Below, piece by piece: positions 1 through 64,000 of a stretch of DNA of 64,000 nt. Every line of letters begins with the position of its first letter. The stretch's first letter is position 1. Under the pieces are notes generated by a model that had not been told where the DNA came from, did no database searches, and saw nothing but the letters and a program-made list of their open reading frames with translations. Made by a program: the position numbers and the translations under genes. Source of the DNA: a virus; IMG/VR virus record IMGVR_UViG_3300032722_000006, positions 1-64,000 of that record, one strand, 5' to 3'.

Positions 1-1110
1 CGTGATCGCCTCAATCTCAATGAGACCACGATCCTGCATCAACTGCAGGTAGAAGTCATCATCATGTTGACCACGACCCTGAGCTCCATTTCTCTGCGGC
101 TTGGGACGCGTCCTACGTGAATCAAATAGGAAGTTAAGGTTGTCCCTGATAGGTGCAATCCAGGGTTCCATCTTCTCCTCGAGCGTTCCAGGAAGGAAAC
201 CGATGTCCTTGCCAACTGGCTGCACAGGACGTGTGACGACTAGCTTGTCGTACTTTGCCTTTGATACATCTCCTGCGCCTTTCAATTGCTCAAGCCCTGC
301 GGCAAGTGCTAGCAAGGTCTTGCCAGTCCCGCTGGGACCCACAAGGGTCAGAAGCTTGATGTTGTCATCAAACAGCAGATCAAGAGAGAACGTCTGTTCC
401 TTGTTCCTGGGTTTGAGACCGTACGCCTGATCGATCTTTGCGATCGCAACGAGAGGCTCATCAGGATTGAGACACTTTGCGATCGCAGACTTTGACGTCT
501 GTCCGTCACGGACATTCTTGATGATTACGATCTGGTTGGGATAGATCTTGTTTGACCTAAGCTGCTCTTCTGGAAGAGCGATCTGACCATTCTTGTAGAA
601 CTCATCTACCGATTGCTCAGGTACCTCGATAACCGCAACTCCACGGTAGAACTTCTGCGGGTCATCGGCGACGCGCATCTTGCGGTAATCTTCACACTTC
701 ACACCAAGACTATCACACTTGATGCGAACGTTGATGTCCTTTGATACAAGGATAGCACCAGCGCTTGCCATTGACAGTGCAAACGAGATGATCAGATTGT
801 CTGGCTTGTCAGCCTGCAGACCCGGGGGCAAGTTGGTCGCTGAGGCAGTCTCAGGAACAGCGACACGCAGCGTGCCATTGTCCTTTAGTTCCACACCTGT
901 GACCAGGCTACCTTTTTCTCGCAGGTTGTCGAGTGAACGAGTGACCTCCCTCGCGTTACGACCGACCTCATCAGGCCGGCTCTTGTGCCTGTCAAGCTCC
1001 TCGAGAACAACAAGCGGGATCACAACGTCATGCTCCTTGAAGGAGAAGATCGAATTGGGATCACTGAGGAGTACGTTTGTATCCAGAATGTACGTCTTCT
1101 TGTCGCTCAT
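1..1110 (-). CDS. phoH: PhoH2-like PIN domain-PhoH ATPase (partial, 3' end outside window)
   Basis: The gene starts at 1110 on the minus strand and runs off the left edge with about 370 codons and no stop. The N-terminal ~140 residues form a PIN nuclease domain, with ILDTNVLL at residues 7-14 and an LEELDRHK stretch carrying further acidic residues. A PhoH-type P-loop ATPase follows, with Walker A GPSGTGKT at about residue 257 (nt ~318-342) and the family stretch TRPVQPVGKDIGFLPG after it. PIN followed by PhoH is the order of bacterial PhoH2/YlaK proteins, which are ribonuclease-helicase fusions; PhoH genes are very common in large phages. The role in phage RNA metabolism is inferred. The start is the ATG after which the PIN motif begins at once. 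A 120-bp divergent gap to the next gene at 1231 probably holds promoters for both. Confidence 0.9.
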   Translation of the reverse strand, partial: MSDKKTYILDTNVLLSDPNSIFSFKEHDVVIPLVVLEELDRHKSRPDEVGRNAREVTRSLDNLREKGSLVTGVELKDNGTLRVAVPETASATNLPPGLQADKPDNLIISFALSMASAGAILVSKDINVRIKCDSLGVKCEDYRKMRVADDPQKFYRGVAVIEVPEQSVDEFYKNGQIALPEEQLRSNKIYPNQIVIIKNVRDGQTSKSAIAKCLNPDEPLVAIAKIDQAYGLKPRNKEQTFSLDLLFDDNIKLLTLVGPSGTGKTLLALAAGLEQLKGAGDVSKAKYDKLVVTRPVQPVGKDIGFLPGTLEEKMEPWIAPIRDNLNFLFDSRRTRPKPQRNGAQGRGQHDDDFYLQLMQDRGLIEIEAIT

Positions 1111-1230
1111 CTGCTCTCCTGAAAGTGTTACCTTCTTGTGCGCGCTGATCATGAACTGTTTCGTTTCCTTTGAGTTTTTGTACAGTACGGCCTTCTTGGG
1201 TAACAATATCAACTGGCGGACAACTAATCA

Positions 1231-1515
1231 ATGGATCAAGACAATAAGAAGCACCTCAACGTCGTCAAGGATGAACCTAGCCGAGTCGTGGACGGCACAA
1301 CCTGTTTCGCAGTGCAAGCGCAATGTGGTGTCAGTTGTCAACGGAAACGTTGTCCTCACTGGATTCCTTGTGAAGAGGAACATAATTGCGTCATGATTGC
1401 TGCACAGAACGGTCCTCACACCCTACAGAAGATTGGTCAGATCTACGACCTGACGCGCATGCGCATCTGTCAGATCGAAAAAGCAATCTTCGAGAAGATT
1501 CGGAAGATTTCGTAG
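1231..1515 (+). CDS. Small Cys-rich protein with sigma-70 region 4-like helix-turn-helix
   Basis: This 94-residue protein has two parts. Residues ~30-55 hold a Cys/His cluster (CGVSC, KRCPHWIPC, EEEHNC) that could bind a metal ion. Residues ~63-94 read TLQKIGQIYDLTRMRICQIE, which matches the sigma-70 region 4 pattern (TLxEIGxxxGxTRxRIxQIE) that contacts the -35 element. It lacks sigma region 2, so it is not a complete sigma factor. It could be a phage transcription regulator or a sigma appropriator; the match to the helix-turn-helix is strong, the function is inferred. No clear ribosome binding site precedes the ATG, and a later ATG at 1393 would drop the Cys cluster, so the longer form is preferred. 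It is a single plus-strand gene inside a minus-strand block. Confidence 0.75.
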   Translation: MDQDNKKHLNVVKDEPSRVVDGTTCFAVQAQCGVSCQRKRCPHWIPCEEEHNCVMIAAQNGPHTLQKIGQIYDLTRMRICQIEKAIFEKIRKIS

Positions 1516-1517
1516 TA

Positions 1518-1907
1518 TCAGCTCGCAGGAGTGACAGGCTTCTTGCCGCGTGATTTCTTGCTGCTGGCAATCACAGTCACGTCCTCTGTCTGCGTGCCAT
1601 CTGAAGCTGTCTCGATCTTGACGTCGACCTCTGCGACCAGTTCGCCCTTGTCATCAAGAACCTCACCGACATATTCTTTTTCGTCCGCTTGAACCGCAGT
1701 AACAATCGGCTCTACCACGACAGAAATAGGCGGTGCGACAGGCACCACGACGTGTGCTGCAGGAACAACTACGGGTGGCTTCACAACGATCTTTGCTGCA
1801 GCATCAGCATCAACCAGATGACCGGTTACGTGTGAAACTTTGTGTGGCTTCGTCGGATCTAGACGAAGTTCATGAATGTCACGAAGTGCTGCTTTCGGTG
1901 CCGGCAT
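1518..1907 (-). CDS. Hypothetical Val/Pro-rich protein
   Basis: 129 residues, not recognised. The centre (about 40-75) is low-complexity and rich in Val, Pro and Ala (KPPVVVPA, VVVPVAPP), followed by an acidic segment (ADEKEYVGEVLDDKGELVAEVDV) split here into motifs ADEKEYVGEVL and KGELVAEVDV, and a basic tail with SKKSRGKK. Such composition is typical of a linker or disordered protein. It lies tail-to-tail with the sigma-region-4-like gene, the two stops being two bases apart, and follows the terminator of the Hc1-like gene, so it probably has its own promoter near 1910-1950. Confidence 0.6.
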   Translation of the reverse strand: MPAPKAALRDIHELRLDPTKPHKVSHVTGHLVDADAAAKIVVKPPVVVPAAHVVVPVAPPISVVVEPIVTAVQADEKEYVGEVLDDKGELVAEVDVKIETASDGTQTEDVTVIASSKKSRGKKPVTPAS

Positions 1908-1952
1908 ATGCTATCTCTCCTGTTCACATAACTAGGCGCTAGAAACGACGAA

Positions 1953-1975
1953 GCCCCGGCTGCGGCAGCCGGGGC
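1953..1975 (-). terminator. Rho-independent-like terminator hairpin
   Basis: A perfect 10-bp G/C-rich inverted repeat, GCCCCGGCTG (1953-1962) and CAGCCGGGGC (1966-1975), with a 3-nt loop. It starts 26 bp past the stop of the Hc1-like gene on the minus strand, and on that strand it is followed by CTTCGTCGTTTCT, a weak T-tract. It probably ends transcription coming from the minus-strand genes upstream. Confidence 0.7.
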
Positions 1976-2000
1976 CTCATCACTGCTCAGTTCAGGCGTT

Positions 2001-2273
2001 TCACTCGTCATCGTCGCTTGAGGCGACTGCAGCTTCCCCGGGTGTCTTTGCCTTCTTGTCGCGCGGCGGACGGGATGCACGCTTGTCCTTGTCAAGGACG
2101 ACAGTGAGCTTCACAAGCTCAGCAGCCTTGAGCTTCAGGGTACGCAATCCCTTCCTCGAGCGAACGCCAGCAGCCGCAACGCCACGGGCATTCTTTGCGA
2201 TGTCATATTCCAGTCCATCGATCACTGCCTTGAGCTCTGTCCACTTCGCGATCACCTTGTTGTCTGTTTCCAT
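2001..2273 (-). CDS. Hc1-like histone H1 family DNA-binding protein
   Basis: 90 residues. Residues 1-60 match the chlamydial Hc1 / bacterial histone H1-like pattern: a helix with KWTELKAVIDGLEYDIAKN, then ARGVAAAGVRSRKGLR, then LKLKAAELVKLT. The pattern 'ELxxxIxxLxxDxxKNAxGxAAAGxRxRKGLRxLK' is characteristic. The C-terminus is a basic stretch (KDKRASRPPRDKKAK) ending in an acidic SSDDDE tail. The family condenses DNA; in a phage it could pack or silence DNA, but that is inference. A strong terminator follows at 1953-1975. The acidic tail is unusual for Hc1, which normally ends in Lys-rich repeats. Confidence 0.75.
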   Translation of the reverse strand: METDNKVIAKWTELKAVIDGLEYDIAKNARGVAAAGVRSRKGLRTLKLKAAELVKLTVVLDKDKRASRPPRDKKAKTPGEAAVASSDDDE

Positions 2274-2352
2274 GTTTATTAACCTCGATCAATATCTATA
2301 TCGCTCTCACACAGTCGTAAAACAATTTATGCTACGAGCGTGTCCCGTAGGC

Positions 2353-4026
2353 TTAGGTGAGCGCAGCCAAAAATTCACTTGGAAACATCTGGTGATTGGC
2401 TTTGTAGAGCCGTTCCCAGTCAGTGTCGAGAATGTATGAAGTTGCGTGATCCCGTTCATTCCTGACCGATCTACCGAACGCCTGGACGATCGAACGTACC
2501 GTCTGACACGCATACCAGTCGGGATTCTTTTCTTTACGTAGCTGCACGACCTGGTCACCCAGGTACGGGAAGGGAACCTTGCAGAGAATCTGAAACCTGC
2601 TGGCGTCATCAACAAGGTCAACGCCCTCCGTCATTGAGGGACTGATGAGGACAGTTGGATCCGGACACTTCAGATGAAAATCGATCATCTCATCACGATT
2701 ATCTGAATTGTGAAGCAACAGCCTCGGCGACTTGAGCGTGTCAACGATGTACTTTGCGATCTTATAATTGACACAGTGACAGATGCCCTTCTCGTCCTTG
2801 TGCAGGTCGAGCAGTTGACCCACAACGAGCGCGAGCTTCGGCAGCGTTGTCTCGATGTTCGCTCGTGACATGCTTCCGACCGCGAGGTAATGGATGGGCC
2901 TGTTCGCGACAGGGAACGGAGATGGAAGATGCATGTATGCAGCGTCGTCAGGATTGATGCCTACTGACTTGCAGAAGACGTCCTTGTTGATGACTGTGGC
3001 TGACATCAACAACACGCGACTTCCAAACCTGTACAGGTGCGACTCACCGTAGGCTGAAACGTCGACCGGCTTGAACTCGAACTTTCGTCCTGCGTTGTTG
3101 TCCTTCGAGTCGGGCCTCACGTAATTCATGACCCAATTGTCGGGGTTGTATACCTCGATGAAGCGGTTGATTTTACAGATGTGCTTGTCGAGCATCTCGT
3201 ACCGCTTGCCGACATCGTTCAAGCCCGTGTGGTCGGCGCTGTCTGACTTGAAGATCTCATTCATGCGCTTCGTCAAGCCCGACATCAGCTTTGCAACAGC
3301 CTTCTTGTAAGGTCCCTGAACCCACTCGAACACCTCTGCGGGTGTGCTTAGCCTGGGAACCTTACAACCTAGCGTCTTTGCAAACCGTTCTGAGAATGTG
3401 ACCTCGATGAACTTGCCGAGCTCGTTCTCCACATTGTGACACTCGTCGATGACCAGCAATGACCGTGGCGTAAGTTGCTTTGCGTACATCGTCTCAGCCA
3501 GGAAGTACGAAAAGTTCGTGATGCCAAGTGGATGCTCGAGGAACTCCTGCTTGTCTAACACGTACGGACACGCCTTCTTGCAGCACTTTGCGAAAGGCGT
3601 GTCGTCAATTGACTTGCCCATCTGTTTGAGCAATCGACGTGAATCAGAACATCGAAGGTCAGCGTAGAAGCGGCAACAGTAGTTGTTCGCAGATTTGAGC
3701 GATCGCATGAGATTCCTGCCCGACCCAGGACCAAAATCGTCAATGTATTGCTGCTGCAGGATCTTCTGCGTTGTGATGAAGTACGAACCCTTCACCGGGT
3801 CGCTCTCTCCGTCAACGTTCTTTACGTACGATTGACCACCGTGTTCCTCTAGAAACCTCGCTAGCGTAACGCCGATAACAGACTTGCCAATGCCTGTACC
3901 AGCATCGAGGATGACGAAGCGCTTTTTCTGATTGAGAAACGCATCAAGCGCGAACTCTATCGCCTTTCGTTGCTCATCACGGATGTTTTCGAAAGGAAAA
4001 TAGGGCGTGTAGTCCGGATAGGTCAT
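2353..4026 (-). CDS. DinG/XPD-type superfamily 2 DNA helicase with Fe-S cluster cysteines
   Basis: 557 residues. The N-terminus has the Q-like motif RDEQRKAIEFALDAF, Walker A AGTGIGKS (42-49) and the DECH box (194-197). Between them lie Cys117/118, Cys126, Cys148/149 and Cys153, placed where XPD/DinG helicases carry a 4Fe-4S cluster. Motif VI QAFGRSVRNERD is at about 515. Rad3/DinG helicases unwind DNA 5'-3' and act on R-loops and forks; here it is probably a replication or recombination helicase. It follows the ClpP-like gene by 37 bp that hold a 7-bp hairpin touching its ribosome binding site. Confidence 0.9.
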   Translation of the reverse strand: MTYPDYTPYFPFENIRDEQRKAIEFALDAFLNQKKRFVILDAGTGIGKSVIGVTLARFLEEHGGQSYVKNVDGESDPVKGSYFITTQKILQQQYIDDFGPGSGRNLMRSLKSANNYCCRFYADLRCSDSRRLLKQMGKSIDDTPFAKCCKKACPYVLDKQEFLEHPLGITNFSYFLAETMYAKQLTPRSLLVIDECHNVENELGKFIEVTFSERFAKTLGCKVPRLSTPAEVFEWVQGPYKKAVAKLMSGLTKRMNEIFKSDSADHTGLNDVGKRYEMLDKHICKINRFIEVYNPDNWVMNYVRPDSKDNNAGRKFEFKPVDVSAYGESHLYRFGSRVLLMSATVINKDVFCKSVGINPDDAAYMHLPSPFPVANRPIHYLAVGSMSRANIETTLPKLALVVGQLLDLHKDEKGICHCVNYKIAKYIVDTLKSPRLLLHNSDNRDEMIDFHLKCPDPTVLISPSMTEGVDLVDDASRFQILCKVPFPYLGDQVVQLRKEKNPDWYACQTVRSIVQAFGRSVRNERDHATSYILDTDWERLYKANHQMFPSEFLAALT

Positions 4027-4031
4027 TTGGA

Positions 4032-4052
4032 CTCACAGTATCATTCTGTGAG
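4032..4052 (-). promoter_or_regulatory. Hairpin overlapping the helicase ribosome binding site
   Basis: Perfect inverted repeat CTCACAG (4032-4038) and CTGTGAG (4046-4052) with a 7-nt loop, in the 37-bp gap between the ClpP-like stop and the helicase ATG at 4026. On the minus strand the 3' arm ends in GTGAG, five bases before the ATG, the only purine-rich sequence that could serve as ribosome binding site. It could act as an RNA processing or translation-control hairpin; there is no T-tract to call it a terminator. Confidence 0.35.
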
Positions 4053-4063
4053 GCAAATGTACA

Positions 4064-4681
4064 CTACTTGTTGGTACCAATGACCTTGTCAACAATCCCG
4101 AACTTGATCGCATCGTCAGGTGTGATGTAGTAATCGAGACCACGTCTCATGACTTTCTCAACTTGAACTTGGGTCATCTTTGACTCATTGACAAGAGCGT
4201 CTACCATGAGCTTCTGAAGGCGCTTTGCCTCGTTCGTCTCATTCTCGATCTCAAAGATGTTTCCGTATAGACCAGCGCTGAGAGGATGCATCATGATCCT
4301 AGCCGACGCGCCGATGAGTCTCTTTCCCTTTGTTCCTGCCGCTAGCAGTAGAACACCGGCTGACATCACCTTTCCCAACGCAACGGTGTGCACAGGACAT
4401 GGTAGGAACCTCATCGTATCGTAGAGGCTAAACATCTCATCAAGAGAACCTCCGTACGTTGACACGATCAGATAGATTGGCGCTTGACTGACGTTTGCCA
4501 GCACGAGCATCTGTGCAATGACGTTCGAAATCGCATTCTCTGTCACGTCACCGTGAAGGAACACCATCCTCGTGTTGTCGACCTGAGGCATGAACATCTG
4601 CTCAAGCATTTCGGCAGGCATCCCATTGCGAGTGCGTGCTGCATGTTCCGATCCTTTGTTCTCAAACGTTTGGCGTCCCAT
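4064..4681 (-). CDS. ClpP-like serine protease
   Basis: The ClpP/crotonase fold is recognisable with all three catalytic residues: Ser107 in KVMSAGVLLLAAGTKGKR, His132 in IMMHPLSAG, and Asp183 in RGLDYYITPDDA (numbering from the ATG at 4681, 205 residues). YLIVSTYGGSLDE supplies the substrate-groove strand. ClpP proteases degrade unfolded proteins in rings capped by an AAA+ partner; phage members also act as head maturation proteases. A longer reading starts at 4723, but GGGAGG lies 5 bases before the 4681 ATG, which also reduces overlap with the upstream gene to 20 bp. No ClpX-like partner is seen, so a host ATPase or a head-maturation role is possible. Confidence 0.88.
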   Translation of the reverse strand: MGRQTFENKGSEHAARTRNGMPAEMLEQMFMPQVDNTRMVFLHGDVTENAISNVIAQMLVLANVSQAPIYLIVSTYGGSLDEMFSLYDTMRFLPCPVHTVALGKVMSAGVLLLAAGTKGKRLIGASARIMMHPLSAGLYGNIFEIENETNEAKRLQKLMVDALVNESKMTQVQVEKVMRRGLDYYITPDDAIKFGIVDKVIGTNK

Positions 4682-4937
4682 CATTTCCTCCCGTAATCTC
4701 GTGGTCAGGTTCAGGTGTCCCAATCAGGAATAGGTCCTCGCCGCCGAGCTCTCTCACCAGGGACGTGATAGCACGTGTTTGTTCCATGCTCTCAAGCTCT
4801 GAAGCTAGCAAATAGATGACCAGAAGCGTCTGTCGTTGCGTGACGCCAAAGTTGTTGATCTCTCGCACGATCTGACGACACACCTGATTTTCCGCGGCGC
4901 GCTTCTCAGATTGTGCCTCTCCATACAATGTTGTCAC
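4662..4937 (-). CDS. Hypothetical small protein
   Basis: 91 residues, not recognised. The first 65 are predominantly helical (KRAAENQVCRQIVREI, TLLVIYLLASELESMEQTRA), the tail is acidic and Gly-rich. It overlaps the upstream gene by 4 bp (ATGA) and the ClpP-like gene downstream by 20 bp, so it is translated in a coupled unit of at least three genes (5398 to 4064). Confidence 0.6.
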   Translation of the reverse strand: MTTLYGEAQSEKRAAENQVCRQIVREINNFGVTQRQTLLVIYLLASELESMEQTRAITSLVRELGGEDLFLIGTPEPDHEITGGNDGTPNV

Positions 4938-5398
4938 TTGACTACCTCCTCACGGGTGAACGTCTCAACCTTGTAAAGATCCTCACCAAAGATGCGTAGG
5001 TACTTTCCTTGCCTGAGACCTGCTTCTTCATCCGTCGATAGCACAACAAATGACCCCCATTGTTTGTTGTCAATGATGAACTTCACAGATTCCCAGGTTG
5101 GAAGATCAGCCTTGTTCAATTCTAACAACTCAACGAGATTTGCGTTCATGCCAACACGTACATCCTCGATCGTCACTAGCGACTTCATCGATTCACGTGA
5201 AACGATCTCGGACTTACAAACGTCAAGCACCTTATGAACGATTCCGCAGTTGTTACACTGTGCGAACTTCACACGAGCAGATCCATCGTCCTCTATTACA
5301 GAGAAAACAACGAACTGGTGTGAGGGCGGATCCTTAGCACGTTTGAATTGTGGCAAGATACATCGACACGTGATCAGGTGTTTCAGACCGGTCGCCAC
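4934..5398 (-). CDS. Hypothetical protein with zinc-ribbon-like cysteines
   Basis: 154 residues, no family recognised. Cysteines at CRC (11-13) and CNNC...C (48-62) could form a split zinc site: the N-terminal CRCILPQF and the CNNCGIVHKVLDVC knuckle. The middle (100-140) has a beta-rich core with a conserved-looking WGSFVVLS. It is first in a coupled group with the 91-aa protein and the ClpP-like protease and lies 10 bp after the 87-aa gene. A role as an adaptor for the protease is possible but not shown. Confidence 0.55.
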   Translation of the reverse strand: MATGLKHLITCRCILPQFKRAKDPPSHQFVVFSVIEDDGSARVKFAQCNNCGIVHKVLDVCKSEIVSRESMKSLVTIEDVRVGMNANLVELLELNKADLPTWESVKFIIDNKQWGSFVVLSTDEEAGLRQGKYLRIFGEDLYKVETFTREEVVK

Positions 5399-5408
5399 GC
5401 GTCAGACC

Positions 5409-5672
5409 TTACTTTGCCAGGTCAACTGCGTTCTCTTCAACCTTCTCGATCACTCCCGCAACAGCTCGAGAGAACGTCTTCGAACCCTTGTGAAAACCTT
5501 CCTCGATCGAGGAATTGATGATTGCAAGCAACTTGACAAGCACCTGAGGATCAACCTTGAGTGCAGTACGTGTTGCTGTCGTGACGTTGTTGTTGACAGA
5601 GTCCTTGATGCCCTCCATTAGGGTCCAAGCTGCCTTGCTGATCTGATCGTGTGGATTAAGATGATTGCTCAT
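5409..5672 (-). CDS. Hypothetical helical protein
   Basis: 87 residues, not recognised. It looks entirely helical with an amphipathic middle (LVKLLAIINSSIEEGF) and no cysteines, signal peptide or membrane segment. It opens the minus-strand group 5672-2353 and is divergent from the 346-aa gene at 5737; the 64-bp gap between them carries the CATACTTAGA motif at 5700. Confidence 0.55.
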   Translation of the reverse strand: MSNHLNPHDQISKAAWTLMEGIKDSVNNNVTTATRTALKVDPQVLVKLLAIINSSIEEGFHKGSKTFSRAVAGVIEKVEENAVDLAK

Positions 5673-5699
5673 GAGGTACCTTCATCTCTAATGATACCG

Positions 5700-5709
5700 C
5701 ATACTTAGA
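5700..5709 (+). promoter_or_regulatory. Candidate phage promoter element CATACTTAGA
   Basis: CATACTTAGA lies 28 bp before the ATG of the 346-aa gene. Near-copies occur in other gaps: CATACCTAGA at 44700-44709, ACATCCTAGA at 35015-35024 and at 57540-57549. Each precedes a plus-strand gene or gene group. Shared short elements in the few gaps of a dense phage genome are often promoters for a phage sigma factor; this is inferred only from recurrence. Confidence 0.3.
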
Positions 5710-5736
5710 CGTAGTAAACAGCAAGGTGAACTAAAC

Positions 5737-6777
5737 ATGGCACAATCGCTCAAGGAACGGTACGAAGTCAAGCGCCTAAACGATCTTCGTGAACGCTTGC
5801 ATGTCATTGATGAGCAATGGGACTACACAGATGCACTGATCATTGAAGCGTTCGACAAACAGCAAGTGATCCAGGCTGGTGAACTGTTCAAGAAATTGAA
5901 CGGCGTCAACTTTGGATCGTTGGGAGAATTGACGAACGCAAAGAAGAAAGTCATGTCTGACATCAGCGACATCGTTGGTGGGAAAGAGGGCGGGGGTCGC
6001 TTCTTCAAGAAGATCATCAATGCACTCCGGAGTAAGGAGACAGACAATCCGCTCTTGGATGCAGGTGAATTCTGCGAGAAACTTGAGGAATTTTTCGATA
6101 CGTTCCCAAGCCTCATGCAATCACAACTTAACATCTCACAAGATGAGATGAAGGGAGACAAGACGCTTGCTGAAATCATCGCTGCAAAAGGTGGCGACGT
6201 AACTAATGCCGACAAACAGAGCATTAGTGGACTTCGTGGAAGTACAACAAAACCGGTAAAAAAAAGCCTAAACCAGCTGTCGAACATCATCAAGAAGGGT
6301 TTATTGCCCAATCGATACATCGAAAATCCCAAAGATCTAGCAGAGCAAATTGCTAGCATCAAGCTTTCAGAACTCAGCACAATCACACAAGCTGTCAAGG
6401 GAGCACTTTCTGGTGCGGCAGAGATTTTCAAAGGCATGACTGCAGCTCAACAGGCCGGACAGGGACAACCCACTGGTGGAGCTTCTGGCACGGCGCCCGC
6501 AACAGCGGGCACAGGAACTAGCCCTTCGTCTCCTAACACGCCTGGTCAACAGCCTCCCGCACCGACCGGCACGAATGCGCAGCCAAAGCAAACTGTCAAT
6601 AACGTTGTTGCTGCCGCTGCGAAGGCAACGAACCTGGGTGCTGACGAGATCAAGAAAGTGATCGATCATTTGGTGAGTGCCAACGTGATTGACAAGGACA
6701 AATTCGCTCCGGAGCCTGCAGCTACACAAAAGAAAGCAGGACGTGCAGCGAGAACAAATCGGCCTCGTCGACCGTAG
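5737..6777 (+). CDS. Hypothetical protein with Pro/Gly/Thr linker, possible structural protein
   Basis: 346 residues, not recognised. Residues 1-230 are helical and charged with coiled-coil potential. Residues ~240-285 are a low-complexity linker rich in Gly, Ala, Thr, Pro and Gln. A short helical domain follows (NNVVAAAAKATNLGADEIKKVI), then a basic tail (KKAGRAARTNRPRRP). The two-domain-plus-linker build and basic end suggest a virion or nucleic-acid-binding protein, but there is no diagnostic motif. It ends at a TAG stop 2 bp from the end of the convergent chaperonin-like gene. Confidence 0.6.
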   Translation: MAQSLKERYEVKRLNDLRERLHVIDEQWDYTDALIIEAFDKQQVIQAGELFKKLNGVNFGSLGELTNAKKKVMSDISDIVGGKEGGGRFFKKIINALRSKETDNPLLDAGEFCEKLEEFFDTFPSLMQSQLNISQDEMKGDKTLAEIIAAKGGDVTNADKQSISGLRGSTTKPVKKSLNQLSNIIKKGLLPNRYIENPKDLAEQIASIKLSELSTITQAVKGALSGAAEIFKGMTAAQQAGQGQPTGGASGTAPATAGTGTSPSSPNTPGQQPPAPTGTNAQPKQTVNNVVAAAAKATNLGADEIKKVIDHLVSANVIDKDKFAPEPAATQKKAGRAARTNRPRRP

Positions 6778-6779
6778 TA

Positions 6780-8003
6780 CTACGCTAGATAAGCGCCCAC
6801 GTTCGTGAGCATCTCGTAGCATCTGTCAGCGTACACTTGAGAGGCAAGTTCTGTCGTGATCGGCAGACCGTCATCTGTCACGCCATAATCAACGATGGAT
6901 TTGATCGCTCGTAAAGTGTAGTCTATCGCTTGTGAATTGATGACGAAATCCTTATCATTCGGCAGGCGTATCACGACATGGTTCGGACTCAATGACTTGA
7001 TGCGTTTGTCGAGCAACATGGACACGTCCTCAATGCTGACATTCTCGCGGCGTTTCCTTAGCTCAGCAACGTGTTCCCTGACGCGGTCGTGGGTAGACGT
7101 GTTAGTCACGATCGTGCGACCGTGGAAAATTGTCACCTGATCTACACATGGGAGACATTCAAACTTGATGCTGCTGATCAGGTCACCTTTCAGGCTTGAG
7201 GTTAGGTCACATCCTGACACGACTGAAATGTCGATCAACGAGTTCATTCCTTCAAGGTCAAATGGCACGCCTACTGGCACAACACGAAGACTTCCTCTGT
7301 CGTAGTTCACCTTGAGCGTGTGCTTGACGTCCTCTGACATTCCCCTTGAGAATATGATGACGGGTTCTTTTGCAGCACTGGAGGCTTCGAGCAGGTGATG
7401 CACCTCTGACACGTCTTCGACGTAACCGTCAATGCACACGATCCGAGGGCGCATGAAACTTACGTCCATGGGCAACAGCTGTTGAAGCTCAAACGTGTAT
7501 CCCCTGACGAGCTCAACAGATGGCGTGTTTGACGTTGTCTTTTCGACAATGATTCGTCCTGCAAATCCCGCCAGAGAGATCGCTTCCTTCACCATCGCTG
7601 CAGTCAATTTTCCTCCTGATGAGGTGTATGACCCTACGATCTTGTCAACGTCACTGACAGACGCGTGTCTCGGGTTTGCACGTGACGAGCAATTTTTCTC
7701 TTGGTGGACACTGCCACGGTGACTTTGAAATTTCTCAAGCAGCAACGTGATGGCACGATTGAATCCTCCCGGGCCTAGCTTCTCTGCTCGTGTGGCATGG
7801 GTCATCATCAGTTCGTACACCATCCGATCAAGAACGTTGTTGAACTTGATGTTGAACAGCGTCTGCAAGCGCGTGTGGACAGTGGGCTTGCCTGAAACCT
7901 CAGCAATGAACCTGCCATTTTCGCACGACTGCAACGGTGTCAATGCAGACACAATGCGTTTCACGGACGCAGAAAGTTCCTCAGCAGTGTACACCTCCAC
8001 CAT
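6780..8003 (-). CDS. Divergent GroEL-like protein: apical/intermediate domains kept, ATPase motif lost
   Basis: 407 residues; GroEL has about 545. Residues ~115-345 follow GroEL in order: VDKIVGSYTSSGGKLTAAMVKEA resembles its VATISANSDxxIGxLIxEAM stretch (split motif), GRIIVEKTTS resembles GVITVEDG, ELVRGYTFE resembles VVEGMQFDRGY, VVSGCDLTS resembles AxLTGGxVIS, and HDRVREHVAELRKRREN...DKRIKSLSPNHVVIRL resembles the intermediate-domain helices ending in the GVAVIKVG strand. RAIKSIVDYGVTDDG matches AxxAAVEEGIVPGGG. The position of the ATP-binding GDGTTT motif (about residues 54-66) holds FNNVLDRMVYELM instead, and the N-terminal nucleotide loop is missing. It is probably not an ATP-driven folding ring by itself; it may act as a scaffold, a host GroEL partner or a decoy. 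The assignment rests on visual alignment. Confidence 0.7.
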   Translation of the reverse strand: MVEVYTAEELSASVKRIVSALTPLQSCENGRFIAEVSGKPTVHTRLQTLFNIKFNNVLDRMVYELMMTHATRAEKLGPGGFNRAITLLLEKFQSHRGSVHQEKNCSSRANPRHASVSDVDKIVGSYTSSGGKLTAAMVKEAISLAGFAGRIIVEKTTSNTPSVELVRGYTFELQQLLPMDVSFMRPRIVCIDGYVEDVSEVHHLLEASSAAKEPVIIFSRGMSEDVKHTLKVNYDRGSLRVVPVGVPFDLEGMNSLIDISVVSGCDLTSSLKGDLISSIKFECLPCVDQVTIFHGRTIVTNTSTHDRVREHVAELRKRRENVSIEDVSMLLDKRIKSLSPNHVVIRLPNDKDFVINSQAIDYTLRAIKSIVDYGVTDDGLPITTELASQVYADRCYEMLTNVGAYLA

Positions 8004-8024
8004 GGAGGCATCGTACTCAATGGG

Positions 8025-8447
8025 TCAATGGAAGTGTTGAACGATATAGTCGAAGAGAATCTTGCCACCACCTGCGATTAGCAACCCACCGACTGTCCCA
8101 AGAACCCACTTCCAGGTGCTGTTCACCTTCATGATCCACACGTCGTGGTGCTTCACCTTGACGTAAATTCCGTGATCTGGGTCATTGATAGACGCATTGA
8201 TGTGATCGATCTTCACACTAGCAGACTCGAGTTGAGACTTGATGCTCTTGATCTCACCAACTTCCTGAACCAGGTCATTGTAGCCTCCGTTGAGGATTGG
8301 TGCATCAAGACGGTCCTGAAGTTGAGCAAGAACGTCATTCTGTTGTGCCAACACGCGATTTTGCTCTCGAAGAGTCCTAGTCGTCTTCTTTTCGAATTCC
8401 GACGTTACCCTTCGCGCTACACTGACCTGTGTCTGCTTACGTGCCAC
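8025..8447 (-). CDS. Coiled-coil protein with C-terminal membrane anchor
   Basis: 140 residues. Residues 15-85 are a heptad-rich coiled coil (LREQNRVLAQQNDVLAQLQD). Residues ~112-135 form one hydrophobic span (WVLGTVGGLLIAGGGKILFDYI) ending in a short polar tail. The layout resembles XhlA/hemolysin-type and other small phage lysis or membrane proteins, but no family motif is certain. It lies 22 bp upstream of the chaperonin-like gene and in the same reading frame, separated by a single TGA and seven sense codons. Confidence 0.65.
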   Translation of the reverse strand: MARKQTQVSVARRVTSEFEKKTTRTLREQNRVLAQQNDVLAQLQDRLDAPILNGGYNDLVQEVGEIKSIKSQLESASVKIDHINASINDPDHGIYVKVKHHDVWIMKVNSTWKWVLGTVGGLLIAGGGKILFDYIVQHFH

Positions 8448-8461
8448 GTATCCTCCGCTAG

Positions 8462-8527
8462 ATCAAGATTTCTAATTTCTAATTTCTAGCAGATCGGATC
8501 AGAAATTTCTAGATCTTAGATCTAAGA
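8462..8527. promoter_or_regulatory. AT-rich repeat and palindrome cluster in divergent promoter region
   Basis: Between the divergent genes starting at 8447 and ~8649. It holds a direct repeat (ATTTCTA three times, 8468-8489), the 10-bp palindrome AGAAATTTCT (8501-8510), and the 14-bp perfect palindrome TCTTAGATCTAAGA (8514-8527), the last preceded by overlapping AGATCT units. The composition is much more A/T-rich than the rest of the window. It is a good candidate for operators plus divergent promoters. Confidence 0.5.
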
Positions 8528-8648
8528 CTAAACCTGCTAGATGTAAATGGACAAATGTGCACGTTCGTCGTGCTGAACGTAAGTAGGAAGTTCGAGTAAG
8601 AACATCAACGTACAAATAACGTGAACAGGTTTCAATCGAGTGCATACA

Positions 8649-10649
8649 ATGGTCTCGAGGCCACACGTGCAACCAGTAGACTTTGCTAGCAATGTTTTCG
8701 ATTTCAAGATCAACATCCCGCAGACAGCGAAAGTCATCTTCGTAGCAGACATGTTCGTTGACGACTACGTCGGAGGGGCAGAACTCACATCTGAAGCACT
8801 CATCCAGGAATGTCCGTTCGAGGTATTTCGACTGCATTCCAAGGACGTGACGATGGATCTGCTCAGACAGGGTCACGAGCTCTTCTGGGTGTTCGGCAAC
8901 TTCGTGCAGTTGAACATGCAACTCATCCCGACAATCATCGGGAACATGAAGTATGCCATCCTCGAGTACGACTACAAGTTCTGTCGTGCCAGGTCACCTG
9001 AGCTTCACCTCAACGCTACTGGTACAGCATGTGACTGTCCGAGCCAGATGAATGGAAAGCTGATCAGCTCATTCTTCCAGGGAGCCCAGGGACTATTTTG
9101 GATGTCGCAGGCACAGAAAGAGCGCTACCTGACAGCGTTCCCATTTCTTAGCGAAAACGACAGCGTCGTACTCTCTAGCGTCTTCGAAAAGAAGACCCTT
9201 GGGCTCATCAAGAAGCTTCGTGAATCTGCCCCCGAAGAACGTAAGGGATGGATTGTGTTGGGATCCAAGTCTTGGATCAAGGGCGCTGAGGACGCAGAGA
9301 AGTGGTGTAAGGACAATGAAAAGGAGTACGACGTTGTCTGGGATTTGCCCTACGACAGTCTACTCGCCAGGCTTTCTGTTGCCGAAGGTTTTGTCTACCT
9401 TCCGAGAGGCGGAGATACCTGTCCCCGGATGGTCATCGAGGCCAAATTACTTGGATGTCAACTACGACTCAATGATTTTGTCCAGCACAAGAACGAGGAG
9501 TGGTTCGCCACCGATGACCTGGTCTCAATTGAGGAGTACCTCTTCACGGCCCCCAGTCTCTTCTGGAACTCGATCAGGAAGATGATGGAGTACAGGCCCA
9601 CGATCTCAGGTTACACGACGACCTACAACGCGGTCAAGCAGCAATACCCGTTCGAACAGTGTGTTCAATCGATGTTGCAATTCTGCGATGAAGTGTGTGT
9701 CGTCGACGGTGGTTCGACTGACGGCACCTATGAAGTTCTGCTAAGAATCGCAGCGGAAACTGCTACTCAAGACAACAAAGGCAACGTCAATCTGAAACTC
9801 AAGGTCAAGCAGGTCAAACGCGATTGGAAGTCAAAGCGTCATCCTATCTTCGACGGCATGCAGAAAGCAGAAGCACGTGCCATGTGTACAAGTGAGTACT
9901 GTTGGCAGATGGACAGCGACGAGATCGTGCACGAGGATGATGCACCGAAGATTGCAGGTCTGTGCCGCGTGATCCCAAAGGGCGTTGATGTCATGTCTCT
10001 TCCTGTCATCGAGTATTGGGGAGGACCAGAGAAGGTTCGTGCTGACATTCAGCCTTGGAAATGGAGGTTGAGTCGCAACCTTCCTCACATCACGCATGGT
10101 ATCCCAAAGGAACTTCGTGCAACGGATGCAGACGGACAGCCGTACGCCGTCGGTGGAACTGACGGATGCGACATGGTGCACAAGGAGACGGGTGACCGGT
10201 TGCTCAGCGTCAACTTCTACACGCCAGACGTAGAGAACGCCCGCAGGATTGCATTGTCGGGTACAGATCAATCACCCGTCGCTCTCACAGAGTACGAGCG
10301 TTGGTTCAATCAAGTCGTAGAAGGTTTGCCTTGTGTCTTCCATTACTCGTGGTATGATCTTCCGAGGAAGATCAGGTTGTACCGTGATTACTGGACGAAA
10401 CATTGGGTGCAGTTGATGGGAGGCGAATACGTAGACACGGCAGATATGAACATGATGTTCGATCTTCCATGGTCACAGGTCACTGATGAGATGATCGAGG
10501 CACGTGCGAAAGAATTTGCACAGATCGGCGGCTGGATTTGGCATCGTAAGTGGGATGGAACGAGGACACCGTGGATCACCGTCAGTAGAACACAACCCAA
10601 GGTGATGTGTGCTGAAAGAGAAACGAACGACACAGCGTCAATCATCTAG
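8649..10649 (+). CDS. Two-domain glycosyltransferase: GT-B-like N-half fused to GT2 (GT-A)
   Basis: 666 residues. The first ~310 look like a GT4/GT-B enzyme: IFVADMFVDDYVGGAELTSE with the GGAE signature, WIVLGSKSWIKGAEDAEKWC, and the donor-site end GGDTCPRMVIEAKLLGC. Residues ~320-560 form a GT2 domain: SGYTTTYNAVKQQYPFEQCV, VVDGGSTDGT at ~352, and the metal-binding DSDE at ~422. The tail is rich in Trp and Tyr. It probably adds two sugars in sequence or couples two transfer steps. The ATG at 8649 is chosen; GTG at 8640 is in frame. It begins the long plus-strand glycan block. Confidence 0.85.
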   Translation: MVSRPHVQPVDFASNVFDFKINIPQTAKVIFVADMFVDDYVGGAELTSEALIQECPFEVFRLHSKDVTMDLLRQGHELFWVFGNFVQLNMQLIPTIIGNMKYAILEYDYKFCRARSPELHLNATGTACDCPSQMNGKLISSFFQGAQGLFWMSQAQKERYLTAFPFLSENDSVVLSSVFEKKTLGLIKKLRESAPEERKGWIVLGSKSWIKGAEDAEKWCKDNEKEYDVVWDLPYDSLLARLSVAEGFVYLPRGGDTCPRMVIEAKLLGCQLRLNDFVQHKNEEWFATDDLVSIEEYLFTAPSLFWNSIRKMMEYRPTISGYTTTYNAVKQQYPFEQCVQSMLQFCDEVCVVDGGSTDGTYEVLLRIAAETATQDNKGNVNLKLKVKQVKRDWKSKRHPIFDGMQKAEARAMCTSEYCWQMDSDEIVHEDDAPKIAGLCRVIPKGVDVMSLPVIEYWGGPEKVRADIQPWKWRLSRNLPHITHGIPKELRATDADGQPYAVGGTDGCDMVHKETGDRLLSVNFYTPDVENARRIALSGTDQSPVALTEYERWFNQVVEGLPCVFHYSWYDLPRKIRLYRDYWTKHWVQLMGGEYVDTADMNMMFDLPWSQVTDEMIEARAKEFAQIGGWIWHRKWDGTRTPWITVSRTQPKVMCAERETNDTASII

Positions 10650-11382
10650 ACGCACTAGAACGTACACAAGTACGATTTATGTGTATGAATGTGATGAATG
10701 TCATCAGACTTTCGAACGCAAACGACCTGAACGGCGTTTGATGCAATACTGCACTCGTGAGTGTTACCAGAATTCTGCGCGACACGGTGTGGCACATGTA
10801 TACACATTGTCAGTCATGACACCTGAGGTTCTTGAGCGAAAGAAGCAGACGATGATTGAACGCTATGGTATTGCGTCATTCATGTCATTACCAGAAGTAC
10901 GGGCAAATGCTCGTCAGACGTGCATTGAACGTTATGGTTCTCCGAGCAGTATGGGTGATTCGAAAGTTCGTGCAAAGAAAGAAGCGACTTTTATCGAACG
11001 TTACGGCACTACGGTACCCATCGCATATAACGTTGATGTCATAATGAAGTCGTGCAAAGCAATGTCGAATGTGCAGACGCTACATCACTGGAAAACGAAT
11101 GCACGTTTATGTTGCAGAGGTTCATATGAGATCGCCTTCATCAATTGGTGCAACACAAATTGTATCGACTTTGACTGGCAGATTCCATTCGAGATGCCTG
11201 ACGGTCACACGTATATCATTGATGCTTTCATCAAGGATGGCGATCATGCAAATACATGGGTGGAGATCAAGGGTTATATGAGACCGAAAGGTCGTCAGAA
11301 ATGGGAATGGTTCTGCACGGGCCATACAAATGCAGAACTGTGGGATATGGTGAGACTTCAGGAAGTAGGTGTGTTGATATGA
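10609..11382 (+). CDS. Free-standing endonuclease: zinc finger, RYG repeats, PD-(D/E)XK domain (homing-type)
   Basis: 257 residues. A CXXC...C...C zinc knuckle (YECDECHQTF, YCTRECYQNS) is followed by three copies of an (I/F)ERYG(x) repeat (~83-137), a DNA-binding repeat seen in phage free-standing endonucleases. The C-terminal ~90 residues are a PD-(D/E)XK-like nuclease: GSYEIAFINW, YIIDAFIKD and the catalytic WVEIKGYM. A paralog lies at 31418-32242 on the other strand, with the same HWKT...SYE...W...DFxWQ...MPxG order. It starts at a GTG inside the upstream glycosyltransferase gene, with AAGGTG before it; a GTG at 10681 is possible. It is followed by the winged-helix gene with an ATGA overlap. 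Homing activity is inferred. Confidence 0.75.
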   Translation: MLKEKRTTQRQSSRRTRTYTSTIYVYECDECHQTFERKRPERRLMQYCTRECYQNSARHGVAHVYTLSVMTPEVLERKKQTMIERYGIASFMSLPEVRANARQTCIERYGSPSSMGDSKVRAKKEATFIERYGTTVPIAYNVDVIMKSCKAMSNVQTLHHWKTNARLCCRGSYEIAFINWCNTNCIDFDWQIPFEMPDGHTYIIDAFIKDGDHANTWVEIKGYMRPKGRQKWEWFCTGHTNAELWDMVRLQEVGVLI

Positions 11383-11612
11383 CACTTCGTAAACGAATCG
11401 TTGAGGCGCTTGAGAATTATTTCCTGTGTTCAAGCGCCTACTACACCGCTGTGGAGATCAAGCGCATGCTCGATCACTCAAGGATCATTCATCCTCAAGT
11501 CGTCAAGCTGTCCTCATTGTCAAGTGTCCTGAAAAGGATGTACGATGCTGGAGAGCTTGAGCGCATCGATGGGGTAGGACCGCGTGGTGGCTTTGGTTAC
11601 AGGGTGAAATGA
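11379..11612 (+). CDS. Small winged-helix DNA-binding-like protein
   Basis: 77 residues. Helices RKRIVEALENYFLCSSAYYT and AVEIKRMLD, a recognition-like SLSSVLKRMYDAGELERID, and a Gly-rich wing (GVGPRGGFGYRVK) fit the winged-helix pattern of transcriptional regulators. It overlaps the upstream endonuclease by ATGA and the next methyltransferase by ATGA, so it is translated with both. It may regulate the endonuclease or the glycan genes; target unknown. Confidence 0.65.
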   Translation: MTLRKRIVEALENYFLCSSAYYTAVEIKRMLDHSRIIHPQVVKLSSLSSVLKRMYDAGELERIDGVGPRGGFGYRVK

Positions 11613-12337
11613 TGAGAACTGTGAACATCAGGCAGAAGCTCGAGGAGATGGGTGTCGTCCTTGACTCGATCGTCATGGGTGACTTTGATCACATCGGAGA
11701 GTTCACAGCAAAACGAAACAGGGAACCCAACGACCCGAACTACAAGAAGCATGGCATGTTCTTCCGCCCGAACTACGAGCGCGGGATCCTCATCTACTAC
11801 CTCATTCGCCAGTTCAACCTGACTTCGATGTTAGAGGTCGGCATGGGTCGAGGCTACTCAACGTTCTGTGCTGCAAGAGCGTTCCACGATGCAGGTGTGC
11901 AAGGCAAGATCATCACCATTGACCCGGTCATCGATGAGAAGTACCTCGGTATGCTGCAGCAGGTGCTACCTCAAGAGTGGTTCAAGTATGTGAATTTTGC
12001 TCGCGGCACATCAGCTGCAATCCTTCCGCAGATCAACGAGAAGTTTGATCTTGTCTACATTGACGGTGATCACTCGTACAATGGAACGAAGTTTGATTGG
12101 GAGAACACGAAGGAAAAGTGGAACAAGTTCCTCCTGTTCGATGACTATCACATGTCTACAAAGAACGATCCCGGTATCCAGTGCAATCGTCTCATCGACG
12201 AAATTGACGATTCCTCTAAGGAGCTGATCATCATGGACAGGCGTATTTTCTTCGATGATCGTCGCCTCACTGACGACCAGGTCGACTACGGACAGGTGCT
12301 GCTCAGCAAGGAAGGAACTACACGTGATGATTGGTGA
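11609..12337 (+). CDS. Class I SAM-dependent methyltransferase (Methyltransf_24-like)
   Basis: 242 residues. The SAM-binding motif I is LEVGMGRGYSTFCAA (~73-87), followed by the acidic IITIDPVID and the DLVYIDGDHSYNGTKFDWE stretch typical of the Methyltransf_24/TylF-type O-methyltransferases, which often methylate sugars. Its position between glycosyltransferases suggests sugar or glycan methylation rather than DNA methylation. It overlaps its upstream neighbour by 4 bp and the zinc-knuckle gene downstream by 11 bp. Confidence 0.8.
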   Translation: MMRTVNIRQKLEEMGVVLDSIVMGDFDHIGEFTAKRNREPNDPNYKKHGMFFRPNYERGILIYYLIRQFNLTSMLEVGMGRGYSTFCAARAFHDAGVQGKIITIDPVIDEKYLGMLQQVLPQEWFKYVNFARGTSAAILPQINEKFDLVYIDGDHSYNGTKFDWENTKEKWNKFLLFDDYHMSTKNDPGIQCNRLIDEIDDSSKELIIMDRRIFFDDRRLTDDQVDYGQVLLSKEGTTRDDW

Positions 12338-12686
12338 GTATCGATGTAGGAGACCTCCCACCGGATGGTCGTGTTCTCGTAACGAAGATCACGAAGGACC
12401 TTGCGCAGCAACACCGGTATGGACGTCCGAACAGTTGAGAAGGGTCGAGGAGCGTCGAGGTGATCCAATCTTCTACCTCACAAAGGAGCAGCAAAAGGAA
12501 ATCCGTGACTGGCGACGTTCTCATAATCGAGAAAAGCACATGGAGACTGACGACGTGCCCAGAAATGTTGGCTCAATCGGTGGAGAATATACGTACTGCA
12601 TCACGCCCACGAGCCTCGGTGAAGGCGTTCGTGTGAAGTGCTCATGTGGGGAGGAGATTGATGTCTCACACTACGAAAACTGGTGA
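12327..12686 (+). CDS. Small protein with two Cys clusters
   Basis: 119 residues from the ATG at 12327 (a GTG at 12324 is better spaced from AAGGAA). The N-terminus has CRRPPTGWSCSRNEDHEGPC, a C-C-H-C zinc-knuckle pattern that recurs in many phage small proteins. The C-terminus carries VKCSCGEEIDVSH. Its middle is charged. It starts within the methyltransferase gene and overlaps the next glycosyltransferase by 26 bp. Function unknown. Confidence 0.6.
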   Translation: MIGEYRCRRPPTGWSCSRNEDHEGPCAATPVWTSEQLRRVEERRGDPIFYLTKEQQKEIRDWRRSHNREKHMETDDVPRNVGSIGGEYTYCITPTSLGEGVRVKCSCGEEIDVSHYENW

Positions 12687-13416
12687 CAATCGATTCGTCT
12701 TTGTCGCGCCGATGTACAATGCGTCTAAGACGTTGGGCAGGATGCTGCACTCTGTCTGTGGGCAGTCCTATGACAAATGGAAGGTCATCCTAATCGATGA
12801 TGTTTCGTCAGAGGAACACAAGAAAGTTGAGGAGGAGATCGTACTGCAATTCCAGTGCTTGATGAACGGTACGTACTCCGAACAAATTGAGGTCGTATGG
12901 AATGCTGAAAAGAGGTGGGAGGTCGCGAACGTTCTCAAGGGAATCTCGATGTGTAAGGATGACGACATCATCTGTCGCATCGATGCAGATGATTGGTTGA
13001 CTGACCTCGATGCATTGCAGTACATCAATGCGATTTACAATCACACAAAGTGTGAGGCCGCGTGGTCTGCACACAGGTGGGGTTACACGGACAAGAATAT
13101 CAGCGGTCCTCTGCTTCCGGAGATTGACGTGTACAACCAACCCTGGGTGAGCTCGCACCTCAAGACGTTCAGGAAGCACGTCATCAATGGTGTGAAGGAC
13201 GAGAACTTCCGCGGTGAGGACGGCGAGTACATCACGCGCGCCGGGGACCAGGCGATTTATTTGCCAGTCCTGCACAACACAACGAATTGTGGGTTCATTC
13301 CGCGAGTGTTCTACCACTACACGATCGAGGACATCCCTGAAACGTACCAGACGCCTGACGCATATTTCCAACGTGACGAAGCGGAGTTCCTACGAAAGCG
13401 TGGGTACGTAGAGTGA
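12661..13416 (+). CDS. Glycosyltransferase family 2
   Basis: 251 residues. The GT-A start VFVAPMYNASKTLGRML is followed by a nucleotide-binding strand VILIDDVSSE and the metal-binding DXD in CRIDADDWL (~105). A ribosome binding site (GGGGAGGAG) lies 6 bp before the ATG at 12661, which is preferred over the upstream in-frame ATG at 12646. C-terminal acceptor-side residues are not informative. It is the second glycosyltransferase in the block and stops 32 bp before the next one. Confidence 0.85.
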   Translation: MSHTTKTGDNRFVFVAPMYNASKTLGRMLHSVCGQSYDKWKVILIDDVSSEEHKKVEEEIVLQFQCLMNGTYSEQIEVVWNAEKRWEVANVLKGISMCKDDDIICRIDADDWLTDLDALQYINAIYNHTKCEAAWSAHRWGYTDKNISGPLLPEIDVYNQPWVSSHLKTFRKHVINGVKDENFRGEDGEYITRAGDQAIYLPVLHNTTNCGFIPRVFYHYTIEDIPETYQTPDAYFQRDEAEFLRKRGYVE

Positions 13417-13448
13417 AAACCTGACGCTCACCGTGGTAGACTAAGAAC

Positions 13449-14429
13449 ATGCAGGTCTACATCAATAGAGGTCCCGTGCAAGGCCCTTGGGGCGGCGGAG
13501 CAAAATTCTTCAACGCGTACTGGGAGTTTACAGGTGAGCACGATCCGCTAACTCTAGCTGTGTCGCAAGGATTTCCAGCTGGGTCGCGTGGTGACATCGA
13601 ACTGTGTGACGATCCATCGATGAACATCAATCCGGACGTTATGCTCATCGTGGGTCTTGATAACCAGGGACCGACACAGATCAGCATCGATCAGGCAGTG
13701 ATGTACCAGCTCTACGTGAAGCCCACGTGTAAGATCGTGCTTCGCGTCAACGAATGTGATGCTCGAAAGGGTACCACAGGCATGGACGAGATGCTGCTCA
13801 AGGTCTCAGAGCATGTCGATGGCACGGTGTTCGTGTCAAACTGGCTAAAGGACTACTTCAATGAGAAGGGGTGGGCCTGCAAGGAACAGACCGTCATCTA
13901 CAACGGTGTTCAACGTAGCATCTTCAAGCAGCAACCAAAGCTCAACAACGGCAAGCTCAACATCGTCGCCCATCATTGGAGCGACAATCGCATGAAGGGT
14001 GCTGACGTCTACGAGAAGATAGACGAGCTGGTAGGTGAGCAGCCCGACAAGTTTGCTTTCACGTACGTCGGGCGGCACCAATGTGACTTCAAGAACACGA
14101 AGGTCATTAGACCTCTTCACGGCCATGCATTGGGTGCGGAGCTCGGCAAGCACGACGTGTACGTGTCAGGGTCGTTGTTCGACCCAGGACCCAATCACAT
14201 TCTCGAATCACTTGCATGTGAGCTACCCACGTACGTACACAGAGACGGCGGTGGAGCTGTCGAGTTTGCAGGTTGCGATTCGACATACGTGTCATGGACT
14301 GACCTCAAGAATCGTCTCGAGCATCACCTGCATCCCACGGGCGTCCCCGCAATACATCTGCGTTCGTGGAAGGAATCTGTAGCAGAGTACAACGACTTCC
14401 TCAAGTCGATCGTAAACTTGCCAGCGTGA
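13449..14429 (+). CDS. GT-B glycosyltransferase
   Basis: 326 residues. The N-terminus has NRGPVQGPWGGGAKFF, a donor-fold start, and the middle has the GT1/GT4 hinge TVFVSNWLKDYFNEKGW and VIYNGVQ. The donor-binding end reads PGPNHILESLACELPTYVH, equivalent to the E-x7-E motif of GT4 enzymes. The GT family cannot be set more closely by eye. It lies 32 bp after the GT2 gene and may be independently transcribed. Confidence 0.82.
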   Translation: MQVYINRGPVQGPWGGGAKFFNAYWEFTGEHDPLTLAVSQGFPAGSRGDIELCDDPSMNINPDVMLIVGLDNQGPTQISIDQAVMYQLYVKPTCKIVLRVNECDARKGTTGMDEMLLKVSEHVDGTVFVSNWLKDYFNEKGWACKEQTVIYNGVQRSIFKQQPKLNNGKLNIVAHHWSDNRMKGADVYEKIDELVGEQPDKFAFTYVGRHQCDFKNTKVIRPLHGHALGAELGKHDVYVSGSLFDPGPNHILESLACELPTYVHRDGGGAVEFAGCDSTYVSWTDLKNRLEHHLHPTGVPAIHLRSWKESVAEYNDFLKSIVNLPA

Positions 14430-14460
14430 TCAATGGCACACGACGTTGTACAGTGTACGC

Positions 14461-14844
14461 ATGTCTGACGAAAATAAGCGCATCAGGTTTGCAGAGTTGC
14501 TGGAACTGCACCTCAACAACGTTGTCCAGCAAAAGTTCATCAATGAATCTCTAACTCCAAATCTGATGCGCGAGATCAGAGCATCAATCAGGACAACGAT
14601 TGATAGCGTCTTCACTGCTAGCAAGTACAAGATCGGTCCAAATGCCCGTGCATGGTTGACAGATCAGTTCTTCAAGTCAATCAAGTTCAATGGTGGCGAG
14701 ATGATGGCTGACCAGGTCATCATCCATGAATACAAGTTGTCGGATCTGCCGTACAATGACGTCCAGCTGCTGAAAAATCTCTTCAATGAGACGGTCATGG
14801 GACCTCTTCTCGAGGAAGAATTTCGGCGAAGGAGCACGTCATGA
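14461..14844 (+). CDS. Hypothetical protein, paralog of the next gene
   Basis: 127 residues, unknown. The sequence pattern ASIRTTIDSVF ... IGPNARAWLTDQFFKSIKFNGGEM ... MGPLLEEEFRRRS parallels the next gene (CVEIYTTIFDSLI ... IPNEAMNFLAQSYYDGILVNGKEE ... VPIIQEIKKRS). The two appear to be tandem duplicates, overlapping by ATGA. Both are helical with no cysteines or membrane segments. They sit between glycosyltransferase genes but have no enzymatic motifs; a structural or adaptor role is possible. Start taken at the ATG at 14461. Confidence 0.6.
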   Translation: MSDENKRIRFAELLELHLNNVVQQKFINESLTPNLMREIRASIRTTIDSVFTASKYKIGPNARAWLTDQFFKSIKFNGGEMMADQVIIHEYKLSDLPYNDVQLLKNLFNETVMGPLLEEEFRRRSTS

Positions 14845-15209
14845 AGCCGGCCGAATTGCACGAGACCATCAGCAAGTTGCTAGGGACGAAGCTGCAGCCC
14901 CTCATCACGGGAGAGCGCAAGCTCAACCTGGTGTCCTGCGTCGAGATCTACACGACCATCTTCGATTCCCTGATCGAGGTGCTCGTCGAGTCCGGGATCC
15001 ACATCCCGAACGAGGCGATGAATTTTCTTGCACAATCATATTACGATGGGATCCTCGTGAATGGAAAAGAAGAACTTGACCCTGACATCTTCACACAACG
15101 AGCGAAATTGGAGAACATTGAAACCAAACACCTTGCGATCCTTGCTGCGATCCTGAACGGCACGGACTTTGCCGTGCCGATCATTCAGGAGATCAAGAAG
15201 CGATCGTGA
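14841..15209 (+). CDS. Hypothetical protein, tandem paralog of the preceding gene
   Basis: 122 residues, unknown. It matches the preceding protein in the spacing of the TTI-DS(V/L), PN-A, NG-E and C-terminal R-S positions. The first ~160 bases are visibly G/C-rich at third codon positions, the rest is like its neighbours, which hints at a mosaic or recombined gene. The stop TGA at 15207-15209 lies just before the next glycosyltransferase ATG at 15211. Confidence 0.6.
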   Translation: MKPAELHETISKLLGTKLQPLITGERKLNLVSCVEIYTTIFDSLIEVLVESGIHIPNEAMNFLAQSYYDGILVNGKEELDPDIFTQRAKLENIETKHLAILAAILNGTDFAVPIIQEIKKRS

Positions 15210-15210
15210 C

Positions 15211-16164
15211 ATGAAGGTACATCTTGACAGCGTAAACCTCCTGGCGGCGTCGGGGCCCAATACGTTCGCGTACAGGCTATCGAAAGCATTGCTCGAGCTG
15301 GGTCACGATGTCATCTTCGGCGATGGAACAGACGCTGACGTATCACTCGTTTTCATCCAGCCCACGATCGGTGCAAAGCTTGCGAAGAGGATCGTTCAGA
15401 GGCTCGATGGCCTGTGGAGCAAGCCAAGCGAGTTTCATACAAAGAATAAGCCTCTGAAGTCGCTCTACAACGTTGCTGACGCAGTCGTGTGGCAATCAGA
15501 ATTTGATCGCAAGATGACTCTGCGATGGTGGGGCGACAAAAAGAAAGGCGTTGTGATCCACAATGGGATCAACTTGGATCCAATCAAGGAACTAACGCTA
15601 CCTGCGCTCGTTGACATGCGACAGATGTACCAACAGATGTACGTTAGCAGTTCGCACTGGCATCCGCAGAAGCGGCTTGACGCTAACATCAGATTGTTTC
15701 ATCGTCTACGCGAGAAGAATCAAAGCAGCTGTCTCATCATCTGCGGACGTAATCCGTACAAGATGCAGCCACATCCACACATCTTCTACACAGGGGTAGT
15801 TCCACAGGAAGTGTACCTGCAAATCTACTCTGCAGCAAACTACATGCTTCATCTTGCATGGGCAGATCACTGTCCGAACGTTGTGGTCGAAGCATTGTCG
15901 CAAGGCACTCCTGTGGTATGCAGTGAGGTCGGTGGCACACGTGAACTGATCAGGAACGTCACCGGCAATGACTATGGTGTCGTCTTGAAGGAGCAAACAC
16001 CTTACAACTTTGAGCTCGTTGACTATGATGATCCTCCCGACATCGACGTTACGCAGGTCGATGACCTTCCCCCTCGCGATCGTCTTGGTGAGTTCTACAC
16101 GGGCAACATCGACATCAAGCAAGTCGCAAAGAAATACGTGAAACTCTTTGAAAGTATCAAATGA
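15211..16164 (+). CDS. GT4-like glycosyltransferase (GT-B)
   Basis: 317 residues. A donor-site signature near the C-terminus reads HCPNVVVEALSQGTPVVCSEVGGTRELI, here split as PNVVVEALSQGTPVV and SEVGGTRELI, the classic GT4 E-x7-E region. The N-terminus (VNLLAASGPNTFAYRL) and GVVIHNGINLDP fit the acceptor side and inter-domain hinge. The start at 15211 is preferred; an ORF from 15169 would add residues read through the preceding gene. The next gene overlaps its stop by 4 bp. Confidence 0.87.
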   Translation: MKVHLDSVNLLAASGPNTFAYRLSKALLELGHDVIFGDGTDADVSLVFIQPTIGAKLAKRIVQRLDGLWSKPSEFHTKNKPLKSLYNVADAVVWQSEFDRKMTLRWWGDKKKGVVIHNGINLDPIKELTLPALVDMRQMYQQMYVSSSHWHPQKRLDANIRLFHRLREKNQSSCLIICGRNPYKMQPHPHIFYTGVVPQEVYLQIYSAANYMLHLAWADHCPNVVVEALSQGTPVVCSEVGGTRELIRNVTGNDYGVVLKEQTPYNFELVDYDDPPDIDVTQVDDLPPRDRLGEFYTGNIDIKQVAKKYVKLFESIK

Positions 16165-17069
16165 ACAAGGTATTCATCCTCGCGCCCAACGAGAGTTGGA
16201 TCGTTGACCGCCTCGACAAGGAGTGGTATGATGACAACCCTGACATCAGCGTTGATGATCCTCGTGAAGCAGATGTGATCTGGTTACATGCTGATTGGTG
16301 TTTTGATCAGCTCCCATATGAGCTTCTTCAACAGAAGCAAGTGATCACAACGATCCATCACATCGTTCCTGAGAAATTTGACGTCGCTGCGAGGCTAGCG
16401 TTCAAGCATCGTGACATGATCACTGACATGTATCACGTGATGAACATTCACACGTTGGACTTCGTCAGACCATTGACGTCAAAACCCATCGAGCTCATCC
16501 CGTACTGGGCAAATCATAGGATCTGGAAGCGAACGGATGATCGCGCTAACCTCCGGAGGAAGCACGGCCTCCCGGTGAACGGTTATCTTGTGGGTTCATT
16601 TCAGCGTGACACAGAGGGGGCAGGTATTCCCAAGGGGATTTACCTACCCAAGCTCGAGAAGGGACCTGACCTGCTCGCGAACTATCTCGAAGCGCTCAAC
16701 GTCTTCAGACCGATTCATGTCGTTCTCGCAGGCTGGCGCCGTCAATACATCATGTCCAGACTTGAAGAGATGAACATCCGATGCACGTACTTCGAGATGC
16801 CAGAACAAGAAGTCGTCAATGAGCTATACCAGACGCTTGACCTGTATCCCGTCACCGCGCGGCAGGAAGGTGGACCACAAAGTCTCATCGAGTGTGGGCT
16901 GGTGGGCGTGCCTTGCGTCTCTCGAGACATCGGAATTGCATCGCAGGTGTTACCTCCGTCAGCAGTCAACGACAACACGTTGCTTGCGACGCCTGCAATT
17001 CCAAACGTAGAACACATGAGGATCCCAAAGGCATACGAACCCTACAGGAAACTCATTGAATCACTATGA
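16161..17069 (+). CDS. GT-B glycosyltransferase
   Basis: 302 residues. QEGGPQSLIECGLVGVPCV near residue 235 is the donor-site signature of GT1/GT4 enzymes. The N-terminal half has DVIWLHADW and a TTIHHIVPEKFD strand of the acceptor domain, and the inter-domain segment PIELIPYWANHRIWK. ATGA overlap at each end joins it to the genes before and after in a translationally coupled row. Substrate unknown. Confidence 0.83.
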   Translation: MNKVFILAPNESWIVDRLDKEWYDDNPDISVDDPREADVIWLHADWCFDQLPYELLQQKQVITTIHHIVPEKFDVAARLAFKHRDMITDMYHVMNIHTLDFVRPLTSKPIELIPYWANHRIWKRTDDRANLRRKHGLPVNGYLVGSFQRDTEGAGIPKGIYLPKLEKGPDLLANYLEALNVFRPIHVVLAGWRRQYIMSRLEEMNIRCTYFEMPEQEVVNELYQTLDLYPVTARQEGGPQSLIECGLVGVPCVSRDIGIASQVLPPSAVNDNTLLATPAIPNVEHMRIPKAYEPYRKLIESL

Positions 17070-17881
17070 GACCAAGCATTCTACTGGTCACATGTTGCCT
17101 CGAGCAGTCGCGTTACGATGTGTTGAAACGGGTGATCGCCAACATCAAGGATTCTTGTCCTCCTGAGTGGGCAAACGAAATCACTGTCTTTGACAACGCA
17201 TCAACGTTCGTTGGTATGGGTGAGCTTTGCTCTGCCTTCAAGAATGTCTATCGTGCTGACCGTAACGTTGGGTATTGGACAGCAATCGACTGGTGGCTCG
17301 ACTCGCTAGCGCAGAATCCGCCCGAGTACACGTACATCATCGAATCGGATATGATCCACTACGGTGCGCACAGAATGCAAGATTGCGTCACGTTCATGGA
17401 CGAACATCCTGACGTAGGGGCCGTACGATTACAGGAGTACTCAGTAGAGAACTTTCGCCTCTACAACAAGGAGAGACCTGTACAGGGCTCCCACAAGAAC
17501 ATCTGGCAGGTGCACACAAATCGTGTGACGAACGAAGGCGTGAAACACGAACGCGTCGGTGAGGGATCGTTCTGGAGAACGAACTTCTTGACGCAGCTAC
17601 CCGCTCTCAACCGATACGTTGCGATGAGAGACGCGTTCAATAAACTACGTGTAATGCACAGCTTCACTGAATTCGACTTTCAACAACTCTATCATTCGTC
17701 ATACCCGCGAAATGCCCTCATCAATGGAGGCATCTTTACATGTGAGCAGCAGCCCCATGACAAAAATGTCATCACAGGATCATGGACGTTGCCCAAGGTG
17801 TTAGCCAAACAGGGGTACCTGCCCACACGCCAGGCATTCATCGCTCCACGTGACCAGTACACGGTGGTCCGTCTGAAGTAA
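17066..17881 (+). CDS. Glycosyltransferase family 2-like
   Basis: 271 residues. It starts with SILLVTCCLEQSRYDVLKRVI and EITVFDNAST, GT-A type strands. RADRNVGYWTAIDWWL leads into IIESDMIHYG, in which ESDM occupies the DXD position. The Asp-to-Ser change inside an ESD motif is tolerated in some GT2 enzymes. It overlaps the previous gene by ATGA and stops 9 bp before the dehydratase. Function as a glycosyltransferase is likely, specificity unknown. Confidence 0.75.
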   Translation: MRPSILLVTCCLEQSRYDVLKRVIANIKDSCPPEWANEITVFDNASTFVGMGELCSAFKNVYRADRNVGYWTAIDWWLDSLAQNPPEYTYIIESDMIHYGAHRMQDCVTFMDEHPDVGAVRLQEYSVENFRLYNKERPVQGSHKNIWQVHTNRVTNEGVKHERVGEGSFWRTNFLTQLPALNRYVAMRDAFNKLRVMHSFTEFDFQQLYHSSYPRNALINGGIFTCEQQPHDKNVITGSWTLPKVLAKQGYLPTRQAFIAPRDQYTVVRLK

Positions 17882-17890
17882 AGTTTGAGC

Positions 17891-18949
17891 ATGTCAAGGG
17901 TCCTGATCTTCGGCGGCACCGGTTCTCTTGGTCGAAAACTGATCGATAGGTGGTTGCCTCCGGGCGTAGTCGGGACAAGAGAAGTCGCTGTATATTCACG
18001 TGACGAAGCGAAGCACTGGACCATCAGAAATGAGCTCTCGGCCGGGGCATTGGCTCCATCCCTCGACAGGCTGCGATTTTACGTGGGTGACGTGAGGGAC
18101 CGAGCTCGGGTCCAGGACGTCCTCAGGCAATACAGGCCGACCACCATCATCATAGCGGCGGCATTGAAGCAAGTTGATACCTGCGAATTGACGCCTGATG
18201 AAAGTGTGAAGACGAACGTAATAGGAACGCAAAACATCATCGATGCCGCGAACGCCGCGTCAGATGACATCGACATCAGGACCGTCCTGTTCGTCAGCAC
18301 TGACAAGGCATGCGCACCGGTCAATGTCTATGGGATGTGTAAGGCAATCTCAGAGCGTATCGTCACGAGTCAGGCTGACACTGGTTCAAGGCTGATACGC
18401 TACCTTGCAGTTCGTTACGGTAACGTCCTCGAATCACGAGGTAGCATCATCCCGCTGTTCAAACACCAGGCGTTGAACAGCGAATTCCTTACTGTCACCG
18501 ATCCCTCAATGACGAGATTTTGCATGACGCTTGACGACAGCGTCAGTCTGATTGAGAAAGCGATCAATCATGGCGCAAATGGTGAAACTTGGATACCGTG
18601 CCTTCCCTCAATGAGGATCGGCGATCTTGCTGACATCTTCTCAGAGAGGTATGGCAAGCCTATCAAGATCATCGGGTTGAGGCCCGGCGAGAAGAAACAC
18701 GAAGATCTGGTGAATGAATCAGAGTCTGTACGGACTCGCAAGCTACAACCTCCCGTTGGATTCAACTATGTCATCAAGCCTGCATTCAACGCAGGGACAG
18801 GTGCGAGGTTCACGTACTCGAGTTCAGACATCGTGATGGATCGTTCTTCTCTTGAACGGTATCTCAACACGTTGGGCGTGCTGGATGCACCTCTTGAGAG
18901 TTTCAAGGGCGCATCGATCGAAGAGATCGCAACCAATCGTAAGGAATGA
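17891..18949 (+). CDS. UDP-HexNAc 4,6-dehydratase (PseB/FlaA1-like)
   Basis: 352 residues. NAD-binding GGTGSLGRKLI (8-18), catalytic-region FVSTDKACAPVNVYGMCKAISE with the Y-x3-K pair, and RYGNVLESRGSIIPLF form the signature of PseB/CapD-type inverting or retaining UDP-GlcNAc 4,6-dehydratases. They convert UDP-GlcNAc to a 4-keto-6-deoxy sugar. With the aminotransferase and GNAT next to it, it forms a complete trio for a 4-amino-4,6-dideoxy-N-acetyl sugar, the early steps to pseudaminic or bacillosamine-type sugars. The exact stereochemistry cannot be read. ATG at 17891 preferred over an in-frame TTG at 17885. Confidence 0.88.
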   Translation: MSRVLIFGGTGSLGRKLIDRWLPPGVVGTREVAVYSRDEAKHWTIRNELSAGALAPSLDRLRFYVGDVRDRARVQDVLRQYRPTTIIIAAALKQVDTCELTPDESVKTNVIGTQNIIDAANAASDDIDIRTVLFVSTDKACAPVNVYGMCKAISERIVTSQADTGSRLIRYLAVRYGNVLESRGSIIPLFKHQALNSEFLTVTDPSMTRFCMTLDDSVSLIEKAINHGANGETWIPCLPSMRIGDLADIFSERYGKPIKIIGLRPGEKKHEDLVNESESVRTRKLQPPVGFNYVIKPAFNAGTGARFTYSSSDIVMDRSSLERYLNTLGVLDAPLESFKGASIEEIATNRKE

Positions 18950-18950
18950 C

Positions 18951-20102
18951 ATGAAGACGTATCCTCTTTTCAAGGTGCACGTTCCTTCCGATGAAGCGCT
19001 GGAGGAAATCAGGAAGGTTTTCACTTCAGGTTTCATCAATGAGGGTGAACAGGTCACGCAGTTGACGAAGGGATTGACCGGTCGACTATGTGCCAAGAAC
19101 GTCATTCTGACAAACAGTTGCACGTCAGCGTTGACAACTGCGCTGTACATGTGTGGCAAGGGTGAGGTCATCACCACACCAATGACGTGCGTCGCAACCA
19201 ACGCGCCTATCGAACACGTAGGATCAAAGATCGTGTGGGCAGACGTGGATCCTGACACGGGAATGATCGATCCACTCAGTGTCAGTGCTCGCATCACTCC
19301 TAGAACAAAGGCAGTCATTGCAGTCGCTTGGGCAGGTACACCTCCTGAGCTCGCCGACCTGTCAAGGGTATGCAAGGCAAACAATGTGAAGCTCATCCTG
19401 GATGCAGCACATGCGTTCGGGGCGTTCTACAGAGGGGCGCCGATCAATCGATGGGCGGACTTCACCTGCTACAGTTTCCAGGCGATCAAGCATTTCACGA
19501 CAGGAGATGGAGGTGCTCTCATCTGCCTCGATCCGAACGATCACCAACGTGCGAAGGCTCTGAAGTGGTTCGGTCTAGACCGTGATCGTACGAAGGATGA
19601 CAAGGGTAACTGGAAGGGTCAGCAGTGGGACGCTGACATTGAAGAGATTGGTTTCAAGTTCAACATGAATAATGTTTCTGCTGCGATCGGCCTTGCCAAC
19701 CTGAAGCATATCGATCACATCCTCGCGACTCATCGCTACAATGCAAGTGTGTATGATTCCTTATTCAAGGATTGTGCTACGGTCGTGACCACAAGAAAGA
19801 ACAATCTTCAATACTGGCATGACAGTGGCTCAGGATCAGCATGGGTGTACACCATGAAGGTTGTGCCTGAAAAGAGCTCTCGTCAAAGAGATGAATTGCT
19901 CAAGGCGTTAAATGAGGAAGGCATCATGGCTGGGCTCGTTCACGTGCCGAACGATACGTACACCTGTTTCAAGGACAGCGCTGTCGAACTTCCAGGTGTA
20001 AGGGAATTTTCATCACGTCAATTCTCGTTGCCATGTGGATGGTGGCTCGACCGCGAGGACATTGAGCACATTGCCACTCGTGTGAAGGAACTTACAAAGT
20101 GA
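18951..20102 (+). CDS. DegT/DnrJ/EryC1 PLP-dependent sugar aminotransferase (PseC-like)
   Basis: 383 residues from the ATG at 18951. It has the sugar aminotransferase signature: GFINEGEQVTQLTKGL, NSCTSALTTALYM, the D-x-A-x-x-x-G segment LILDAAHAFGAFYRG, and YSFQAIKHFTTGDGGAL with the PLP-lysine (Lys ~184). Such enzymes transfer an amino group to the C4 keto group made by the 4,6-dehydratase. It starts directly after the dehydratase and shares a 4-bp overlap with the acetyltransferase, so the three genes are expressed together. Confidence 0.9.
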   Translation: MKTYPLFKVHVPSDEALEEIRKVFTSGFINEGEQVTQLTKGLTGRLCAKNVILTNSCTSALTTALYMCGKGEVITTPMTCVATNAPIEHVGSKIVWADVDPDTGMIDPLSVSARITPRTKAVIAVAWAGTPPELADLSRVCKANNVKLILDAAHAFGAFYRGAPINRWADFTCYSFQAIKHFTTGDGGALICLDPNDHQRAKALKWFGLDRDRTKDDKGNWKGQQWDADIEEIGFKFNMNNVSAAIGLANLKHIDHILATHRYNASVYDSLFKDCATVVTTRKNNLQYWHDSGSGSAWVYTMKVVPEKSSRQRDELLKALNEEGIMAGLVHVPNDTYTCFKDSAVELPGVREFSSRQFSLPCGWWLDREDIEHIATRVKELTK

Positions 20103-20662
20103 AGCGTCCCAGCACGCCTCCTGACATGCGCTTGCGCTGCGTGTATCCGGAGGATCATGAATGGCTCGTTGAACTACACAATGATCCCGTTGTGCTGCAC
20201 AACCTGACCGACCCTCGACCCATCACTCTCGAGAGTCACATGAAATGGTGGTCGACGATTGAAAAGAATCCCAAGGAAGATAGACTGATCTTCGTGAAGG
20301 ATTCAGTCGATGGAAACATGGGAACGCCCGTTGGGTTTGCAAAATTCTACTCAATCGACACGTACAATGGTACGTGCGTCCTCGGCGCGGACATTCATAA
20401 AGATTTTCGTGGTCAAGGCCTTGCGAAGTACATGTGGTCGAGGATGCTCGACTATGCGTTCGGATCATACGGTCTAATGCTTCAGCGCGCATCATTGACC
20501 ACTGCAACGTACAACGTAATAGGTCAAAAGGTGTACAATCACATAGGCTTCAAGGAAGAGGGACGTTTGGTTCACTCCTTGATGCGTGATGGCAAGTACT
20601 ATGATCAGATCTGCATGTATGCGCTCAGGAGTGACTGGCATCTCGCGGAGATAATGAAATGA
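20099..20662 (+). CDS. GNAT-family N-acetyltransferase (PseH/RimJ-like)
   Basis: 187 residues with a GTG start overlapping the aminotransferase by 4 bp. GNAT motif A is at ~101-111 (DFRGQGLAKYM, pattern R/Q-x-x-G-x-G/A), with the KVYNHIGFKEEGRL motif B. In pseudaminic-acid synthesis PseH, a GNAT, N-acetylates the 4-amino sugar made by PseB/PseC. This gene therefore completes the three-step pathway by context. Direct substrate not provable by eye. Confidence 0.84.
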   Translation: MKRPSTPPDMRLRCVYPEDHEWLVELHNDPVVLHNLTDPRPITLESHMKWWSTIEKNPKEDRLIFVKDSVDGNMGTPVGFAKFYSIDTYNGTCVLGADIHKDFRGQGLAKYMWSRMLDYAFGSYGLMLQRASLTTATYNVIGQKVYNHIGFKEEGRLVHSLMRDGKYYDQICMYALRSDWHLAEIMK

Positions 20663-21360
20663 CAAGGATCTTTGTCGGTACGATGTACTCTCAGGAAGGC
20701 GAGTTCGATGAGTGTGTCAAGCGTGTACGTCAGCAGGTTGATGTTGACGTAACGCACTTCGTCATCGCAGGGTATAACGAACAGGAAGCTCACAACGCAT
20801 TGTGGGATGAGTGGAACAAGTGTAAGAACGATCATGACCTATTCGTGAAGGTCGATGCTGACACTATCCTTATGAAATACAACACATTGTCATGTATCGC
20901 TGAACTGTTCAAGGCAAATCCACGCATCACAGGCCTGCAAGCACCGTTGTTTGACTACATGACAGATGCGCACATCAACGGTCTCAATGTTTTCAGCCCT
21001 AAGGTCACGTTCAGACAAACGCAGGATGGATTGTACTGTGATCGTGGCGTTGATATTGACCATGACATCGTCTTACGTGAAGCAGAACTTCCACAATCAC
21101 TAAGACCTGCGGGAACTCACTGTGCACATTGCACTGATCGACAAGCATTTCACTTCGGACTTCACAGGGCGTTGAAGAACCAGCAGGCAATCATCTTCAA
21201 AGTGACACAAGCATGGATGAAGCACCACGACAGACCCAGAGCGTTTGCCCTGTTAGGAGCGCATGCGAGGGATAAGTTCTCGAGTGGGCAAAACTTCAAC
21301 TACTGTGATGAACAATTCATTGCTGCGTTCGAAGATGCAAAGAAACAGTTCGAAGGGTGA
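20659..21360 (+). CDS. Glycosyltransferase family 2-like
   Basis: 233 residues. FVGTMYSQEGEFDECVKRV, then LFVKVDADTILM with a VDADT (DXD) motif at about 76, the nucleotide-sugar and metal site of GT-A enzymes. Other GT2 signatures are weak. The 4-bp overlap with the acetyltransferase gene ties it to the Pse-like trio, so it may be the enzyme that transfers the product sugar; inferred from position. Confidence 0.72.
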   Translation: MTRIFVGTMYSQEGEFDECVKRVRQQVDVDVTHFVIAGYNEQEAHNALWDEWNKCKNDHDLFVKVDADTILMKYNTLSCIAELFKANPRITGLQAPLFDYMTDAHINGLNVFSPKVTFRQTQDGLYCDRGVDIDHDIVLREAELPQSLRPAGTHCAHCTDRQAFHFGLHRALKNQQAIIFKVTQAWMKHHDRPRAFALLGAHARDKFSSGQNFNYCDEQFIAAFEDAKKQFEG

Positions 21361-21364
21361 CATC

Positions 21365-22636
21365 ATGAAGATCGGATTCTTAGGATTGGGAAAGCTGGGA
21401 CTTCCGTGCGCACTTGCAGTTGAGGCTGCAGGACACGAGGTGATGGGATACGATCCCAGTCCTACAGTTGTTGACATCATGAACACCCGGGTGTTGCCCT
21501 ATCAAGAGGTAGGTGCACAGGATCTACTCACGAACACGAAGATCAGGCTTGTGGGTGTAGCAGATCTTGTCGAATGTGACCTGATCTTTGTAGCAGTCCA
21601 GACACCCCATCACCCGAGGTACGAAGGTGTCAATCGTCTTCCTCAAAAACGTGTTGACTTTGACTACCGGTACCTGAACGCTGCAATGAAAAGCCTCTCC
21701 TCGGTTCTTTCATCGAATCAAAAGTACGGCGGTCCCACGGAAGCTAGAGTTGTGATCATCTCAACCGTGCTTCCTGGCACGGTTGATCGTGAGATCATGC
21801 CTCATCTTCATGGAGGAATCAAACTGTGCTACAACCCCTTCTTCATTGCAATGGGAACGACTATCCATGACTTCACAAACCCAGAATTCGTGTTGTTTGG
21901 TGTCGATGACGTGGAAACAGCTGATCTAGCTGAGAAGTTCTACAAGACGATCCACGATCGACCCTTTTACAGAACGAAGATCAGGAACGCTGAACTCATC
22001 AAGGTCGCGTACAACACGTTCATCAGCACAAAGATCGCATTTGTAAACACACTCATGGAGATCTGTCACAAGACTGGCGCGGACGTCGACGCAGTCACTG
22101 ACGCATTGAAACTAGCTGACGATCGCTTGATCAGCACAAAGTACCTCACTGCTGGCATGGGCGACGGTGGAGGGTGTCATCCTCGTGACAACATCGCACT
22201 ATCGTGGCTAGCGAGGAGACTCGACCTTGGGTACGATCTATTTGAGGCGATCATGATGCAGCGTGAACGTCAGACAGACTGGTTCGCAGACATCATTGAA
22301 GAGTACGTTCAAACGTACCCAGCATATCAGGTGTACATCATGGGAAAGTCGTTCAAGCCTGAGACAAACCTCACGGTAGGAAGTCCGTCTCGTTTGTTGG
22401 AGAGCGTACTTCGTGAGCGAAACATAAACGTAACCATGGTCGATCCGATCGTGACTGCAGGGGACAACGCTGACACGAGGAATGGATTCCACCCAGCGAT
22501 CTACTTCATCGGTACGAAGCACGCTCAGTTTGCAAAGAAACGTTATCCGAAAGGTAGCATCGTCATTGATCCACACAGGTACGTTCCCGATCAGGATGAC
22601 GTCGTCGTGATTCGTCTCGGCGAAGGCACAAAATGA
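21365..22636 (+). CDS. UDP-glucose/GDP-mannose dehydrogenase family enzyme
   Basis: 423 residues. The NAD-binding GFLGLGKLGLPCALAVE (4-20) is followed by the family core; the catalytic-cysteine motif reads GGGCHPRD, Cys at about 271, corresponding to GFGGxCFPKD. A third domain with YIMGKSFKPETNLTVGSP and MVDP is present, so all three domains of a full-length enzyme are there. The family oxidises the C6 hydroxyl of a UDP- or GDP-sugar to a uronic acid with two NAD+. It is tied by a 4-bp overlap to the next glycosyltransferase. Specific sugar unknown. Confidence 0.88.
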   Translation: MKIGFLGLGKLGLPCALAVEAAGHEVMGYDPSPTVVDIMNTRVLPYQEVGAQDLLTNTKIRLVGVADLVECDLIFVAVQTPHHPRYEGVNRLPQKRVDFDYRYLNAAMKSLSSVLSSNQKYGGPTEARVVIISTVLPGTVDREIMPHLHGGIKLCYNPFFIAMGTTIHDFTNPEFVLFGVDDVETADLAEKFYKTIHDRPFYRTKIRNAELIKVAYNTFISTKIAFVNTLMEICHKTGADVDAVTDALKLADDRLISTKYLTAGMGDGGGCHPRDNIALSWLARRLDLGYDLFEAIMMQRERQTDWFADIIEEYVQTYPAYQVYIMGKSFKPETNLTVGSPSRLLESVLRERNINVTMVDPIVTAGDNADTRNGFHPAIYFIGTKHAQFAKKRYPKGSIVIDPHRYVPDQDDVVVIRLGEGTK

Positions 22637-23337
22637 AAGGCGGGAAACTCATCAGCCTCCTCACGCCGTCCCGAGCACGCGTTGAGAGATTACAGGCATC
22701 GTTGAACTCGCTTGACGCAATGACGAAGAACCCTGAAGACATTGAGGTGATCATTCGGATCGATTCTGACGATGATGCAACCAGAATTCACCTCATGAAT
22801 GGATCAAAGCACTCGTTCAACACGACAGTACTCATCGGCGAGCGCGGGAAAGGTTACGCAGATCTTCACCTGATGTACAACGAGATGGCAAAGGTCGCAT
22901 CAGGACGTTTCATGATGATCTGGAATGATGATGCAATCATGACAACACGCAGGTGGGACGATCAAGTGCGTCAATTTGACGATGGAAAGCTGAAGTTCAT
23001 CAGATCATACGTCGATGACATCAGCGGCAAGCGCAACAAGGATTTCTTTCCGATCGTCCATCGTTCATACTACGATTGCCTGGGACACCTCTCGATGTCT
23101 GCGCACAATGACACGTACATCAACGAGCTGTTCTACAAGATGCCGCAATTGATCTGCGATACAAGCATTGTCGTGCGGCACGGTGCGCTTGAATTGAATG
23201 ATGACCTGACAATGAAGGAAGGCAAGGCATGTTGGCCCGAGACAAAGAGATTGTTCGGTGAACCTGAAGTGCAGAATAACCTTGCATCTGATGCGTTCAA
23301 CCTGAACTCGCTCTTGCTCTTACAAGAGAAGAAGTGA
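22633..23337 (+). CDS. Glycosyltransferase family 2-like
   Basis: 234 residues. LISLLTPSRARVERLQASLNSL, EVIIRIDSDDDATR with an SDDD cluster, and MMIWNDDAIMTT with a second DD motif suggest a GT2 fold. The sequence is otherwise divergent. It overlaps the dehydrogenase by 4 bp. The C-terminus ends at 23337, followed by a short gap and two tiny genes. Confidence 0.72.
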   Translation: MKGGKLISLLTPSRARVERLQASLNSLDAMTKNPEDIEVIIRIDSDDDATRIHLMNGSKHSFNTTVLIGERGKGYADLHLMYNEMAKVASGRFMMIWNDDAIMTTRRWDDQVRQFDDGKLKFIRSYVDDISGKRNKDFFPIVHRSYYDCLGHLSMSAHNDTYINELFYKMPQLICDTSIVVRHGALELNDDLTMKEGKACWPETKRLFGEPEVQNNLASDAFNLNSLLLLQEKK

Positions 23338-23376
23338 CTGCTTGAACACCGTCAGAACATGTGATACCATCTGCAC

Positions 23377-23535
23377 ATGTCAATCGACTTTATTGAGCGG
23401 GCTCGTGAAAAGCAAAACAAAGCTAAGCTTCGTGAACAAGAGGAGTTGCTTCAACATTGCGCAAACGCTCTCTTTGAAAACATCATCGATTGTGCTGTTC
23501 TAGATGAACAAAATGACACGTATCATTTTGCATGA
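23377..23535 (+). CDS. Very small charged protein
   Basis: A 52-codon gene (MSIDFIERAREKQNKAKLRE...) ending at TGA 23535, with the following gene overlapping by ATGA. It is helical and highly charged, rich in Lys, Arg, Glu, with two Cys. No family recognised; supported by its reading frame, compact overlap and placement between larger coding genes. Confidence 0.5.
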   Translation: MSIDFIERAREKQNKAKLREQEELLQHCANALFENIIDCAVLDEQNDTYHFA

Positions 23536-23645
23536 GAGTTTATAAGGATAGCACGTTGCCGCATGAGAAGGCGAAAGTATCCGTCGTGTACGATGAAACG
23601 TGTTACGTCTGTGATGTGACAGTGCTCGACATCAACATCATCTGA
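23532..23645 (+). CDS. Very small protein
   Basis: A 37-codon reading frame overlapping the previous small gene by ATGA, ending at TGA 23645 and followed 9 bp later by the dehydrogenase ATG. It has a TCYVC pair and a beta-like C-terminus (VTVLDINII). Too short for annotation; the ATGA overlap makes translation likely. Confidence 0.4.
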   Translation: MRVYKDSTLPHEKAKVSVVYDETCYVCDVTVLDINII

Positions 23646-23654
23646 AAGGAAGAC

Positions 23655-24644
23655 ATGAAATCAATCGCAGTCATCGGTCAGGGGTTCGTAGGCGGTTCAC
23701 TCACGACCGTGTTCGCAGAGCGTGGTTTTGACGTGTACACCCTCGACAAGGCAGGCATCCGCAAGCCTGGTGGCAAGGCTCCTATTCTGCATGCCCGGGC
23801 TGATTCTCAGCCAGTTGAGGCCACAACGACCAAGGGTCTCGTCTATGCTATGCATGAATTGGGCACAAAATTCAGCGGCGTCTACTTCATCTGCTTGCCA
23901 ACGCCCATGTTCGAAGACGGAGAGGCTGACCTATCGATCGTCGAGAACGTGCTGTTTGAATTGTCTGATGCATGTTCCATGTTGCCGCACGGGACTGTCA
24001 GTATCGCTGTCATCAAATCGACAGTCCCGCCTGGAACTGTCGAACGTTGGAACTCTCATGAGCGCCTGGTTGGTTCAGGTCTTCACGTGGTCTTCAACCC
24101 TGAATTCTTGACTGAGGCGAACGCTCTCGATGACATGCGAAACCAGGATCGGATCATCCTCGGAGGTCCCAGGCCGTGGATCAACAACGTCAAGTTGCTG
24201 TTTCAGACTGCATTCAAGGGAGTTCCTATCGTCAAGACCAGTTCAACGACTGCCGAGATGGTGAAGTACACAATCAACTGCTTCCTGGCGACGAAGGTTG
24301 CATATGCGAATGAGGTCGCTCAGATCGTCGAAGCCTTGGACGACAAGGGACTGAACGTTGACTATGACAAGGTTGTCGAGTACGCAAAGCTCGACAAGCG
24401 TTTGGGTGACAGTCACTGGGCTGTGCCTGGGCCAGTGCCTACACATGACGGACGTTACGTCAGGGGATTCGGAGGACACTGTTTCCCGAAGGACCTCAAC
24501 GCGCTTGCCTACGTTGCGAAGGGCCTAGGCGTTGATACGAAAGTTCTCAATGGCGTCTGGGCAAAGAACCTCGAAGTCCGTCCTCCTGAGGATCGTGACT
24601 GGGAAAAGATGCAGGGTAGGGCAGTCAGCAAGAAGAACCGATGA
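23655..24644 (+). CDS. Second UDP-glucose dehydrogenase family enzyme, C-terminal domain missing
   Basis: 329 residues. NAD-binding GQGFVGGSLTTVFAERG and the catalytic motif GFGGHCFPKD (Cys ~276) are clear. It also has VIKSTVPPGTVERW and FNPEFLTEANA. Full-length enzymes have ~420-450 residues; this one ends about 40 residues after the catalytic cysteine region (LNGVWAKNLEVRPPEDRDW), so the UDP-binding third domain is absent. It may use a different nucleotide sugar, work with another partner, or be a reduced phage version. The stop overlaps the next gene by 4 bp. Confidence 0.85.
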   Translation: MKSIAVIGQGFVGGSLTTVFAERGFDVYTLDKAGIRKPGGKAPILHARADSQPVEATTTKGLVYAMHELGTKFSGVYFICLPTPMFEDGEADLSIVENVLFELSDACSMLPHGTVSIAVIKSTVPPGTVERWNSHERLVGSGLHVVFNPEFLTEANALDDMRNQDRIILGGPRPWINNVKLLFQTAFKGVPIVKTSSTTAEMVKYTINCFLATKVAYANEVAQIVEALDDKGLNVDYDKVVEYAKLDKRLGDSHWAVPGPVPTHDGRYVRGFGGHCFPKDLNALAYVAKGLGVDTKVLNGVWAKNLEVRPPEDRDWEKMQGRAVSKKNR

Positions 24645-25441
24645 AACGGCGCTGTGCCATCCTCGCGATAGTCAAAAATGAGGAAGTATTTCTACCTTTC
24701 TGGCTTGAGCACTACACGAGGTGTTCTGATCCACAGGATCTTTTCATCCACAGCGACGGATCAACGGACTCAACCGCAGGATTGTGCCGCGGGGTCGGGG
24801 TCAACTTCCACGAAATTCCACCTGGCACCGTGCCAGTGGGCAAGAACGATCGTTACATCAAGGGCGTGATCACACAATTGCTCGCGTCTTACGAATGTGT
24901 TCTATTCGCGGAGAGCCCTGATGACATAATCGTGCCGGGCCACGAGCACGGACACGACATGACCACTTACATTGATGAATTCCTCGAGAGTGCAGACCGC
25001 CATAGGTTCCTGACAGCTATCAACGTCATGCACACAGATGATGATGCAGCGTACGATCCGAAGAAGGGAACGTTGCTATCACAACGCACACGAGGCGTTC
25101 GTTGCCCGCAATACGACAACGCTTTCATGTGGAAAGACACTCCGACATGGGGACGTGGGTGGCACGACTTGGGAGGACCACGCATCGTAGGTGGAGGTGA
25201 CACGCAAGGTGAGAACAAGCGCCTCTACAACTTGCACATTCACTACGCCGATTTTGATCTATGTAACCGTCGACACCACGATCGTCAGAGGACATTCTCA
25301 CCCGAGCAGCTAAACGCGTATGAATCACGTACTGATCTCAGCCTACGTGGCCTGATTCGTCAGATGGCCGATCATCCAGAAAAACAATTTTCAGGCGGTT
25401 ACATTGTGAAACTTGAACCCTGGATGCAAAGAGTCATCTAG
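24641..25441 (+). CDS. Glycosyltransferase family 2 / GT92-like
   Basis: 266 residues. AILAIVKNEEVFLPFWLEHY is the hallmark start of the Glyco_tranf_2_4/GT92-like family, followed by FIHSDGSTDSTAGL. The metal site region FAESPDDIIVPG may stand in for the DXD. The C-terminal HIHYADFDLCNRRHHDR is typical of related enzymes with a His-rich end. Last of the glycan block; TAG stop at 25439-25441. Confidence 0.83.
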   Translation: MKRRCAILAIVKNEEVFLPFWLEHYTRCSDPQDLFIHSDGSTDSTAGLCRGVGVNFHEIPPGTVPVGKNDRYIKGVITQLLASYECVLFAESPDDIIVPGHEHGHDMTTYIDEFLESADRHRFLTAINVMHTDDDAAYDPKKGTLLSQRTRGVRCPQYDNAFMWKDTPTWGRGWHDLGGPRIVGGGDTQGENKRLYNLHIHYADFDLCNRRHHDRQRTFSPEQLNAYESRTDLSLRGLIRQMADHPEKQFSGGYIVKLEPWMQRVI

Positions 25442-25480
25442 AGTTGAACAAACCCTATTGAGAGAGATACAGTATTTGCA

Positions 25481-25522
25481 GATGGTGCTTCACCATCCCA
25501 ACGCTAAGCCCAGAGAGGGCTT
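25481..25522 (+). promoter_or_regulatory. Tandem hairpins before the NMN adenylyltransferase gene
   Basis: Two perfect inverted repeats in the 105-bp gap: GATGGTG/CACCATC (25481-25487, 25491-25497; loop CTT), and AAGCCC/GGGCTT (25506-25511, 25517-25522; loop AGAGA). They lie between the end of the glycan block and the NadM-type gene. They could end upstream transcription or regulate translation of the NAD gene; no T-tract follows. Confidence 0.35.
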
Positions 25523-25546
25523 GTTGGATTCTACACGGAGAGTGTC

Positions 25547-26557
25547 ATGCATGAATTTGGCGTCGTCATCGGACGGTTTCAACCTTTTCACAATGCGCAC
25601 CTAGAATTGGTGCGTTTTGCGCTTAAGCAAGCGCAGAAGTTGGTCATCGTCCTTGGAAGCGCCAACGCGGCGCGGGACACGATGAACCCATGGTCCAGCA
25701 CTCAGCGCGCCGAAATGGTCCGAGCGTGCCTCTCTTCGGAGGAGAACCTTCGAGTCGAGTTCGTGCATGCCAAAGACTATCAGTCCAACAACATGTGGTT
25801 GGCATCCGTCCAGAGCGCGATCGATGATATTACGGGCGGGTCCTGTGACATCAAGCTGATTGGGCACAAGAAGGATGCAACGAGCTTCTACTTGAAGCTG
25901 TTCCCTCAATGGGGCGACTACGTCGAGTCGGGAGTCTCTTCGGAACTCGATGCGACGAGTGTCCGAGACAACCTGTTTCGCCAAGACAAGGTCGATGTCA
26001 AGAAGATGGTGCCGCTGCCCGTCTTCAACATCATCGAGGCCTGGATGGCGACCCCCGAGTTCCAGCGCCTCCACGGCGAGTATGAGGACATTCAGAACGA
26101 ACATGCGGCCTGGCTCGGAGCCCCCTACAAGCCCACCTTCGTCACCACCGATGCCATCGTCATCTGCAGCGGTCACGTCCTGGTCGGCCGCCACGGTGGC
26201 AAGTACGGCAAGGGGCTGATTGCCTGGCCAGGCGGCTACATCAACGCCGACGAGTACATCATCGACTCCTGCATCCGAGAACTTCGGGAAGAGACCAAGC
26301 TCAAGGTGACGACCGAGGACCTCAAGAAGTCCATCATCGACAAGGAAGTCTTTGACAGTCCTCGTCGCGACCAGCGCGGCCGCGTCATCACCCACGCGTT
26401 CTGTTTCAAGCTTCCGGACGGGGCTCTTCCCAAGGTCGTCGGTTCCGACGACATGGCGAAGGCCTGGTGGATGACGATCCACGAGTTTCACCGCCGAGAG
26501 GAAGAGTTCTTCGCAGACCACTACAAGATGGGCTGTCGCTTCGTAGACCGTTTCTGA
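25547..26557 (+). CDS. nadM: Bifunctional NMN adenylyltransferase-Nudix hydrolase (NadM type)
   Basis: 336 residues. Residues 8-20 have GRFQPFHNAHLEL, the HxGH-type nucleotidyltransferase motif, and ELDATSVRDNLF is the second motif, as in archaeal-type NadM. A Nudix domain follows (~200-336), with a Nudix box (GGYINADEYIIDSC followed by IRELREETKLKV, ~229-254). This fusion is known in cyanobacterial/Francisella-type enzymes: the first part joins NMN and ATP to make NAD+, the second hydrolyses nucleotide diphosphates such as ADP-ribose. GGAG lies 7 bp before the ATG. From about nt 25990 the third-codon positions turn strongly to G/C, unlike the surroundings, suggesting separate acquisition. 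Nampt (32283) is its functional partner. Confidence 0.92.
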   Translation: MHEFGVVIGRFQPFHNAHLELVRFALKQAQKLVIVLGSANAARDTMNPWSSTQRAEMVRACLSSEENLRVEFVHAKDYQSNNMWLASVQSAIDDITGGSCDIKLIGHKKDATSFYLKLFPQWGDYVESGVSSELDATSVRDNLFRQDKVDVKKMVPLPVFNIIEAWMATPEFQRLHGEYEDIQNEHAAWLGAPYKPTFVTTDAIVICSGHVLVGRHGGKYGKGLIAWPGGYINADEYIIDSCIRELREETKLKVTTEDLKKSIIDKEVFDSPRRDQRGRVITHAFCFKLPDGALPKVVGSDDMAKAWWMTIHEFHRREEEFFADHYKMGCRFVDRF

Positions 26558-26617
26558 GATGATTTCATTCGAGTGTACATGGTGCAACATTGTTGCCCTT
26601 GGTGATAGGATGGAATC

Positions 26618-27295
26618 ATGAAAGTCAAGCTGAAACACCTCCGAACGTTGGACGTCGCTCAGGCCAACGTCTTGGAAAACGTAAAGTGCTACGACAGCCT
26701 GGACGAGGCGATACGCAGTTGGGGAGTGGACGGTGGTGAAGTCGGGTCTGAGACCTACAACGACCGGGTCGGTGCAGCATTCGAGGTGTTCACTGAGTTC
26801 TTTTACGCTCGTTACGGCACCGCGTCGAACCCGTTGCTCGGCGTCACCGATGTCTCTCACACTAGTCAAGATCCGATGCAGTGCGGTTTCGATTTCGATT
26901 ACACCGATTTGAGCGGTGACAGGGGCATCATCCAGTCGAAGTGGCGTAGTAACCCAATGCGCCTGTTCTCGCTTAGCGAGCTCGGCACCTTCATCGGTAT
27001 GGCTGACGGTGAGGGCATTCCGTCACATCGTCGCATCCTCTTCACTAACCTCGAGCATTCGCCTTCAGATTCCAGCAACGGTGTCTTTCATCGTGGCTTC
27101 AAGCATGCTCGAAACCAGATGCGAGTCATGGGACGGTCACAGCAGGTCGAGTTCATCGACCGCGACCCGAATTTCTGGCCCGATCTGTTGATTTCGGTGC
27201 TCGCTAGTGCCAAGCCTCCTAAGACCACTCGAGCGCCCAAGATGCGCCTCCACCAGCTCGAGGCATTCGAAGGCGTCCTGCAGGTGATGAAGTGA
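26618..27295 (+). CDS. PD-(D/E)XK restriction endonuclease-like protein
   Basis: 225 residues. An acidic helix at ~54-63 (FEVFTEFFYARYG), GFDFDYTD at ~89-96 and GIIQSKWR with a QxK at ~105 match the Mrr/Type III-like nuclease pattern E-(helix)...D...Q/ExK. The C-terminus, MRLHQLEAFEGVL, looks like the Q motif of an SF2 helicase, which belongs with the helicase encoded next. The two genes overlap by GTGA, so the nuclease and the helicase appear to be a split fusion protein, translated in coupled fashion. The gene opens a restriction-modification-like cassette that separates the two NAD salvage genes. Confidence 0.72.
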   Translation: MKVKLKHLRTLDVAQANVLENVKCYDSLDEAIRSWGVDGGEVGSETYNDRVGAAFEVFTEFFYARYGTASNPLLGVTDVSHTSQDPMQCGFDFDYTDLSGDRGIIQSKWRSNPMRLFSLSELGTFIGMADGEGIPSHRRILFTNLEHSPSDSSNGVFHRGFKHARNQMRVMGRSQQVEFIDRDPNFWPDLLISVLASAKPPKTTRAPKMRLHQLEAFEGVLQVMK

Positions 27296-28749
27296 ATCGC
27301 GGTCGCTTCATCGTCTCGACGGGAGGCGGAAAGACTCTGATCGAGTACTACGCCCTACGACATGGTTTCTTCACGCTCGGTCACTCGCTGCAGGTCATCG
27401 TCGCTCCCACTATCGATCTGCTTCGGCAACATGATGAGACTTTCGCATGCTATGGGATGTTTCACGTGGACGATGTGGCTCGCATTCACTTCAGGACGGG
27501 TGATGAGGCACGTCTCGATGCCAACGCTCCGTACTTCCAGACCACAAATCCGGGTGAGCTGTTCGAAGCCCTGAAGCACTGTGAAAAGCACAAGGTGCTC
27601 ATCTTCGTCACCTACGCCTCTGTCAAGAAGCTGTTTGCCATCCTATCGAATTCAGACCGAAAAGTCGATGCTTGTATGTGGGACGAGTTTCACCACCTGT
27701 GTCAGCAGATCGAGGAACAGAAACGTTGGTTGCAGACGCTGTGGTCTGACCGTAACCTATTCTTCTCTGCTTCAGAAAAGCGCGGTCGCATCGTCAGCAC
27801 CATCGACGAAGAATTGTTCGGCCCAAAGTTAGCTGACATCGGTTACGCTCGCCTTCGAGCTGACGGCATCGTCGTCCCAAACATCGTCATCAAGCCCATC
27901 CGGATGAACGAGGAAGGTAAGCGAGCTAAGGCATTGTCACGGGAGATGAAGAAGACAGCTGAACGCAATGGTTTCGACCTGAAGGATGCTACTCTAGAAG
28001 CTGCAGGCTGCATCGTCGCCGTCAGGGACATGTTGGAAACTGTTGGTACTGCGAACGTGGTCACTTTCAGCCAACAAGTCGCAATTGCGAAGGCTATCAT
28101 CTCTTCTCAGGCGGTCAAAGATGAACTTCCTGACGTATTGCTGCAGACAGTGCATGCAGGTGTCCCTGGGCGAGAACGTAAAGAAGTCTACGCGAGGGTC
28201 AGAACGTCAGTGGCTTCGCTCCTCGGACAGCACTCCATCGTCAAGGAGGGTATCGACATCACCTGCTTCAATGCTCTGGTGATGGCACGTAACATGGAAG
28301 TCATCGGTGTTCAGCAGGCGATCGGTCGCATCGTCCGTGCAGACCCGCGGGACACGGAGGCGTTGAAAGCGGGTCGCATCTCGCTCGATTCTCCAGAAGG
28401 CTGGCACAAGTACACGGCGACAGTCTACGTCCTGGTCCGTGACGAGAGTGCTGATGACTTCAGACTGTGGCTTCGAGGCTTCATCGAAAAGATGACGTTA
28501 TCGGGCTTCAGTCCCGCCGACTACCAGTTCGCTGACATCACCGAAGAACGACACGGCAAGAAATCCATGAACACCGAGTGGGTGCTCCCATTACTGGCGA
28601 AGGCTGAACTCGAGTCCGAAAATCTCAAGGGCATTGTCAAGAACCTCATCGTGGAGATCGATGACGTCGAGGCTCACGAGCAGGACATGAACCGGTGCAG
28701 CAAAATGAGCAATCTCGAACTATTGGAGGCCGCCTGTGCCGTCGTCTGA
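27292..28749 (+). CDS. Superfamily 2 helicase of restriction type
   Basis: 485 residues, GTG start. Walker A is VSTGGGKT (8-15), Walker B WDEFHH (~129-134), motif III FSAS, motif V KEGIDITCFNALVMA and motif VI QAIGRIVRAD (~341-350). There is no motif Q upstream of Walker A within this gene, because it is encoded at the end of the preceding nuclease gene. Such helicases work as translocases in Type I, III and ISP restriction systems, and resemble T4 UvsW in general build. The 14-bp overlap with the next methyltransferase places all three proteins in one translational unit. Confidence 0.85.
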   Translation: MNRGRFIVSTGGGKTLIEYYALRHGFFTLGHSLQVIVAPTIDLLRQHDETFACYGMFHVDDVARIHFRTGDEARLDANAPYFQTTNPGELFEALKHCEKHKVLIFVTYASVKKLFAILSNSDRKVDACMWDEFHHLCQQIEEQKRWLQTLWSDRNLFFSASEKRGRIVSTIDEELFGPKLADIGYARLRADGIVVPNIVIKPIRMNEEGKRAKALSREMKKTAERNGFDLKDATLEAAGCIVAVRDMLETVGTANVVTFSQQVAIAKAIISSQAVKDELPDVLLQTVHAGVPGRERKEVYARVRTSVASLLGQHSIVKEGIDITCFNALVMARNMEVIGVQQAIGRIVRADPRDTEALKAGRISLDSPEGWHKYTATVYVLVRDESADDFRLWLRGFIEKMTLSGFSPADYQFADITEERHGKKSMNTEWVLPLLAKAELESENLKGIVKNLIVEIDDVEAHEQDMNRCSKMSNLELLEAACAVV

Positions 28750-29944
28750 GCCCACTCGAGCCACCCAGAAAAGTCTTCAAGCTCGACTTGATGAAGCTTA
28801 CATCGACGACCTATGTAAGCCTGCGTGTACCCTGTACGCCACACTCGGCAAACAGATGGTCGAGCGACTCGACCTCACTGGTCATGTTCTCGTGCTGAGT
28901 GACTTGGGTCTGCTCGCAGCCGTTCTCATTCATCGTCGAGAGAAGCGCGTCGCAACCGGTACTGTCACCTTCGTCTGTCACACTGAAAAGGTCGCCACGT
29001 TCACTCGCAGCCTTGGCGTAGAACCGATCTTTGTGCCCTACGATGGCCTCGATTTGTTCTTCACGGGACACGAGAATATAATATTTAGAGGTACCTTGAA
29101 TCGCAAATTCGACGTTCTGATCGGGAACCCACCCTTCAACCCACCCAAGTCAGGCGACGGGCGTAAGGAAGGTAGCAAGATCTGGCAGAAGTTCATCGAA
29201 CGTGCCTTCGAGCTCGCCGCTGACGACGGTCACCTGCTGTTCGTCACCCCACACAACTGGCGCCAGGGCAACTTCAAGCCTCGAAGCCTTCACCGTCAGG
29301 CGCAGTCACTGATGTTCGATAGCAAAATCAAGTGGTGGATGGACACCCGAGAGCCTGTCGATCACTTTCCGATGCTCGGTGACACCTCAGTGGACGCCTG
29401 GCACGTGATCAAGGGACAGAAGAACGAGCTTCATGAGGTGCTGCAGAAGTTGTGTCTGCTCCCGAAGTCAAGTGACCCTGAGACACTGGCGAAGGTGGCT
29501 AAGTTTTACGAGGTGTGCATGCGGGAAGAACCAATCGAGAAGCAAGCAAGACTTCGAGGGTGGGCTTCGATTCCGTCTGACACTGAACCTGACGGACACC
29601 CGTATCCGTTGGCGAATACTAGCGCTCAGGTCAAGAAAGGTCGTTTCAACTGGTCGGCTGAGAAGCCACCTCATTTCGAAAGCAAAAAAGTACTCGTCAG
29701 TGATAGCGGTGCGTTCGTCATCGGATACGATGATGGAAAGTGTTCAGTTGGAGAACACACTGCAGCCTACATCGTCTCCTCGAAACAAGAAGGAGATCGA
29801 GTGGTAGAGTTCCTGCAATCACCGCTCGTGAAGTTCGTTGCTGAACAGTTCATGAAGCCCGGTGCATTGGGATTTCCCATGGAGCTCTTTGAGCGCGTGC
29901 CGAAAGCGATCCTGACTAAGCCGTGGGAAGAGGTGTTCAGGTGA
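28736..29944 (+). CDS. DNA N6-adenine methyltransferase-like protein with NPPF motif
   Basis: 402 residues, GTG start with GGAGG 6 bp before it. The catalytic motif IV reads VLIGNPPFNPP (~128-138), the signature of N6-adenine DNA methyltransferases. The N-terminal segment VLVLSDLGLLAAVLIHR could be a degenerate SAM motif I and is not a clear FxGxG. Downstream the sequence continues into a ~270-residue region with no known target-recognition motif that I can name. The overlap order nuclease, helicase, methyltransferase resembles a disassembled Type ISP or Type III restriction system. Modification or restriction activity is inference. Confidence 0.75.
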   Translation: MPSSEPTRATQKSLQARLDEAYIDDLCKPACTLYATLGKQMVERLDLTGHVLVLSDLGLLAAVLIHRREKRVATGTVTFVCHTEKVATFTRSLGVEPIFVPYDGLDLFFTGHENIIFRGTLNRKFDVLIGNPPFNPPKSGDGRKEGSKIWQKFIERAFELAADDGHLLFVTPHNWRQGNFKPRSLHRQAQSLMFDSKIKWWMDTREPVDHFPMLGDTSVDAWHVIKGQKNELHEVLQKLCLLPKSSDPETLAKVAKFYEVCMREEPIEKQARLRGWASIPSDTEPDGHPYPLANTSAQVKKGRFNWSAEKPPHFESKKVLVSDSGAFVIGYDDGKCSVGEHTAAYIVSSKQEGDRVVEFLQSPLVKFVAEQFMKPGALGFPMELFERVPKAILTKPWEEVFR

Positions 29945-31080
29945 ACAAACCTGAAAATCAGCACAAGGCGTTACCCAGGTTTTTGATCAAGAGATTCAAA
30001 GACGCCGAGCATCAAGTGCTGCTCGGCGATAGAACCAATCTTGTTGGTGAATGGAAGCTCCAAGATGCTGGTCAGACAAAGAGCGGGCCGTTCACAGAGC
30101 GTAACTACTACACAATACCTGACATTGAAGATCCTTTTGCAGTTGAAATCTTGCTCAGCAAGACGGAAGCAGCTGCAGCTGCTTCAATCAAACACATCGT
30201 TAATGGGAAGCATTACGCAGCGATCAACGATAACAGACCAGATTCTCACAAAGAACATCTCAGCATATTCTGCGCACTATTGTTCACGCGCGGTGATACA
30301 GCACGTATGCTGCGCGTGGAAGGGATGAAACAGCAATCGCGGATTCTCATAGAGAAAAGCAAAGAGTATGTGACGTCACCTCTTGTGCAGCAGTTGCTCA
30401 TTCACGATCCATGTGAAGTCATCTCACGAACAGGTGATTTCATGCAAGCTGTCAACTTGCCCGTTGCAGGCCCCATGGGTTTTCGTAAGCTTTTTAGCTT
30501 AGGAAATTTTAGCTTAGGAAAACAAGACATCGGAGGGGAATATGAAGCTGATGAAGTCGTGGACGCAGTCAAAACGTATGATCCCAATCAGTTCAACATT
30601 GATGTCACTCATCAAGAAAAACTGCACTTGGAAGTGATGCGTGAGGCTATCAAGTCATATGTGTCAATCTTCATGGCTCGTGAATGGGAAGTCATCGAAT
30701 TCCCTGAAGACACGCTCATCACCGGGGATGAGCCCATATGTCTCTTGGGATCTGATCACAGACCGGGCATAATGCCCCTTGGTTTGATCTGTAATCAGAT
30801 TGTCATTCCTGTTGATCCGAAACACGCATTTGTGGCATCAATGCCTGATTACAAGAGACTAATCACTTCAGCATCGATGAAGAATGACTGGCAGCACTGT
30901 GCAGGCATCATCAATTCGAATCTTGCATATGGGTGTTTACACTACGTAGTGTGTCGACCTCAGAATTGTAAAGGTCGTCATCCGCTCAAAGGTTGGGTCG
31001 TTCCTGACATGTCGCCTCATGTACATACAGAGGACGATTACATCATTTCTCATGTAAGACCAGTTCGATTGGTGCCATGA
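29941..31080 (+). CDS. DUF4238-like protein
   Basis: 379 residues from the GTG at 29941 (GTGA overlap with the methyltransferase). The start PENQHKALPRFLIKRF and the later WEVIEFPEDTLITGDEPICLL, with RNYYTIPDIEDPFAVE in between, match the DUF4238 pattern ('P-RF-L--F', 'fvtsDePv'), a family of unknown function often found in defence islands. An earlier GTG at 29923 would add six residues inside the preceding gene. No catalytic motif can be named. Part of the RM-like cassette by overlap on both sides (ATGA with the following gene). Confidence 0.65.
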   Translation: MNKPENQHKALPRFLIKRFKDAEHQVLLGDRTNLVGEWKLQDAGQTKSGPFTERNYYTIPDIEDPFAVEILLSKTEAAAAASIKHIVNGKHYAAINDNRPDSHKEHLSIFCALLFTRGDTARMLRVEGMKQQSRILIEKSKEYVTSPLVQQLLIHDPCEVISRTGDFMQAVNLPVAGPMGFRKLFSLGNFSLGKQDIGGEYEADEVVDAVKTYDPNQFNIDVTHQEKLHLEVMREAIKSYVSIFMAREWEVIEFPEDTLITGDEPICLLGSDHRPGIMPLGLICNQIVIPVDPKHAFVASMPDYKRLITSASMKNDWQHCAGIINSNLAYGCLHYVVCRPQNCKGRHPLKGWVVPDMSPHVHTEDDYIISHVRPVRLVP

Positions 31081-31481
31081 GAACTCCTGAACGCGTCGAT
31101 AAGTTCGGTGAGATCTTCACTCCACGCTCGTTGACCCTCGAAATGTTGCGTCAAGTGCCCAAGGAAACCATCTCCGATCCCTCGAAAACTTTTCTGGACC
31201 CATCCTGTGGTGACGGTGCATTCCTGTCGTGTATCGTCTACCTCAAGGTGAAGACGGGCTCTACACCGGTGCAGGCATTGTCCACTACGTTCGGCGTTGA
31301 CATCATGCAAGACAACGTGGATGACTGCAGAGAACGGATGTTGAAGCACGCTGAGAAGGCGTCAGGAGAGACACGCACAGACGAGTGGGTAACTTGGGTG
31401 AACCGAAACGTAGTGTGTCACGATACGCTGACGTATGACTTCGAGTTTACGGGTGACGAAGGAAGGATTCCTAATTCTTGA
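31077..31481 (+). CDS. N-terminal/SAM-binding part of an adenine DNA methyltransferase
   Basis: 134 residues. GEIFTPRSLTLEML and FLDPSCGDGAFL (motif I, ~38-49), then ALSTTFGVDIMQDNVDDC match the N-terminal half of type I/IIG-type N6-adenine methyltransferases. The catalytic NPPY/F motif is not in this gene; it lies in the gene at 28736. It ends in a short tail overlapping by 64 bp the 3' end of the convergent endonuclease gene, so an originally longer protein may have been cut by that insertion. Small stand-alone proteins of this type are also known in phages, so truncation is not proven. Confidence 0.75.
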   Translation: MRTPERVDKFGEIFTPRSLTLEMLRQVPKETISDPSKTFLDPSCGDGAFLSCIVYLKVKTGSTPVQALSTTFGVDIMQDNVDDCRERMLKHAEKASGETRTDEWVTWVNRNVVCHDTLTYDFEFTGDEGRIPNS

Positions 31482-32242
31482 AGCTTGTCTCTCGTCCACA
31501 GCTCGAAGTTGGACATGATAGTCTTGAACCACTCGCACTTGGCTCGGGACCCGTCGGTCAGCCAACCCTTGATGTCGATCCACAGGTCCATGTCCACGAC
31601 ATAAGCATCAGGACGGTAAGAACGCCCGTTGGGCATCTTGAATGTCTTGGGTTGCCACTGGAAATCTATCTTTCTGTCATTGAACCACTTCACAGTCGCC
31701 AACTCGTAGGAGCTAGAACAGAAGCACGACTCACCAGTCTTCCAGTGGTCAACGTGTCCGTGCTTGAAGGTCTTGTTGATCATCTTGACCTGATACGCCG
31801 GCAAGTGAGCAAAGTGCGAAACGCCGTAGCGTTCCTCACAGGTCTTGTGAAATCTGACGCGACCAAATTTCGGGTGACGAGTCTTCTTGTAGAGGACGTT
31901 AGTCGCCAGAGCTTCAAATTCTCCGAATTGTTCATCAAGGAACTTGTAGCGAAAGTTCACTCCTCGGAATGTGTCAAGAATGGTGACAGCATCACCATGA
32001 ACCTCACGAAGCATGACGACGAATTCACATTTCAGCATCTTTCGACCATCAGATTTCAGCTTCCTGCTGTGCGTCGGATGTCGAGAACTGCGCAGAACAT
32101 TGCGAGGAAACGCCTCAAATTCACCGTATTCGGGATCGACAAAAGTGGCAAGTTCATTCACCCCAACGAACGTTCCCAACTTCAACTGAATTCGCCCATC
32201 ATGAATGAGCGACAACTTGCGAATCACATCTTCTTGGTTCAT
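31418..32242 (-). CDS. Free-standing PD-(D/E)XK endonuclease, paralog of the gene at 10609
   Basis: 274 residues on the minus strand. Two copies of a fold with EFEAFPRNVL and EFEALATNVL form an internal repeat, followed by an ERYG segment (CEERYGVSHFAHLP). The C-terminal nuclease shows SSYELATVKWF, YRPDAYVVD and the catalytic-region WIDIKGWL (DxK). The HWKT, MPNGRSY and AKCEWF parts match its paralog at 10609-11382. It lies antisense in the gap between the methyltransferase remnant and Nampt, overlapping the former by 64 bp. Its arrangement is that of a mobile, homing-type gene. Confidence 0.75.
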   Translation of the reverse strand: MNQEDVIRKLSLIHDGRIQLKLGTFVGVNELATFVDPEYGEFEAFPRNVLRSSRHPTHSRKLKSDGRKMLKCEFVVMLREVHGDAVTILDTFRGVNFRYKFLDEQFGEFEALATNVLYKKTRHPKFGRVRFHKTCEERYGVSHFAHLPAYQVKMINKTFKHGHVDHWKTGESCFCSSSYELATVKWFNDRKIDFQWQPKTFKMPNGRSYRPDAYVVDMDLWIDIKGWLTDGSRAKCEWFKTIMSNFELWTRDKLQELGILPSSPVNSKSYVSVS

Positions 32243-32282
32243 GCAAGTCTAAATGTACATCACTGAAAGAAAGCGTAAACTC

Positions 32283-33689
32283 ATGAGCGACGATTTTAAC
32301 ATCATACTTGATACTGACTCGTACAAGGCCAGTCACTGGTTACAGTACCCTCCGAACACCACAAGTGTCTTTTCCTACATCGAGAGCAGAGGAGGACGCA
32401 GCACCGAAACGGTCATGTTCGGGCTTCAGTATTACCTCAAGAAGTACTTCACAAAGCCGGTGACCATGGACATGGTAATGGAAGCGAAGGAATTCTTCGC
32501 GGCCCACGGTGAGCCTTTCAATGAGGAAGGATGGGTTCATGTTGTGAAGAGCCACGGTGGACACTTACCCGTTCGCATCCGTGCCGTGCCCGAAGGCACT
32601 GTCGTTCCGACACACAACGTTCTCGTCACCGTCGAGAACACCTGTGATAGGTGCTTCTGGATCACCAGTTGGATCGAGACGATGCTATTACGCATCTGGT
32701 ACCCGATCACAGTCGCTACTGAGAGCCGCGAGATCAAGAAATTGATCCTCTCACACCTCAAGCAGACGAGCGATGATCCTCAGGCAGAGATCAACTTCAA
32801 GCTGCACGACTTTGGCTCACGTGGCGTCTCAAGTCAGGAGAGCGCAGGGATCGGTGGAGCGGCGCACCTTGTGAACTTCATGGGAAGCGACACGGTCGTC
32901 GGCGTGTTGACTGCGAATCGTTACTATGACTCTTCAATGGCAGGATTCTCGATCCCGGCAGCAGAACACTCCACGATCACATGTTGGGGACATGAACACG
33001 AGGCTGATGCGTACCGTAACATGCTTCGAAATTTTGCGAGGCCGGGCAAGCTCGTTGCGGTCGTCAGCGACAGCTACGATATCTTCAATGCATGCGAACA
33101 CCTGTGGGGAGGTGAGTTGAAGCAGGAGGTCATCAACTCCGGCGCGACAGTCGTCATTCGTCCCGATAGCGGCGATCCGGCGACTGTCGTGGAGCACTGT
33201 CTCACGCTGCTTGACAAGAAGTTTGGGTCAACGATCAATTCTAAAGGGTTCAAGGTCCTCAACAACGTACGTGTGATCCAAGGCGATGGAATCAATCGAG
33301 AGTCAATCGATGAAATCCTCACACTAGCTCGCCAGTACTTTTTCAGCGCATCAAACATCGCATTCGGAATGGGTGGTGCGCTCCTGCAACAACACAACCG
33401 CGACACGCAGAAGTTTGCGATGAAATGCAGCTACATGGAGGTCGACGTCAAAGGCGTTGACATCTTCAAGGATCCCATCACAGATCCTGGAAAGAAGAGC
33501 AAGCGAGGTCGCCTTGACCTCATCAGGACGCTTGATCGTGGGATCGAGACCGTGAAGCTGGAGAAGTGGGGACCGTTCAAGCACTTCCCTGATGCTCACC
33601 GTGATTCGATCATGGAGACGGTCTTCGAGAACGGTGAGATCACGAAGACGTACACGCTTGACGAGGTACGGCACAATGCACGGACATGA
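32283..33689 (+). CDS. nadV: Nicotinamide phosphoribosyltransferase
   Basis: 468 residues from the ATG at 32283 (an ATG at 32253 is in frame and possible). It has ILDTDSYKASHW, YIESRGGR, DFGSRGVSSQESAGIGGAAH, the PRPP/nicotinamide site FSIPAAEHSTITCWG, and VIRPDSGDP, all hallmarks of Nampt/NadV. The enzyme makes NMN from nicotinamide and PRPP, the first step of NAD+ salvage. NadM at 25547 performs the second step, so the phage carries a complete two-gene NAD+ salvage route. Phage Nampt plus NMNAT pairs have been shown to restore NAD+ and overcome NAD+-depleting defences (the NARP2-type pathway). It is divergent from the endonuclease gene; a 40-bp gap may hold both promoters. Confidence 0.95.
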   Translation: MSDDFNIILDTDSYKASHWLQYPPNTTSVFSYIESRGGRSTETVMFGLQYYLKKYFTKPVTMDMVMEAKEFFAAHGEPFNEEGWVHVVKSHGGHLPVRIRAVPEGTVVPTHNVLVTVENTCDRCFWITSWIETMLLRIWYPITVATESREIKKLILSHLKQTSDDPQAEINFKLHDFGSRGVSSQESAGIGGAAHLVNFMGSDTVVGVLTANRYYDSSMAGFSIPAAEHSTITCWGHEHEADAYRNMLRNFARPGKLVAVVSDSYDIFNACEHLWGGELKQEVINSGATVVIRPDSGDPATVVEHCLTLLDKKFGSTINSKGFKVLNNVRVIQGDGINRESIDEILTLARQYFFSASNIAFGMGGALLQQHNRDTQKFAMKCSYMEVDVKGVDIFKDPITDPGKKSKRGRLDLIRTLDRGIETVKLEKWGPFKHFPDAHRDSIMETVFENGEITKTYTLDEVRHNART

Positions 33690-33703
33690 TGTAAAGTCTT
33701 AGC

Positions 33704-34156
33704 ATGTCATACCAAGCACACAAGATCGCTGAACGCCTATTCCAAGGTGGTTACCCACCGGGTGGGCCTGGACTCGCAAATGCACACATCGACGTCTTGG
33801 TACTCTGTGCAAGGGAACACCAGGACACATCGTTGTACCCGGGCGTCCATGTGATCCTCGCAGGTGGTGACGACGATGCTCGACCTGAACGACTTCGACG
33901 ATTCCTGGAGATGTGGGAAGGCGCCGCCCGCGAGGTCGTGAAGGCAGTGAGAGAAGGAAAGAACGTCCTCGTCACTTGCATGGCAGGTCATAATCGTTCT
34001 GGATTAGTCGTTGCATTGGCACTTCGTGAACTAACGGGTGCAACAGGCAAGGAGATCGTGGAACACATCCAACGAACTCGTGGTCCGTTTGCCCTGAACA
34101 ACGAGACGTTTGCGAAGCACATTGAGAACAAATTTCGTGATCGCGTCGCAGTTTGA
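33704..34156 (+). CDS. Dual-specificity-type protein phosphatase
   Basis: 150 residues. VLVTCMAGHNRSGLVVAL has the Cys-x5-Arg catalytic loop (CMAGHNR, ~92-98). The general acid loop is likely in the ILAGGDDDARPERL region. The N-terminal IAERLFQGGYPPGG matches the cyclin-dependent kinase inhibitor-3/DSP-like start. The substrate could be phosphoprotein, RNA or a nucleotide; its place next to Nampt and before the macro domain suggests nucleotide or ADP-ribose metabolism, but that is only context. 14 bp after the Nampt stop. Confidence 0.8.
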   Translation: MSYQAHKIAERLFQGGYPPGGPGLANAHIDVLVLCAREHQDTSLYPGVHVILAGGDDDARPERLRRFLEMWEGAAREVVKAVREGKNVLVTCMAGHNRSGLVVALALRELTGATGKEIVEHIQRTRGPFALNNETFAKHIENKFRDRVAV

Positions 34157-34175
34157 CGTTATACGTGGATAGCAA

Positions 34176-34508
34176 ATGAGAAATTGCTCTCGATGTCACA
34201 AAGATCTAGGTCACAATATTGCAGCACAATCGGTGGGCATGTGCATTGATTGCAGGATGCAATGCGCAAATCCTACGTTCACCAACTTGGGCATGTCCGG
34301 CTGCGATGATTGCAATGCATGCGATGACGATTGTTCTTCTCAGGATGATTCTTGCGATGAAAAGCCCAAAGAAACAGGCAAGCCTGAGAACGACTATGCA
34401 TGCCCAATCTGTGATCGCATGTGTAATCATGCAGAAGTGAAGTGTTGGTGGTGTGGCAATGACTTTCCCGGTACGCCGTGGTCGAGGATCCCATGCTTAC
34501 ATACTTGA
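34176..34508 (+). CDS. Cys-rich zinc-ribbon protein
   Basis: 110 residues with 18 Cys. N-terminal CSRC...CIDC, a central acidic CDDCNACDDDCSSQDDSC, and a C-terminal CPICDRMC...CWWC are paired CxxC knuckles of rubredoxin/zinc-ribbon type. The middle is acidic and possibly disordered. The function is unknown. It overlaps the start of the macro domain gene by 16 bp, so they may be made together. Confidence 0.65.
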   Translation: MRNCSRCHKDLGHNIAAQSVGMCIDCRMQCANPTFTNLGMSGCDDCNACDDDCSSQDDSCDEKPKETGKPENDYACPICDRMCNHAEVKCWWCGNDFPGTPWSRIPCLHT

Positions 34509-35008
34509 AAGGTAGTGCGACAGAACCGCAAGGAAATGGGAAGAAGGTAATCGCGCATATCTGCAATGATATCGGTGGATGGGGCCGGGGATTCGTACTG
34601 TCAGTGACGAAGAAGTGGCCGAAGGCCGAGGCCGATTATCGCAACTGGTACCAAGGAAATTTGCCTCTAGAAACTGACGCGCCTCCCTATCCTGCTTTCA
34701 AGCTCGGAAGCGTCAGGTGCGTGAAGGTCTCAAACGACACCTGGGTTGCAAACATGATTGCTCAACATGGCATCATGCAGGACGCGAACGGCATTCCTCC
34801 CATCCGTTATGATGCACTACGTGATTGCCTTCGCACGCTTGCAATGTTGGGCTTTGACAGCATTCACATGCCACGCATCGGGTGTGGCCTTGCAGGTGGA
34901 AAGTGGAGCGAGATCGAGCCCATCGTGCTTGCTGAACTATCTGATGTCGATGTCTTCGTGTATGACTACGATGTTTCCGGACCTGCAAAGATCGCATGGC
35001 AACCATAG
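34493..35008 (+). CDS. Macro domain protein (ADP-ribose-binding/processing)
   Basis: 171 residues. VIAHICNDIGGWGRGFVLSV, IAQHGIM and MPRIGCGLAGGKWSEIEPIV are the motifs of the Poa1p/TARG1-type macro domain. They bind ADP-ribose and may cleave ADP-ribosyl groups from proteins or nucleic acids. GAGG lies 9 bp before the ATG at 34493; a GTG at 34478 is possible but less good. The neighbourhood with NadM, Nampt and the phosphatase points to defence against NAD+/ADP-ribose-based immunity or reversal of ADP-ribosylation. Catalytic activity cannot be proven by eye. Confidence 0.88.
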   Translation: MLTYLKGSATEPQGNGKKVIAHICNDIGGWGRGFVLSVTKKWPKAEADYRNWYQGNLPLETDAPPYPAFKLGSVRCVKVSNDTWVANMIAQHGIMQDANGIPPIRYDALRDCLRTLAMLGFDSIHMPRIGCGLAGGKWSEIEPIVLAELSDVDVFVYDYDVSGPAKIAWQP

Positions 35009-35014
35009 GAGTGT

Positions 35015-35084
35015 ACATCCTAGAAACGATGGTTATAGTTACGAACATGACTGGCTTCCTCTGAATGCAAGGCGCTTAAAGCGC
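35015..35084 (+). promoter_or_regulatory. Candidate promoter element and palindrome before the 171-aa gene
   Basis: The 143-bp gap 35009-35151 holds ACATCCTAGA (35015-35024), nearly the same as in three other gaps, and the palindrome GCGCTTAAAGCGC (35072-35084). It is the longest gap in this half of the window and precedes the 171-aa gene; the function is inferred from recurrence. Confidence 0.3.
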
Positions 35085-35151
35085 GTGGACCTCCCATGGT
35101 AGTGATTCTCCGGGTTTCGTTGAGTTTCACTTTCACATAAAGAGGTTCATC

Positions 35152-35667
35152 ATGTCACATCACATCGGTCTTCAGGTCCTCCGCGCGAAGGTTCGCGGTT
35201 TTCAAGCATCAGGTCAGTCACTCACACACCTCATCTCCAAGACGGAGAAAGAGCGCAAGAGCAATTTGTGGAACAAGAAGCGTGATTTGGGAAAGTTCGC
35301 CCGTCTTCACCTCATTGCATACGGATTGCTTCGCGGTATTCCCTACGAAAGGATCGAGAAGTGCGCAAAGGACAACAGGCCAAATCCTCAGCAGGTGTTC
35401 GAAATCATCAAGGAACACAGCAAGAACGTGTGGAAACCGTTCATGGTCGACGGAAAGCAGCACGGATGTCGACTCGACGAGTGGACTCTCGAAAGGGTAA
35501 GGGAACTCCTCACGGTGAAGGATGCCGTTGCGGAGCCTGTTGCTGCAAGCGAGCCGTGCTCGACAGCAACCGTCGCCTCGCAGCAAATCCAGTCCCAAGA
35601 ACCACCTCCTCGGTCTATCTTGGACCGTCTCGTGGCCCTCACGCGGCCGCAAGAAAAAAGGGCCTGA
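35152..35667 (+). CDS. Hypothetical helical protein with Pro-rich C-terminus
   Basis: 171 residues, not recognised. The first ~125 residues are basic and helical with an LHLIAYGLLRGIPYERIEKC stretch, the last ~45 are low complexity. A good ribosome binding site (AAGAGG) is 7 bp before the ATG. It follows the candidate promoter at 35015 and precedes the PTH2-like gene by 8 bp. Confidence 0.6.
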   Translation: MSHHIGLQVLRAKVRGFQASGQSLTHLISKTEKERKSNLWNKKRDLGKFARLHLIAYGLLRGIPYERIEKCAKDNRPNPQQVFEIIKEHSKNVWKPFMVDGKQHGCRLDEWTLERVRELLTVKDAVAEPVAASEPCSTATVASQQIQSQEPPPRSILDRLVALTRPQEKRA

Positions 35668-35675
35668 GGCGGACC

Positions 35676-36023
35676 ATGGCTACTGTAAGAATGGGGGATA
35701 AGCTTTATCTCGTGACACGAAGGGACATCGCGCCTGGGTACCAGGCTGTCCAATCGTGTCATGCAATGAGGCAATTCACGGCCGAGCATCCGGATCGTGA
35801 TGGCGAGTGGTTCACAAACTCCAACTACCTCGCGTTGCTCTCTGCAGCTGACGAGGTCGAGCTCATGAGGCTCATCTCAAAGGCGAAGGACGCAGGCCTG
35901 CGATGGTCGGCGTTCCGAGAACCAGACGTAGGTGGTCAGATCACTGCGATCGCTATCGAGCCGCACCCGAAGACAGCAAAGCTGTGTGAGGACCTACCCC
36001 TTGCACTGAAGGAGTTCGCATAG
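35676..36023 (+). CDS. Peptidyl-tRNA hydrolase PTH2-like protein
   Basis: 115 residues. LYLVTRRDIAPGYQAVQSCHAM, SNYLALLSAADEVELMRLI, and FREPDVGGQITAIAIEPHP follow the PTH2 family order (K/R-D-L--G---Q--H, EPD----TA). PTH2 releases tRNA from peptidyl-tRNA; some phage proteins with this fold are of unknown role. Seven bases after its stop comes the tRNA-like gene at 36031, which is suggestive. The start ATG is at 35676; no RBS stronger than GGCGGACC is seen. Confidence 0.78.
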   Translation: MATVRMGDKLYLVTRRDIAPGYQAVQSCHAMRQFTAEHPDRDGEWFTNSNYLALLSAADEVELMRLISKAKDAGLRWSAFREPDVGGQITAIAIEPHPKTAKLCEDLPLALKEFA

Positions 36024-36030
36024 GCTCCAC

Positions 36031-36106
36031 GCTCCCGTAGCCTAGAGGTCAGGCGGCGGAACTTCAAATCCGACACACGTGGGTCCAAATCCCACCGGGG
36101 GCGCCA
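36031..36106 (+). tRNA. tRNA-like gene with UCA anticodon and 8-nt anticodon loop
   Basis: The cloverleaf is readable: acceptor GCTCCCG (36031-36037) pairs with CGGGGGC (36096-36102, one G-U), D-arm GCCT/AGGC, T-arm GTGGG-TCCAAAT-CCCAC (36079-36095), discriminator G and encoded CCA (36104-36106). The anticodon arm has four pairs (CGGA/TCCG at 36057-36060 and 36069-36072) and an 8-nt loop ACTTCAAA instead of 7. With U33 conserved, the anticodon is UCA, which would read UGA. The T-loop has C at position 55 instead of T, another deviation. If one A is extra, the arm becomes like tRNA-Trp/Sec arms with CTTCAAA. The charge specificity is unclear. Confidence 0.6.
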
Positions 36107-36142
36107 GATGAACTCTTGACCTTTCTGGAGTACAATCCGAGG

Positions 36143-36979
36143 ATGGACGAGAACGCTAAGCCGGCGGAAGCACCGAAGTACGAGATGCTTCCGACAGGAA
36201 AGCCTCACATGAGTTTCTCAGAGATGAGGGACTGGCAGGACTGCAGCTATCGTCACAAGCTGAAACACATTGACAAGATCGGCCTGGCATTGCCGGGCAT
36301 CCATCTTGATTTTGGGACAGCGGTGCACAGCGCCTGCGAAAATTACATGAAGACGGGCGTGATGGACAAGAAAGCGTTCCTCACAACGCTTCATGCGATG
36401 TGGACGGAGCACGAGAAGGTTGTGCCTGAAGCCTTCACGGTGAAGGCGTTCAAGCAGTTTGCCAAGGAAGGCGTTGGTATCATTGCTGATGTACCTGCGT
36501 GGTTTGATGAGACCTTCCCGGGATGGAAGTTTGTCGATGCTGAGCACTACCTCTATGAGCCTCTGGAAAAATGGCCGCATGCTTTCAAGGGCTTCATCGA
36601 CTGCATCATCACGGCGCCTGGGCCTCGTGGCAAGGAACTGACGTGGTTGCTCGATTTCAAAACATGCTCGTGGGGATGGGACAAGTACAAGAAGTCAGAT
36701 CCTCACGTGACTGCTCAGCTAGTCCTCTACAAGAACTTCTGGACCAGGAAGACCGGCACGAATGCCAAGGACGTCAGATGTGCATTCGTCCTGCTCAAGC
36801 GCACCGGAAAACCTGGAAAACACTGTGAACTGGTTACAACGTCAGTCGGTGACGTCACGATGGGAAAGTCGCTTGCCGTGATTGACAGCATGATAGCAGG
36901 CATCAAGAGAGGTCAGGCAATCAAGAACCGTCAGTCATGTCGTTTCTGCGAATTCAAGGATACAGAGCACTGCCTGTGA
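36143..36979 (+). CDS. PD-(D/E)XK nuclease of RecB/Cas4 type with Fe-S-like Cys cluster
   Basis: 278 residues. LDFGTAVHSACENYM (His in the pattern of RecB/Cas4), HAFKGFIDCII and LTWLLDFKTCSWGWDKYK (Asp and DFKT of the D...(D/E)xK core) are followed by HVTAQLVLY, the QxxxY motif. The C-terminus has SCRFCEFKDTEHC, a cluster of three Cys as in Fe-S-containing RecB-family exonucleases. The protein probably degrades or processes DNA ends. ATG at 36143 chosen because the upstream in-frame start lies in the tRNA/3' region. Confidence 0.83.
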   Translation: MDENAKPAEAPKYEMLPTGKPHMSFSEMRDWQDCSYRHKLKHIDKIGLALPGIHLDFGTAVHSACENYMKTGVMDKKAFLTTLHAMWTEHEKVVPEAFTVKAFKQFAKEGVGIIADVPAWFDETFPGWKFVDAEHYLYEPLEKWPHAFKGFIDCIITAPGPRGKELTWLLDFKTCSWGWDKYKKSDPHVTAQLVLYKNFWTRKTGTNAKDVRCAFVLLKRTGKPGKHCELVTTSVGDVTMGKSLAVIDSMIAGIKRGQAIKNRQSCRFCEFKDTEHCL

Positions 36980-36994
36980 CGAATACGTAGATGC

Positions 36995-37933
36995 ATGTTC
37001 TTGACGTTGGGAGAGATCAGGCACCTCATCAGAGAGTCGATCGATGATGTATCGAGGGCATGGATCATCACGCCAGAAGGCAAGCTCCTTGTGGTCAAGG
37101 ATCACTATGATGCATGCGGAGCGCTGGCGGGCGTTCCAGCGTACACTGAAATGTTTGATGATGATCATGACGGCGCAGGGTACAAATCATATCGTGACAA
37201 GTGCGCTCGAGCATACCACAAGCTCCACGAAGAAGGCATGATCGCGATCAGGCACTGGTACGACGAGTGGTCAGTCACCATGAATGATCTGAACGCTGAG
37301 TCGCTGCGCCGGCTTCAGGATGCGATCCACAAGATTAACATTGACCCAGGCGAACGCATTACAATTCACTCCAACATGCTTTCGTCCGGCGCTGCGAATC
37401 AAACGTTGAAGGCTCGCGCAAATGACGTGTTGCTAGCTCAAACAGCGAGGCAACTTCGTATATCGTGTACCATGTCAGAGGGATTCGGCGACAACCGTGC
37501 CATCACGGGATGGTGGGTTCTGAATGACGGTGGGGTCGAACCCGTCCAACGCGGTGAAGAACACGGCGATGCCGCTGCTAGGATTGTGGGTTCAGATGTT
37601 GATCCTGACGACCAGAGCGATGAAGCACATTCGAAACGTGAGCAGGCATACAATTCGCTCTACTACAACGGAGCAATTGCGATAAGGTGCTGGACGTTTG
37701 AATCGAACACCGTCAGCGTCACTGTTCATACGCTCGACAAGGCGACGTGGCGACGGATGCAGAATGCACTCGCTCGGGTTCTTCCGGACCTGCCCACGAC
37801 TAGAGTCACGGTCAACACCCACCAACCCGTAAAGGGTACGCCCAACGGCGTTCTTCACACAAGAATGGACGTTCTACTAGTCGCTCGTGATGTTCAGGAC
37901 GCAGTCAATCTAACGTCCACAAGACCCGGTTGA
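36995..37933 (+). CDS. Hypothetical protein with internal duplication
   Basis: 312 residues. Two copies of a ~120-residue unit are visible: AWIITPEGKLLVVKDHYD ... YHKLHEEGMIAIRHWYDEWSV ... LRRLQDAIHKIN, and GWWVLNDGGVEPVQRGEEH ... YNSLYYNGAIAIRCWTFESNT ... WRRMQNALARV. The shared order is W, G-I-A-I-R, W, R-R-(L/M)-Q-(D/N)-A, then an I/V-T-(I/V)-(H/N) strand (ERITIHSNM, TRVTVNTHQ). The start LTLGEIRHLIRES is similar to starts of other phage small proteins. No enzymatic motif. The in-frame upstream nuclease ends only 15 bases earlier with TGA. Confidence 0.65.
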   Translation: MFLTLGEIRHLIRESIDDVSRAWIITPEGKLLVVKDHYDACGALAGVPAYTEMFDDDHDGAGYKSYRDKCARAYHKLHEEGMIAIRHWYDEWSVTMNDLNAESLRRLQDAIHKINIDPGERITIHSNMLSSGAANQTLKARANDVLLAQTARQLRISCTMSEGFGDNRAITGWWVLNDGGVEPVQRGEEHGDAAARIVGSDVDPDDQSDEAHSKREQAYNSLYYNGAIAIRCWTFESNTVSVTVHTLDKATWRRMQNALARVLPDLPTTRVTVNTHQPVKGTPNGVLHTRMDVLLVARDVQDAVNLTSTRPG

Positions 37934-37986
37934 TCAAAAAAGTCACTGTTTGTGGCCACTTTGCACACCATGGGTAATATCATGCC

Positions 37987-39240
37987 ATGGCAGCAAAGAA
38001 GAAGATTTTGATGCTCTGTGATATGCCTCTCTCGACGAGCGGCGTTGGAGTGCAGTCTCGATTCCTCATCAACGGTCTGTTACAGACGGGAAAGTACTCA
38101 TTCAGGGTGTTCGGTGGTGCTGTCAAGCACGACAGTTACGAACCGATCATGGTGAATGACAACCCTGATTTCATCGTAAAGCCCACGAACGGCTTCGGCG
38201 ACAAGAACCTGCTTCGTATGACGTTGGCAATGGAGCGCCCTGATGTGCTTCTTCTGTTCACCGATCCACGGTTTTTCATCTGGGTATGGGAGATGGAGGA
38301 TGAGGTTCACCAGATCTGTCCGATCGCGTACAATCACTTGTGGGACAACCCACCGTGGCCAGAATTCAATCGCGTTCTATATGAGTCGACTGATCTGATC
38401 AACTGCATCAACTATCCGACATACGAAATGGTCGGCGAACGCTTCCCAGAGAAGACGAACTACATCCCACATGCAGTTCCTGATGATGTGTACTTTCCGC
38501 TTCCTGAGGTTGAACGTGCTCGACTGAAGGCCGGCATCATCGGAAAGGAACGTGCCGATCACTTTGTCGTGTTGTATGTCAGTCGCAATGCCAGGCGAAA
38601 GTGCACGAACGACATCATCATCTCATTCAAACAATTTGTTGATGAGCTTCAGCAGAAGCATGGGCATAGGAAGGCATCTCTCGTGATGCACACTGATCCC
38701 CTTGATCCCGAAGGTGCAAATCTTCATCACGTCATCGACATGCTTCACATGAAGGATCACGTGATCTTCTCGAAGGAACGGATCAAGTTCGACCAGATGA
38801 ATGCACTCTACAACGTTGGCGACACGCTCATCAACCGTTCGTGCAACGAGGGATTCGGTCTACCGACACTGGAAATGATGATGGCAGGGCGACCGATCAT
38901 CTCAATCAAGACCGGTGGTCTGACACGCCAGGTCGAGGACCACGAGACGGGTGAGCAGTACGGCATCGCACTTGAACCTGACGTTCGAACGCTCGTCGGT
39001 AACCAGATGGCTCCATACATCTACGAGGACTTTGTGTCGCATGAAACTGTGACCAATGCATTCATGAAAATGTACGAGATGGGTCCTAAGAAGCGTGCTG
39101 AAATTGGTGCAAGAGCACGGCAACATGCGTTGAAGGACTACAACATCAAGAACATGATCGGTGATTGGGACAGGACGTTGACAGGGCTCACTGACAACTG
39201 GAAACGGGGACAGAATCGCTGGAAGGCAATGGAAATCTGA
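37987..39240 (+). CDS. GT4-like glycosyltransferase
   Basis: 417 residues. ILMLCDMPLSTSGVGVQSRF is the donor/acceptor start of a GT4 enzyme, FVVLYVSRNARRKCTNDII marks the second Rossmann half, and RSCNEGFGLPTLEMMMAGRPIIS is the E-x7-E donor motif, given here in shorter form as EGFGLPTLEMMMAGRP. It overlaps the next GT gene at TGATG by 1 bp. A second glycan pair separate from the main block; may glycosylate DNA, virion or host surface. Confidence 0.88.
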   Translation: MAAKKKILMLCDMPLSTSGVGVQSRFLINGLLQTGKYSFRVFGGAVKHDSYEPIMVNDNPDFIVKPTNGFGDKNLLRMTLAMERPDVLLLFTDPRFFIWVWEMEDEVHQICPIAYNHLWDNPPWPEFNRVLYESTDLINCINYPTYEMVGERFPEKTNYIPHAVPDDVYFPLPEVERARLKAGIIGKERADHFVVLYVSRNARRKCTNDIIISFKQFVDELQQKHGHRKASLVMHTDPLDPEGANLHHVIDMLHMKDHVIFSKERIKFDQMNALYNVGDTLINRSCNEGFGLPTLEMMMAGRPIISIKTGGLTRQVEDHETGEQYGIALEPDVRTLVGNQMAPYIYEDFVSHETVTNAFMKMYEMGPKKRAEIGARARQHALKDYNIKNMIGDWDRTLTGLTDNWKRGQNRWKAMEI

Positions 39241-40400
39241 TGAAGAAGACTGTCTTGTTTAGGTCGCCCGTGTTGACGCAATCGGGCTATGGTACGCACG
39301 CCCGACAGATTGCGCGATGGCTGCTGACACACAAGGACGTTGACGTGAAGTTTGCGACGTTGCCCTGGGGCGACACGCCGTGGATGCTTGACAGGGACAT
39401 GTGTGACGGCCTCGTCGGCAAGATCATGGAAAACAGCGTCAAGCTCGATCACAAGGCCGATGTCACAGTTCAGCTGCAACTTCCCAATGAATGGGACCCA
39501 ACGCTTGCACCCATCAACATCGGCATCACGGCGGGTGTTGAGACAGATCGGTGCAATCCGGAATGGTTGTCAGCATGCAACAAAATGACAACCGTCATCG
39601 TCCCATCGCAACACACGTTGACTAGCTTCGTGAATTCTGGCACCGTGATCACTCCCATGCACGTCATCCCTGAGGCATACAGCGATGCAATCCGTGATGA
39701 GAACCTTCCCACACTGCCTGAGTTCTCTACGCCGTTCAACTTTCTCATCTTCGGTCAATTGACGGGAACAAACCCAGAGAGCGATCGAAAGAACACGTTC
39801 TACGCGATCAAGTGGTTATGTGAAACGTTCAAGGACGACCCGCGAGTTGGCATCGTCATCAAGACGAATGTTGGCAAGAACAGCCTGATCGATCGCAACG
39901 TCACGAAGAATCTGATCACTGGAATTGTCAATGAAGCGCGCCGCGGGTCGACCATGCCCAAGGTTCACCTGCTACACGGTGACATGACAGAGCGTGAGGT
40001 CGCTGCGCTCTACAAGCACCCGCAGATCAAGGCACTCGTTTCATTGACTCGAGGTGAAGGATACGGTTTGCCGATCCTTGAAGCAGCCGCTTCCGGACTT
40101 CCTGTCATCGCCACAGGATGGTCAGGTCACCTCGACTTCCTAAAGCATGGCAAGTTCGTCAGCGTCTATTACCAGCTAGGTGAGGTTCACTCCAGCAGGA
40201 TCGACAACAAGATCTTCGTCAAGGGAGCACGATGGGCAAACGCTAGCAAGGAAGACTTTCAGAAGAGGATCACGAAGTTCGTGCAGAGCAGCTCCACACC
40301 GAAGGAGTGGGCAGTCGACTTACAGAAGACGATCGTCGACAAATACAGTCTCAACAGCATCATGAAGATGTACGATGAGACGCTGAAGGGGGTCATCTGA
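39240..40400 (+). CDS. GT4-like glycosyltransferase
   Basis: 386 residues. VLFRSPVLTQSGYGTHARQIARW at the N-terminus (in motif terms SPVLTQSGYGTHARQ), TRGEGYGLPILEAAASGLPVIATGW with the E-x7-E donor signature split as GEGYGLPILEAAASGLP, and FVKGARW are typical GT4 elements. It overlaps the gene before and after by TGATG, so it is translated with the upstream GT and the 107-aa membrane protein. Confidence 0.88.
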   Translation: MKKTVLFRSPVLTQSGYGTHARQIARWLLTHKDVDVKFATLPWGDTPWMLDRDMCDGLVGKIMENSVKLDHKADVTVQLQLPNEWDPTLAPINIGITAGVETDRCNPEWLSACNKMTTVIVPSQHTLTSFVNSGTVITPMHVIPEAYSDAIRDENLPTLPEFSTPFNFLIFGQLTGTNPESDRKNTFYAIKWLCETFKDDPRVGIVIKTNVGKNSLIDRNVTKNLITGIVNEARRGSTMPKVHLLHGDMTEREVAALYKHPQIKALVSLTRGEGYGLPILEAAASGLPVIATGWSGHLDFLKHGKFVSVYYQLGEVHSSRIDNKIFVKGARWANASKEDFQKRITKFVQSSSTPKEWAVDLQKTIVDKYSLNSIMKMYDETLKGVI

Positions 40401-40723
40401 TGTCATGGTTCATCATCTTCATCTTGCTTTGCTTGTTCGGTGGATCCGGGTGGCTCAATGTGAAAGTGATCAGAAAGAACTTGCAACTCAATGACCAGCG
40501 TGAGGAGCTCGTGGACACGATCGAGGAATCACTCGACATGCTCGAAGAGGTCTACAAGCGCATTGCAAAGACGGCTGAGTTACCTGTCGCGATCGACGAT
40601 CCAATCGTGCGCGATCTGCTATCAGACATCAAAGGCGCCAAGCACGCTGTGCTTGCGATCGCCAACAACGTCGTCGCATACGGTGAGGACGAAGACTCAA
40701 AGAAGGGCGAACAAGATCGATGA
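40400..40723 (+). CDS. Small membrane-anchored protein
   Basis: 107 residues. Residues 1-20 (MSWFIIFILLCLFGGSGWL) form a membrane anchor; residues 25-60 are a charged coiled coil (QREELVDTIEESLDMLEEVY), followed by an acidic tail. It resembles small single-pass membrane proteins found near late genes in large phages. The next gene, the sigma factor, overlaps by ATGA. Confidence 0.65.
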   Translation: MSWFIIFILLCLFGGSGWLNVKVIRKNLQLNDQREELVDTIEESLDMLEEVYKRIAKTAELPVAIDDPIVRDLLSDIKGAKHAVLAIANNVVAYGEDEDSKKGEQDR

Positions 40724-41541
40724 AAAGAACTAGGAAGAGCGTGAGTGGAACGGAAAACAAGGAAAACGTTGTGAGTCCCTCACCGCCGGTTCCAACGGTT
40801 GTTGTCGTCCCTGAGGTAGTACTGACACCTGAGGAAAAGGCGAAGGCGAAGGAAGATCGCAAGTACTTCAACGCAAACACGCAACGTGCTATCTGTGCGT
40901 ACCAAAAGGCAGGCGAGGACAGGAAGCTGCGCGAGCAACTATACGTCAAGGAGATCATGCCAGCGTTCGAGAAGCTAGTCGAGAACTTGATCAACATCCA
41001 CAAGTTCACGAGTCTCTACGATACGTACGATGACCTCAAGAACGACTGCGTCAACTTCTTGTTCGAGACAATTGGCAAGTTTGACGGTGAGCGAGGAACA
41101 AACGCATTCTCATACTTCAATGTCGTTGCTAAGAACTGGCTCATCATCCGTACCAAACAGAAGAGCCAGCGCATGCGCAGGAGCGTCAGCTTAGACGATC
41201 CTGAGGCTCTTTCTGCGAATGAACACCGGATCATTGAGGATCATTGCACAATCCCAGGACAGGATGCAGTGCTCGAACTGCAATCAACCGCCAAGGGAAT
41301 CGTGGAGCTACTCTACGAGATCAGGACTAAGTCGAAGACAGAGAATGAGCTCGCGTGCATCAACAGCATCATCACCATCTTCGAGAACATCGACGAGATT
41401 GACTTCCTGAACAAGTCGGCGATCCTGCTATACATGCGTGAGCTCAGCGGCCTGTCGCCGAAACAGCTCACCACAACGATGCAGTCAATCAAGAAGGCGT
41501 ACAAGAGAATGCGTGCAGACCCCAAGTTCAGGTTCTGGTGA
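40720..41541 (+). CDS. Late-transcription sigma factor, gp55-like
   Basis: 273 residues. FETIGKFDGERGTNAFSYFNVVAKNWLIIRTKQKSQR (in parts FDGERGTNAFSYFNVVAKNW and IIRTKQKSQR) matches sigma region 2 as in T4 gp55-type late sigma factors. The N-terminus is low-complexity (SPSPPVPTVVVVPEVV). The C-terminal SGLSPKQLTTTMQSIKKAYKRM is an HTH-like segment. It likely directs host RNA polymerase to phage late promoters, including those of the tail genes just downstream. It lies in a coupled row with the membrane protein. Confidence 0.82.
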   Translation: MKRTRKSVSGTENKENVVSPSPPVPTVVVVPEVVLTPEEKAKAKEDRKYFNANTQRAICAYQKAGEDRKLREQLYVKEIMPAFEKLVENLINIHKFTSLYDTYDDLKNDCVNFLFETIGKFDGERGTNAFSYFNVVAKNWLIIRTKQKSQRMRRSVSLDDPEALSANEHRIIEDHCTIPGQDAVLELQSTAKGIVELLYEIRTKSKTENELACINSIITIFENIDEIDFLNKSAILLYMRELSGLSPKQLTTTMQSIKKAYKRMRADPKFRFW

Positions 41542-41545
41542 TCAG

Positions 41546-41992
41546 ATGAACAGAGAGCGGTATTTCGACCTTGTCAGCGAGGTCTACAATCGTGTCCTTG
41601 AACTTTCTGATGATGAGGATAAGCTCGTCATCAGGGATTGGCGTGGGACGACAGAGCTCATCGTGAAGACGCCCGATGATTTTTTGAAAGCTGCGGGAGC
41701 GATCAAGGCACACGGGTGGGTACCAAAGAACCTCCTCGACCCAAAGAGGTTGATGTTCAGCGTAGAGTTCGACAGTGATCCAAAGACTGCTGTTCTCATC
41801 TCCCTCAAGGATGTCAACACATGGATACAGAGATACAACGACGATGGAACGCGTATGCCCGTTGCAGAGCTAGCCCAAGCTGCAAATACTCTCGTAGTTA
41901 ATGATGATGTTCCATTGCTAGCAAAGATGCACGTGCTGGTCGCTGCGGAGGAAATGTGGCTAGCACACAGGAATACACAAAAACAAGCGTGA
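41546..41992 (+). CDS. Hypothetical protein
   Basis: 148 residues, not recognised. It has a mixed alpha/beta composition (LVIRDWRGTTELIVKTPDDFL, FSVEFDSDPKTAVLISL) with no cysteines or membrane segments. Start at ATG 41546, just 4 bp after the sigma factor stop. It lies between the sigma factor and the tail genes, so it may be a tail-assembly or late-gene helper. Confidence 0.55.
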   Translation: MNRERYFDLVSEVYNRVLELSDDEDKLVIRDWRGTTELIVKTPDDFLKAAGAIKAHGWVPKNLLDPKRLMFSVEFDSDPKTAVLISLKDVNTWIQRYNDDGTRMPVAELAQAANTLVVNDDVPLLAKMHVLVAAEEMWLAHRNTQKQA

Positions 41993-42001
41993 GGATCAGC
42001 C

Positions 42002-42397
42002 ATGGCAGACGAGACAGAAAGCAAACCCGTAGACATCATTGAGATCTCTGAGTTCAACGTCGAGAAGAAGATCCAGGACTTCGGTGAACTTTTGCAGTCC
42101 ATCGAGTCAATGGACGACAAGAAACGCGCATTGTGGCGTGAAATCTATGAGAATGCACTCGTAGACAGGCAGAACGCCTACGCCATGTTCACGCGTCTTG
42201 CTAGGATCGCAAAGGAGATCTCTACTGAACATGCCGTGCATGGCAGGACGATGGCGACGTTCCTAGAGCGGATGGGTAAGGCGAACGATCAACTCATCAG
42301 GCTCGCAGAGCTCATCTCGAAAGCTCAGACAGAGAGCGAAGAGATCGACACAGACGACATGTTCGAGAGGATCAAGAAAAACGAGAAGGGGCGCTGA
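42002..42397 (+). CDS. Hypothetical helical protein
   Basis: 131 residues, not recognised. A long helical segment (IQDFGELLQSIESMDDKKRALW, ALVDRQNAYAMFTRLARIAKEI) is followed by another helix and an acidic end. The size and coiled-coil build suit a chaperone or tail assembly protein. Immediately upstream of the baseplate genes. Confidence 0.55.
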   Translation: MADETESKPVDIIEISEFNVEKKIQDFGELLQSIESMDDKKRALWREIYENALVDRQNAYAMFTRLARIAKEISTEHAVHGRTMATFLERMGKANDQLIRLAELISKAQTESEEIDTDDMFERIKKNEKGR

Positions 42398-42433
42398 ACA
42401 TACGTCCTTGGTACGTAAGATCGAGGAACGTCA

Positions 42434-44221
42434 ATGTCTAAGTATGACGATCAGGACACGAGAGGCCTAGTTGAGGGTCGTGGTCATCAGGTAGCAACTG
42501 CCCGGGCTGCATATCGTAAACAAGATTCTTCACGCCCAACGTTCGTCAAAATCATAATTTTAGACGTCATTAGCGATCCATCTGCGATCGATGATGTGAA
42601 GATGCAATTCTACAAAGGAAGCTTGGGTGTTGGCAATGCTCAACTTGCACGCAATGCACCCAGAAATAGCATCATAGGTCGTCGTGTAATGGGTGTCGAC
42701 TCAGGTGCAAGTGAAGCTGCGATGATTTTTTATCCATTCTTCCCTTCTCACATATCGCTTCCTGCTAAACCCGGAGAACATGTTTGGGCAATCTTCGAGA
42801 ATCCTGACGCTCCTAGCAACATAGGATATTGGATCTGCAAGGTCCCTCAGCCCAGCTTCGTTGATGATGTCAACTATACACACGCTGACAGGCAAGCAGA
42901 TCAATCATTCACGCCAGGAATTGCTGCGACTGCAGAAGGCAGTAGCGCGCCAATTTACGAATTTCGAAATGGCGGCGTTGATTCGTTGAATGGTGAAAGG
43001 TACACCGTCGTTGAAACGGTCAGCATGCCGGGAGGTGATGATGTGTACACTAACATTCTCACTAAATCAGACTCATCACAGATTACGTGGTATGAACCTG
43101 TCCCTCGATACAGAAAACGTCCCGCTGACGTTGCGTTTGAAGGCAGCAATAATACGTTGATCGTCCTTGGCAACGATCGCACTGGCCCAATTGCAACATA
43201 TACGACAGACCCAACACATGGTCAAGTGCCTGAAGCAGTTGATGCGGATGCATTCACAGACGGTGCTGGATCAATTGATATCGTTGTAGGCCGAGGACAA
43301 ACGCCCGCGACAGGTGGTACATCTGTTGACAACAAGGTCATCGGTAAAGAAATTGCTAAGGACACACCAAGCCTTGCTGCACAGGAAGGCGATCCGGATC
43401 TGATCCACGATCGTAGCCGTGTTCTTGTTGCGATGCAAACGAATGCAGACGTAAATTTTGGCATCGATTCATTCTTGACTGACGGTTTGCTTGTCGGCAC
43501 GATGAGCGATAAGTCTGCCGCAAAGTCAGGTGCCATTGTCGCTAAGTCAGACCGCGTTCGCATCATAGGACGCTCTGACATTGCCCTCATGACGACTAGT
43601 CAAGGAAAGACTGACAGCAACAATCTTCCCATTGATAGCACGAGCAATGATGATTGGGCAACCATTGGGATCAAGTCGACAGGTGACGTCTACATCCAAC
43701 CCATCGCAAAGGGCTCAGTAGACATTGAGACTCCCAAGTGCAACATCACTGTCAACCCTGAAGACCTTGACATCTCAACGACTGTCTGCGACCTCAAGAT
43801 GAATCAGACTGACATCAAAGTAACTGTCGGTGCAACGTCTATAGATGCGAACGCACAAGGTATCACGTCTACAATTGGTGCAACAACATCAATTGCAGAG
43901 ACGGCGTCTGGAGTGACTGTGACTACGCCTCAGGTGACGTTGACAGCACCCGCAGTCACTGCATCAGGAACGCTAGCCGTAGCAGGAGCAGTGACCGTTG
44001 CTTCAATCTCTTTGTCTGGAGGCACAATGGTCGCAGGCAGTGCTGCGGGTGCAGTTGAAACCATCATCACAGCATTGAATACGTTAGGACAAACATTGTC
44101 TAACTTGAAGCCAACTGGAACGCCTGCTGATGGGAGCGCAGCAATGACAGCGCTCGCAGCTGCAGGAACTGCGCTTTCTGGAGTGATCGCATCACTGACG
44201 CCTATGACAAAGTCTACTTAA
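42434..44221 (+). CDS. Baseplate hub/spike protein with OB-fold and beta-helix
   Basis: 595 residues. The N-terminal ~160 have GEHVWAIFENPDAPSNIG and YWICKVPQP, the OB-fold elements of phage spike/hub proteins. The C-terminal ~200 are a repetitive region of short Val/Thr/Ile beta turns (TVTTPQVTLTAPAVTASG, shortened) typical of the beta-helix needle of gp5-like spikes. It is followed directly by gp25- and gp6-like genes, as in T4-like baseplate operons. Lysozyme domain not seen. Confidence 0.75.
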   Translation: MSKYDDQDTRGLVEGRGHQVATARAAYRKQDSSRPTFVKIIILDVISDPSAIDDVKMQFYKGSLGVGNAQLARNAPRNSIIGRRVMGVDSGASEAAMIFYPFFPSHISLPAKPGEHVWAIFENPDAPSNIGYWICKVPQPSFVDDVNYTHADRQADQSFTPGIAATAEGSSAPIYEFRNGGVDSLNGERYTVVETVSMPGGDDVYTNILTKSDSSQITWYEPVPRYRKRPADVAFEGSNNTLIVLGNDRTGPIATYTTDPTHGQVPEAVDADAFTDGAGSIDIVVGRGQTPATGGTSVDNKVIGKEIAKDTPSLAAQEGDPDLIHDRSRVLVAMQTNADVNFGIDSFLTDGLLVGTMSDKSAAKSGAIVAKSDRVRIIGRSDIALMTTSQGKTDSNNLPIDSTSNDDWATIGIKSTGDVYIQPIAKGSVDIETPKCNITVNPEDLDISTTVCDLKMNQTDIKVTVGATSIDANAQGITSTIGATTSIAETASGVTVTTPQVTLTAPAVTASGTLAVAGAVTVASISLSGGTMVAGSAAGAVETIITALNTLGQTLSNLKPTGTPADGSAAMTALAAAGTALSGVIASLTPMTKST

Positions 44222-44224
44222 CGC

Positions 44225-44695
44225 ATGGGAACATATTCATTCAAATCATCCGGAACGACGAAGGCTGACGCTACCACGCAAGCTGCTGCGATTGCTCCCA
44301 CGTCATTGCCAATTGGTATCTTGACGCCTTTATCATTGGGTGTGGATGATCTTCTCACAACGACAAAAAGTGTTGCTAGCGCAATGGCAGACAACCTTCG
44401 TAATCTCATCATGACGAACTGGGGAGAGCGACTGGGTCTGTACAACTTCGGTGCCAATCTGAGGCCATTGACGACAAATCTAGTATCACAAGACGACTTT
44501 GATTCAGCTGCAATCTCATCAATTAAATCAGCCGTTCAGACGTGGATGCCGTATATCGACCTGCAGAATTTTACGTCATCGATCAACAGGACACAAAATC
44601 AGAACACAGCCGTCATCGTTCTGACGATCACGTACAACATTCCGAACCTGAACGTCTCGAATCAACAGTTACAAGTTACGATGTACGCTATCTGA
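44225..44695 (+). CDS. Baseplate wedge protein, gp25-like
   Basis: 156 residues. ADNLRNLIMTNWGERLGLYNFGANLRPL is the gp25/GPW signature (given in parts: NLRNLIMTNWGERLGLYNFG, NLRPL), and the C-terminal VLTITYNIPNLNV the second beta hairpin. gp25-like proteins bind the sheath initiator and the wedge in the baseplate. It lies between the spike and gp6-like genes in the standard T4-like order. Confidence 0.88.
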   Translation: MGTYSFKSSGTTKADATTQAAAIAPTSLPIGILTPLSLGVDDLLTTTKSVASAMADNLRNLIMTNWGERLGLYNFGANLRPLTTNLVSQDDFDSAAISSIKSAVQTWMPYIDLQNFTSSINRTQNQNTAVIVLTITYNIPNLNVSNQQLQVTMYAI

Positions 44696-44699
44696 CGTG

Positions 44700-44709
44700 C
44701 ATACCTAGA
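44700..44709 (+). promoter_or_regulatory. Candidate late promoter CATACCTAGA
   Basis: CATACCTAGA sits in the 25-bp gap between the gp25-like stop and the gp6-like ATG. It is one base different from CATACTTAGA at 5700 and close to ACATCCTAGA at 35015 and 57540. This is a likely regulatory element, assigned only by recurrence. Confidence 0.3.
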
Positions 44710-44720
44710 CAAGGACGTAA

Positions 44721-46565
44721 ATGACACTTCAAAGAGACGATCTCAAAGTAGTACGACAGAGGAAGTACCTCGCGAAGGACTTTGATGCGTTACGTGCGAA
44801 CTTGCTAGAGTACGCTCGACAGTACTATCCAGATCGTCTTCAAGACTTTTCTGAATCTTCATTGGGAGGTCTGTTCCTTGATTTTGCTGCGTACGTGGGC
44901 GACAACCTGTCGTTCTATCTGGATCACCAGTATGGCGAACTGAACCCAACGACTGCGATCGAGCAAGGAAACATTCAACGTTTGTTAGACGCAAGCGGTG
45001 TTCCAATCACGGGTGCATCTCCTGCAATCGTTGCAGTTACGTGCTACATTGAGGTACCAGCTGCAAACATCAACAGTGTTGTTCAGCCTGATCCGACGGC
45101 ATTGCCAGTCATCAGAGAAAATTCGACATTTGTGTCAAAAGGTGGAGTCATCTTCACACTCACTGAAGATATCGACTACAACGCAACTTACTCAGATGGT
45201 ACGCTTCAAGCATCTGTTACTATCGGTTCAAAAACGCCCGCCGGCCAAATCAAGACGTTCATACTTTCTGCGTCTGGCTTGTGTCTGTCAGGCAATGAGT
45301 ATACTGACAACGTTTCCGTTGGTTCGACATTTACGCCGTACATGCAGATCACTCTACAGAATGCGAATGTTTCAACGATCATTTCTGTCAATGATCAACT
45401 GGGAAACATCTACTATCAGGTAGACGCGTTAACGAACGACGTTGTTTATGCAAACGTCCTCAACACAGCTGCTGACAATGATCTTGCACCGCAAGTAATC
45501 AAAGTGATCCCGGCACCTTACCGGTACATCATCTCAACCAACATTTCAAGTCGTAAAACAACACTCACGTTCGGCGCAGGAAATGCTCAGTCTCTTCAGG
45601 ATGATATCATCCCTGATCCATCGAGCTTTGCAATTTCGCTTCCATTCACAAAGACATTCTCGCGAATTCCCATCAATCCGCAGCAACTGTTGCAGACGAC
45701 AACGTTAGGTATCGCTGCTGCAAATACGACGTATAACATCACGTATCGAGCAGGAGGTGGCCTTAGTCATAACGTGAATATCAACAACATTCAAACTGCG
45801 AAGACGGTCAATATGTTCTTTCCTGGGAATCCATCTCCTGCAGTTGCTGGACGTATCAAGGCTAGTCTCGAAGTCAACAATCTTATCGCTGCCTCTGGTG
45901 GAGAGGATCCTCCGACGCCTGCCGATCTAGTTCAATTGATCCCATCGATCACAAATTCGCAAGAAAGAATCGTTACACGCGAGGATCTCCTTGCACGTGT
46001 TTACACGATCCCATCAAATTTCGGTCGTGTCTTCCGTGCAGGAGTCAGGAACAACCCAAACAATCCTCTTGCGACGCAGTTGTACATCATCTCTCGCAAT
46101 GCGTCCGGACAACTAATCATCTCACCAGACACATTGAAGACTAACCTCGTCAAGTATCTCAATCCATACAGGATGATCAGCGATGCAATTGATATTCTGG
46201 ATGCTAGAATTGTTGACCTGACGTTCAGCTTCAGCGTCCTTATCGATCCATCGTTGAACAAAACGACAGTCATCAACAATGCATTAGTACAGCTTCAGGC
46301 GTTTTTCGATGTCAAAAACTTTCACATTGATCAACCGATCGTGTTGTCAAATCTGACGAACATCCTCTTCAACGTACCTGGGATCATGTCGATCAACAAC
46401 ATTCAGTTCAACAACGTCTCAGGTGTTGTCAATAACAGGCAATACAGCAACGTGACATTCGATCCAACGTCAAACACGTCATCTGGGTTGATGTTCCCGC
46501 CTGCTGGGGGTATCTTTGAGGTCCGTTACCCGACGGTCGACATCACTGGACAATCATCGGTGTAA
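44721..46565 (+). CDS. Baseplate wedge protein, gp6-like (baseplate J family)
   Basis: 614 residues. YLAKDFDALRANLLEYARQYYPD and FSESSLGGLFLDFAAYVGDNLSFYLDHQ (in parts SSLGGLFLDFAAYVGDNLSF) are the gp6/J-like opening, and ITNSQERIVTREDLLARVYTIP the central gp6 segment. The protein forms the wedge ring of the baseplate. Follows gp25-like gene by 25 bp. Confidence 0.88.
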   Translation: MTLQRDDLKVVRQRKYLAKDFDALRANLLEYARQYYPDRLQDFSESSLGGLFLDFAAYVGDNLSFYLDHQYGELNPTTAIEQGNIQRLLDASGVPITGASPAIVAVTCYIEVPAANINSVVQPDPTALPVIRENSTFVSKGGVIFTLTEDIDYNATYSDGTLQASVTIGSKTPAGQIKTFILSASGLCLSGNEYTDNVSVGSTFTPYMQITLQNANVSTIISVNDQLGNIYYQVDALTNDVVYANVLNTAADNDLAPQVIKVIPAPYRYIISTNISSRKTTLTFGAGNAQSLQDDIIPDPSSFAISLPFTKTFSRIPINPQQLLQTTTLGIAAANTTYNITYRAGGGLSHNVNINNIQTAKTVNMFFPGNPSPAVAGRIKASLEVNNLIAASGGEDPPTPADLVQLIPSITNSQERIVTREDLLARVYTIPSNFGRVFRAGVRNNPNNPLATQLYIISRNASGQLIISPDTLKTNLVKYLNPYRMISDAIDILDARIVDLTFSFSVLIDPSLNKTTVINNALVQLQAFFDVKNFHIDQPIVLSNLTNILFNVPGIMSINNIQFNNVSGVVNNRQYSNVTFDPTSNTSSGLMFPPAGGIFEVRYPTVDITGQSSV

Positions 46566-46566
46566 T

Positions 46567-48081
46567 ATGTACAAGGTTCTCAAGCCAATCAAGGACACAT
46601 ACATCACGAACAGGTACGTCAACAACGTACCACAGGTCACGGCGAACGTCGGCGCGGCGGGGTCGCTCGACCTGTTCAAATTGTACGGCGTGACATCAAC
46701 AGCGAGCGGGACGACGTCAGTTCCTAACACGGAACTCAGTAGACTTCTAGTACAATTTGATCTTGACCCGCTCCGGGAGCTCGTCGAGGCGGGGGCTGTC
46801 GATCCTGGCGATCCGAGCTTCTCATGTCACTTACGCATGTCTGATGTGTATGGTGGCCAACCAACACCCAGCAATTTCACTGTGAATGTGTGTCCGATGT
46901 CAGCATCGTTCGATGAAGGCCTTGGTCGTGACGTTGTGTTTTACTCGGACAGTGACGTATGTAACTGGCTCACGGGATCTTCGACGTCAGGTGCGTGGTT
47001 AGTAGAAGGATGTGGATTCAGCGGTAGCGCAGGTCCGACGCCGTGTGACTACATCATCGATCCTTTATTCGAAGCGAGTCAGGCGTTCAAGACCGGTCTA
47101 GAGGACCTGTACGTCGACATTACGTCCATCGTGTCCGCCACGTTGGCTGGTGCCCTACCCGACGAGGGCCTGAGAATATCTTTCGACCCCTCGATGGAGG
47201 ATAACCAGTACACATATTTCGTAAAAAGGTTCGCGAGCCGCTCGGCGTACAATGAGGACAAGAGACCGAACATACTCGTCAAGTTCGACGATTCGATCCA
47301 AGATGACACAAACGATGGCGTGTTCCTTGATTCGACGAGCTACCTCTTCCTCTACAACTACGTTAGATCCGGACTAACGAACCTGATGTCAGGCTCGAGC
47401 GCAATCACGGGCGCTGACAGCATCATCTTGCAACTCACGACACCCGTGTCTGGCGGGATCTGGTCAGGGTACTTCACGGGTTCACAGCACACACGAGGGG
47501 TGTTCCCAGTGACTGGTATCTACTCATGCTCAGTTGACATCCTGTCGTCTGATCCTCTCTTGCAACCTCAGTGGCAAGCATCGGGTTCCATTACGTTCAC
47601 ACCGATCTGGCAATCGCTTGACGGAACGTTACCATACCTCACAGGCAGCACATTCAAGGCATACCCTCCCCAACGCGGTGCACAGTCTCTTGCACCGCAT
47701 CGATTTGTCGTGTCCGTGTATGGAGTGGCAGACGAGCTCGACGCTTGTGAAAAGACGACATTGAGGGTGAACATCTTCGATTACAGCGCTCCGTATGTCA
47801 CAACAGCGCTGAAACTTCCTGTTGATCTACCTGGGATAGTCGTCAGGGACGTACACTACCAGGTGCGTGACGTCATGTCAGATCAGGTTGTCGTACCGTT
47901 CGACACAAAGAACAACTCAACTAGGGTTTCGAGTGACAGCACCGGCATGTACTTCACCCTTGATGCGTCCAACCTCAAGTCAGGAAATTCGTACATCATT
48001 GATGTGATGGTCTTCACAGACAACAACAAGCAGCTGTACAAGTCTGCATCTCCAGCGTTCAGAATAGGTGGCGTGGCGTAG
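46567..48081 (+). CDS. Virion tail/baseplate protein
   Basis: 504 residues from the ATG at 46567. YKVLKPIKDTYITNRYVNN opens with a beta-sheet module of the DNRLRE-like carbohydrate/structural fold often seen in phage tail proteins, followed by beta-rich segments and a C-terminal Ig-like domain (YSAPYVTTALKLPVDL, NSYIIDVMVFTD). Function is inferred from position between gp6-like and larger tail genes. GC content is higher in parts (46620-46800). Confidence 0.65.
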   Translation: MYKVLKPIKDTYITNRYVNNVPQVTANVGAAGSLDLFKLYGVTSTASGTTSVPNTELSRLLVQFDLDPLRELVEAGAVDPGDPSFSCHLRMSDVYGGQPTPSNFTVNVCPMSASFDEGLGRDVVFYSDSDVCNWLTGSSTSGAWLVEGCGFSGSAGPTPCDYIIDPLFEASQAFKTGLEDLYVDITSIVSATLAGALPDEGLRISFDPSMEDNQYTYFVKRFASRSAYNEDKRPNILVKFDDSIQDDTNDGVFLDSTSYLFLYNYVRSGLTNLMSGSSAITGADSIILQLTTPVSGGIWSGYFTGSQHTRGVFPVTGIYSCSVDILSSDPLLQPQWQASGSITFTPIWQSLDGTLPYLTGSTFKAYPPQRGAQSLAPHRFVVSVYGVADELDACEKTTLRVNIFDYSAPYVTTALKLPVDLPGIVVRDVHYQVRDVMSDQVVVPFDTKNNSTRVSSDSTGMYFTLDASNLKSGNSYIIDVMVFTDNNKQLYKSASPAFRIGGVA

Positions 48082-48112
48082 AGTTTGATACGTAGTCTCT
48101 AGTACTCCGTCC

Positions 48113-51100
48113 ATGTCAACACGACCTCTCAATCCGTACATCCCCGCATACCCGCAGTCAGCAGTGACAGGTAGCAGGCCAGTCGCTGTCACCCTCGACG
48201 CGATGTCGGACACGAACATCCTGTCAACGTCGTCATTCGTGTACGATGTTCCTGGGACCGGTCTGAAATCAACACAGCAACTCAACGTTGATTGGTCACA
48301 GTTTCAGAATCACACCTTCTTCATGTCTGCTGAGGCAAAGGTCAACCTCGCATTCGATGCAATCATCAATCAGTTTCCATTTGATGGAACGCGGCAGGAA
48401 GTCGAGGTCTTTGAAGAGAAGCTCTCCGGATTTGAGAAGTGGGTCTTTGACAGCTTCCCATCATATGCGGGTGAACTTCTATTCTCCGGGACACAGGTGG
48501 GGGAAACATCACCTCAAGCCGGCACGTATATCAAGGTTGAGAACAAGGCGGGTGCACTGTACCCTGCGCTGTCGAAGCAGAACACGGGCGTTCCTATACT
48601 GAACCCAACCGGTTCACAGTCGTACACGATCGAGATGCAGTTGTACCTGCCACCAATCAAGAATGATGTCCAAACGATCTGCCAGATGCTATCGACGTCT
48701 GCAGGAACGCTTGGTTCAACGCAGGGATGGACGCTGTACATGACGCAATCATTGTCAACGTCTTCTGTTGATGCTACGTTTGCGATGGTGTCAGGCAGCA
48801 GTTTCATGACTGTTCCTCTCACGTTGAACAAGGGAATGTTCAATCATGTCGCTGTCGAACTCAATCGCACGCAAGGTCTACCGTGGCTCGAGTCTTTCCT
48901 GTTGTCAGTTCCGTATGCTGAGTCCCAGACACAGGTCGAACTTGGTGATATGGCAATCGATGATGCACCGTTGCTTATCGGAAGCGGCACTGCGATACAG
49001 ATCGGTCAATTTCCTTCGGGCCTTATCACACCCATGCAGACGTTGTCCGGCACGATCGACGAATTTCGCATCTTCAACTCGCCTCGTACGCCTCAACAAC
49101 TCGCTGCGTATGCTGGCAAGGCACTGTACTCAACGAACGACCTGCTTCTCTACTATCGTTTCAATGAACCGCCGCCTCCCATCGCAACGTTTCTAAACGA
49201 TAGCGTCAATAGCATCGTCCTTGACTCAAGTGGAAATTCACTTCATGCGATGATCAGCGGCTTCTTCAACATGGGAACGAGCAGCAGCATCGGAATCGGA
49301 CAAACGCCCGGTTCAGGTGCAGATCAAACTGCGTGTGTTTTCAGCTCGAGCGTCATCGGAACAAACGTCGTTGGCAGGAACACGTACTACACCAGCAGCA
49401 TCCAATACACCGTGGGTCCCGAATTGCGCCTCGATGTGACGCAAGATCCACTCAGTCCAGTCGTCTATGAACGTCCTGATAGCCTACACGTGCTGTTCCC
49501 AGCATACCCTCCCACGATGCTATTCAACCAGCAACTTCTGACGAGCGCTAGCGCTTACGATCAGGAGAATCCAAACCTGATCACGCGCCTCGTGCCACAA
49601 CACTACTTCCTCGAAGGCGGCTTCCAGGACGGCTTCATCGACCCACCTGAAGGCAACGCAGGTCAACCTTACGGTGGTGATGGCATCCCTGGTCAAGGCC
49701 AGATGGGTAACGTGCAGATCCTCGTTTCGTTGCTCTTCATCTGGGCACGTTTCTTTGATGACCTCAAATTGTATGTCGATTCATTCAGCACGCTGAGCAC
49801 TGTTGATTATAACACGAACGAGACGATCCCTGACGTATTCCTGCTCGACATGGTGGACAAGATGGGATTCCACCTTCCTCCGTTGTTCAATGATTCGACA
49901 ATCGATCAGTACATCCGAGGAGAGAACGTCGACCTGCACAATTACACGACATCAGTGAATTCACTTCAGCAGGTGCAGAATCAGCTTCTACGTCGCGTCC
50001 TTACCACGTTGCCTCACGTTCTAAAGTCAAAAGGGACACAGTACAGCATTCAGGCATTCCTGCGCTCGATCGGCATCGATCCTGGGAACAACATTCGCAT
50101 CAGGGAATACGGCGGTCCGACGTCAAAGCAGCTGTCATTCACACGAGAGAGCAAGTTCGAGCCAGGAACGATGGTACAGTTCAACTCAACTGCGAGCATC
50201 GTGACATCTCCTCCTCTCGTTGCATCTCGTGTGGAGCCTGGGTACCCAACTCCTGCTGGAACGTTCGTCAAGAATGTTTTGGGTCAGAACATCGGCACCA
50301 CAAACGCAAATGACAACCTTCTCACATCCGGATCCTGGACGTGGGAGGGCATCGTGAAGTGGACACCTGCAGCCATTCCATTGATGACGTCTGCGACTCA
50401 GTCAATTGCACGGTTGTGCACCACAGGCTCGAATTCACCTGGCAGCGAAAATGTCATCGTCAACCTGCTCGCGATCTCGTCATCGATGCAACCTAGGTTG
50501 TTGCTGTTCGCACGCCCGGGCGATGGTCCGAATTCGCCGACGTTGAGTCTGGAACTTGACACGCCCGTCCCCGGGTACCTCAATTCCAACGACATGCCTC
50601 CTGGCATGTTCAACTTTGATCATTGGAATGTGAGTTTCGGTTGCCAACGCAACGACGATGGTCTCAATAGTATCGCGTCATCGTCGTACTTCCTACGCCT
50701 CGCGTACCAGAACGCCGGCAAGGTCGAGTACATGCAGACGACGTCATCGTTCTTCTATGAAGCGCCGTACGGTGAGAACAACGTTCTTAGATCGTTGAAT
50801 TCAACGTCAAATGTCTCAGGCACGTTCCTCGCATTTGGTCCGACACAATTCGTTGCCTCGGGGTCTAGTAGCCAGTATCTGGCCCTCAACAATATTTCTG
50901 CGGCCCCTGCTGCAGCACGAGCAACTGATTTCAACGGCTTGTTGAGCAACGTCCGCTTCTGGTCAAAGGCCTTGAGCATGGCAGAGTGGCAGGAACACGT
51001 CAGGTACTACAAGTCAACTGGTGTAGAGAACCCATTGACGAACTGGAACTATGAGAACACTGCATCAGGTTCCTGGGAGAGATTGCGCATGAGCTCGATG

Positions 51101-51859
51101 ATCCAACAGGACGTCAGGCAAGCGATCTCGACCGCCTCCCACGCCACGATCTTTGGACCTCCCGGCAACCCGATCGGTCCCGTAGGAAGCATCGTGTTCC
51201 CTGACTTCAGCGAGAACGGGTTTCACCTGACGGGAAGCCTATTCCCAATCAACCAAGATGTTGTCGTTGGTGAGACATTCGAGCTTAGCCATCTCAGCCC
51301 GTACTTTGACGAAGCGACGTGCGATGAAAAGATCAGGGTGCGCTCGTACCAGGATTACTCTCTTGTTCAGCAGACACCCTGGGCACAGCTAGCGCCGTTG
51401 CACGAGATCGATCCTAGTGAAACGCCGACTGATGACGTGCGATTGAGCGTTGAGTTCTCGCTGATCGATGCGTTGAATAGGGACATCGTCACCATGTTCG
51501 CAACGTTCGACTCGATCGATAATGCGATCGGTGATCCAGAATTAATGTTTTCTCCTGATTATCCCGACATTGCACGAATGCGCGATATCTACTTCAATCG
51601 AATCAAGGCAAAGCTGAACTTTCAGGCATTCTACGAGTTCTTCCTGTGGTTCGACAAGTCGATCGGTACCTTCATCAAGCAGCTGATCCCGCGCAAGACG
51701 AGCTTCAAGGATGTCAATTTCATGGTTGAATCTCACATGCTCGAGCGCGCAAAGCAGGAGTACCTGACGTACAACAGTTACCTCGGTGACTCCAATCGGA
51801 CAAACCTCACCTCTGTCATCCTCCTGCAGCAGATCGACGGATCTGTGACAAAGTACTGA
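48113..51859 (+). CDS. Large tail/baseplate protein with two LamG-like domains
   Basis: 1248 residues. Two concanavalin-A/LamG-like modules: one around 165-350, ending in GTIDEFRIFNSPRTPQQLAAYA and YSTNDLLLYYRFNEPPP, and a second around 740-970, ending in LLSNVRFWSKALSMAEWQEHV. Between them a helical stretch (WARFFDDLKLYVDSFSTLS, LLRRVLTTLPHVLKSKGT) looks like the joining part of a baseplate protein. LamG-like modules bind carbohydrate, suggesting contact with host surface glycans. It belongs to the four-gene structural set 46567-57537. Confidence 0.75.
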   Translation: MSTRPLNPYIPAYPQSAVTGSRPVAVTLDAMSDTNILSTSSFVYDVPGTGLKSTQQLNVDWSQFQNHTFFMSAEAKVNLAFDAIINQFPFDGTRQEVEVFEEKLSGFEKWVFDSFPSYAGELLFSGTQVGETSPQAGTYIKVENKAGALYPALSKQNTGVPILNPTGSQSYTIEMQLYLPPIKNDVQTICQMLSTSAGTLGSTQGWTLYMTQSLSTSSVDATFAMVSGSSFMTVPLTLNKGMFNHVAVELNRTQGLPWLESFLLSVPYAESQTQVELGDMAIDDAPLLIGSGTAIQIGQFPSGLITPMQTLSGTIDEFRIFNSPRTPQQLAAYAGKALYSTNDLLLYYRFNEPPPPIATFLNDSVNSIVLDSSGNSLHAMISGFFNMGTSSSIGIGQTPGSGADQTACVFSSSVIGTNVVGRNTYYTSSIQYTVGPELRLDVTQDPLSPVVYERPDSLHVLFPAYPPTMLFNQQLLTSASAYDQENPNLITRLVPQHYFLEGGFQDGFIDPPEGNAGQPYGGDGIPGQGQMGNVQILVSLLFIWARFFDDLKLYVDSFSTLSTVDYNTNETIPDVFLLDMVDKMGFHLPPLFNDSTIDQYIRGENVDLHNYTTSVNSLQQVQNQLLRRVLTTLPHVLKSKGTQYSIQAFLRSIGIDPGNNIRIREYGGPTSKQLSFTRESKFEPGTMVQFNSTASIVTSPPLVASRVEPGYPTPAGTFVKNVLGQNIGTTNANDNLLTSGSWTWEGIVKWTPAAIPLMTSATQSIARLCTTGSNSPGSENVIVNLLAISSSMQPRLLLFARPGDGPNSPTLSLELDTPVPGYLNSNDMPPGMFNFDHWNVSFGCQRNDDGLNSIASSSYFLRLAYQNAGKVEYMQTTSSFFYEAPYGENNVLRSLNSTSNVSGTFLAFGPTQFVASGSSSQYLALNNISAAPAAARATDFNGLLSNVRFWSKALSMAEWQEHVRYYKSTGVENPLTNWNYENTASGSWERLRMSSMIQQDVRQAISTASHATIFGPPGNPIGPVGSIVFPDFSENGFHLTGSLFPINQDVVVGETFELSHLSPYFDEATCDEKIRVRSYQDYSLVQQTPWAQLAPLHEIDPSETPTDDVRLSVEFSLIDALNRDIVTMFATFDSIDNAIGDPELMFSPDYPDIARMRDIYFNRIKAKLNFQAFYEFFLWFDKSIGTFIKQLIPRKTSFKDVNFMVESHMLERAKQEYLTYNSYLGDSNRTNLTSVILLQQIDGSVTKY

Positions 51860-51860
51860 C

Positions 51861-53168
51861 ATGGGAACGACAAGCTTCATCACGGCATCATCTGCAATCC
51901 TGGGATCGCACATCGGTTCATTCCAACCGATCTTCCAACCAATCTTCACGCATGACACGTCATTCTTTGACGAGGGGCCTAACCAGAACCTTCCCAGACA
52001 ATCGTTAGCTGTAGAACAGTCTGTGATGTCTAGCAGTCTCTCTAACCTGTCAAGCTCGTATCCGTACCTGCAAGGTATCGAGATCAGTACGCAAGCGCAG
52101 TACGACGCAGGATTCGTCAAGATTTGGTCAGGTGAACCCGGACATCGGATGCCTCAGCTTACCTTCGATGAAGGTGTTGAGGTCGTGTCTAGCCCGTTCT
52201 CAGACGGCACATCAGACTCCTTCAACGTATTCAGCAAGACAGTCACTGATTTCAACGAGAACATGCATTTTCCGGTGTTGCAATTTCCTTTGCAGAACAC
52301 CTCAGAGAATCCGCACCTGAACGCAAGGACCTTCCTCTACAAGACGATCGTTGTCAAGGCAAACGATGGAAGGACAGTGCAATACAGGCTCGATCAGGAC
52401 CTCGAAAGTACAGTGATGAGCAGCATCATTGAACCTCTTGCGATCAGACTGACGCCCTCGTTCTACAACAGTGACGTGCCCGTCAGCGTCAATCAGGTCA
52501 GAGGGTTCGCAGGACAGGGAAACGCTGATCCTTCAGGCGCATGCGATGACGTTGTGACAGTCGATCGCTTCTGGGCAACGTCAGGCATGACGAAAAGCAA
52601 GGCGCCTGGACAAGCACCGTTCATTGACGATCAGTTGGGCTTGAACCCACAAGAGTACTTCACGAACACAGTGTTGGACGTCACAGGATCGTACTACGGG
52701 GTCTTCTTCAATGACACGCTCGCTGGCGTGTACTACCCAAGCGATGCGTTCGGATTGTATGCTCCCGTCACATCATCGTACGCATTCGCACAATTGTCTG
52801 GTAGCGCTGGCACGTTCCTCATCACTGGATCCTTTCGTTTCAATAGCACACAGTTCAACGAGGAGACGATCGATGAATTGATGTATCAGGGTGTCCTCGC
52901 GCAGAGTGAGAAAACGCTAGACATGCCAGAGAAACGCCCAGCATTCTTTAGCGTTGCAAGTGCGCCCTTTGCAGACGTACGATACGTCAGGAACGTTCCT
53001 GCACCTGCGACTGAAAGCACCAGCATGTTGAACGTGATGTCGCTGATGACAGGGTCGACAGATAACTACGTCAGCTACGATGAGGTATCTGCTACGTGCG
53101 GGTGGTACTATGATAACAATACGAGCGTCGGGACAGACTCCCTTGCGTTCGGAGGGATGACATACTGA
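51861..53168 (+). CDS. Tail/virion structural protein
   Basis: 435 residues, unrecognised by family. Beta-rich, with Ser/Thr/Asn-rich loops (SSLSNLSSSYPYLQGIEIS) and many short hydrophobic strands. The spacing of 1 bp to the LamG-like gene and 1 bp to the next suggests it is produced with them. Probably part of the baseplate or fibre-attachment complex by position. Confidence 0.65.
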   Translation: MGTTSFITASSAILGSHIGSFQPIFQPIFTHDTSFFDEGPNQNLPRQSLAVEQSVMSSSLSNLSSSYPYLQGIEISTQAQYDAGFVKIWSGEPGHRMPQLTFDEGVEVVSSPFSDGTSDSFNVFSKTVTDFNENMHFPVLQFPLQNTSENPHLNARTFLYKTIVVKANDGRTVQYRLDQDLESTVMSSIIEPLAIRLTPSFYNSDVPVSVNQVRGFAGQGNADPSGACDDVVTVDRFWATSGMTKSKAPGQAPFIDDQLGLNPQEYFTNTVLDVTGSYYGVFFNDTLAGVYYPSDAFGLYAPVTSSYAFAQLSGSAGTFLITGSFRFNSTQFNEETIDELMYQGVLAQSEKTLDMPEKRPAFFSVASAPFADVRYVRNVPAPATESTSMLNVMSLMTGSTDNYVSYDEVSATCGWYYDNNTSVGTDSLAFGGMTY

Positions 53169-53169
53169 C

Positions 53170-56100
53170 ATGCCTGCCACAACCATCTCGACAAGGACAG
53201 CGCCTCCTCGAAAGTTCGAGAACTACATCCTGACGCACCTCGTTGATTCGTCAGCAGGCATAACGAACATCACCGACTCACAGATGGTTCTGTTGAAAGG
53301 ACCTGGTGATCCCAGAGAAACTTTTCGTACGATAGGCGACGCATACTGCAATAACGCAATGTCATTCACTTATCCGATTGGATTTGACTTTGCGCTTGAC
53401 GGCGTCACATACAAAAGTTTCGTTGCTGACACCAACGGCTGGATGGCGCTTGTTGGCCCGGGAACACCATTCAGTCTTTCTCAGATTCTTGAGTATACGG
53501 GTCCGTCCAGCAACGGATCGACAGGATATGAGGATTGGGACAACTCTTTCATCTTGCCTGTGATGGCATCAAACACCGTGTTATTGTGTCCATGGTTTTC
53601 TGACCTCAGAAACGTGCATGGTAGTTTGTATGATGACACTAGTTCAACGTATAGCCGTCAGAAGGAGAAGCGCGTCGGCATGGGACTCGAACCCATGCCA
53701 AGTGTTGTGAATGAACTGTCGCCGGGCGTAAAATACTACAATGACAATCACTCACCAGCGGGAGGTAGACGTCTGATTGTGCGATGGCACAGTCTAAGCA
53801 GTTATAACAATGCAGCTAGCGGCATCTTGAAATTTGAGGTCGTACTGTACGAGAATGGAACGATTGAGTTTAGATACGCACCTAGAACGCCTCTAGCTGT
53901 ACCCGTCAATAGCGGCGAACGTGCGACGATCGGCATTTTCATGCCTAATGGTACGCATCGTTTTCGAGATTTTTCGTCAGGGTTGGGATATGATGATCAA
54001 CGCCAGCAGTACGTGTATGGTGGATACGTGTACGATGCTAGTTATAACGACGGGCAGAGTAACGCGAACTCCTGGTATGATGCTGGTCCATCGTACACAC
54101 ATCCCGTACCATACGCATGGAACCTAAAGCCATACAACAATTGGCCATCCGTTTCAACTGGCGGCGGCACCTTCACATTCTCTCCACCGATGAACCGTCG
54201 AAAGGTGCTTCCTCGCAACCTCATTCGCAAGAATGACGCGATGCTTAAGTTACCGACCGTCGCACGAACAGGTGACAGTCGACTTGGTACCGGTCTTGTT
54301 ACGTTCGATGATCGCAGATCTCCTACGTACTCATCATCAAGCATTGTCAACTACCCATCAACGTTGCCAAGGTTCTTCGGTGGCACCGGCGTAGGAACAC
54401 TTCAACGTCAAGACTTGTTCACGAATGATTTTGTCGCTCCGGGGGGCACGAACAGCAGCGCAATCGATCAATTCATGAATGATGGACCGGTGACGTTGGT
54501 TGATGCATTTAACGAAACAAATCGTTATGAACAAGATCAGGCAACGTTGTCTACGAACTTCTTCGCCACGGGGTCTAGCACCACATATCTCGCTGATGGT
54601 TTCACGCAGAACCTAAAATCAAAGACGCAGATCAAGTTCACATTGAACGTTGACACTAGCGTCACGATGCCCGACATCACGTCAAGCATCTACTACTACA
54701 ACAACACGACGAAAGCGTGGGAAGTACCGCAGAACTCATCATACATCATCGGAAATCTGGCTAGCGGTCCTCCGTCGCCCAATCCTTACGCAGGAGGTGA
54801 TTGGACTGATGCTGCAGTCGACGGCATGAACTGGCAGATCGCTGAGGACATGAAGGGATTTGGTCCGATTGGGAACCTCGTTGCTTCAGGTACGCTTGAT
54901 CGCTACGGTGCATACGCACAGACCGATCCGCAGATCGGCGCAGTGTACGACCCCAAGGCGTTGCCGTACGCGATCGGAAAGTCATACGCAAAGAGCATTC
55001 GAAACAACAACGACTACGTTGCGAATAATGATGAAACGTTCACGCTTCCGATCACGTCACCATTCCTGATTGAAAAAGCCGTCTTTGAGATCCCATTCGC
55101 GGCCGGACCGGGATGGTTCAACGATATAACACAATGTTTCATTCCAGGCAATAGCGCGTTCTACAGAAGTGAAAATCCTGCCGCGACGTCGTTCGATTTC
55201 GCCGGTCCAGCGTTGACTGTCGCCTTATTCAGGCAAGTTCCGCTTGACGGAACTGCAACCGGACCGGGAATTCGCGACCTGATCATGACAGGCACGATCA
55301 CACACACGTACGACAACACGCGCGGAATCATGCTCGCGAGCTTCGCGCCAGCAGATTCGACAACGCAGGTATGGCCTGTTGGATTCCTATCCTATGCCGG
55401 GCCCCCAGGCGCAGTTGTCACTCCCAATTCAACAGGACATTTCACCGGATCAGTCACAATTGAATCAACGGCGCTCAGTTCCGCGGGCGTGATTGTCAAG
55501 TTTATCACAAATTTCATGGCATCGCCCGAAGGCGCAGCTGCGACGGATCTCTCGAACTTCTTGACAAGCACGCCTACACTAACATTGACGACGAACGGCG
55601 TGTTGCAGACCGATGGGAATGGCACACAAAATGTCAACATCGCGTACATCTCTCCTCTTGGGCGTGGAGGTACAGGTTTTCAGCAGGCTGGTCGTTGTAT
55701 CCTCGGAAATGAATACGTGACATTGCAGGGATTGAGCGATCCTGAAGGGTTGGTCGTTCCGAACCCACTGTACACGCCTGTCCTCTCCGATCAACAAAAA
55801 CAGGCGTTAGACCAGGTCGCGTTCGGTGACCTCGACAACATTGCGAAAGCAAACGTTTCAGCAGCAATCCCATTGATCAGTCACTTTCCATCACCTTACC
55901 TCGTGATGCCGGGTGACAAGTTGGTCCTCAGCATCTCAAAGATGCGACCGGTGTTGTATCAACCTCATGATTCATCAGACAACCCGACATACAACACGGC
56001 TTTCTCGAGCTCGACCCAACGCCCGAACGCAGGACACGACGTCAGCCTCGTTCCAGGACAAATTAACATCACACTGTACGGTAGTCAGGTACAGGAAGGT

Positions 56101-57537
56101 GTCGAATTTCATGACACATTGAACCAGCCTCTTGCGTCTGATGTGGTGCATGAGATCATCGGTGCAGAACCGGTGCTTGATCAGTTCGAGATCATGTACA
56201 GGAACGAGCTCAGTGGTAGCTTCACAGACAATGCCGTCTTTGGATCGATGTCAGAAGAAGGTCGTTTCAGATTGCTCAGCTGGCTCAATGCCAACAATGT
56301 TCCTGCAGGCAGCGCGATCACGGACTGGCCTCATGTTGGAACATTTCATATTCTGAGTCCGGAACTGCTTGGGATCAGCAATTCAAAGGCCTATTGGTTG
56401 CAACAGTGGTGGGAGCGCGCTGGGGACGTTAGACTGTCGTCATTCGTAAACTCAAGCGAGAGATTCTATGATTCGATGATGCCATCAATCGACACATGTC
56501 TGATCGCTGACGGTAATGGCATCGTTCTCGGGAATAACATCGGGAATTCTCAACAACTTACGACTAAAAATGTCGGATCAGTCAACCTAGCATTGACTAA
56601 CACAACAAGCCCTAGCGGCACACCCAATGCGATACCGAACTGGTCAATGGCATTTCCATTCGAACCACGGTATGCAAATGCTGCACGTCAGCTTGACATC
56701 TCAAAAGGTTACATCGCAACGCAGGTCTACAACGCAGACGGAACAGTGTCAAACATTTCACCGACAGAGGTGAACGGATTGATCGTCGGGACGTATGAAC
56801 AACATGAAATCTATCTGTTAGGAACAGTTGGATCTCTTCCCGTGTCAACGACAGTGTGGTCGAAATTGGGGATGGGCGTAGGCGCTAGTTGGTTTGTTGA
56901 CGTAAATCTTGCGCAGGGAATTAATTCATACGGATTGTATGTCACAGGATCAACGTCAACTGATGATACGTCACGAATACTCTACGGATACGGTGATAGA
57001 AACACTGTGTTTGCAGATCCGTACGCAGAGTCTACGTTGACAGGAGTGAAGAACTGGCCTGATCAACGCGATGTTGCGTTCCGGGATTCAATTTATGTGC
57101 ACGGAGGCGCCGGTCCCGAGCCAACCAACAATCTATGGTTCTACTCTCCTGTAATTCGAGGGTGGAAGTACGGCGTCTATAGTGGAATCCCTACGTTCAG
57201 CAAGTGCTACTGGCGTCGTGGAAAGTTCGGACAATTCAGGGACATGCTCGAGCAACGTCTAGACACGAAGTACTATGAATCTCCAGAGAATGCTCCTGAT
57301 GATCCTGACTTCGTGCAAGGCGTGAAGGACGCGTGCGTGAATGTCAAGTTCATCAGTCCAGACGGTCGCTTGACGAATCCGTCGAACACATGGTCGAACA
57401 ATCAACACTTTGAGTGCACGTCATCGTTGCCGTTTTTCGATGGTGTCATCACGAGTCGTACGCCCATCAACGTTCAGACGCTCAACAAACGCATCATCTC
57501 GTTCAACAAGGACATATTCGGTAACGTCGCACTGTGA
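53170..57537 (+). CDS. Giant virion tail protein with nidogen-like N-terminus
   Basis: 1455 residues. The N-terminus (about 55-250) has YPIGFDFALDGVTYKSFVAD, NGWMALVGPG, and GTIEFRYAPRTPL, a nidogen/NHL-like extracellular pattern (motif phrases 'NGWMALVG', 'FEVVLYENGTIEFRY'). The remainder is beta-rich. The C-terminal ~100 residues show CYWRRGKFGQFRDMLEQRLDTKYYE, which could be an attachment end. This is one of the largest structural proteins in the window and lies before the fibre. Confidence 0.65.
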   Translation: MPATTISTRTAPPRKFENYILTHLVDSSAGITNITDSQMVLLKGPGDPRETFRTIGDAYCNNAMSFTYPIGFDFALDGVTYKSFVADTNGWMALVGPGTPFSLSQILEYTGPSSNGSTGYEDWDNSFILPVMASNTVLLCPWFSDLRNVHGSLYDDTSSTYSRQKEKRVGMGLEPMPSVVNELSPGVKYYNDNHSPAGGRRLIVRWHSLSSYNNAASGILKFEVVLYENGTIEFRYAPRTPLAVPVNSGERATIGIFMPNGTHRFRDFSSGLGYDDQRQQYVYGGYVYDASYNDGQSNANSWYDAGPSYTHPVPYAWNLKPYNNWPSVSTGGGTFTFSPPMNRRKVLPRNLIRKNDAMLKLPTVARTGDSRLGTGLVTFDDRRSPTYSSSSIVNYPSTLPRFFGGTGVGTLQRQDLFTNDFVAPGGTNSSAIDQFMNDGPVTLVDAFNETNRYEQDQATLSTNFFATGSSTTYLADGFTQNLKSKTQIKFTLNVDTSVTMPDITSSIYYYNNTTKAWEVPQNSSYIIGNLASGPPSPNPYAGGDWTDAAVDGMNWQIAEDMKGFGPIGNLVASGTLDRYGAYAQTDPQIGAVYDPKALPYAIGKSYAKSIRNNNDYVANNDETFTLPITSPFLIEKAVFEIPFAAGPGWFNDITQCFIPGNSAFYRSENPAATSFDFAGPALTVALFRQVPLDGTATGPGIRDLIMTGTITHTYDNTRGIMLASFAPADSTTQVWPVGFLSYAGPPGAVVTPNSTGHFTGSVTIESTALSSAGVIVKFITNFMASPEGAAATDLSNFLTSTPTLTLTTNGVLQTDGNGTQNVNIAYISPLGRGGTGFQQAGRCILGNEYVTLQGLSDPEGLVVPNPLYTPVLSDQQKQALDQVAFGDLDNIAKANVSAAIPLISHFPSPYLVMPGDKLVLSISKMRPVLYQPHDSSDNPTYNTAFSSSTQRPNAGHDVSLVPGQINITLYGSQVQEGVEFHDTLNQPLASDVVHEIIGAEPVLDQFEIMYRNELSGSFTDNAVFGSMSEEGRFRLLSWLNANNVPAGSAITDWPHVGTFHILSPELLGISNSKAYWLQQWWERAGDVRLSSFVNSSERFYDSMMPSIDTCLIADGNGIVLGNNIGNSQQLTTKNVGSVNLALTNTTSPSGTPNAIPNWSMAFPFEPRYANAARQLDISKGYIATQVYNADGTVSNISPTEVNGLIVGTYEQHEIYLLGTVGSLPVSTTVWSKLGMGVGASWFVDVNLAQGINSYGLYVTGSTSTDDTSRILYGYGDRNTVFADPYAESTLTGVKNWPDQRDVAFRDSIYVHGGAGPEPTNNLWFYSPVIRGWKYGVYSGIPTFSKCYWRRGKFGQFRDMLEQRLDTKYYESPENAPDDPDFVQGVKDACVNVKFISPDGRLTNPSNTWSNNQHFECTSSLPFFDGVITSRTPINVQTLNKRIISFNKDIFGNVAL

Positions 57538-57539
57538 TC

Positions 57540-57549
57540 ACATCCTAGA
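57540..57549 (+). promoter_or_regulatory. Candidate late promoter ACATCCTAGA
   Basis: ACATCCTAGA in the 65-bp gap between the 1455-aa gene and the fibre gene, identical to the copy at 35015-35024 and close to those at 5700 and 44700. It is followed by GGAGGAG which could be a leader ribosome binding site for an unseen short frame. Function inferred from recurrence. Confidence 0.3.
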
Positions 57550-57602
57550 GGAGGAGAACGGCTCGATGTCCGTAAGTACTGAATAGCGAGCGTTGACGCG
57601 AG

Positions 57603-60600
57603 ATGGCACAGAAAACACCGACAGGGACTCTGACAGAAGCGCTCAGCTCGTTCTTTGTCTACGTCAATGACACGAACACGGGGAAGATCACGCGTGTTGC
57701 GATCCCGGGCGACACGCAGATCGGCATGGTCGGCAACCCTGCTGAACTGATGCTGACTGGCCGCATATCGTTCAACACGACGCAGTACTTCACTGACAAC
57801 GTCAACAAGGGCGTGATCCTCACGTCCAACAACGACACGATCATAGGCATCAACCTTGACGTTGTGCCCGTCAATGGTCAGATTACCGTGACGTTGCCAG
57901 CAAATCCTCGGCAGGGGCAGGTGCACTACGTCATGGATATGACCGGGACGTCACAGACCGTCCCGATCTACGTTTACCCTGCGTTGCCCGGGCAAACGAT
58001 CGACAACTCAAACGTCTCGATCCTTGAGTTCAACTACAGTTCTCTCGTACTGTGTTGGTTGAATGGACAATGGAGGACACTTGCAACCGGTGCGCATGGA
58101 GGTATCAATAACGTTGTTGGCGAAGGCGGAACAACGGCTGAGATAGTCTCAAACATCGTCACAATCTCGAGCTCGATCTACGCTAATCCGTCATCATCCT
58201 ACCTGATGGCTAGTGCGAGCAACGGTGATTCACCCACCTCACGCTATGTTGCGGCTGTGGCACAGTCTGGCATCCAGATCACTGACAATGGCCCAGGAAA
58301 TCAAATCGTCTGGTCGTTGGTATCTCCATTCGAGGCCGGGCAAGCATTAGACGGGCTCCTCGTCGAGCTGCCAGGCGTCCCTGGTCCAAATTACGGACTT
58401 GATGGCGTCTATACGTTCATCTGTCCTAGCGGCTCTGCAGACATCGCAACGATGGGAGGCATGTCAGGCAGCCTGTACGCTGTCACATTGCAATTCAGGG
58501 GTGCTGTGGCGCCGTGCCCATGGGATTCACCCATCAACGGAGAATGGGGCGCAGCTGCAGCTGGTACATGGGATGGTCAATTCTGGATGGTCAACGGAAC
58601 GCCTCAAGGTAATGAGGTTCAGTTCATACTTGACGTCTCTGATCCTCCTGCACGATATTGCCTGAATGCCGAGCCATCCTGGATCGGGAATCAACCTGAA
58701 TTTACTACTGCACTCTTTTCGATCAATTACACAAAGACAATTCCGATCCGTGGAGGGGCACACGTGACCCTCACGGCAAATGCAACATCGAACGGTGGCG
58801 GTTGGGCAGAGCCTGCCAACGATTCTCACTGCTGGCCAAGCGGTCTTGTCAGTTTTGGATCCACGCTTCCTGCTGGCGCGCCGCCGCAGCCATTCTTGGG
58901 CGAATTCGTATATGTCACGTACGTATCGTCCAGCCTCGTCAACGAGGTGTTCGTATCGAACCAGGGTCTTCAATTGCCTGGTGGAGCGTATCAGTTCATC
59001 GAGACTCTTTACGGCGGAGGTATCCTTGCGAGGAGCGGCAGCAACACAAACGTAAATCGATTCGGCAGTCAGGTCGCCGAGTTGATGATCGACAATACTG
59101 TTGTTGCGACGTTATCAGGAAGCACGTTCTCCGGACCGGTCAAGGCACCGACGATCACTGCGACGTCAACTGTCACGTCACCCATATTCATAGGGAGCCT
59201 GCAACAGGTCTCTCCAGGTGTAGCGTACATCATCGCGACCGGTACGATCACCGTCAGCACCAATAGCCTCGGTCAGATCATCATGACCGGTAGCGAGGGC
59301 GCATTCAACATCTCAGGCTCCGGTGGAACGCTGGTGACCGAGGTTGGCGGATTCTACAACGTGTCATCGAGCCTTTACGCTGATGATCATGCATCATACT
59401 TGCTAATGTCATCGTCCTTCCGGGCGTTGAATTCAAGGCTGTTAGTTGCCGGTTCTGGCATTCAGTTCATCGACGGCGGACCCGGTGGTTCACTGACGAT
59501 CATTGCGTCCAGTAGTATCAGCGAAAATGCGTTTGGAATATGGACTGACACAGGTGCAGGATTATACGCAACGTCAAGCGTGTCAGTTGATCAACAGGGT
59601 CGAACGGCGTCTCAAATTGGCACTGACGTGTGGTTCTTCGTTTCTGGCACGCAGAACGTCCCAGCCGGGCAACCCAACAGGAAGGTTGCTGTATTTGGTG
59701 GCGATCTATTCGTTTCAGGCGCTTTCACGACAACGGGATCGATGCATGTGTTCGGTGCAGAACATATCTCAGGCGATCTCGCAACTTCAGGTTCTCTAAC
59801 TGCGCTAGGTGGGTTGACAGGATCGCTTACACACCTCACAAATGGCCAGATTTACATGGTGGGTCTTGGCACCATCGTGATCTCCACGAACAGCTTGGGT
59901 CAGGTGATCCTATCTGGCACGGCGGGTGCGTCATCACTGTTCACGAGTCTGTCGGGTATCGGCGGTTCAACAGCGTCTAACGATGCGTTTGGCAACTATA
60001 CTGTGTCAAGTTCAATAGGCGCAGACAAGTACGGCAATTACATCGTCGCAGCATTCAATGGTGAGAATCCGAATGAAAGGAAGCTCACGGCCGGAGACGG
60101 CATAGTGTTCGCTGACAATGGCCCGGGGAATAACTGGATCTTTGCACTCAACGTTGTCGGTGCCGGTTCAATCAATGTGTTCACTGCGTCCGGTGGCACT
60201 GTCGTTGTCAGCGGTTCGAACTCAAACGTCACAGCTGTGTACGGTTCTGGCGGTTCAACAGTAACGCCATCAGGTACGGCTTTCACTGTGTCTAGTTCGG
60301 TTGGTGCAAACAAGTACGCACAGTATGTCGTTGTCAACGCTGACGGTGAGAACCCAAATGAGAGGAAGATCACTGCAGGATCGGGCATCTCGATCGCGGA
60401 TGCAGGTGGTAACCTCACGATCACAAATACCGGCGTGATATCTGGCACGACATACGCTGATGCATACGCTACGTACCTGCAGGTTTCGCCTGATCTGAAT
60501 AACGTCGAATCACGTTACGTTGTAGGTCAAGGCGGAATATCCGTGATCGATGGTGGTCCATTCAGCTACTTTGCGATCTCAAGTTCTATCGGATCGTATG

Positions 60601-61550
60601 CATCTGCGTCGTACGTCGTCGTCGGAGCTGACACGAGAAATCCCAATGAACGTGTGTTGACAGCAGGCGCCGGCATCACGTTTGTTGATAGCGGTCCCGG
60701 TGGAACGATCACCGTCAATGGAACTATCGGATCGAGTTCAATCTACGCAAACGTCAGCGCGTCATTCGTCGTCATGCAACCTGACGGTGAGAATCCGAAC
60801 GAGCGTGGGTTGCTAGCGACAGGAGGAAGCACGCTCATCGATACCGGTCCTGGTGGTACTGTCACCATCTCGAGCTCGATCGGCGCATACCCATCATCAT
60901 CGTACATCGTGCTCGGAATTGACGGGCGTAATCCCAACGAACGACGCCTCGTGCAAGGCAATGGAATCACGTACGTTGATCACGGTCCTGGTGGTGACCT
61001 GACGCTTAGCGTGTCAAGTTCGATCTACGCAAACGTATCCTCATCATACCTCGTTCTTGCAGTTGACACGCAGAATCCGAACGAGCGACGTTTGGTGACG
61101 CACGGATCACTACAATCTTTCGACGGCGGCGCTGGATCAGCGTACATCATGCTCGTCACCGGAACACTCAATGATAACGGTACGTTACTCAGCACGACAA
61201 GTTCATTGCAGGCGCCCATCATCACTGCAACGTCAGGATTCACGGGAAGCCTCACGCAGCTCGTTGGAGGCAATCCATTCATCGTAGGAACAGGCAACAC
61301 CACCGTTTCTACAGGGTCACTTGGACAGATCATCATCTCTTCCACGGGAGGCGGAGGAACTTCGCTCGCAGTCTATCAAGCTTCACACGGGTTCACGACC
61401 GGTCAGGCAGTGTACTACACGGGCTCGTCGTGGGCGCTAGCTGAAGCAAACAACGCAAACACGTTGGGTATCGGTGTCGTTCAGTACGTTGACGCGAACA
61501 ACTTCATCCTGTATCAGGTCGGTGAGGTGACAGGATTGTCAGGTCTTTAG
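57603..61550 (+). CDS. Tail fibre protein, upstream part (ends at in-frame TAG)
   Basis: 1315 codons up to the TAG at 61548-61550. The N-terminal ~200 residues form a head module (VFVYVNDTNTGKI region). From ~205 onward about nine copies of a repeat unit with the core (R)xLxAGxGIxxxDxGPGG and preceding SSIYANxSSSYxVL are found, e.g. near nt 58221, 59430, 60063, 60349, 60498, 60637, 60790, 60928 and 61072. A tenth copy lies beyond the TAG in the same frame, so the gene continues as one fibre to 62402. The protein is typical of long tail fibres that recognise the host surface. The reason for the TAG is not known (see findings). Confidence 0.8.
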   Translation: MAQKTPTGTLTEALSSFFVYVNDTNTGKITRVAIPGDTQIGMVGNPAELMLTGRISFNTTQYFTDNVNKGVILTSNNDTIIGINLDVVPVNGQITVTLPANPRQGQVHYVMDMTGTSQTVPIYVYPALPGQTIDNSNVSILEFNYSSLVLCWLNGQWRTLATGAHGGINNVVGEGGTTAEIVSNIVTISSSIYANPSSSYLMASASNGDSPTSRYVAAVAQSGIQITDNGPGNQIVWSLVSPFEAGQALDGLLVELPGVPGPNYGLDGVYTFICPSGSADIATMGGMSGSLYAVTLQFRGAVAPCPWDSPINGEWGAAAAGTWDGQFWMVNGTPQGNEVQFILDVSDPPARYCLNAEPSWIGNQPEFTTALFSINYTKTIPIRGGAHVTLTANATSNGGGWAEPANDSHCWPSGLVSFGSTLPAGAPPQPFLGEFVYVTYVSSSLVNEVFVSNQGLQLPGGAYQFIETLYGGGILARSGSNTNVNRFGSQVAELMIDNTVVATLSGSTFSGPVKAPTITATSTVTSPIFIGSLQQVSPGVAYIIATGTITVSTNSLGQIIMTGSEGAFNISGSGGTLVTEVGGFYNVSSSLYADDHASYLLMSSSFRALNSRLLVAGSGIQFIDGGPGGSLTIIASSSISENAFGIWTDTGAGLYATSSVSVDQQGRTASQIGTDVWFFVSGTQNVPAGQPNRKVAVFGGDLFVSGAFTTTGSMHVFGAEHISGDLATSGSLTALGGLTGSLTHLTNGQIYMVGLGTIVISTNSLGQVILSGTAGASSLFTSLSGIGGSTASNDAFGNYTVSSSIGADKYGNYIVAAFNGENPNERKLTAGDGIVFADNGPGNNWIFALNVVGAGSINVFTASGGTVVVSGSNSNVTAVYGSGGSTVTPSGTAFTVSSSVGANKYAQYVVVNADGENPNERKITAGSGISIADAGGNLTITNTGVISGTTYADAYATYLQVSPDLNNVESRYVVGQGGISVIDGGPFSYFAISSSIGSYASASYVVVGADTRNPNERVLTAGAGITFVDSGPGGTITVNGTIGSSSIYANVSASFVVMQPDGENPNERGLLATGGSTLIDTGPGGTVTISSSIGAYPSSSYIVLGIDGRNPNERRLVQGNGITYVDHGPGGDLTLSVSSSIYANVSSSYLVLAVDTQNPNERRLVTHGSLQSFDGGAGSAYIMLVTGTLNDNGTLLSTTSSLQAPIITATSGFTGSLTQLVGGNPFIVGTGNTTVSTGSLGQIIISSTGGGGTSLAVYQASHGFTTGQAVYYTGSSWALAEANNANTLGIGVVQYVDANNFILYQVGEVTGLSGL

Positions 61551-61850
61551 TCCGGACAGTACTATTTTGTCAGCGATGCAACGCCCGGGTTGTTGACTAC
61601 GACTGCTCCTACGGCGACGACAAGCTTCTCAAATCCGTTGTTCTTTGCGATTTCGACGACTGCTGGCCTTGTGCTACCGTTCAGGCCATCTGCAATCACA
61701 AGTGGATCGTCAGGTGGTGCCGATGCATATGCATCATACATCCTTGCGTCCAGCGACCCATCGCTCACGAACTCTCGATTGCTCACTGCGGGCTCGAACA
61801 TCACGATCAATGATGGAGGGCCGCTCGGCAGCCTGATCATCAGCAGTTCA
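58200..61850 (+). repeat. Tandem coding repeats of a fibre module (ten copies)
   Basis: Ten degenerate copies of a ~40-150-residue module. Each has (N/R)xxxR(x)LxxGxxIxxxDGGPGG and mostly starts with SS(S/I)xY(A)xxxSSYxV. Nine copies are before the TAG and the last (SLTNSRLLTAGSNITINDGGPLGS, split) after it. Repeats of this kind in fibres recombine easily and change fibre length. Confidence 0.75.
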
Positions 61851-62402
61851 TTGGGAATTAATGTTGAATTGACCGGTTCATCGCTCATCAACAACCCTCA
61901 TTCAATAATGAACTTCACCGGGAGCGGCGTGGCTGTGTCAGACGTCGCGGGCGTTGCAACAGTATTCGTTCCGTACTTTCAACAGGAGATTGTGTTCATT
62001 GCGGGTGATCAGACGACAGAGAGCAATTCAGCGTTCTTCGTCGCAGGGGCGAGGTCGATCGACACCACACAGTTCCCAGCCACGATGGGATCTCTCAATC
62101 GTTACATGAAGTTCATCGCAACGCTTCAGAACACAGCTGGTGCGACAAAGACGAAGGTTCAGCTATACGATGTAAGAAACCTAGCTGTGATCACAAGTAG
62201 CTCCATGGACAATTCAGGAGCTCCATCGCAGGTTCTACCGTATGATGTGATTAGTCCTGTCATACCTCTTGGAACGGCGACAGGAAGCATTCAGACGAGT
62301 TCACCAGGAATGTATGAGGTTCAGGTTGAGATGGTTGGAGGTTCGACGACTACTGATGCATCAACGTGCTCGAACGCACGGTTGATCGTGTACTACGCTT
62401 GA
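61551..62402 (+). CDS. Tail fibre protein, downstream part read in the same frame after TAG
   Basis: Directly after the TAG the frame continues with SGQYYFVSDATPGLLTTTAP and 'SNPLFFAISTTAGLVLPFRPS', a familiar fibre/tail continuation to GLSGL just before it. It then carries the tenth repeat and ends in a beta-rich C-terminal domain at 62402. The first possible start is a TTG at 61590 with no ribosome binding site, and the first ATG falls well within the folded domain, so this part is probably produced only by readthrough or has been disabled by one mutation (e.g. CAG to TAG). Followed after 9 bp by the next fibre gene. Confidence 0.7.
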   Translation, partial: SGQYYFVSDATPGLLTTTAPTATTSFSNPLFFAISTTAGLVLPFRPSAITSGSSGGADAYASYILASSDPSLTNSRLLTAGSNITINDGGPLGSLIISSSLGINVELTGSSLINNPHSIMNFTGSGVAVSDVAGVATVFVPYFQQEIVFIAGDQTTESNSAFFVAGARSIDTTQFPATMGSLNRYMKFIATLQNTAGATKTKVQLYDVRNLAVITSSSMDNSGAPSQVLPYDVISPVIPLGTATGSIQTSSPGMYEVQVEMVGGSTTTDASTCSNARLIVYYA

Positions 62403-62411
62403 GGATGACGA

Positions 62412-64000
62412 ATGGCTAACGCTGTCACCACGAACTACCCTCTTTTCTCTTCGAATGACATGTTCAGTGCCATCTGGAAGCTGACGCGCACGATGTTGTC
62501 TGCAGGTTGGAGGTACAAGGGCAGCGGTAACGGACAGAACTTGTACGGAACTGGCACGTCGGGCACAGGAGGCGCATACATCGCATCATCATTTAATTGC
62601 GCACGAAGTGGCGGCGGTGCCAGCGTTGTTGCGTTCTCGTCAAACATCATGACGATCACAGTGCCGAACAACTATACCGGTACAGGGAACATACAAGGCA
62701 CGATATCTGTCACGAACGGTTCGACAACTATCAGTTTCTCTGCGAACCAAACGCTTCCTGTGGGCGGCGCATTCGTGTTCAACACGTCGTCTCAACCTTC
62801 AACATTGTACTTCAACTCAGCTGCGATCTCAAACACAAATACACTAACATTAGCAACGAACTTCACCGGCACAACGCAGTCTAGCGTTGCAGCATCATAC
62901 CTGTTTGCGCTACCTGGAACAGTCACCCTATCGGGGTCAACGTCTGTCACAACGTCAAGTTCATGGGTAGGCATTGTTACGCCTGGCGAGCAGATCGTGT
63001 TCAGTCCGCAACCCGGCACAACGTACACTGTCACTGCAGTGACATCATCTACAGTCACGTTGAGCAGCTCATACACGGGGTCGACTGGTTCAGGAAAGTA
63101 CGCAGTTGTCACGTCAACGTTGAACGCAGGAATGATCGGGCAGTACGTCACGTTGTCAGGCGCGGCAAATTCATCCGGAACGATCAACGGTACATGGCGA
63201 ATCACAGGGATCAGCACAACTGCAAATTCATTCACTGTGTACAATGCCGCTGGGGCGTCTACAGACTCAAACAACGGATCGATTAACTGGGCATGCATCC
63301 TTGATGCTGCAGGTGATCAATGGGGCGCCGGCGGTGCAGTCAATCTTAGCAACGCTGGACGTATATCAAACTCTGGTGCAGGCGTCGGATTAGCAGCTGC
63401 GGGTACCGGTACGTCGGGATTGTCAGTTGTCACGGGCATCACAGGCGCCACACAGGCATCCGTGGGTGACTATCTGACGATCACGGGTTCAAGTGCAACC
63501 GGCGGTCCAAACAACTCAACAGGAACAAATAACGGCTCCTGGCGCATCGTTGCGGTGTCAACCGCCGGTACGTCATGCACGGTGTACGCGCCTGGGATGG
63601 TTGCAGAGACAGGTAATGCATCGCTAAATGTTGTCGAGCAATACGGCGGCGCCGGAGCTAGCATCACATCATTCTCGTCGACAACAAGTGGTCAGTCAAC
63701 ACTCATGACGTTGACCGGCCTCAGCGGACTGTCATCATCAGACGTCGGACGTTTCATCACGCTTATCAACCCGACCAGCGTAAGCAACATCGGCTCATTT
63801 TTGATTGTGTCAGTGCTATCATCATCGAGTTGCCTCATCTACAACCCGAACGCCACTGCAAGCGATGCTCACAACGGCAGCATTCAATGGGTCGAGTACA
63901 GCACGTTGAGCCAGACATACCCACTCTACATCCAGAGCACTACCGGAGGCAGCGCATGGATCGACCTACAAGGTCCTACGATCATGAAGATCCCTATCGG
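62412..64000 (+). CDS. Tail fibre/virion protein (partial, runs off right edge)
   Basis: Starts at ATG 62412 with GAGG 7 bp before it and stays open to the end (529 codons). It opens NYPLFSSNDMFSAIWKLTRT, followed by repeated beta segments rich in Gly, Ser and Thr such as GTWRITGIS...NSFTVYNAAG and GSWRIVAVS...TSCTVYAPG, which form at least three related ~100-residue modules (second at ~63120-63290, third ~63410-63620, fourth ~63700-63890: NIGSFLIVSVLSSSSCLIYN). This is the pattern of a tail-fibre or virion surface protein. Its end is outside the window. Confidence 0.8.
   Translation, partial: MANAVTTNYPLFSSNDMFSAIWKLTRTMLSAGWRYKGSGNGQNLYGTGTSGTGGAYIASSFNCARSGGGASVVAFSSNIMTITVPNNYTGTGNIQGTISVTNGSTTISFSANQTLPVGGAFVFNTSSQPSTLYFNSAAISNTNTLTLATNFTGTTQSSVAASYLFALPGTVTLSGSTSVTTSSSWVGIVTPGEQIVFSPQPGTTYTVTAVTSSTVTLSSSYTGSTGSGKYAVVTSTLNAGMIGQYVTLSGAANSSGTINGTWRITGISTTANSFTVYNAAGASTDSNNGSINWACILDAAGDQWGAGGAVNLSNAGRISNSGAGVGLAAAGTGTSGLSVVTGITGATQASVGDYLTITGSSATGGPNNSTGTNNGSWRIVAVSTAGTSCTVYAPGMVAETGNASLNVVEQYGGAGASITSFSSTTSGQSTLMTLTGLSGLSSSDVGRFITLINPTSVSNIGSFLIVSVLSSSSCLIYNPNATASDAHNGSIQWVEYSTLSQTYPLYIQSTTGGSAWIDLQGPTIMKIPI

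What the first reader, a model, noticed from the sequence alone, without database searches (positions are those of the whole stretch)
26618..31481. Five-gene translationally coupled restriction-modification-like cassette carried by a phage
Nuclease (26618), SF2 helicase (27292), NPPF methyltransferase (28736), DUF4238-like protein (29941) and a motif-I methyltransferase half (31077) overlap by 4-14 bp at each junction (GTGA, 14 bp, GTGA, ATGA). The parts are those of a Type ISP/Type III enzyme, but disassembled into separate chains and joined by a DUF4238 protein, which is not a known RM component. This combination is not one I recognise as a described system; it could be anti-competitor restriction, self-modification, or a new defence type.
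Basis: partly seen in the sequence, partly recalled or inferred. Interest (0 to 1): 0.82.

Follow-up and report, generated by a model that had tools for sequence, protein, structure and literature searches.

The report
Phage restriction cassette with two-part methylase
A bacterial virus carries a set of overlapping genes that looks like a dismantled restriction-modification machine, whose DNA-methylating enzyme is split into a catalytic chain and a separate cofactor-binding chain; the same split machine turns up, unannounced, in many other viruses, while the odd fifth gene (DUF4238) is a passenger found only here.

Summary
The five overlapping genes are real. Four of them (PD-(D/E)XK nuclease, SF2 helicase, NPPF methyltransferase chain, motif-X/I chain) form a module that I found in 28 non-redundant phage clusters in several orders, including four with the window's order, and in isolated T4-like cyanophages (Bellamy, ACG-2014f, S-CAM7). 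The fifth, DUF4238, is in none of 25 related phage records, is relatively AT-rich, and is a known stand-alone anti-T7 gene, so it is best read as an inserted passenger.

The unusual part is the methyltransferase: a gamma-type N6-adenine enzyme split so that one chain carries NPPF plus target recognition and another carries intact S-adenosylmethionine motifs. Natural single-chain fusions exist, in permuted order. One motif-I gene often serves several NPPF genes (five in L134; two whole modules in L147).

Nuclease and helicase are one gene in the closest relatives; here a GTGA overlap cuts between Q motif and Walker A, and a distant relative has ATGA at the same place.

Most likely this is a Type ISP-like restriction-modification system used by the phage against unmodified DNA (host or rival phage). 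Activity is untested, and in this window the NPPF chain keeps a decayed copy of the half that the small chain would supply.

The parts
26618..27295 (+). Nuclease chain, 225 aa, PD-(D/E)XK type; conserved E56, E60, G90-x-D92, Q106-x-K108, F186-W187
   Evidence: phrog_7683 E=0.0034; cyanophage homologue Bellamy gp87 is phrog_7683 E=6e-86; invariant residues over 16 diverse members; 38-45% identical to the N-terminal domain of fused proteins L114/L147. No solved structure matched by sequence.
26783..26941 (+). Predicted nuclease active site: E56 (26783-26785), D92 (26891-26893), Q106-x-K108 (26933-26941)
   Evidence: Invariant in the family alignment; assignment to PD-(D/E)XK motifs is by pattern.
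27251..27256 (+). SF2 Q-motif-like HQ (of RLHQLEAF), encoded at the 3' end of the nuclease ORF although it belongs to the helicase fold
   Evidence: Alignment to L114 and L147 (MREHQ / SREHQ) runs through the junction.
27292..28749 (+). SF2 helicase-like ATPase chain, 485 aa; Walker A TGGGKT (27319-27336), DEFH (27682-27693), QAIGRIVR motif VI
   Evidence: Pfam ResIII 1.9e-07 and Helicase_C 2.3e-06; 46-48% identity to L114/L147 helicase.
27292..27295 (+). GTGA stop/start overlap that separates nuclease and helicase; SD-like AGGTGA just upstream
   Evidence: Sequence; relatives L114/L147 are fused here; L037 (about 25% identical) has ATGA at the same place.
28736..29944 (+). Catalytic/target-recognition chain of an N6-adenine methyltransferase, 402 aa; NPPF at residues 131-134 (29126-29137); N-terminal Rossmann half without GxG
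   Evidence: Pfam Eco57I 6.9e-11; phrog_3689 2.3e-15; AF2 pLDDT 82, pTM 0.81; Foldseek best hit M.TaqI E=9e-12, then CamA.
29941..31080 (+). DUF4238 protein, 379 aa; passenger gene inserted in the operon
   Evidence: Pfam PF14022 6.5e-23; GC 46.1% against a window gene mean of 51.3% (sd 2.5) and GC3 46.8% against 60.1% (sd 6.9); absent from 25 related records.
31077..31481 (+). S-adenosylmethionine-binding chain of the methyltransferase, 134 aa; motif X GEIFTP (31107-31124), motif I DPSCGDGAF (31197-31223); no NPPF
   Evidence: phrog_21201 1.4e-15; matches M.BseCI and CamA N-terminal halves; 55% identical to L016.
31418..32242 (-). Convergent Vsr/resolvase-like nuclease gene, probable free-standing homing endonuclease; overlaps the 3' end of the motif-I gene by 64 bp; not counted as part of the system
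   Evidence: phrog_9019 4.3e-10, phrog_15137 1.8e-4; the motif-I protein is full length compared with its relatives.

Best explanation
It is a phage-borne, multi-chain restriction-modification system that works like a Type ISP enzyme taken apart, with an unrelated DUF4238 defence gene inserted in its operon. The NPPF chain recognises a DNA site and carries the catalytic motif; the last gene supplies, in trans, the S-adenosylmethionine-binding half (motifs X and I), and the pair methylates adenine at that site on phage DNA. At unmodified sites the helicase translocates and the nuclease cuts. In a phage with no detected integrase the target would be unmodified DNA present during infection: the host chromosome or a superinfecting phage. 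Shown here: presence and integrity of the genes, family assignments, conservation of the four-gene module, natural fusion of the two methyltransferase pieces, nuclease-helicase fusion in relatives, absence of DUF4238 elsewhere. Inferred: physical association of the chains, methylation, cutting, and the biological target. My confidence that the two methyltransferase chains form one enzyme is about 0.8; that the whole cassette restricts DNA, about 0.6.
For: Four-gene module in 28 non-redundant phage clusters in at least five gene orders, four contigs with the window's order. NPPF-seeded scan: 74 of 80 loci have a motif-I gene adjacent. In those loci all 53 distinct stand-alone motif-I chains keep motif I and 51 keep motif X, while 150 of 170 distinct unfused NPPF chains lack an intact motif I (18 start at motif IV, 98 have none recognisable, 34 have lost the first glycine). 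Natural NPPF-then-motif-I fusions L006, L026, L028, L030; L026 folds with pLDDT 84.5, pTM 0.79 and hits gamma-type N6 methyltransferases, Type ISP LlaGI at E=1.3e-3. Nuclease and helicase fused in L114/L147. Conserved nuclease residues.
Against: No activity data. The window's NPPF chain still has its own predicted beta1-beta3 half, so the small chain cannot simply fill a gap there; it must displace that half or bind differently, and no natural fusion of this NPPF class was found. 20 of 170 NPPF chains elsewhere keep a GxG motif I, most of them beside a separate motif-I gene. The nuclease family has no solved relative by sequence. A split nuclease-helicase could reduce activity.
Confidence: 0.6

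Rival explanations
1. Modification-only complex: the methyltransferase pair protects phage DNA from host restriction, and helicase and nuclease serve modification, recombination or DNA processing rather than restriction (in the way P1 DarB, from memory, pairs methyltransferase and helicase).
For: Many loci have only NPPF plus motif I without a recognised nuclease or helicase (41 clusters). ACG-2014f Syn7803C7 lost nuclease, NPPF and helicase but kept motif I, with another NPPF gene about 100 kb away.
Against: The nuclease gene is kept with the helicase in 28 clusters and its putative catalytic residues are invariant; in L114/L147 it is fused to the helicase, as in restriction enzymes.
Confidence: 0.2
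2. The motif-I chain is not half of the enzyme: the NPPF chain methylates alone and the small protein is a regulator or decoy that binds S-adenosylmethionine.
For: The window NPPF chain is predicted as a complete Rossmann fold and matches CamA and M.TaqI over its N-terminal part too; gut bacterial systems carry both a degenerate motif I in the long chain and a separate motif-I protein.
Against: Chains that start directly at motif IV (18) and the natural permuted fusions leave no other source for motifs X and I; motif I in cis is typically broken (for example DPACKSGVF) while the separate copy is intact.
Confidence: 0.12
3. DUF4238 is an integral fifth component (for example an effector or specificity adaptor).
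For: It is embedded with 4-bp overlaps at both sides, so it is translated with the others; DUF4238 alone gives resistance to T7 (PMC9122126).
Against: No DUF4238 in any related cassette or in the 25 related records, some of which are fragments; base composition differs from its neighbours.
Confidence: 0.1
4. The cassette is decaying: the nuclease-helicase gene is frameshifted and the operon is broken up by a foreign insert.
For: Relatives have one continuous nuclease-helicase gene; the window lacks two codons and is out of frame at the junction.
Against: All five reading frames are intact; the helicase has its own GTG with an SD-like sequence; a distant relative has the same split by ATGA; catalytic motifs are all present.
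Confidence: 0.08

Closest known systems
Type ISP restriction-modification enzymes (LlaGI, LlaBIII)
   Same: PD-(D/E)XK nuclease, SF2 helicase-like ATPase, gamma-type N6-adenine methyltransferase and target-recognition part, in the same order nuclease-helicase-methyltransferase
   Different: Type ISP is a single chain (PMC4666363); here there are four chains, the methyltransferase is split and in permuted order (IV-TRD-X-I), and no coupler was identified
Type IIG/Eco57I-like helicase-methyltransferase enzymes, including the GIY-YIG helicase plus Eco57I methylase systems of gut bacterial contigs (L007 and loci)
   Same: NPPF chain with a broken motif I next to a separate intact motif-I protein; in L007 also a helicase-nuclease gene
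   Different: Different nuclease (GIY-YIG), motif-I gene first, catalytic chain about 510 aa; found mostly in bacterial contigs, without the nuclease family seen here
Circularly permuted phage adenine methylases (Iyer et al. 2021, PMC7824862)
   Same: They report circularly permuted M.EcoKI-like methylases in jumbo phages, which fits the single-chain Ah1-type fusions found here
   Different: The passages I read do not describe the two-gene form, its link to nuclease and helicase, or one motif-I gene serving several catalytic genes
Virus-encoded restriction-modification of chloroviruses
   Same: A lytic virus carrying its own restriction and methylation genes side by side; there the endonucleases are held responsible for host DNA degradation (PMC7019647)
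   Different: Site-specific endonuclease/methyltransferase pairs in viruses of algae; no helicase, no split methyltransferase
DUF4238 stand-alone defence gene (Rousset et al. 2022)
   Same: Same Pfam domain; single protein that gives strong resistance to T7 (PMC9122126)
   Different: There it stands alone in a P2-like phage hotspot; here it sits inside an RM-like operon; PADLOC's model matches only weakly (E=0.049)

Membership tests
Type ISP restriction-modification | single polypeptide | tested here: not met
   Four separate core genes
Type ISP restriction-modification | Mrr-family nuclease domain | tested here: inconclusive
   PD-(D/E)XK-like with GxD...QxK, no Pfam or PDB match to Mrr
Type ISP restriction-modification | SF2 helicase-like ATPase downstream of the nuclease | tested here: met
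   ResIII and Helicase_C; fused to the nuclease in L114/L147
Type ISP restriction-modification | coupler domain between helicase and methyltransferase | tested here: inconclusive
   The profile of the fused protein (A8) matched only XPB-type helicases in the PDB, not LlaGI or LlaBIII; no dedicated coupler search was possible
Type ISP restriction-modification | gamma-type N6-adenine methyltransferase with target-recognition domain | tested here: met
   Eco57I family, Foldseek M.TaqI/CamA, LlaGI among the fusion's hits; but split and permuted
Type ISP restriction-modification | ATP-dependent cleavage between unmodified sites | not testable with these tools
   Needs biochemistry
Split N6-adenine DNA methyltransferase (two complementing chains) | one chain with motif IV, the other with motifs X and I, each lacking the other | tested here: met
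   Window NPPF chain has no GxG; window motif-I chain has no NPPF
Split N6-adenine DNA methyltransferase (two complementing chains) | the two pieces are one chain in some relatives | tested here: met
   L006, L026, L028, L030
Split N6-adenine DNA methyltransferase (two complementing chains) | the chains associate and only together methylate | not testable with these tools
   Heteromer prediction and biochemistry not available
DUF4238 defence gene | DUF4238 domain above the Pfam cut-off | tested here: met
   82 bits against a cut-off of 27
DUF4238 defence gene | protects cells from phage | not testable with these tools
   Known for another member only

The most novel reading that the evidence does not exclude
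Phages (and some bacterial mobile elements) use a detachable cofactor subunit: one small motif-X/I protein supplies the S-adenosylmethionine site to several exchangeable catalytic/target-recognition chains, or even to several whole restriction modules, so that a virus changes or multiplies specificities by swapping cargo next to a constant subunit. In chains like the window's, a decayed cis half acts as a placeholder that the small chain must replace, which would make methylation depend on the last gene of the operon.
Probability: 0.4. Interest if true: 0.8.

Novelty: new variant of a known kind. Interest (0 to 1): 0.63.

Why it matters
If right, a common but unannotated class of phage DNA methyltransferases works as two proteins, with motif I supplied in trans. 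Family searches that ask for a complete methyltransferase will miss or misname both halves (the motif-I half is mostly annotated 'hypothetical protein' in isolated cyanophages). It also means that lytic phages carry full restriction machines, which bears on how phages clear host DNA or exclude rivals, and it offers a natural split N6-adenine methyltransferase for engineering.

Tried and rejected
DUF4238 as a core component: rejected on absence from related cassettes, from annotated phages and from plasmids. One-base sequencing error as the cause of the nuclease/helicase split: unlikely, since the window lacks two codons and is out of frame relative to L114/L147, and L037 has its own ATGA split at the same point. 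Motif-I gene truncated by the convergent endonuclease gene: rejected, it is full length. BREX/PglX, MADS or Type I HsdM membership: only weak local matches. Single-protein scan of viral contigs with the NPPF chain found nothing, hence the profile scans. blastn against annotated phages found nothing. PDB sequence searches for nuclease and DUF4238 gave nothing. Second copies of either methyltransferase piece in this phage: none in the 145-kb record. Literature searches found no description of the two-gene enzyme, but the library lacks most subscription papers.
Full report
Observation. The window lies in a 145,283-bp virus record with tail-type genes and no tyrosine integrase match (the record may be incomplete). 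Short overlaps are common in phage operons, so I tested whether the combination is more than chance by asking whether it recurs.

The module recurs in isolated phages. The small motif-I protein has tblastn relatives in 66 annotated phage records. In Synechococcus phage Bellamy the genes run helicase - NPPF methyltransferase - 187-aa protein - motif-I protein. The 187-aa protein is phrog_7683, the family that weakly matches the window nuclease. ACG-2014f Syn7803C90 has motif I - nuclease - NPPF - helicase, and S-CAM7 0910SB42 has nuclease - NPPF - helicase - motif I. In ACG-2014f Syn7803C7 the other three genes are gone but motif I remains, with an NPPF gene about 100 kb away. In S-CAM7 0809CC03 other cargo stands beside the same motif-I gene. 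So the motif-I gene behaves as a constant and the rest as exchangeable cargo.

The module in IMG/VR. Two profile scans gave 80 motif-I-seeded and 80 NPPF-seeded loci. Classifying all ORFs with profiles built here, 74 of 80 NPPF-seeded loci have a motif-I gene adjacent; 52 of 80 motif-I-seeded loci have an NPPF gene adjacent and 3 more are fusions. After removing duplicates there are 124 motif-I clusters, 101 of them with NPPF adjacent or fused and 28 with all four functions (counts taken from the list). Orders: helicase-NPPF-nuclease-motif I (most), helicase-nuclease-NPPF-motif I (L111, L169), and the window's order nuclease-helicase-NPPF-motif I (L037, L051, L114 fused, L147). Caveats: loci were picked by similarity to this family, some contigs are short, and my ORF calls are mechanical.

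The two methyltransferase pieces are one enzyme. In L006 (Aeromonas phage Ah1), L026, L028 and L030 a single protein has motif IV and the target-recognition part first and motifs X and I last, the permuted order that the window's gene order also follows. The fusion L026 is predicted with pLDDT 84.5 and pTM 0.79 and resembles M.TaqI, BrxX, CamA, M.BseCI and, weakly, Type ISP LlaGI. Because Foldseek aligns in chain order and I had no coordinates, this shows the family, not the packing of the two pieces. Motif statistics point the same way: 18 distinct NPPF chains start directly at motif IV, 98 have no recognisable motif I, 34 have lost its first glycine (for example DPACKSGVF) and 20 keep GxG. 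Stand-alone motif-I chains are intact in 192 of 194 cases, and in 53 of 53 when only loci found by the NPPF pattern are counted; the first figure is partly circular because that scan used the motif.

One motif-I gene, several partners. L134 has five NPPF genes in a row before one motif-I gene; L117 has several NPPF genes and one motif-I gene; L027 and L138 have two NPPF genes; L147 has two nuclease-helicase-NPPF modules and one motif-I gene. This is the pattern expected of a shared cofactor subunit. It is inference, not proof, especially in L134 and L138, whose NPPF chains retain a DPAxGGGQF-type motif I.

The window's NPPF chain. AlphaFold2 gives pLDDT 82 and pTM 0.81, with best Foldseek match M.TaqI at E=9e-12. 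Its N-terminus still forms helix, beta1, beta2, beta3 and then beta4 with NPPF, but its would-be motif I reads HVLVLSDLGLLAAVL without GxG. So in this phage the small chain does not simply fill a vacant place. Either it replaces the decayed half or it works differently. This is the main open point.

Nuclease and helicase. The closest relatives of both window proteins are the two ends of single proteins in L114/L115 (709 aa; 38% and 46% identity) and L147 (734 aa; 45% and 48%). The alignment runs straight through the junction (MRLHQLEAFEGVLQVMKV--NRGRFIVSTGGGKT against MREHQVRMHDAGSRIMKLEFNRGKFICATGGGKT): the Q motif is in the window's nuclease ORF and Walker A in its helicase ORF. The helicase GTG has an SD-like AGGTGA upstream, and L037, only about 25% identical, has an ATGA overlap at the same place. 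A real split, or a recoded fusion, is therefore more likely than a base-calling error. Nuclease residues E56, E60, G90-x-D92 and Q106-x-K108 are invariant in 16 diverse members, which fits PD-(D/E)XK, although no solved structure is matched by sequence.

DUF4238. The domain is well supported. It is absent from all related cassettes, from 25 related phage records, from annotated phages and from plasmids at the sensitivities used. Its GC is the second lowest and its GC3 the third lowest of 42 window genes, suggestive of a separate origin. A single DUF4238 protein gives strong resistance to T7 (PMC9122126). I read it as an inserted defence gene that borrowed the operon's expression.

How it most likely works. 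NPPF chain plus motif-I chain methylate adenine at a recognition site; nuclease and helicase cut DNA that lacks the mark, as in Type ISP (PMC4666363). For a lytic phage the useful targets are host DNA, as proposed for chloroviruses (PMC7019647), or a rival phage. Nothing here tests activity.

Relation to known systems. It works like Type ISP but fails its defining single-chain feature and has a split, permuted methyltransferase; I do not file it as Type ISP. Circularly permuted adenine methylases have been noted in jumbo phages (PMC7824862). I found no description of the two-gene form or of its link with nuclease and helicase, within a library that lacks most subscription papers. A related arrangement, an intact motif-I gene followed by a chain with a broken motif I, is widespread in gut bacterial contigs. 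I therefore rate it a new variant of a known kind.

Noticed in passing
25547-26557 and 32253-33689: A nucleotidyltransferase-Nudix fusion and a nicotinamide phosphoribosyltransferase flank the cassette; together they look like an NAD+ salvage pair, which from memory is a phage counter to NAD-depleting defences, so the region may be a conflict island.
   Followed up: partly
31418-32242 (-): Vsr/resolvase-like probable homing endonuclease gene, convergent with and overlapping the end of the motif-I gene by 64 bp.
   Followed up: partly
L147:850-9258: Two nuclease-helicase-NPPF modules in tandem sharing one motif-I gene.
   Followed up: partly
L134:3311-10346: Five tandem NPPF methyltransferase genes with nearly identical N-termini followed by a single motif-I gene; looks like an array of specificities.
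   Followed up: partly
L114:7349-8263: The motif-I protein carries a C-terminal extension of about 170 aa with a GGTDL...GFKT stretch that could be another PD-(D/E)XK nuclease domain.
   Followed up: no
L009:3301-5444 (Vibrio phage PVA23): GIY-YIG nuclease fused to an NPPF chain, next to a stand-alone motif-I gene: a nuclease-methyltransferase version without helicase.
   Followed up: no
L182-L251 (gut bacterial contigs): Very common pair: about 220-aa intact motif-I protein followed by an about 510-aa chain with DPACKSGVF in place of motif I; in L007 a GIY-YIG helicase follows.
   Followed up: partly
36031-36106: ARAGORN reports a single tRNA-like gene with an undetermined two-base anticodon.
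   Followed up: no
37987-40400: Two adjacent glycosyltransferase genes (phrog_2170); glycosyltransferase-like genes also stand next to the cassette in L114.
   Followed up: no
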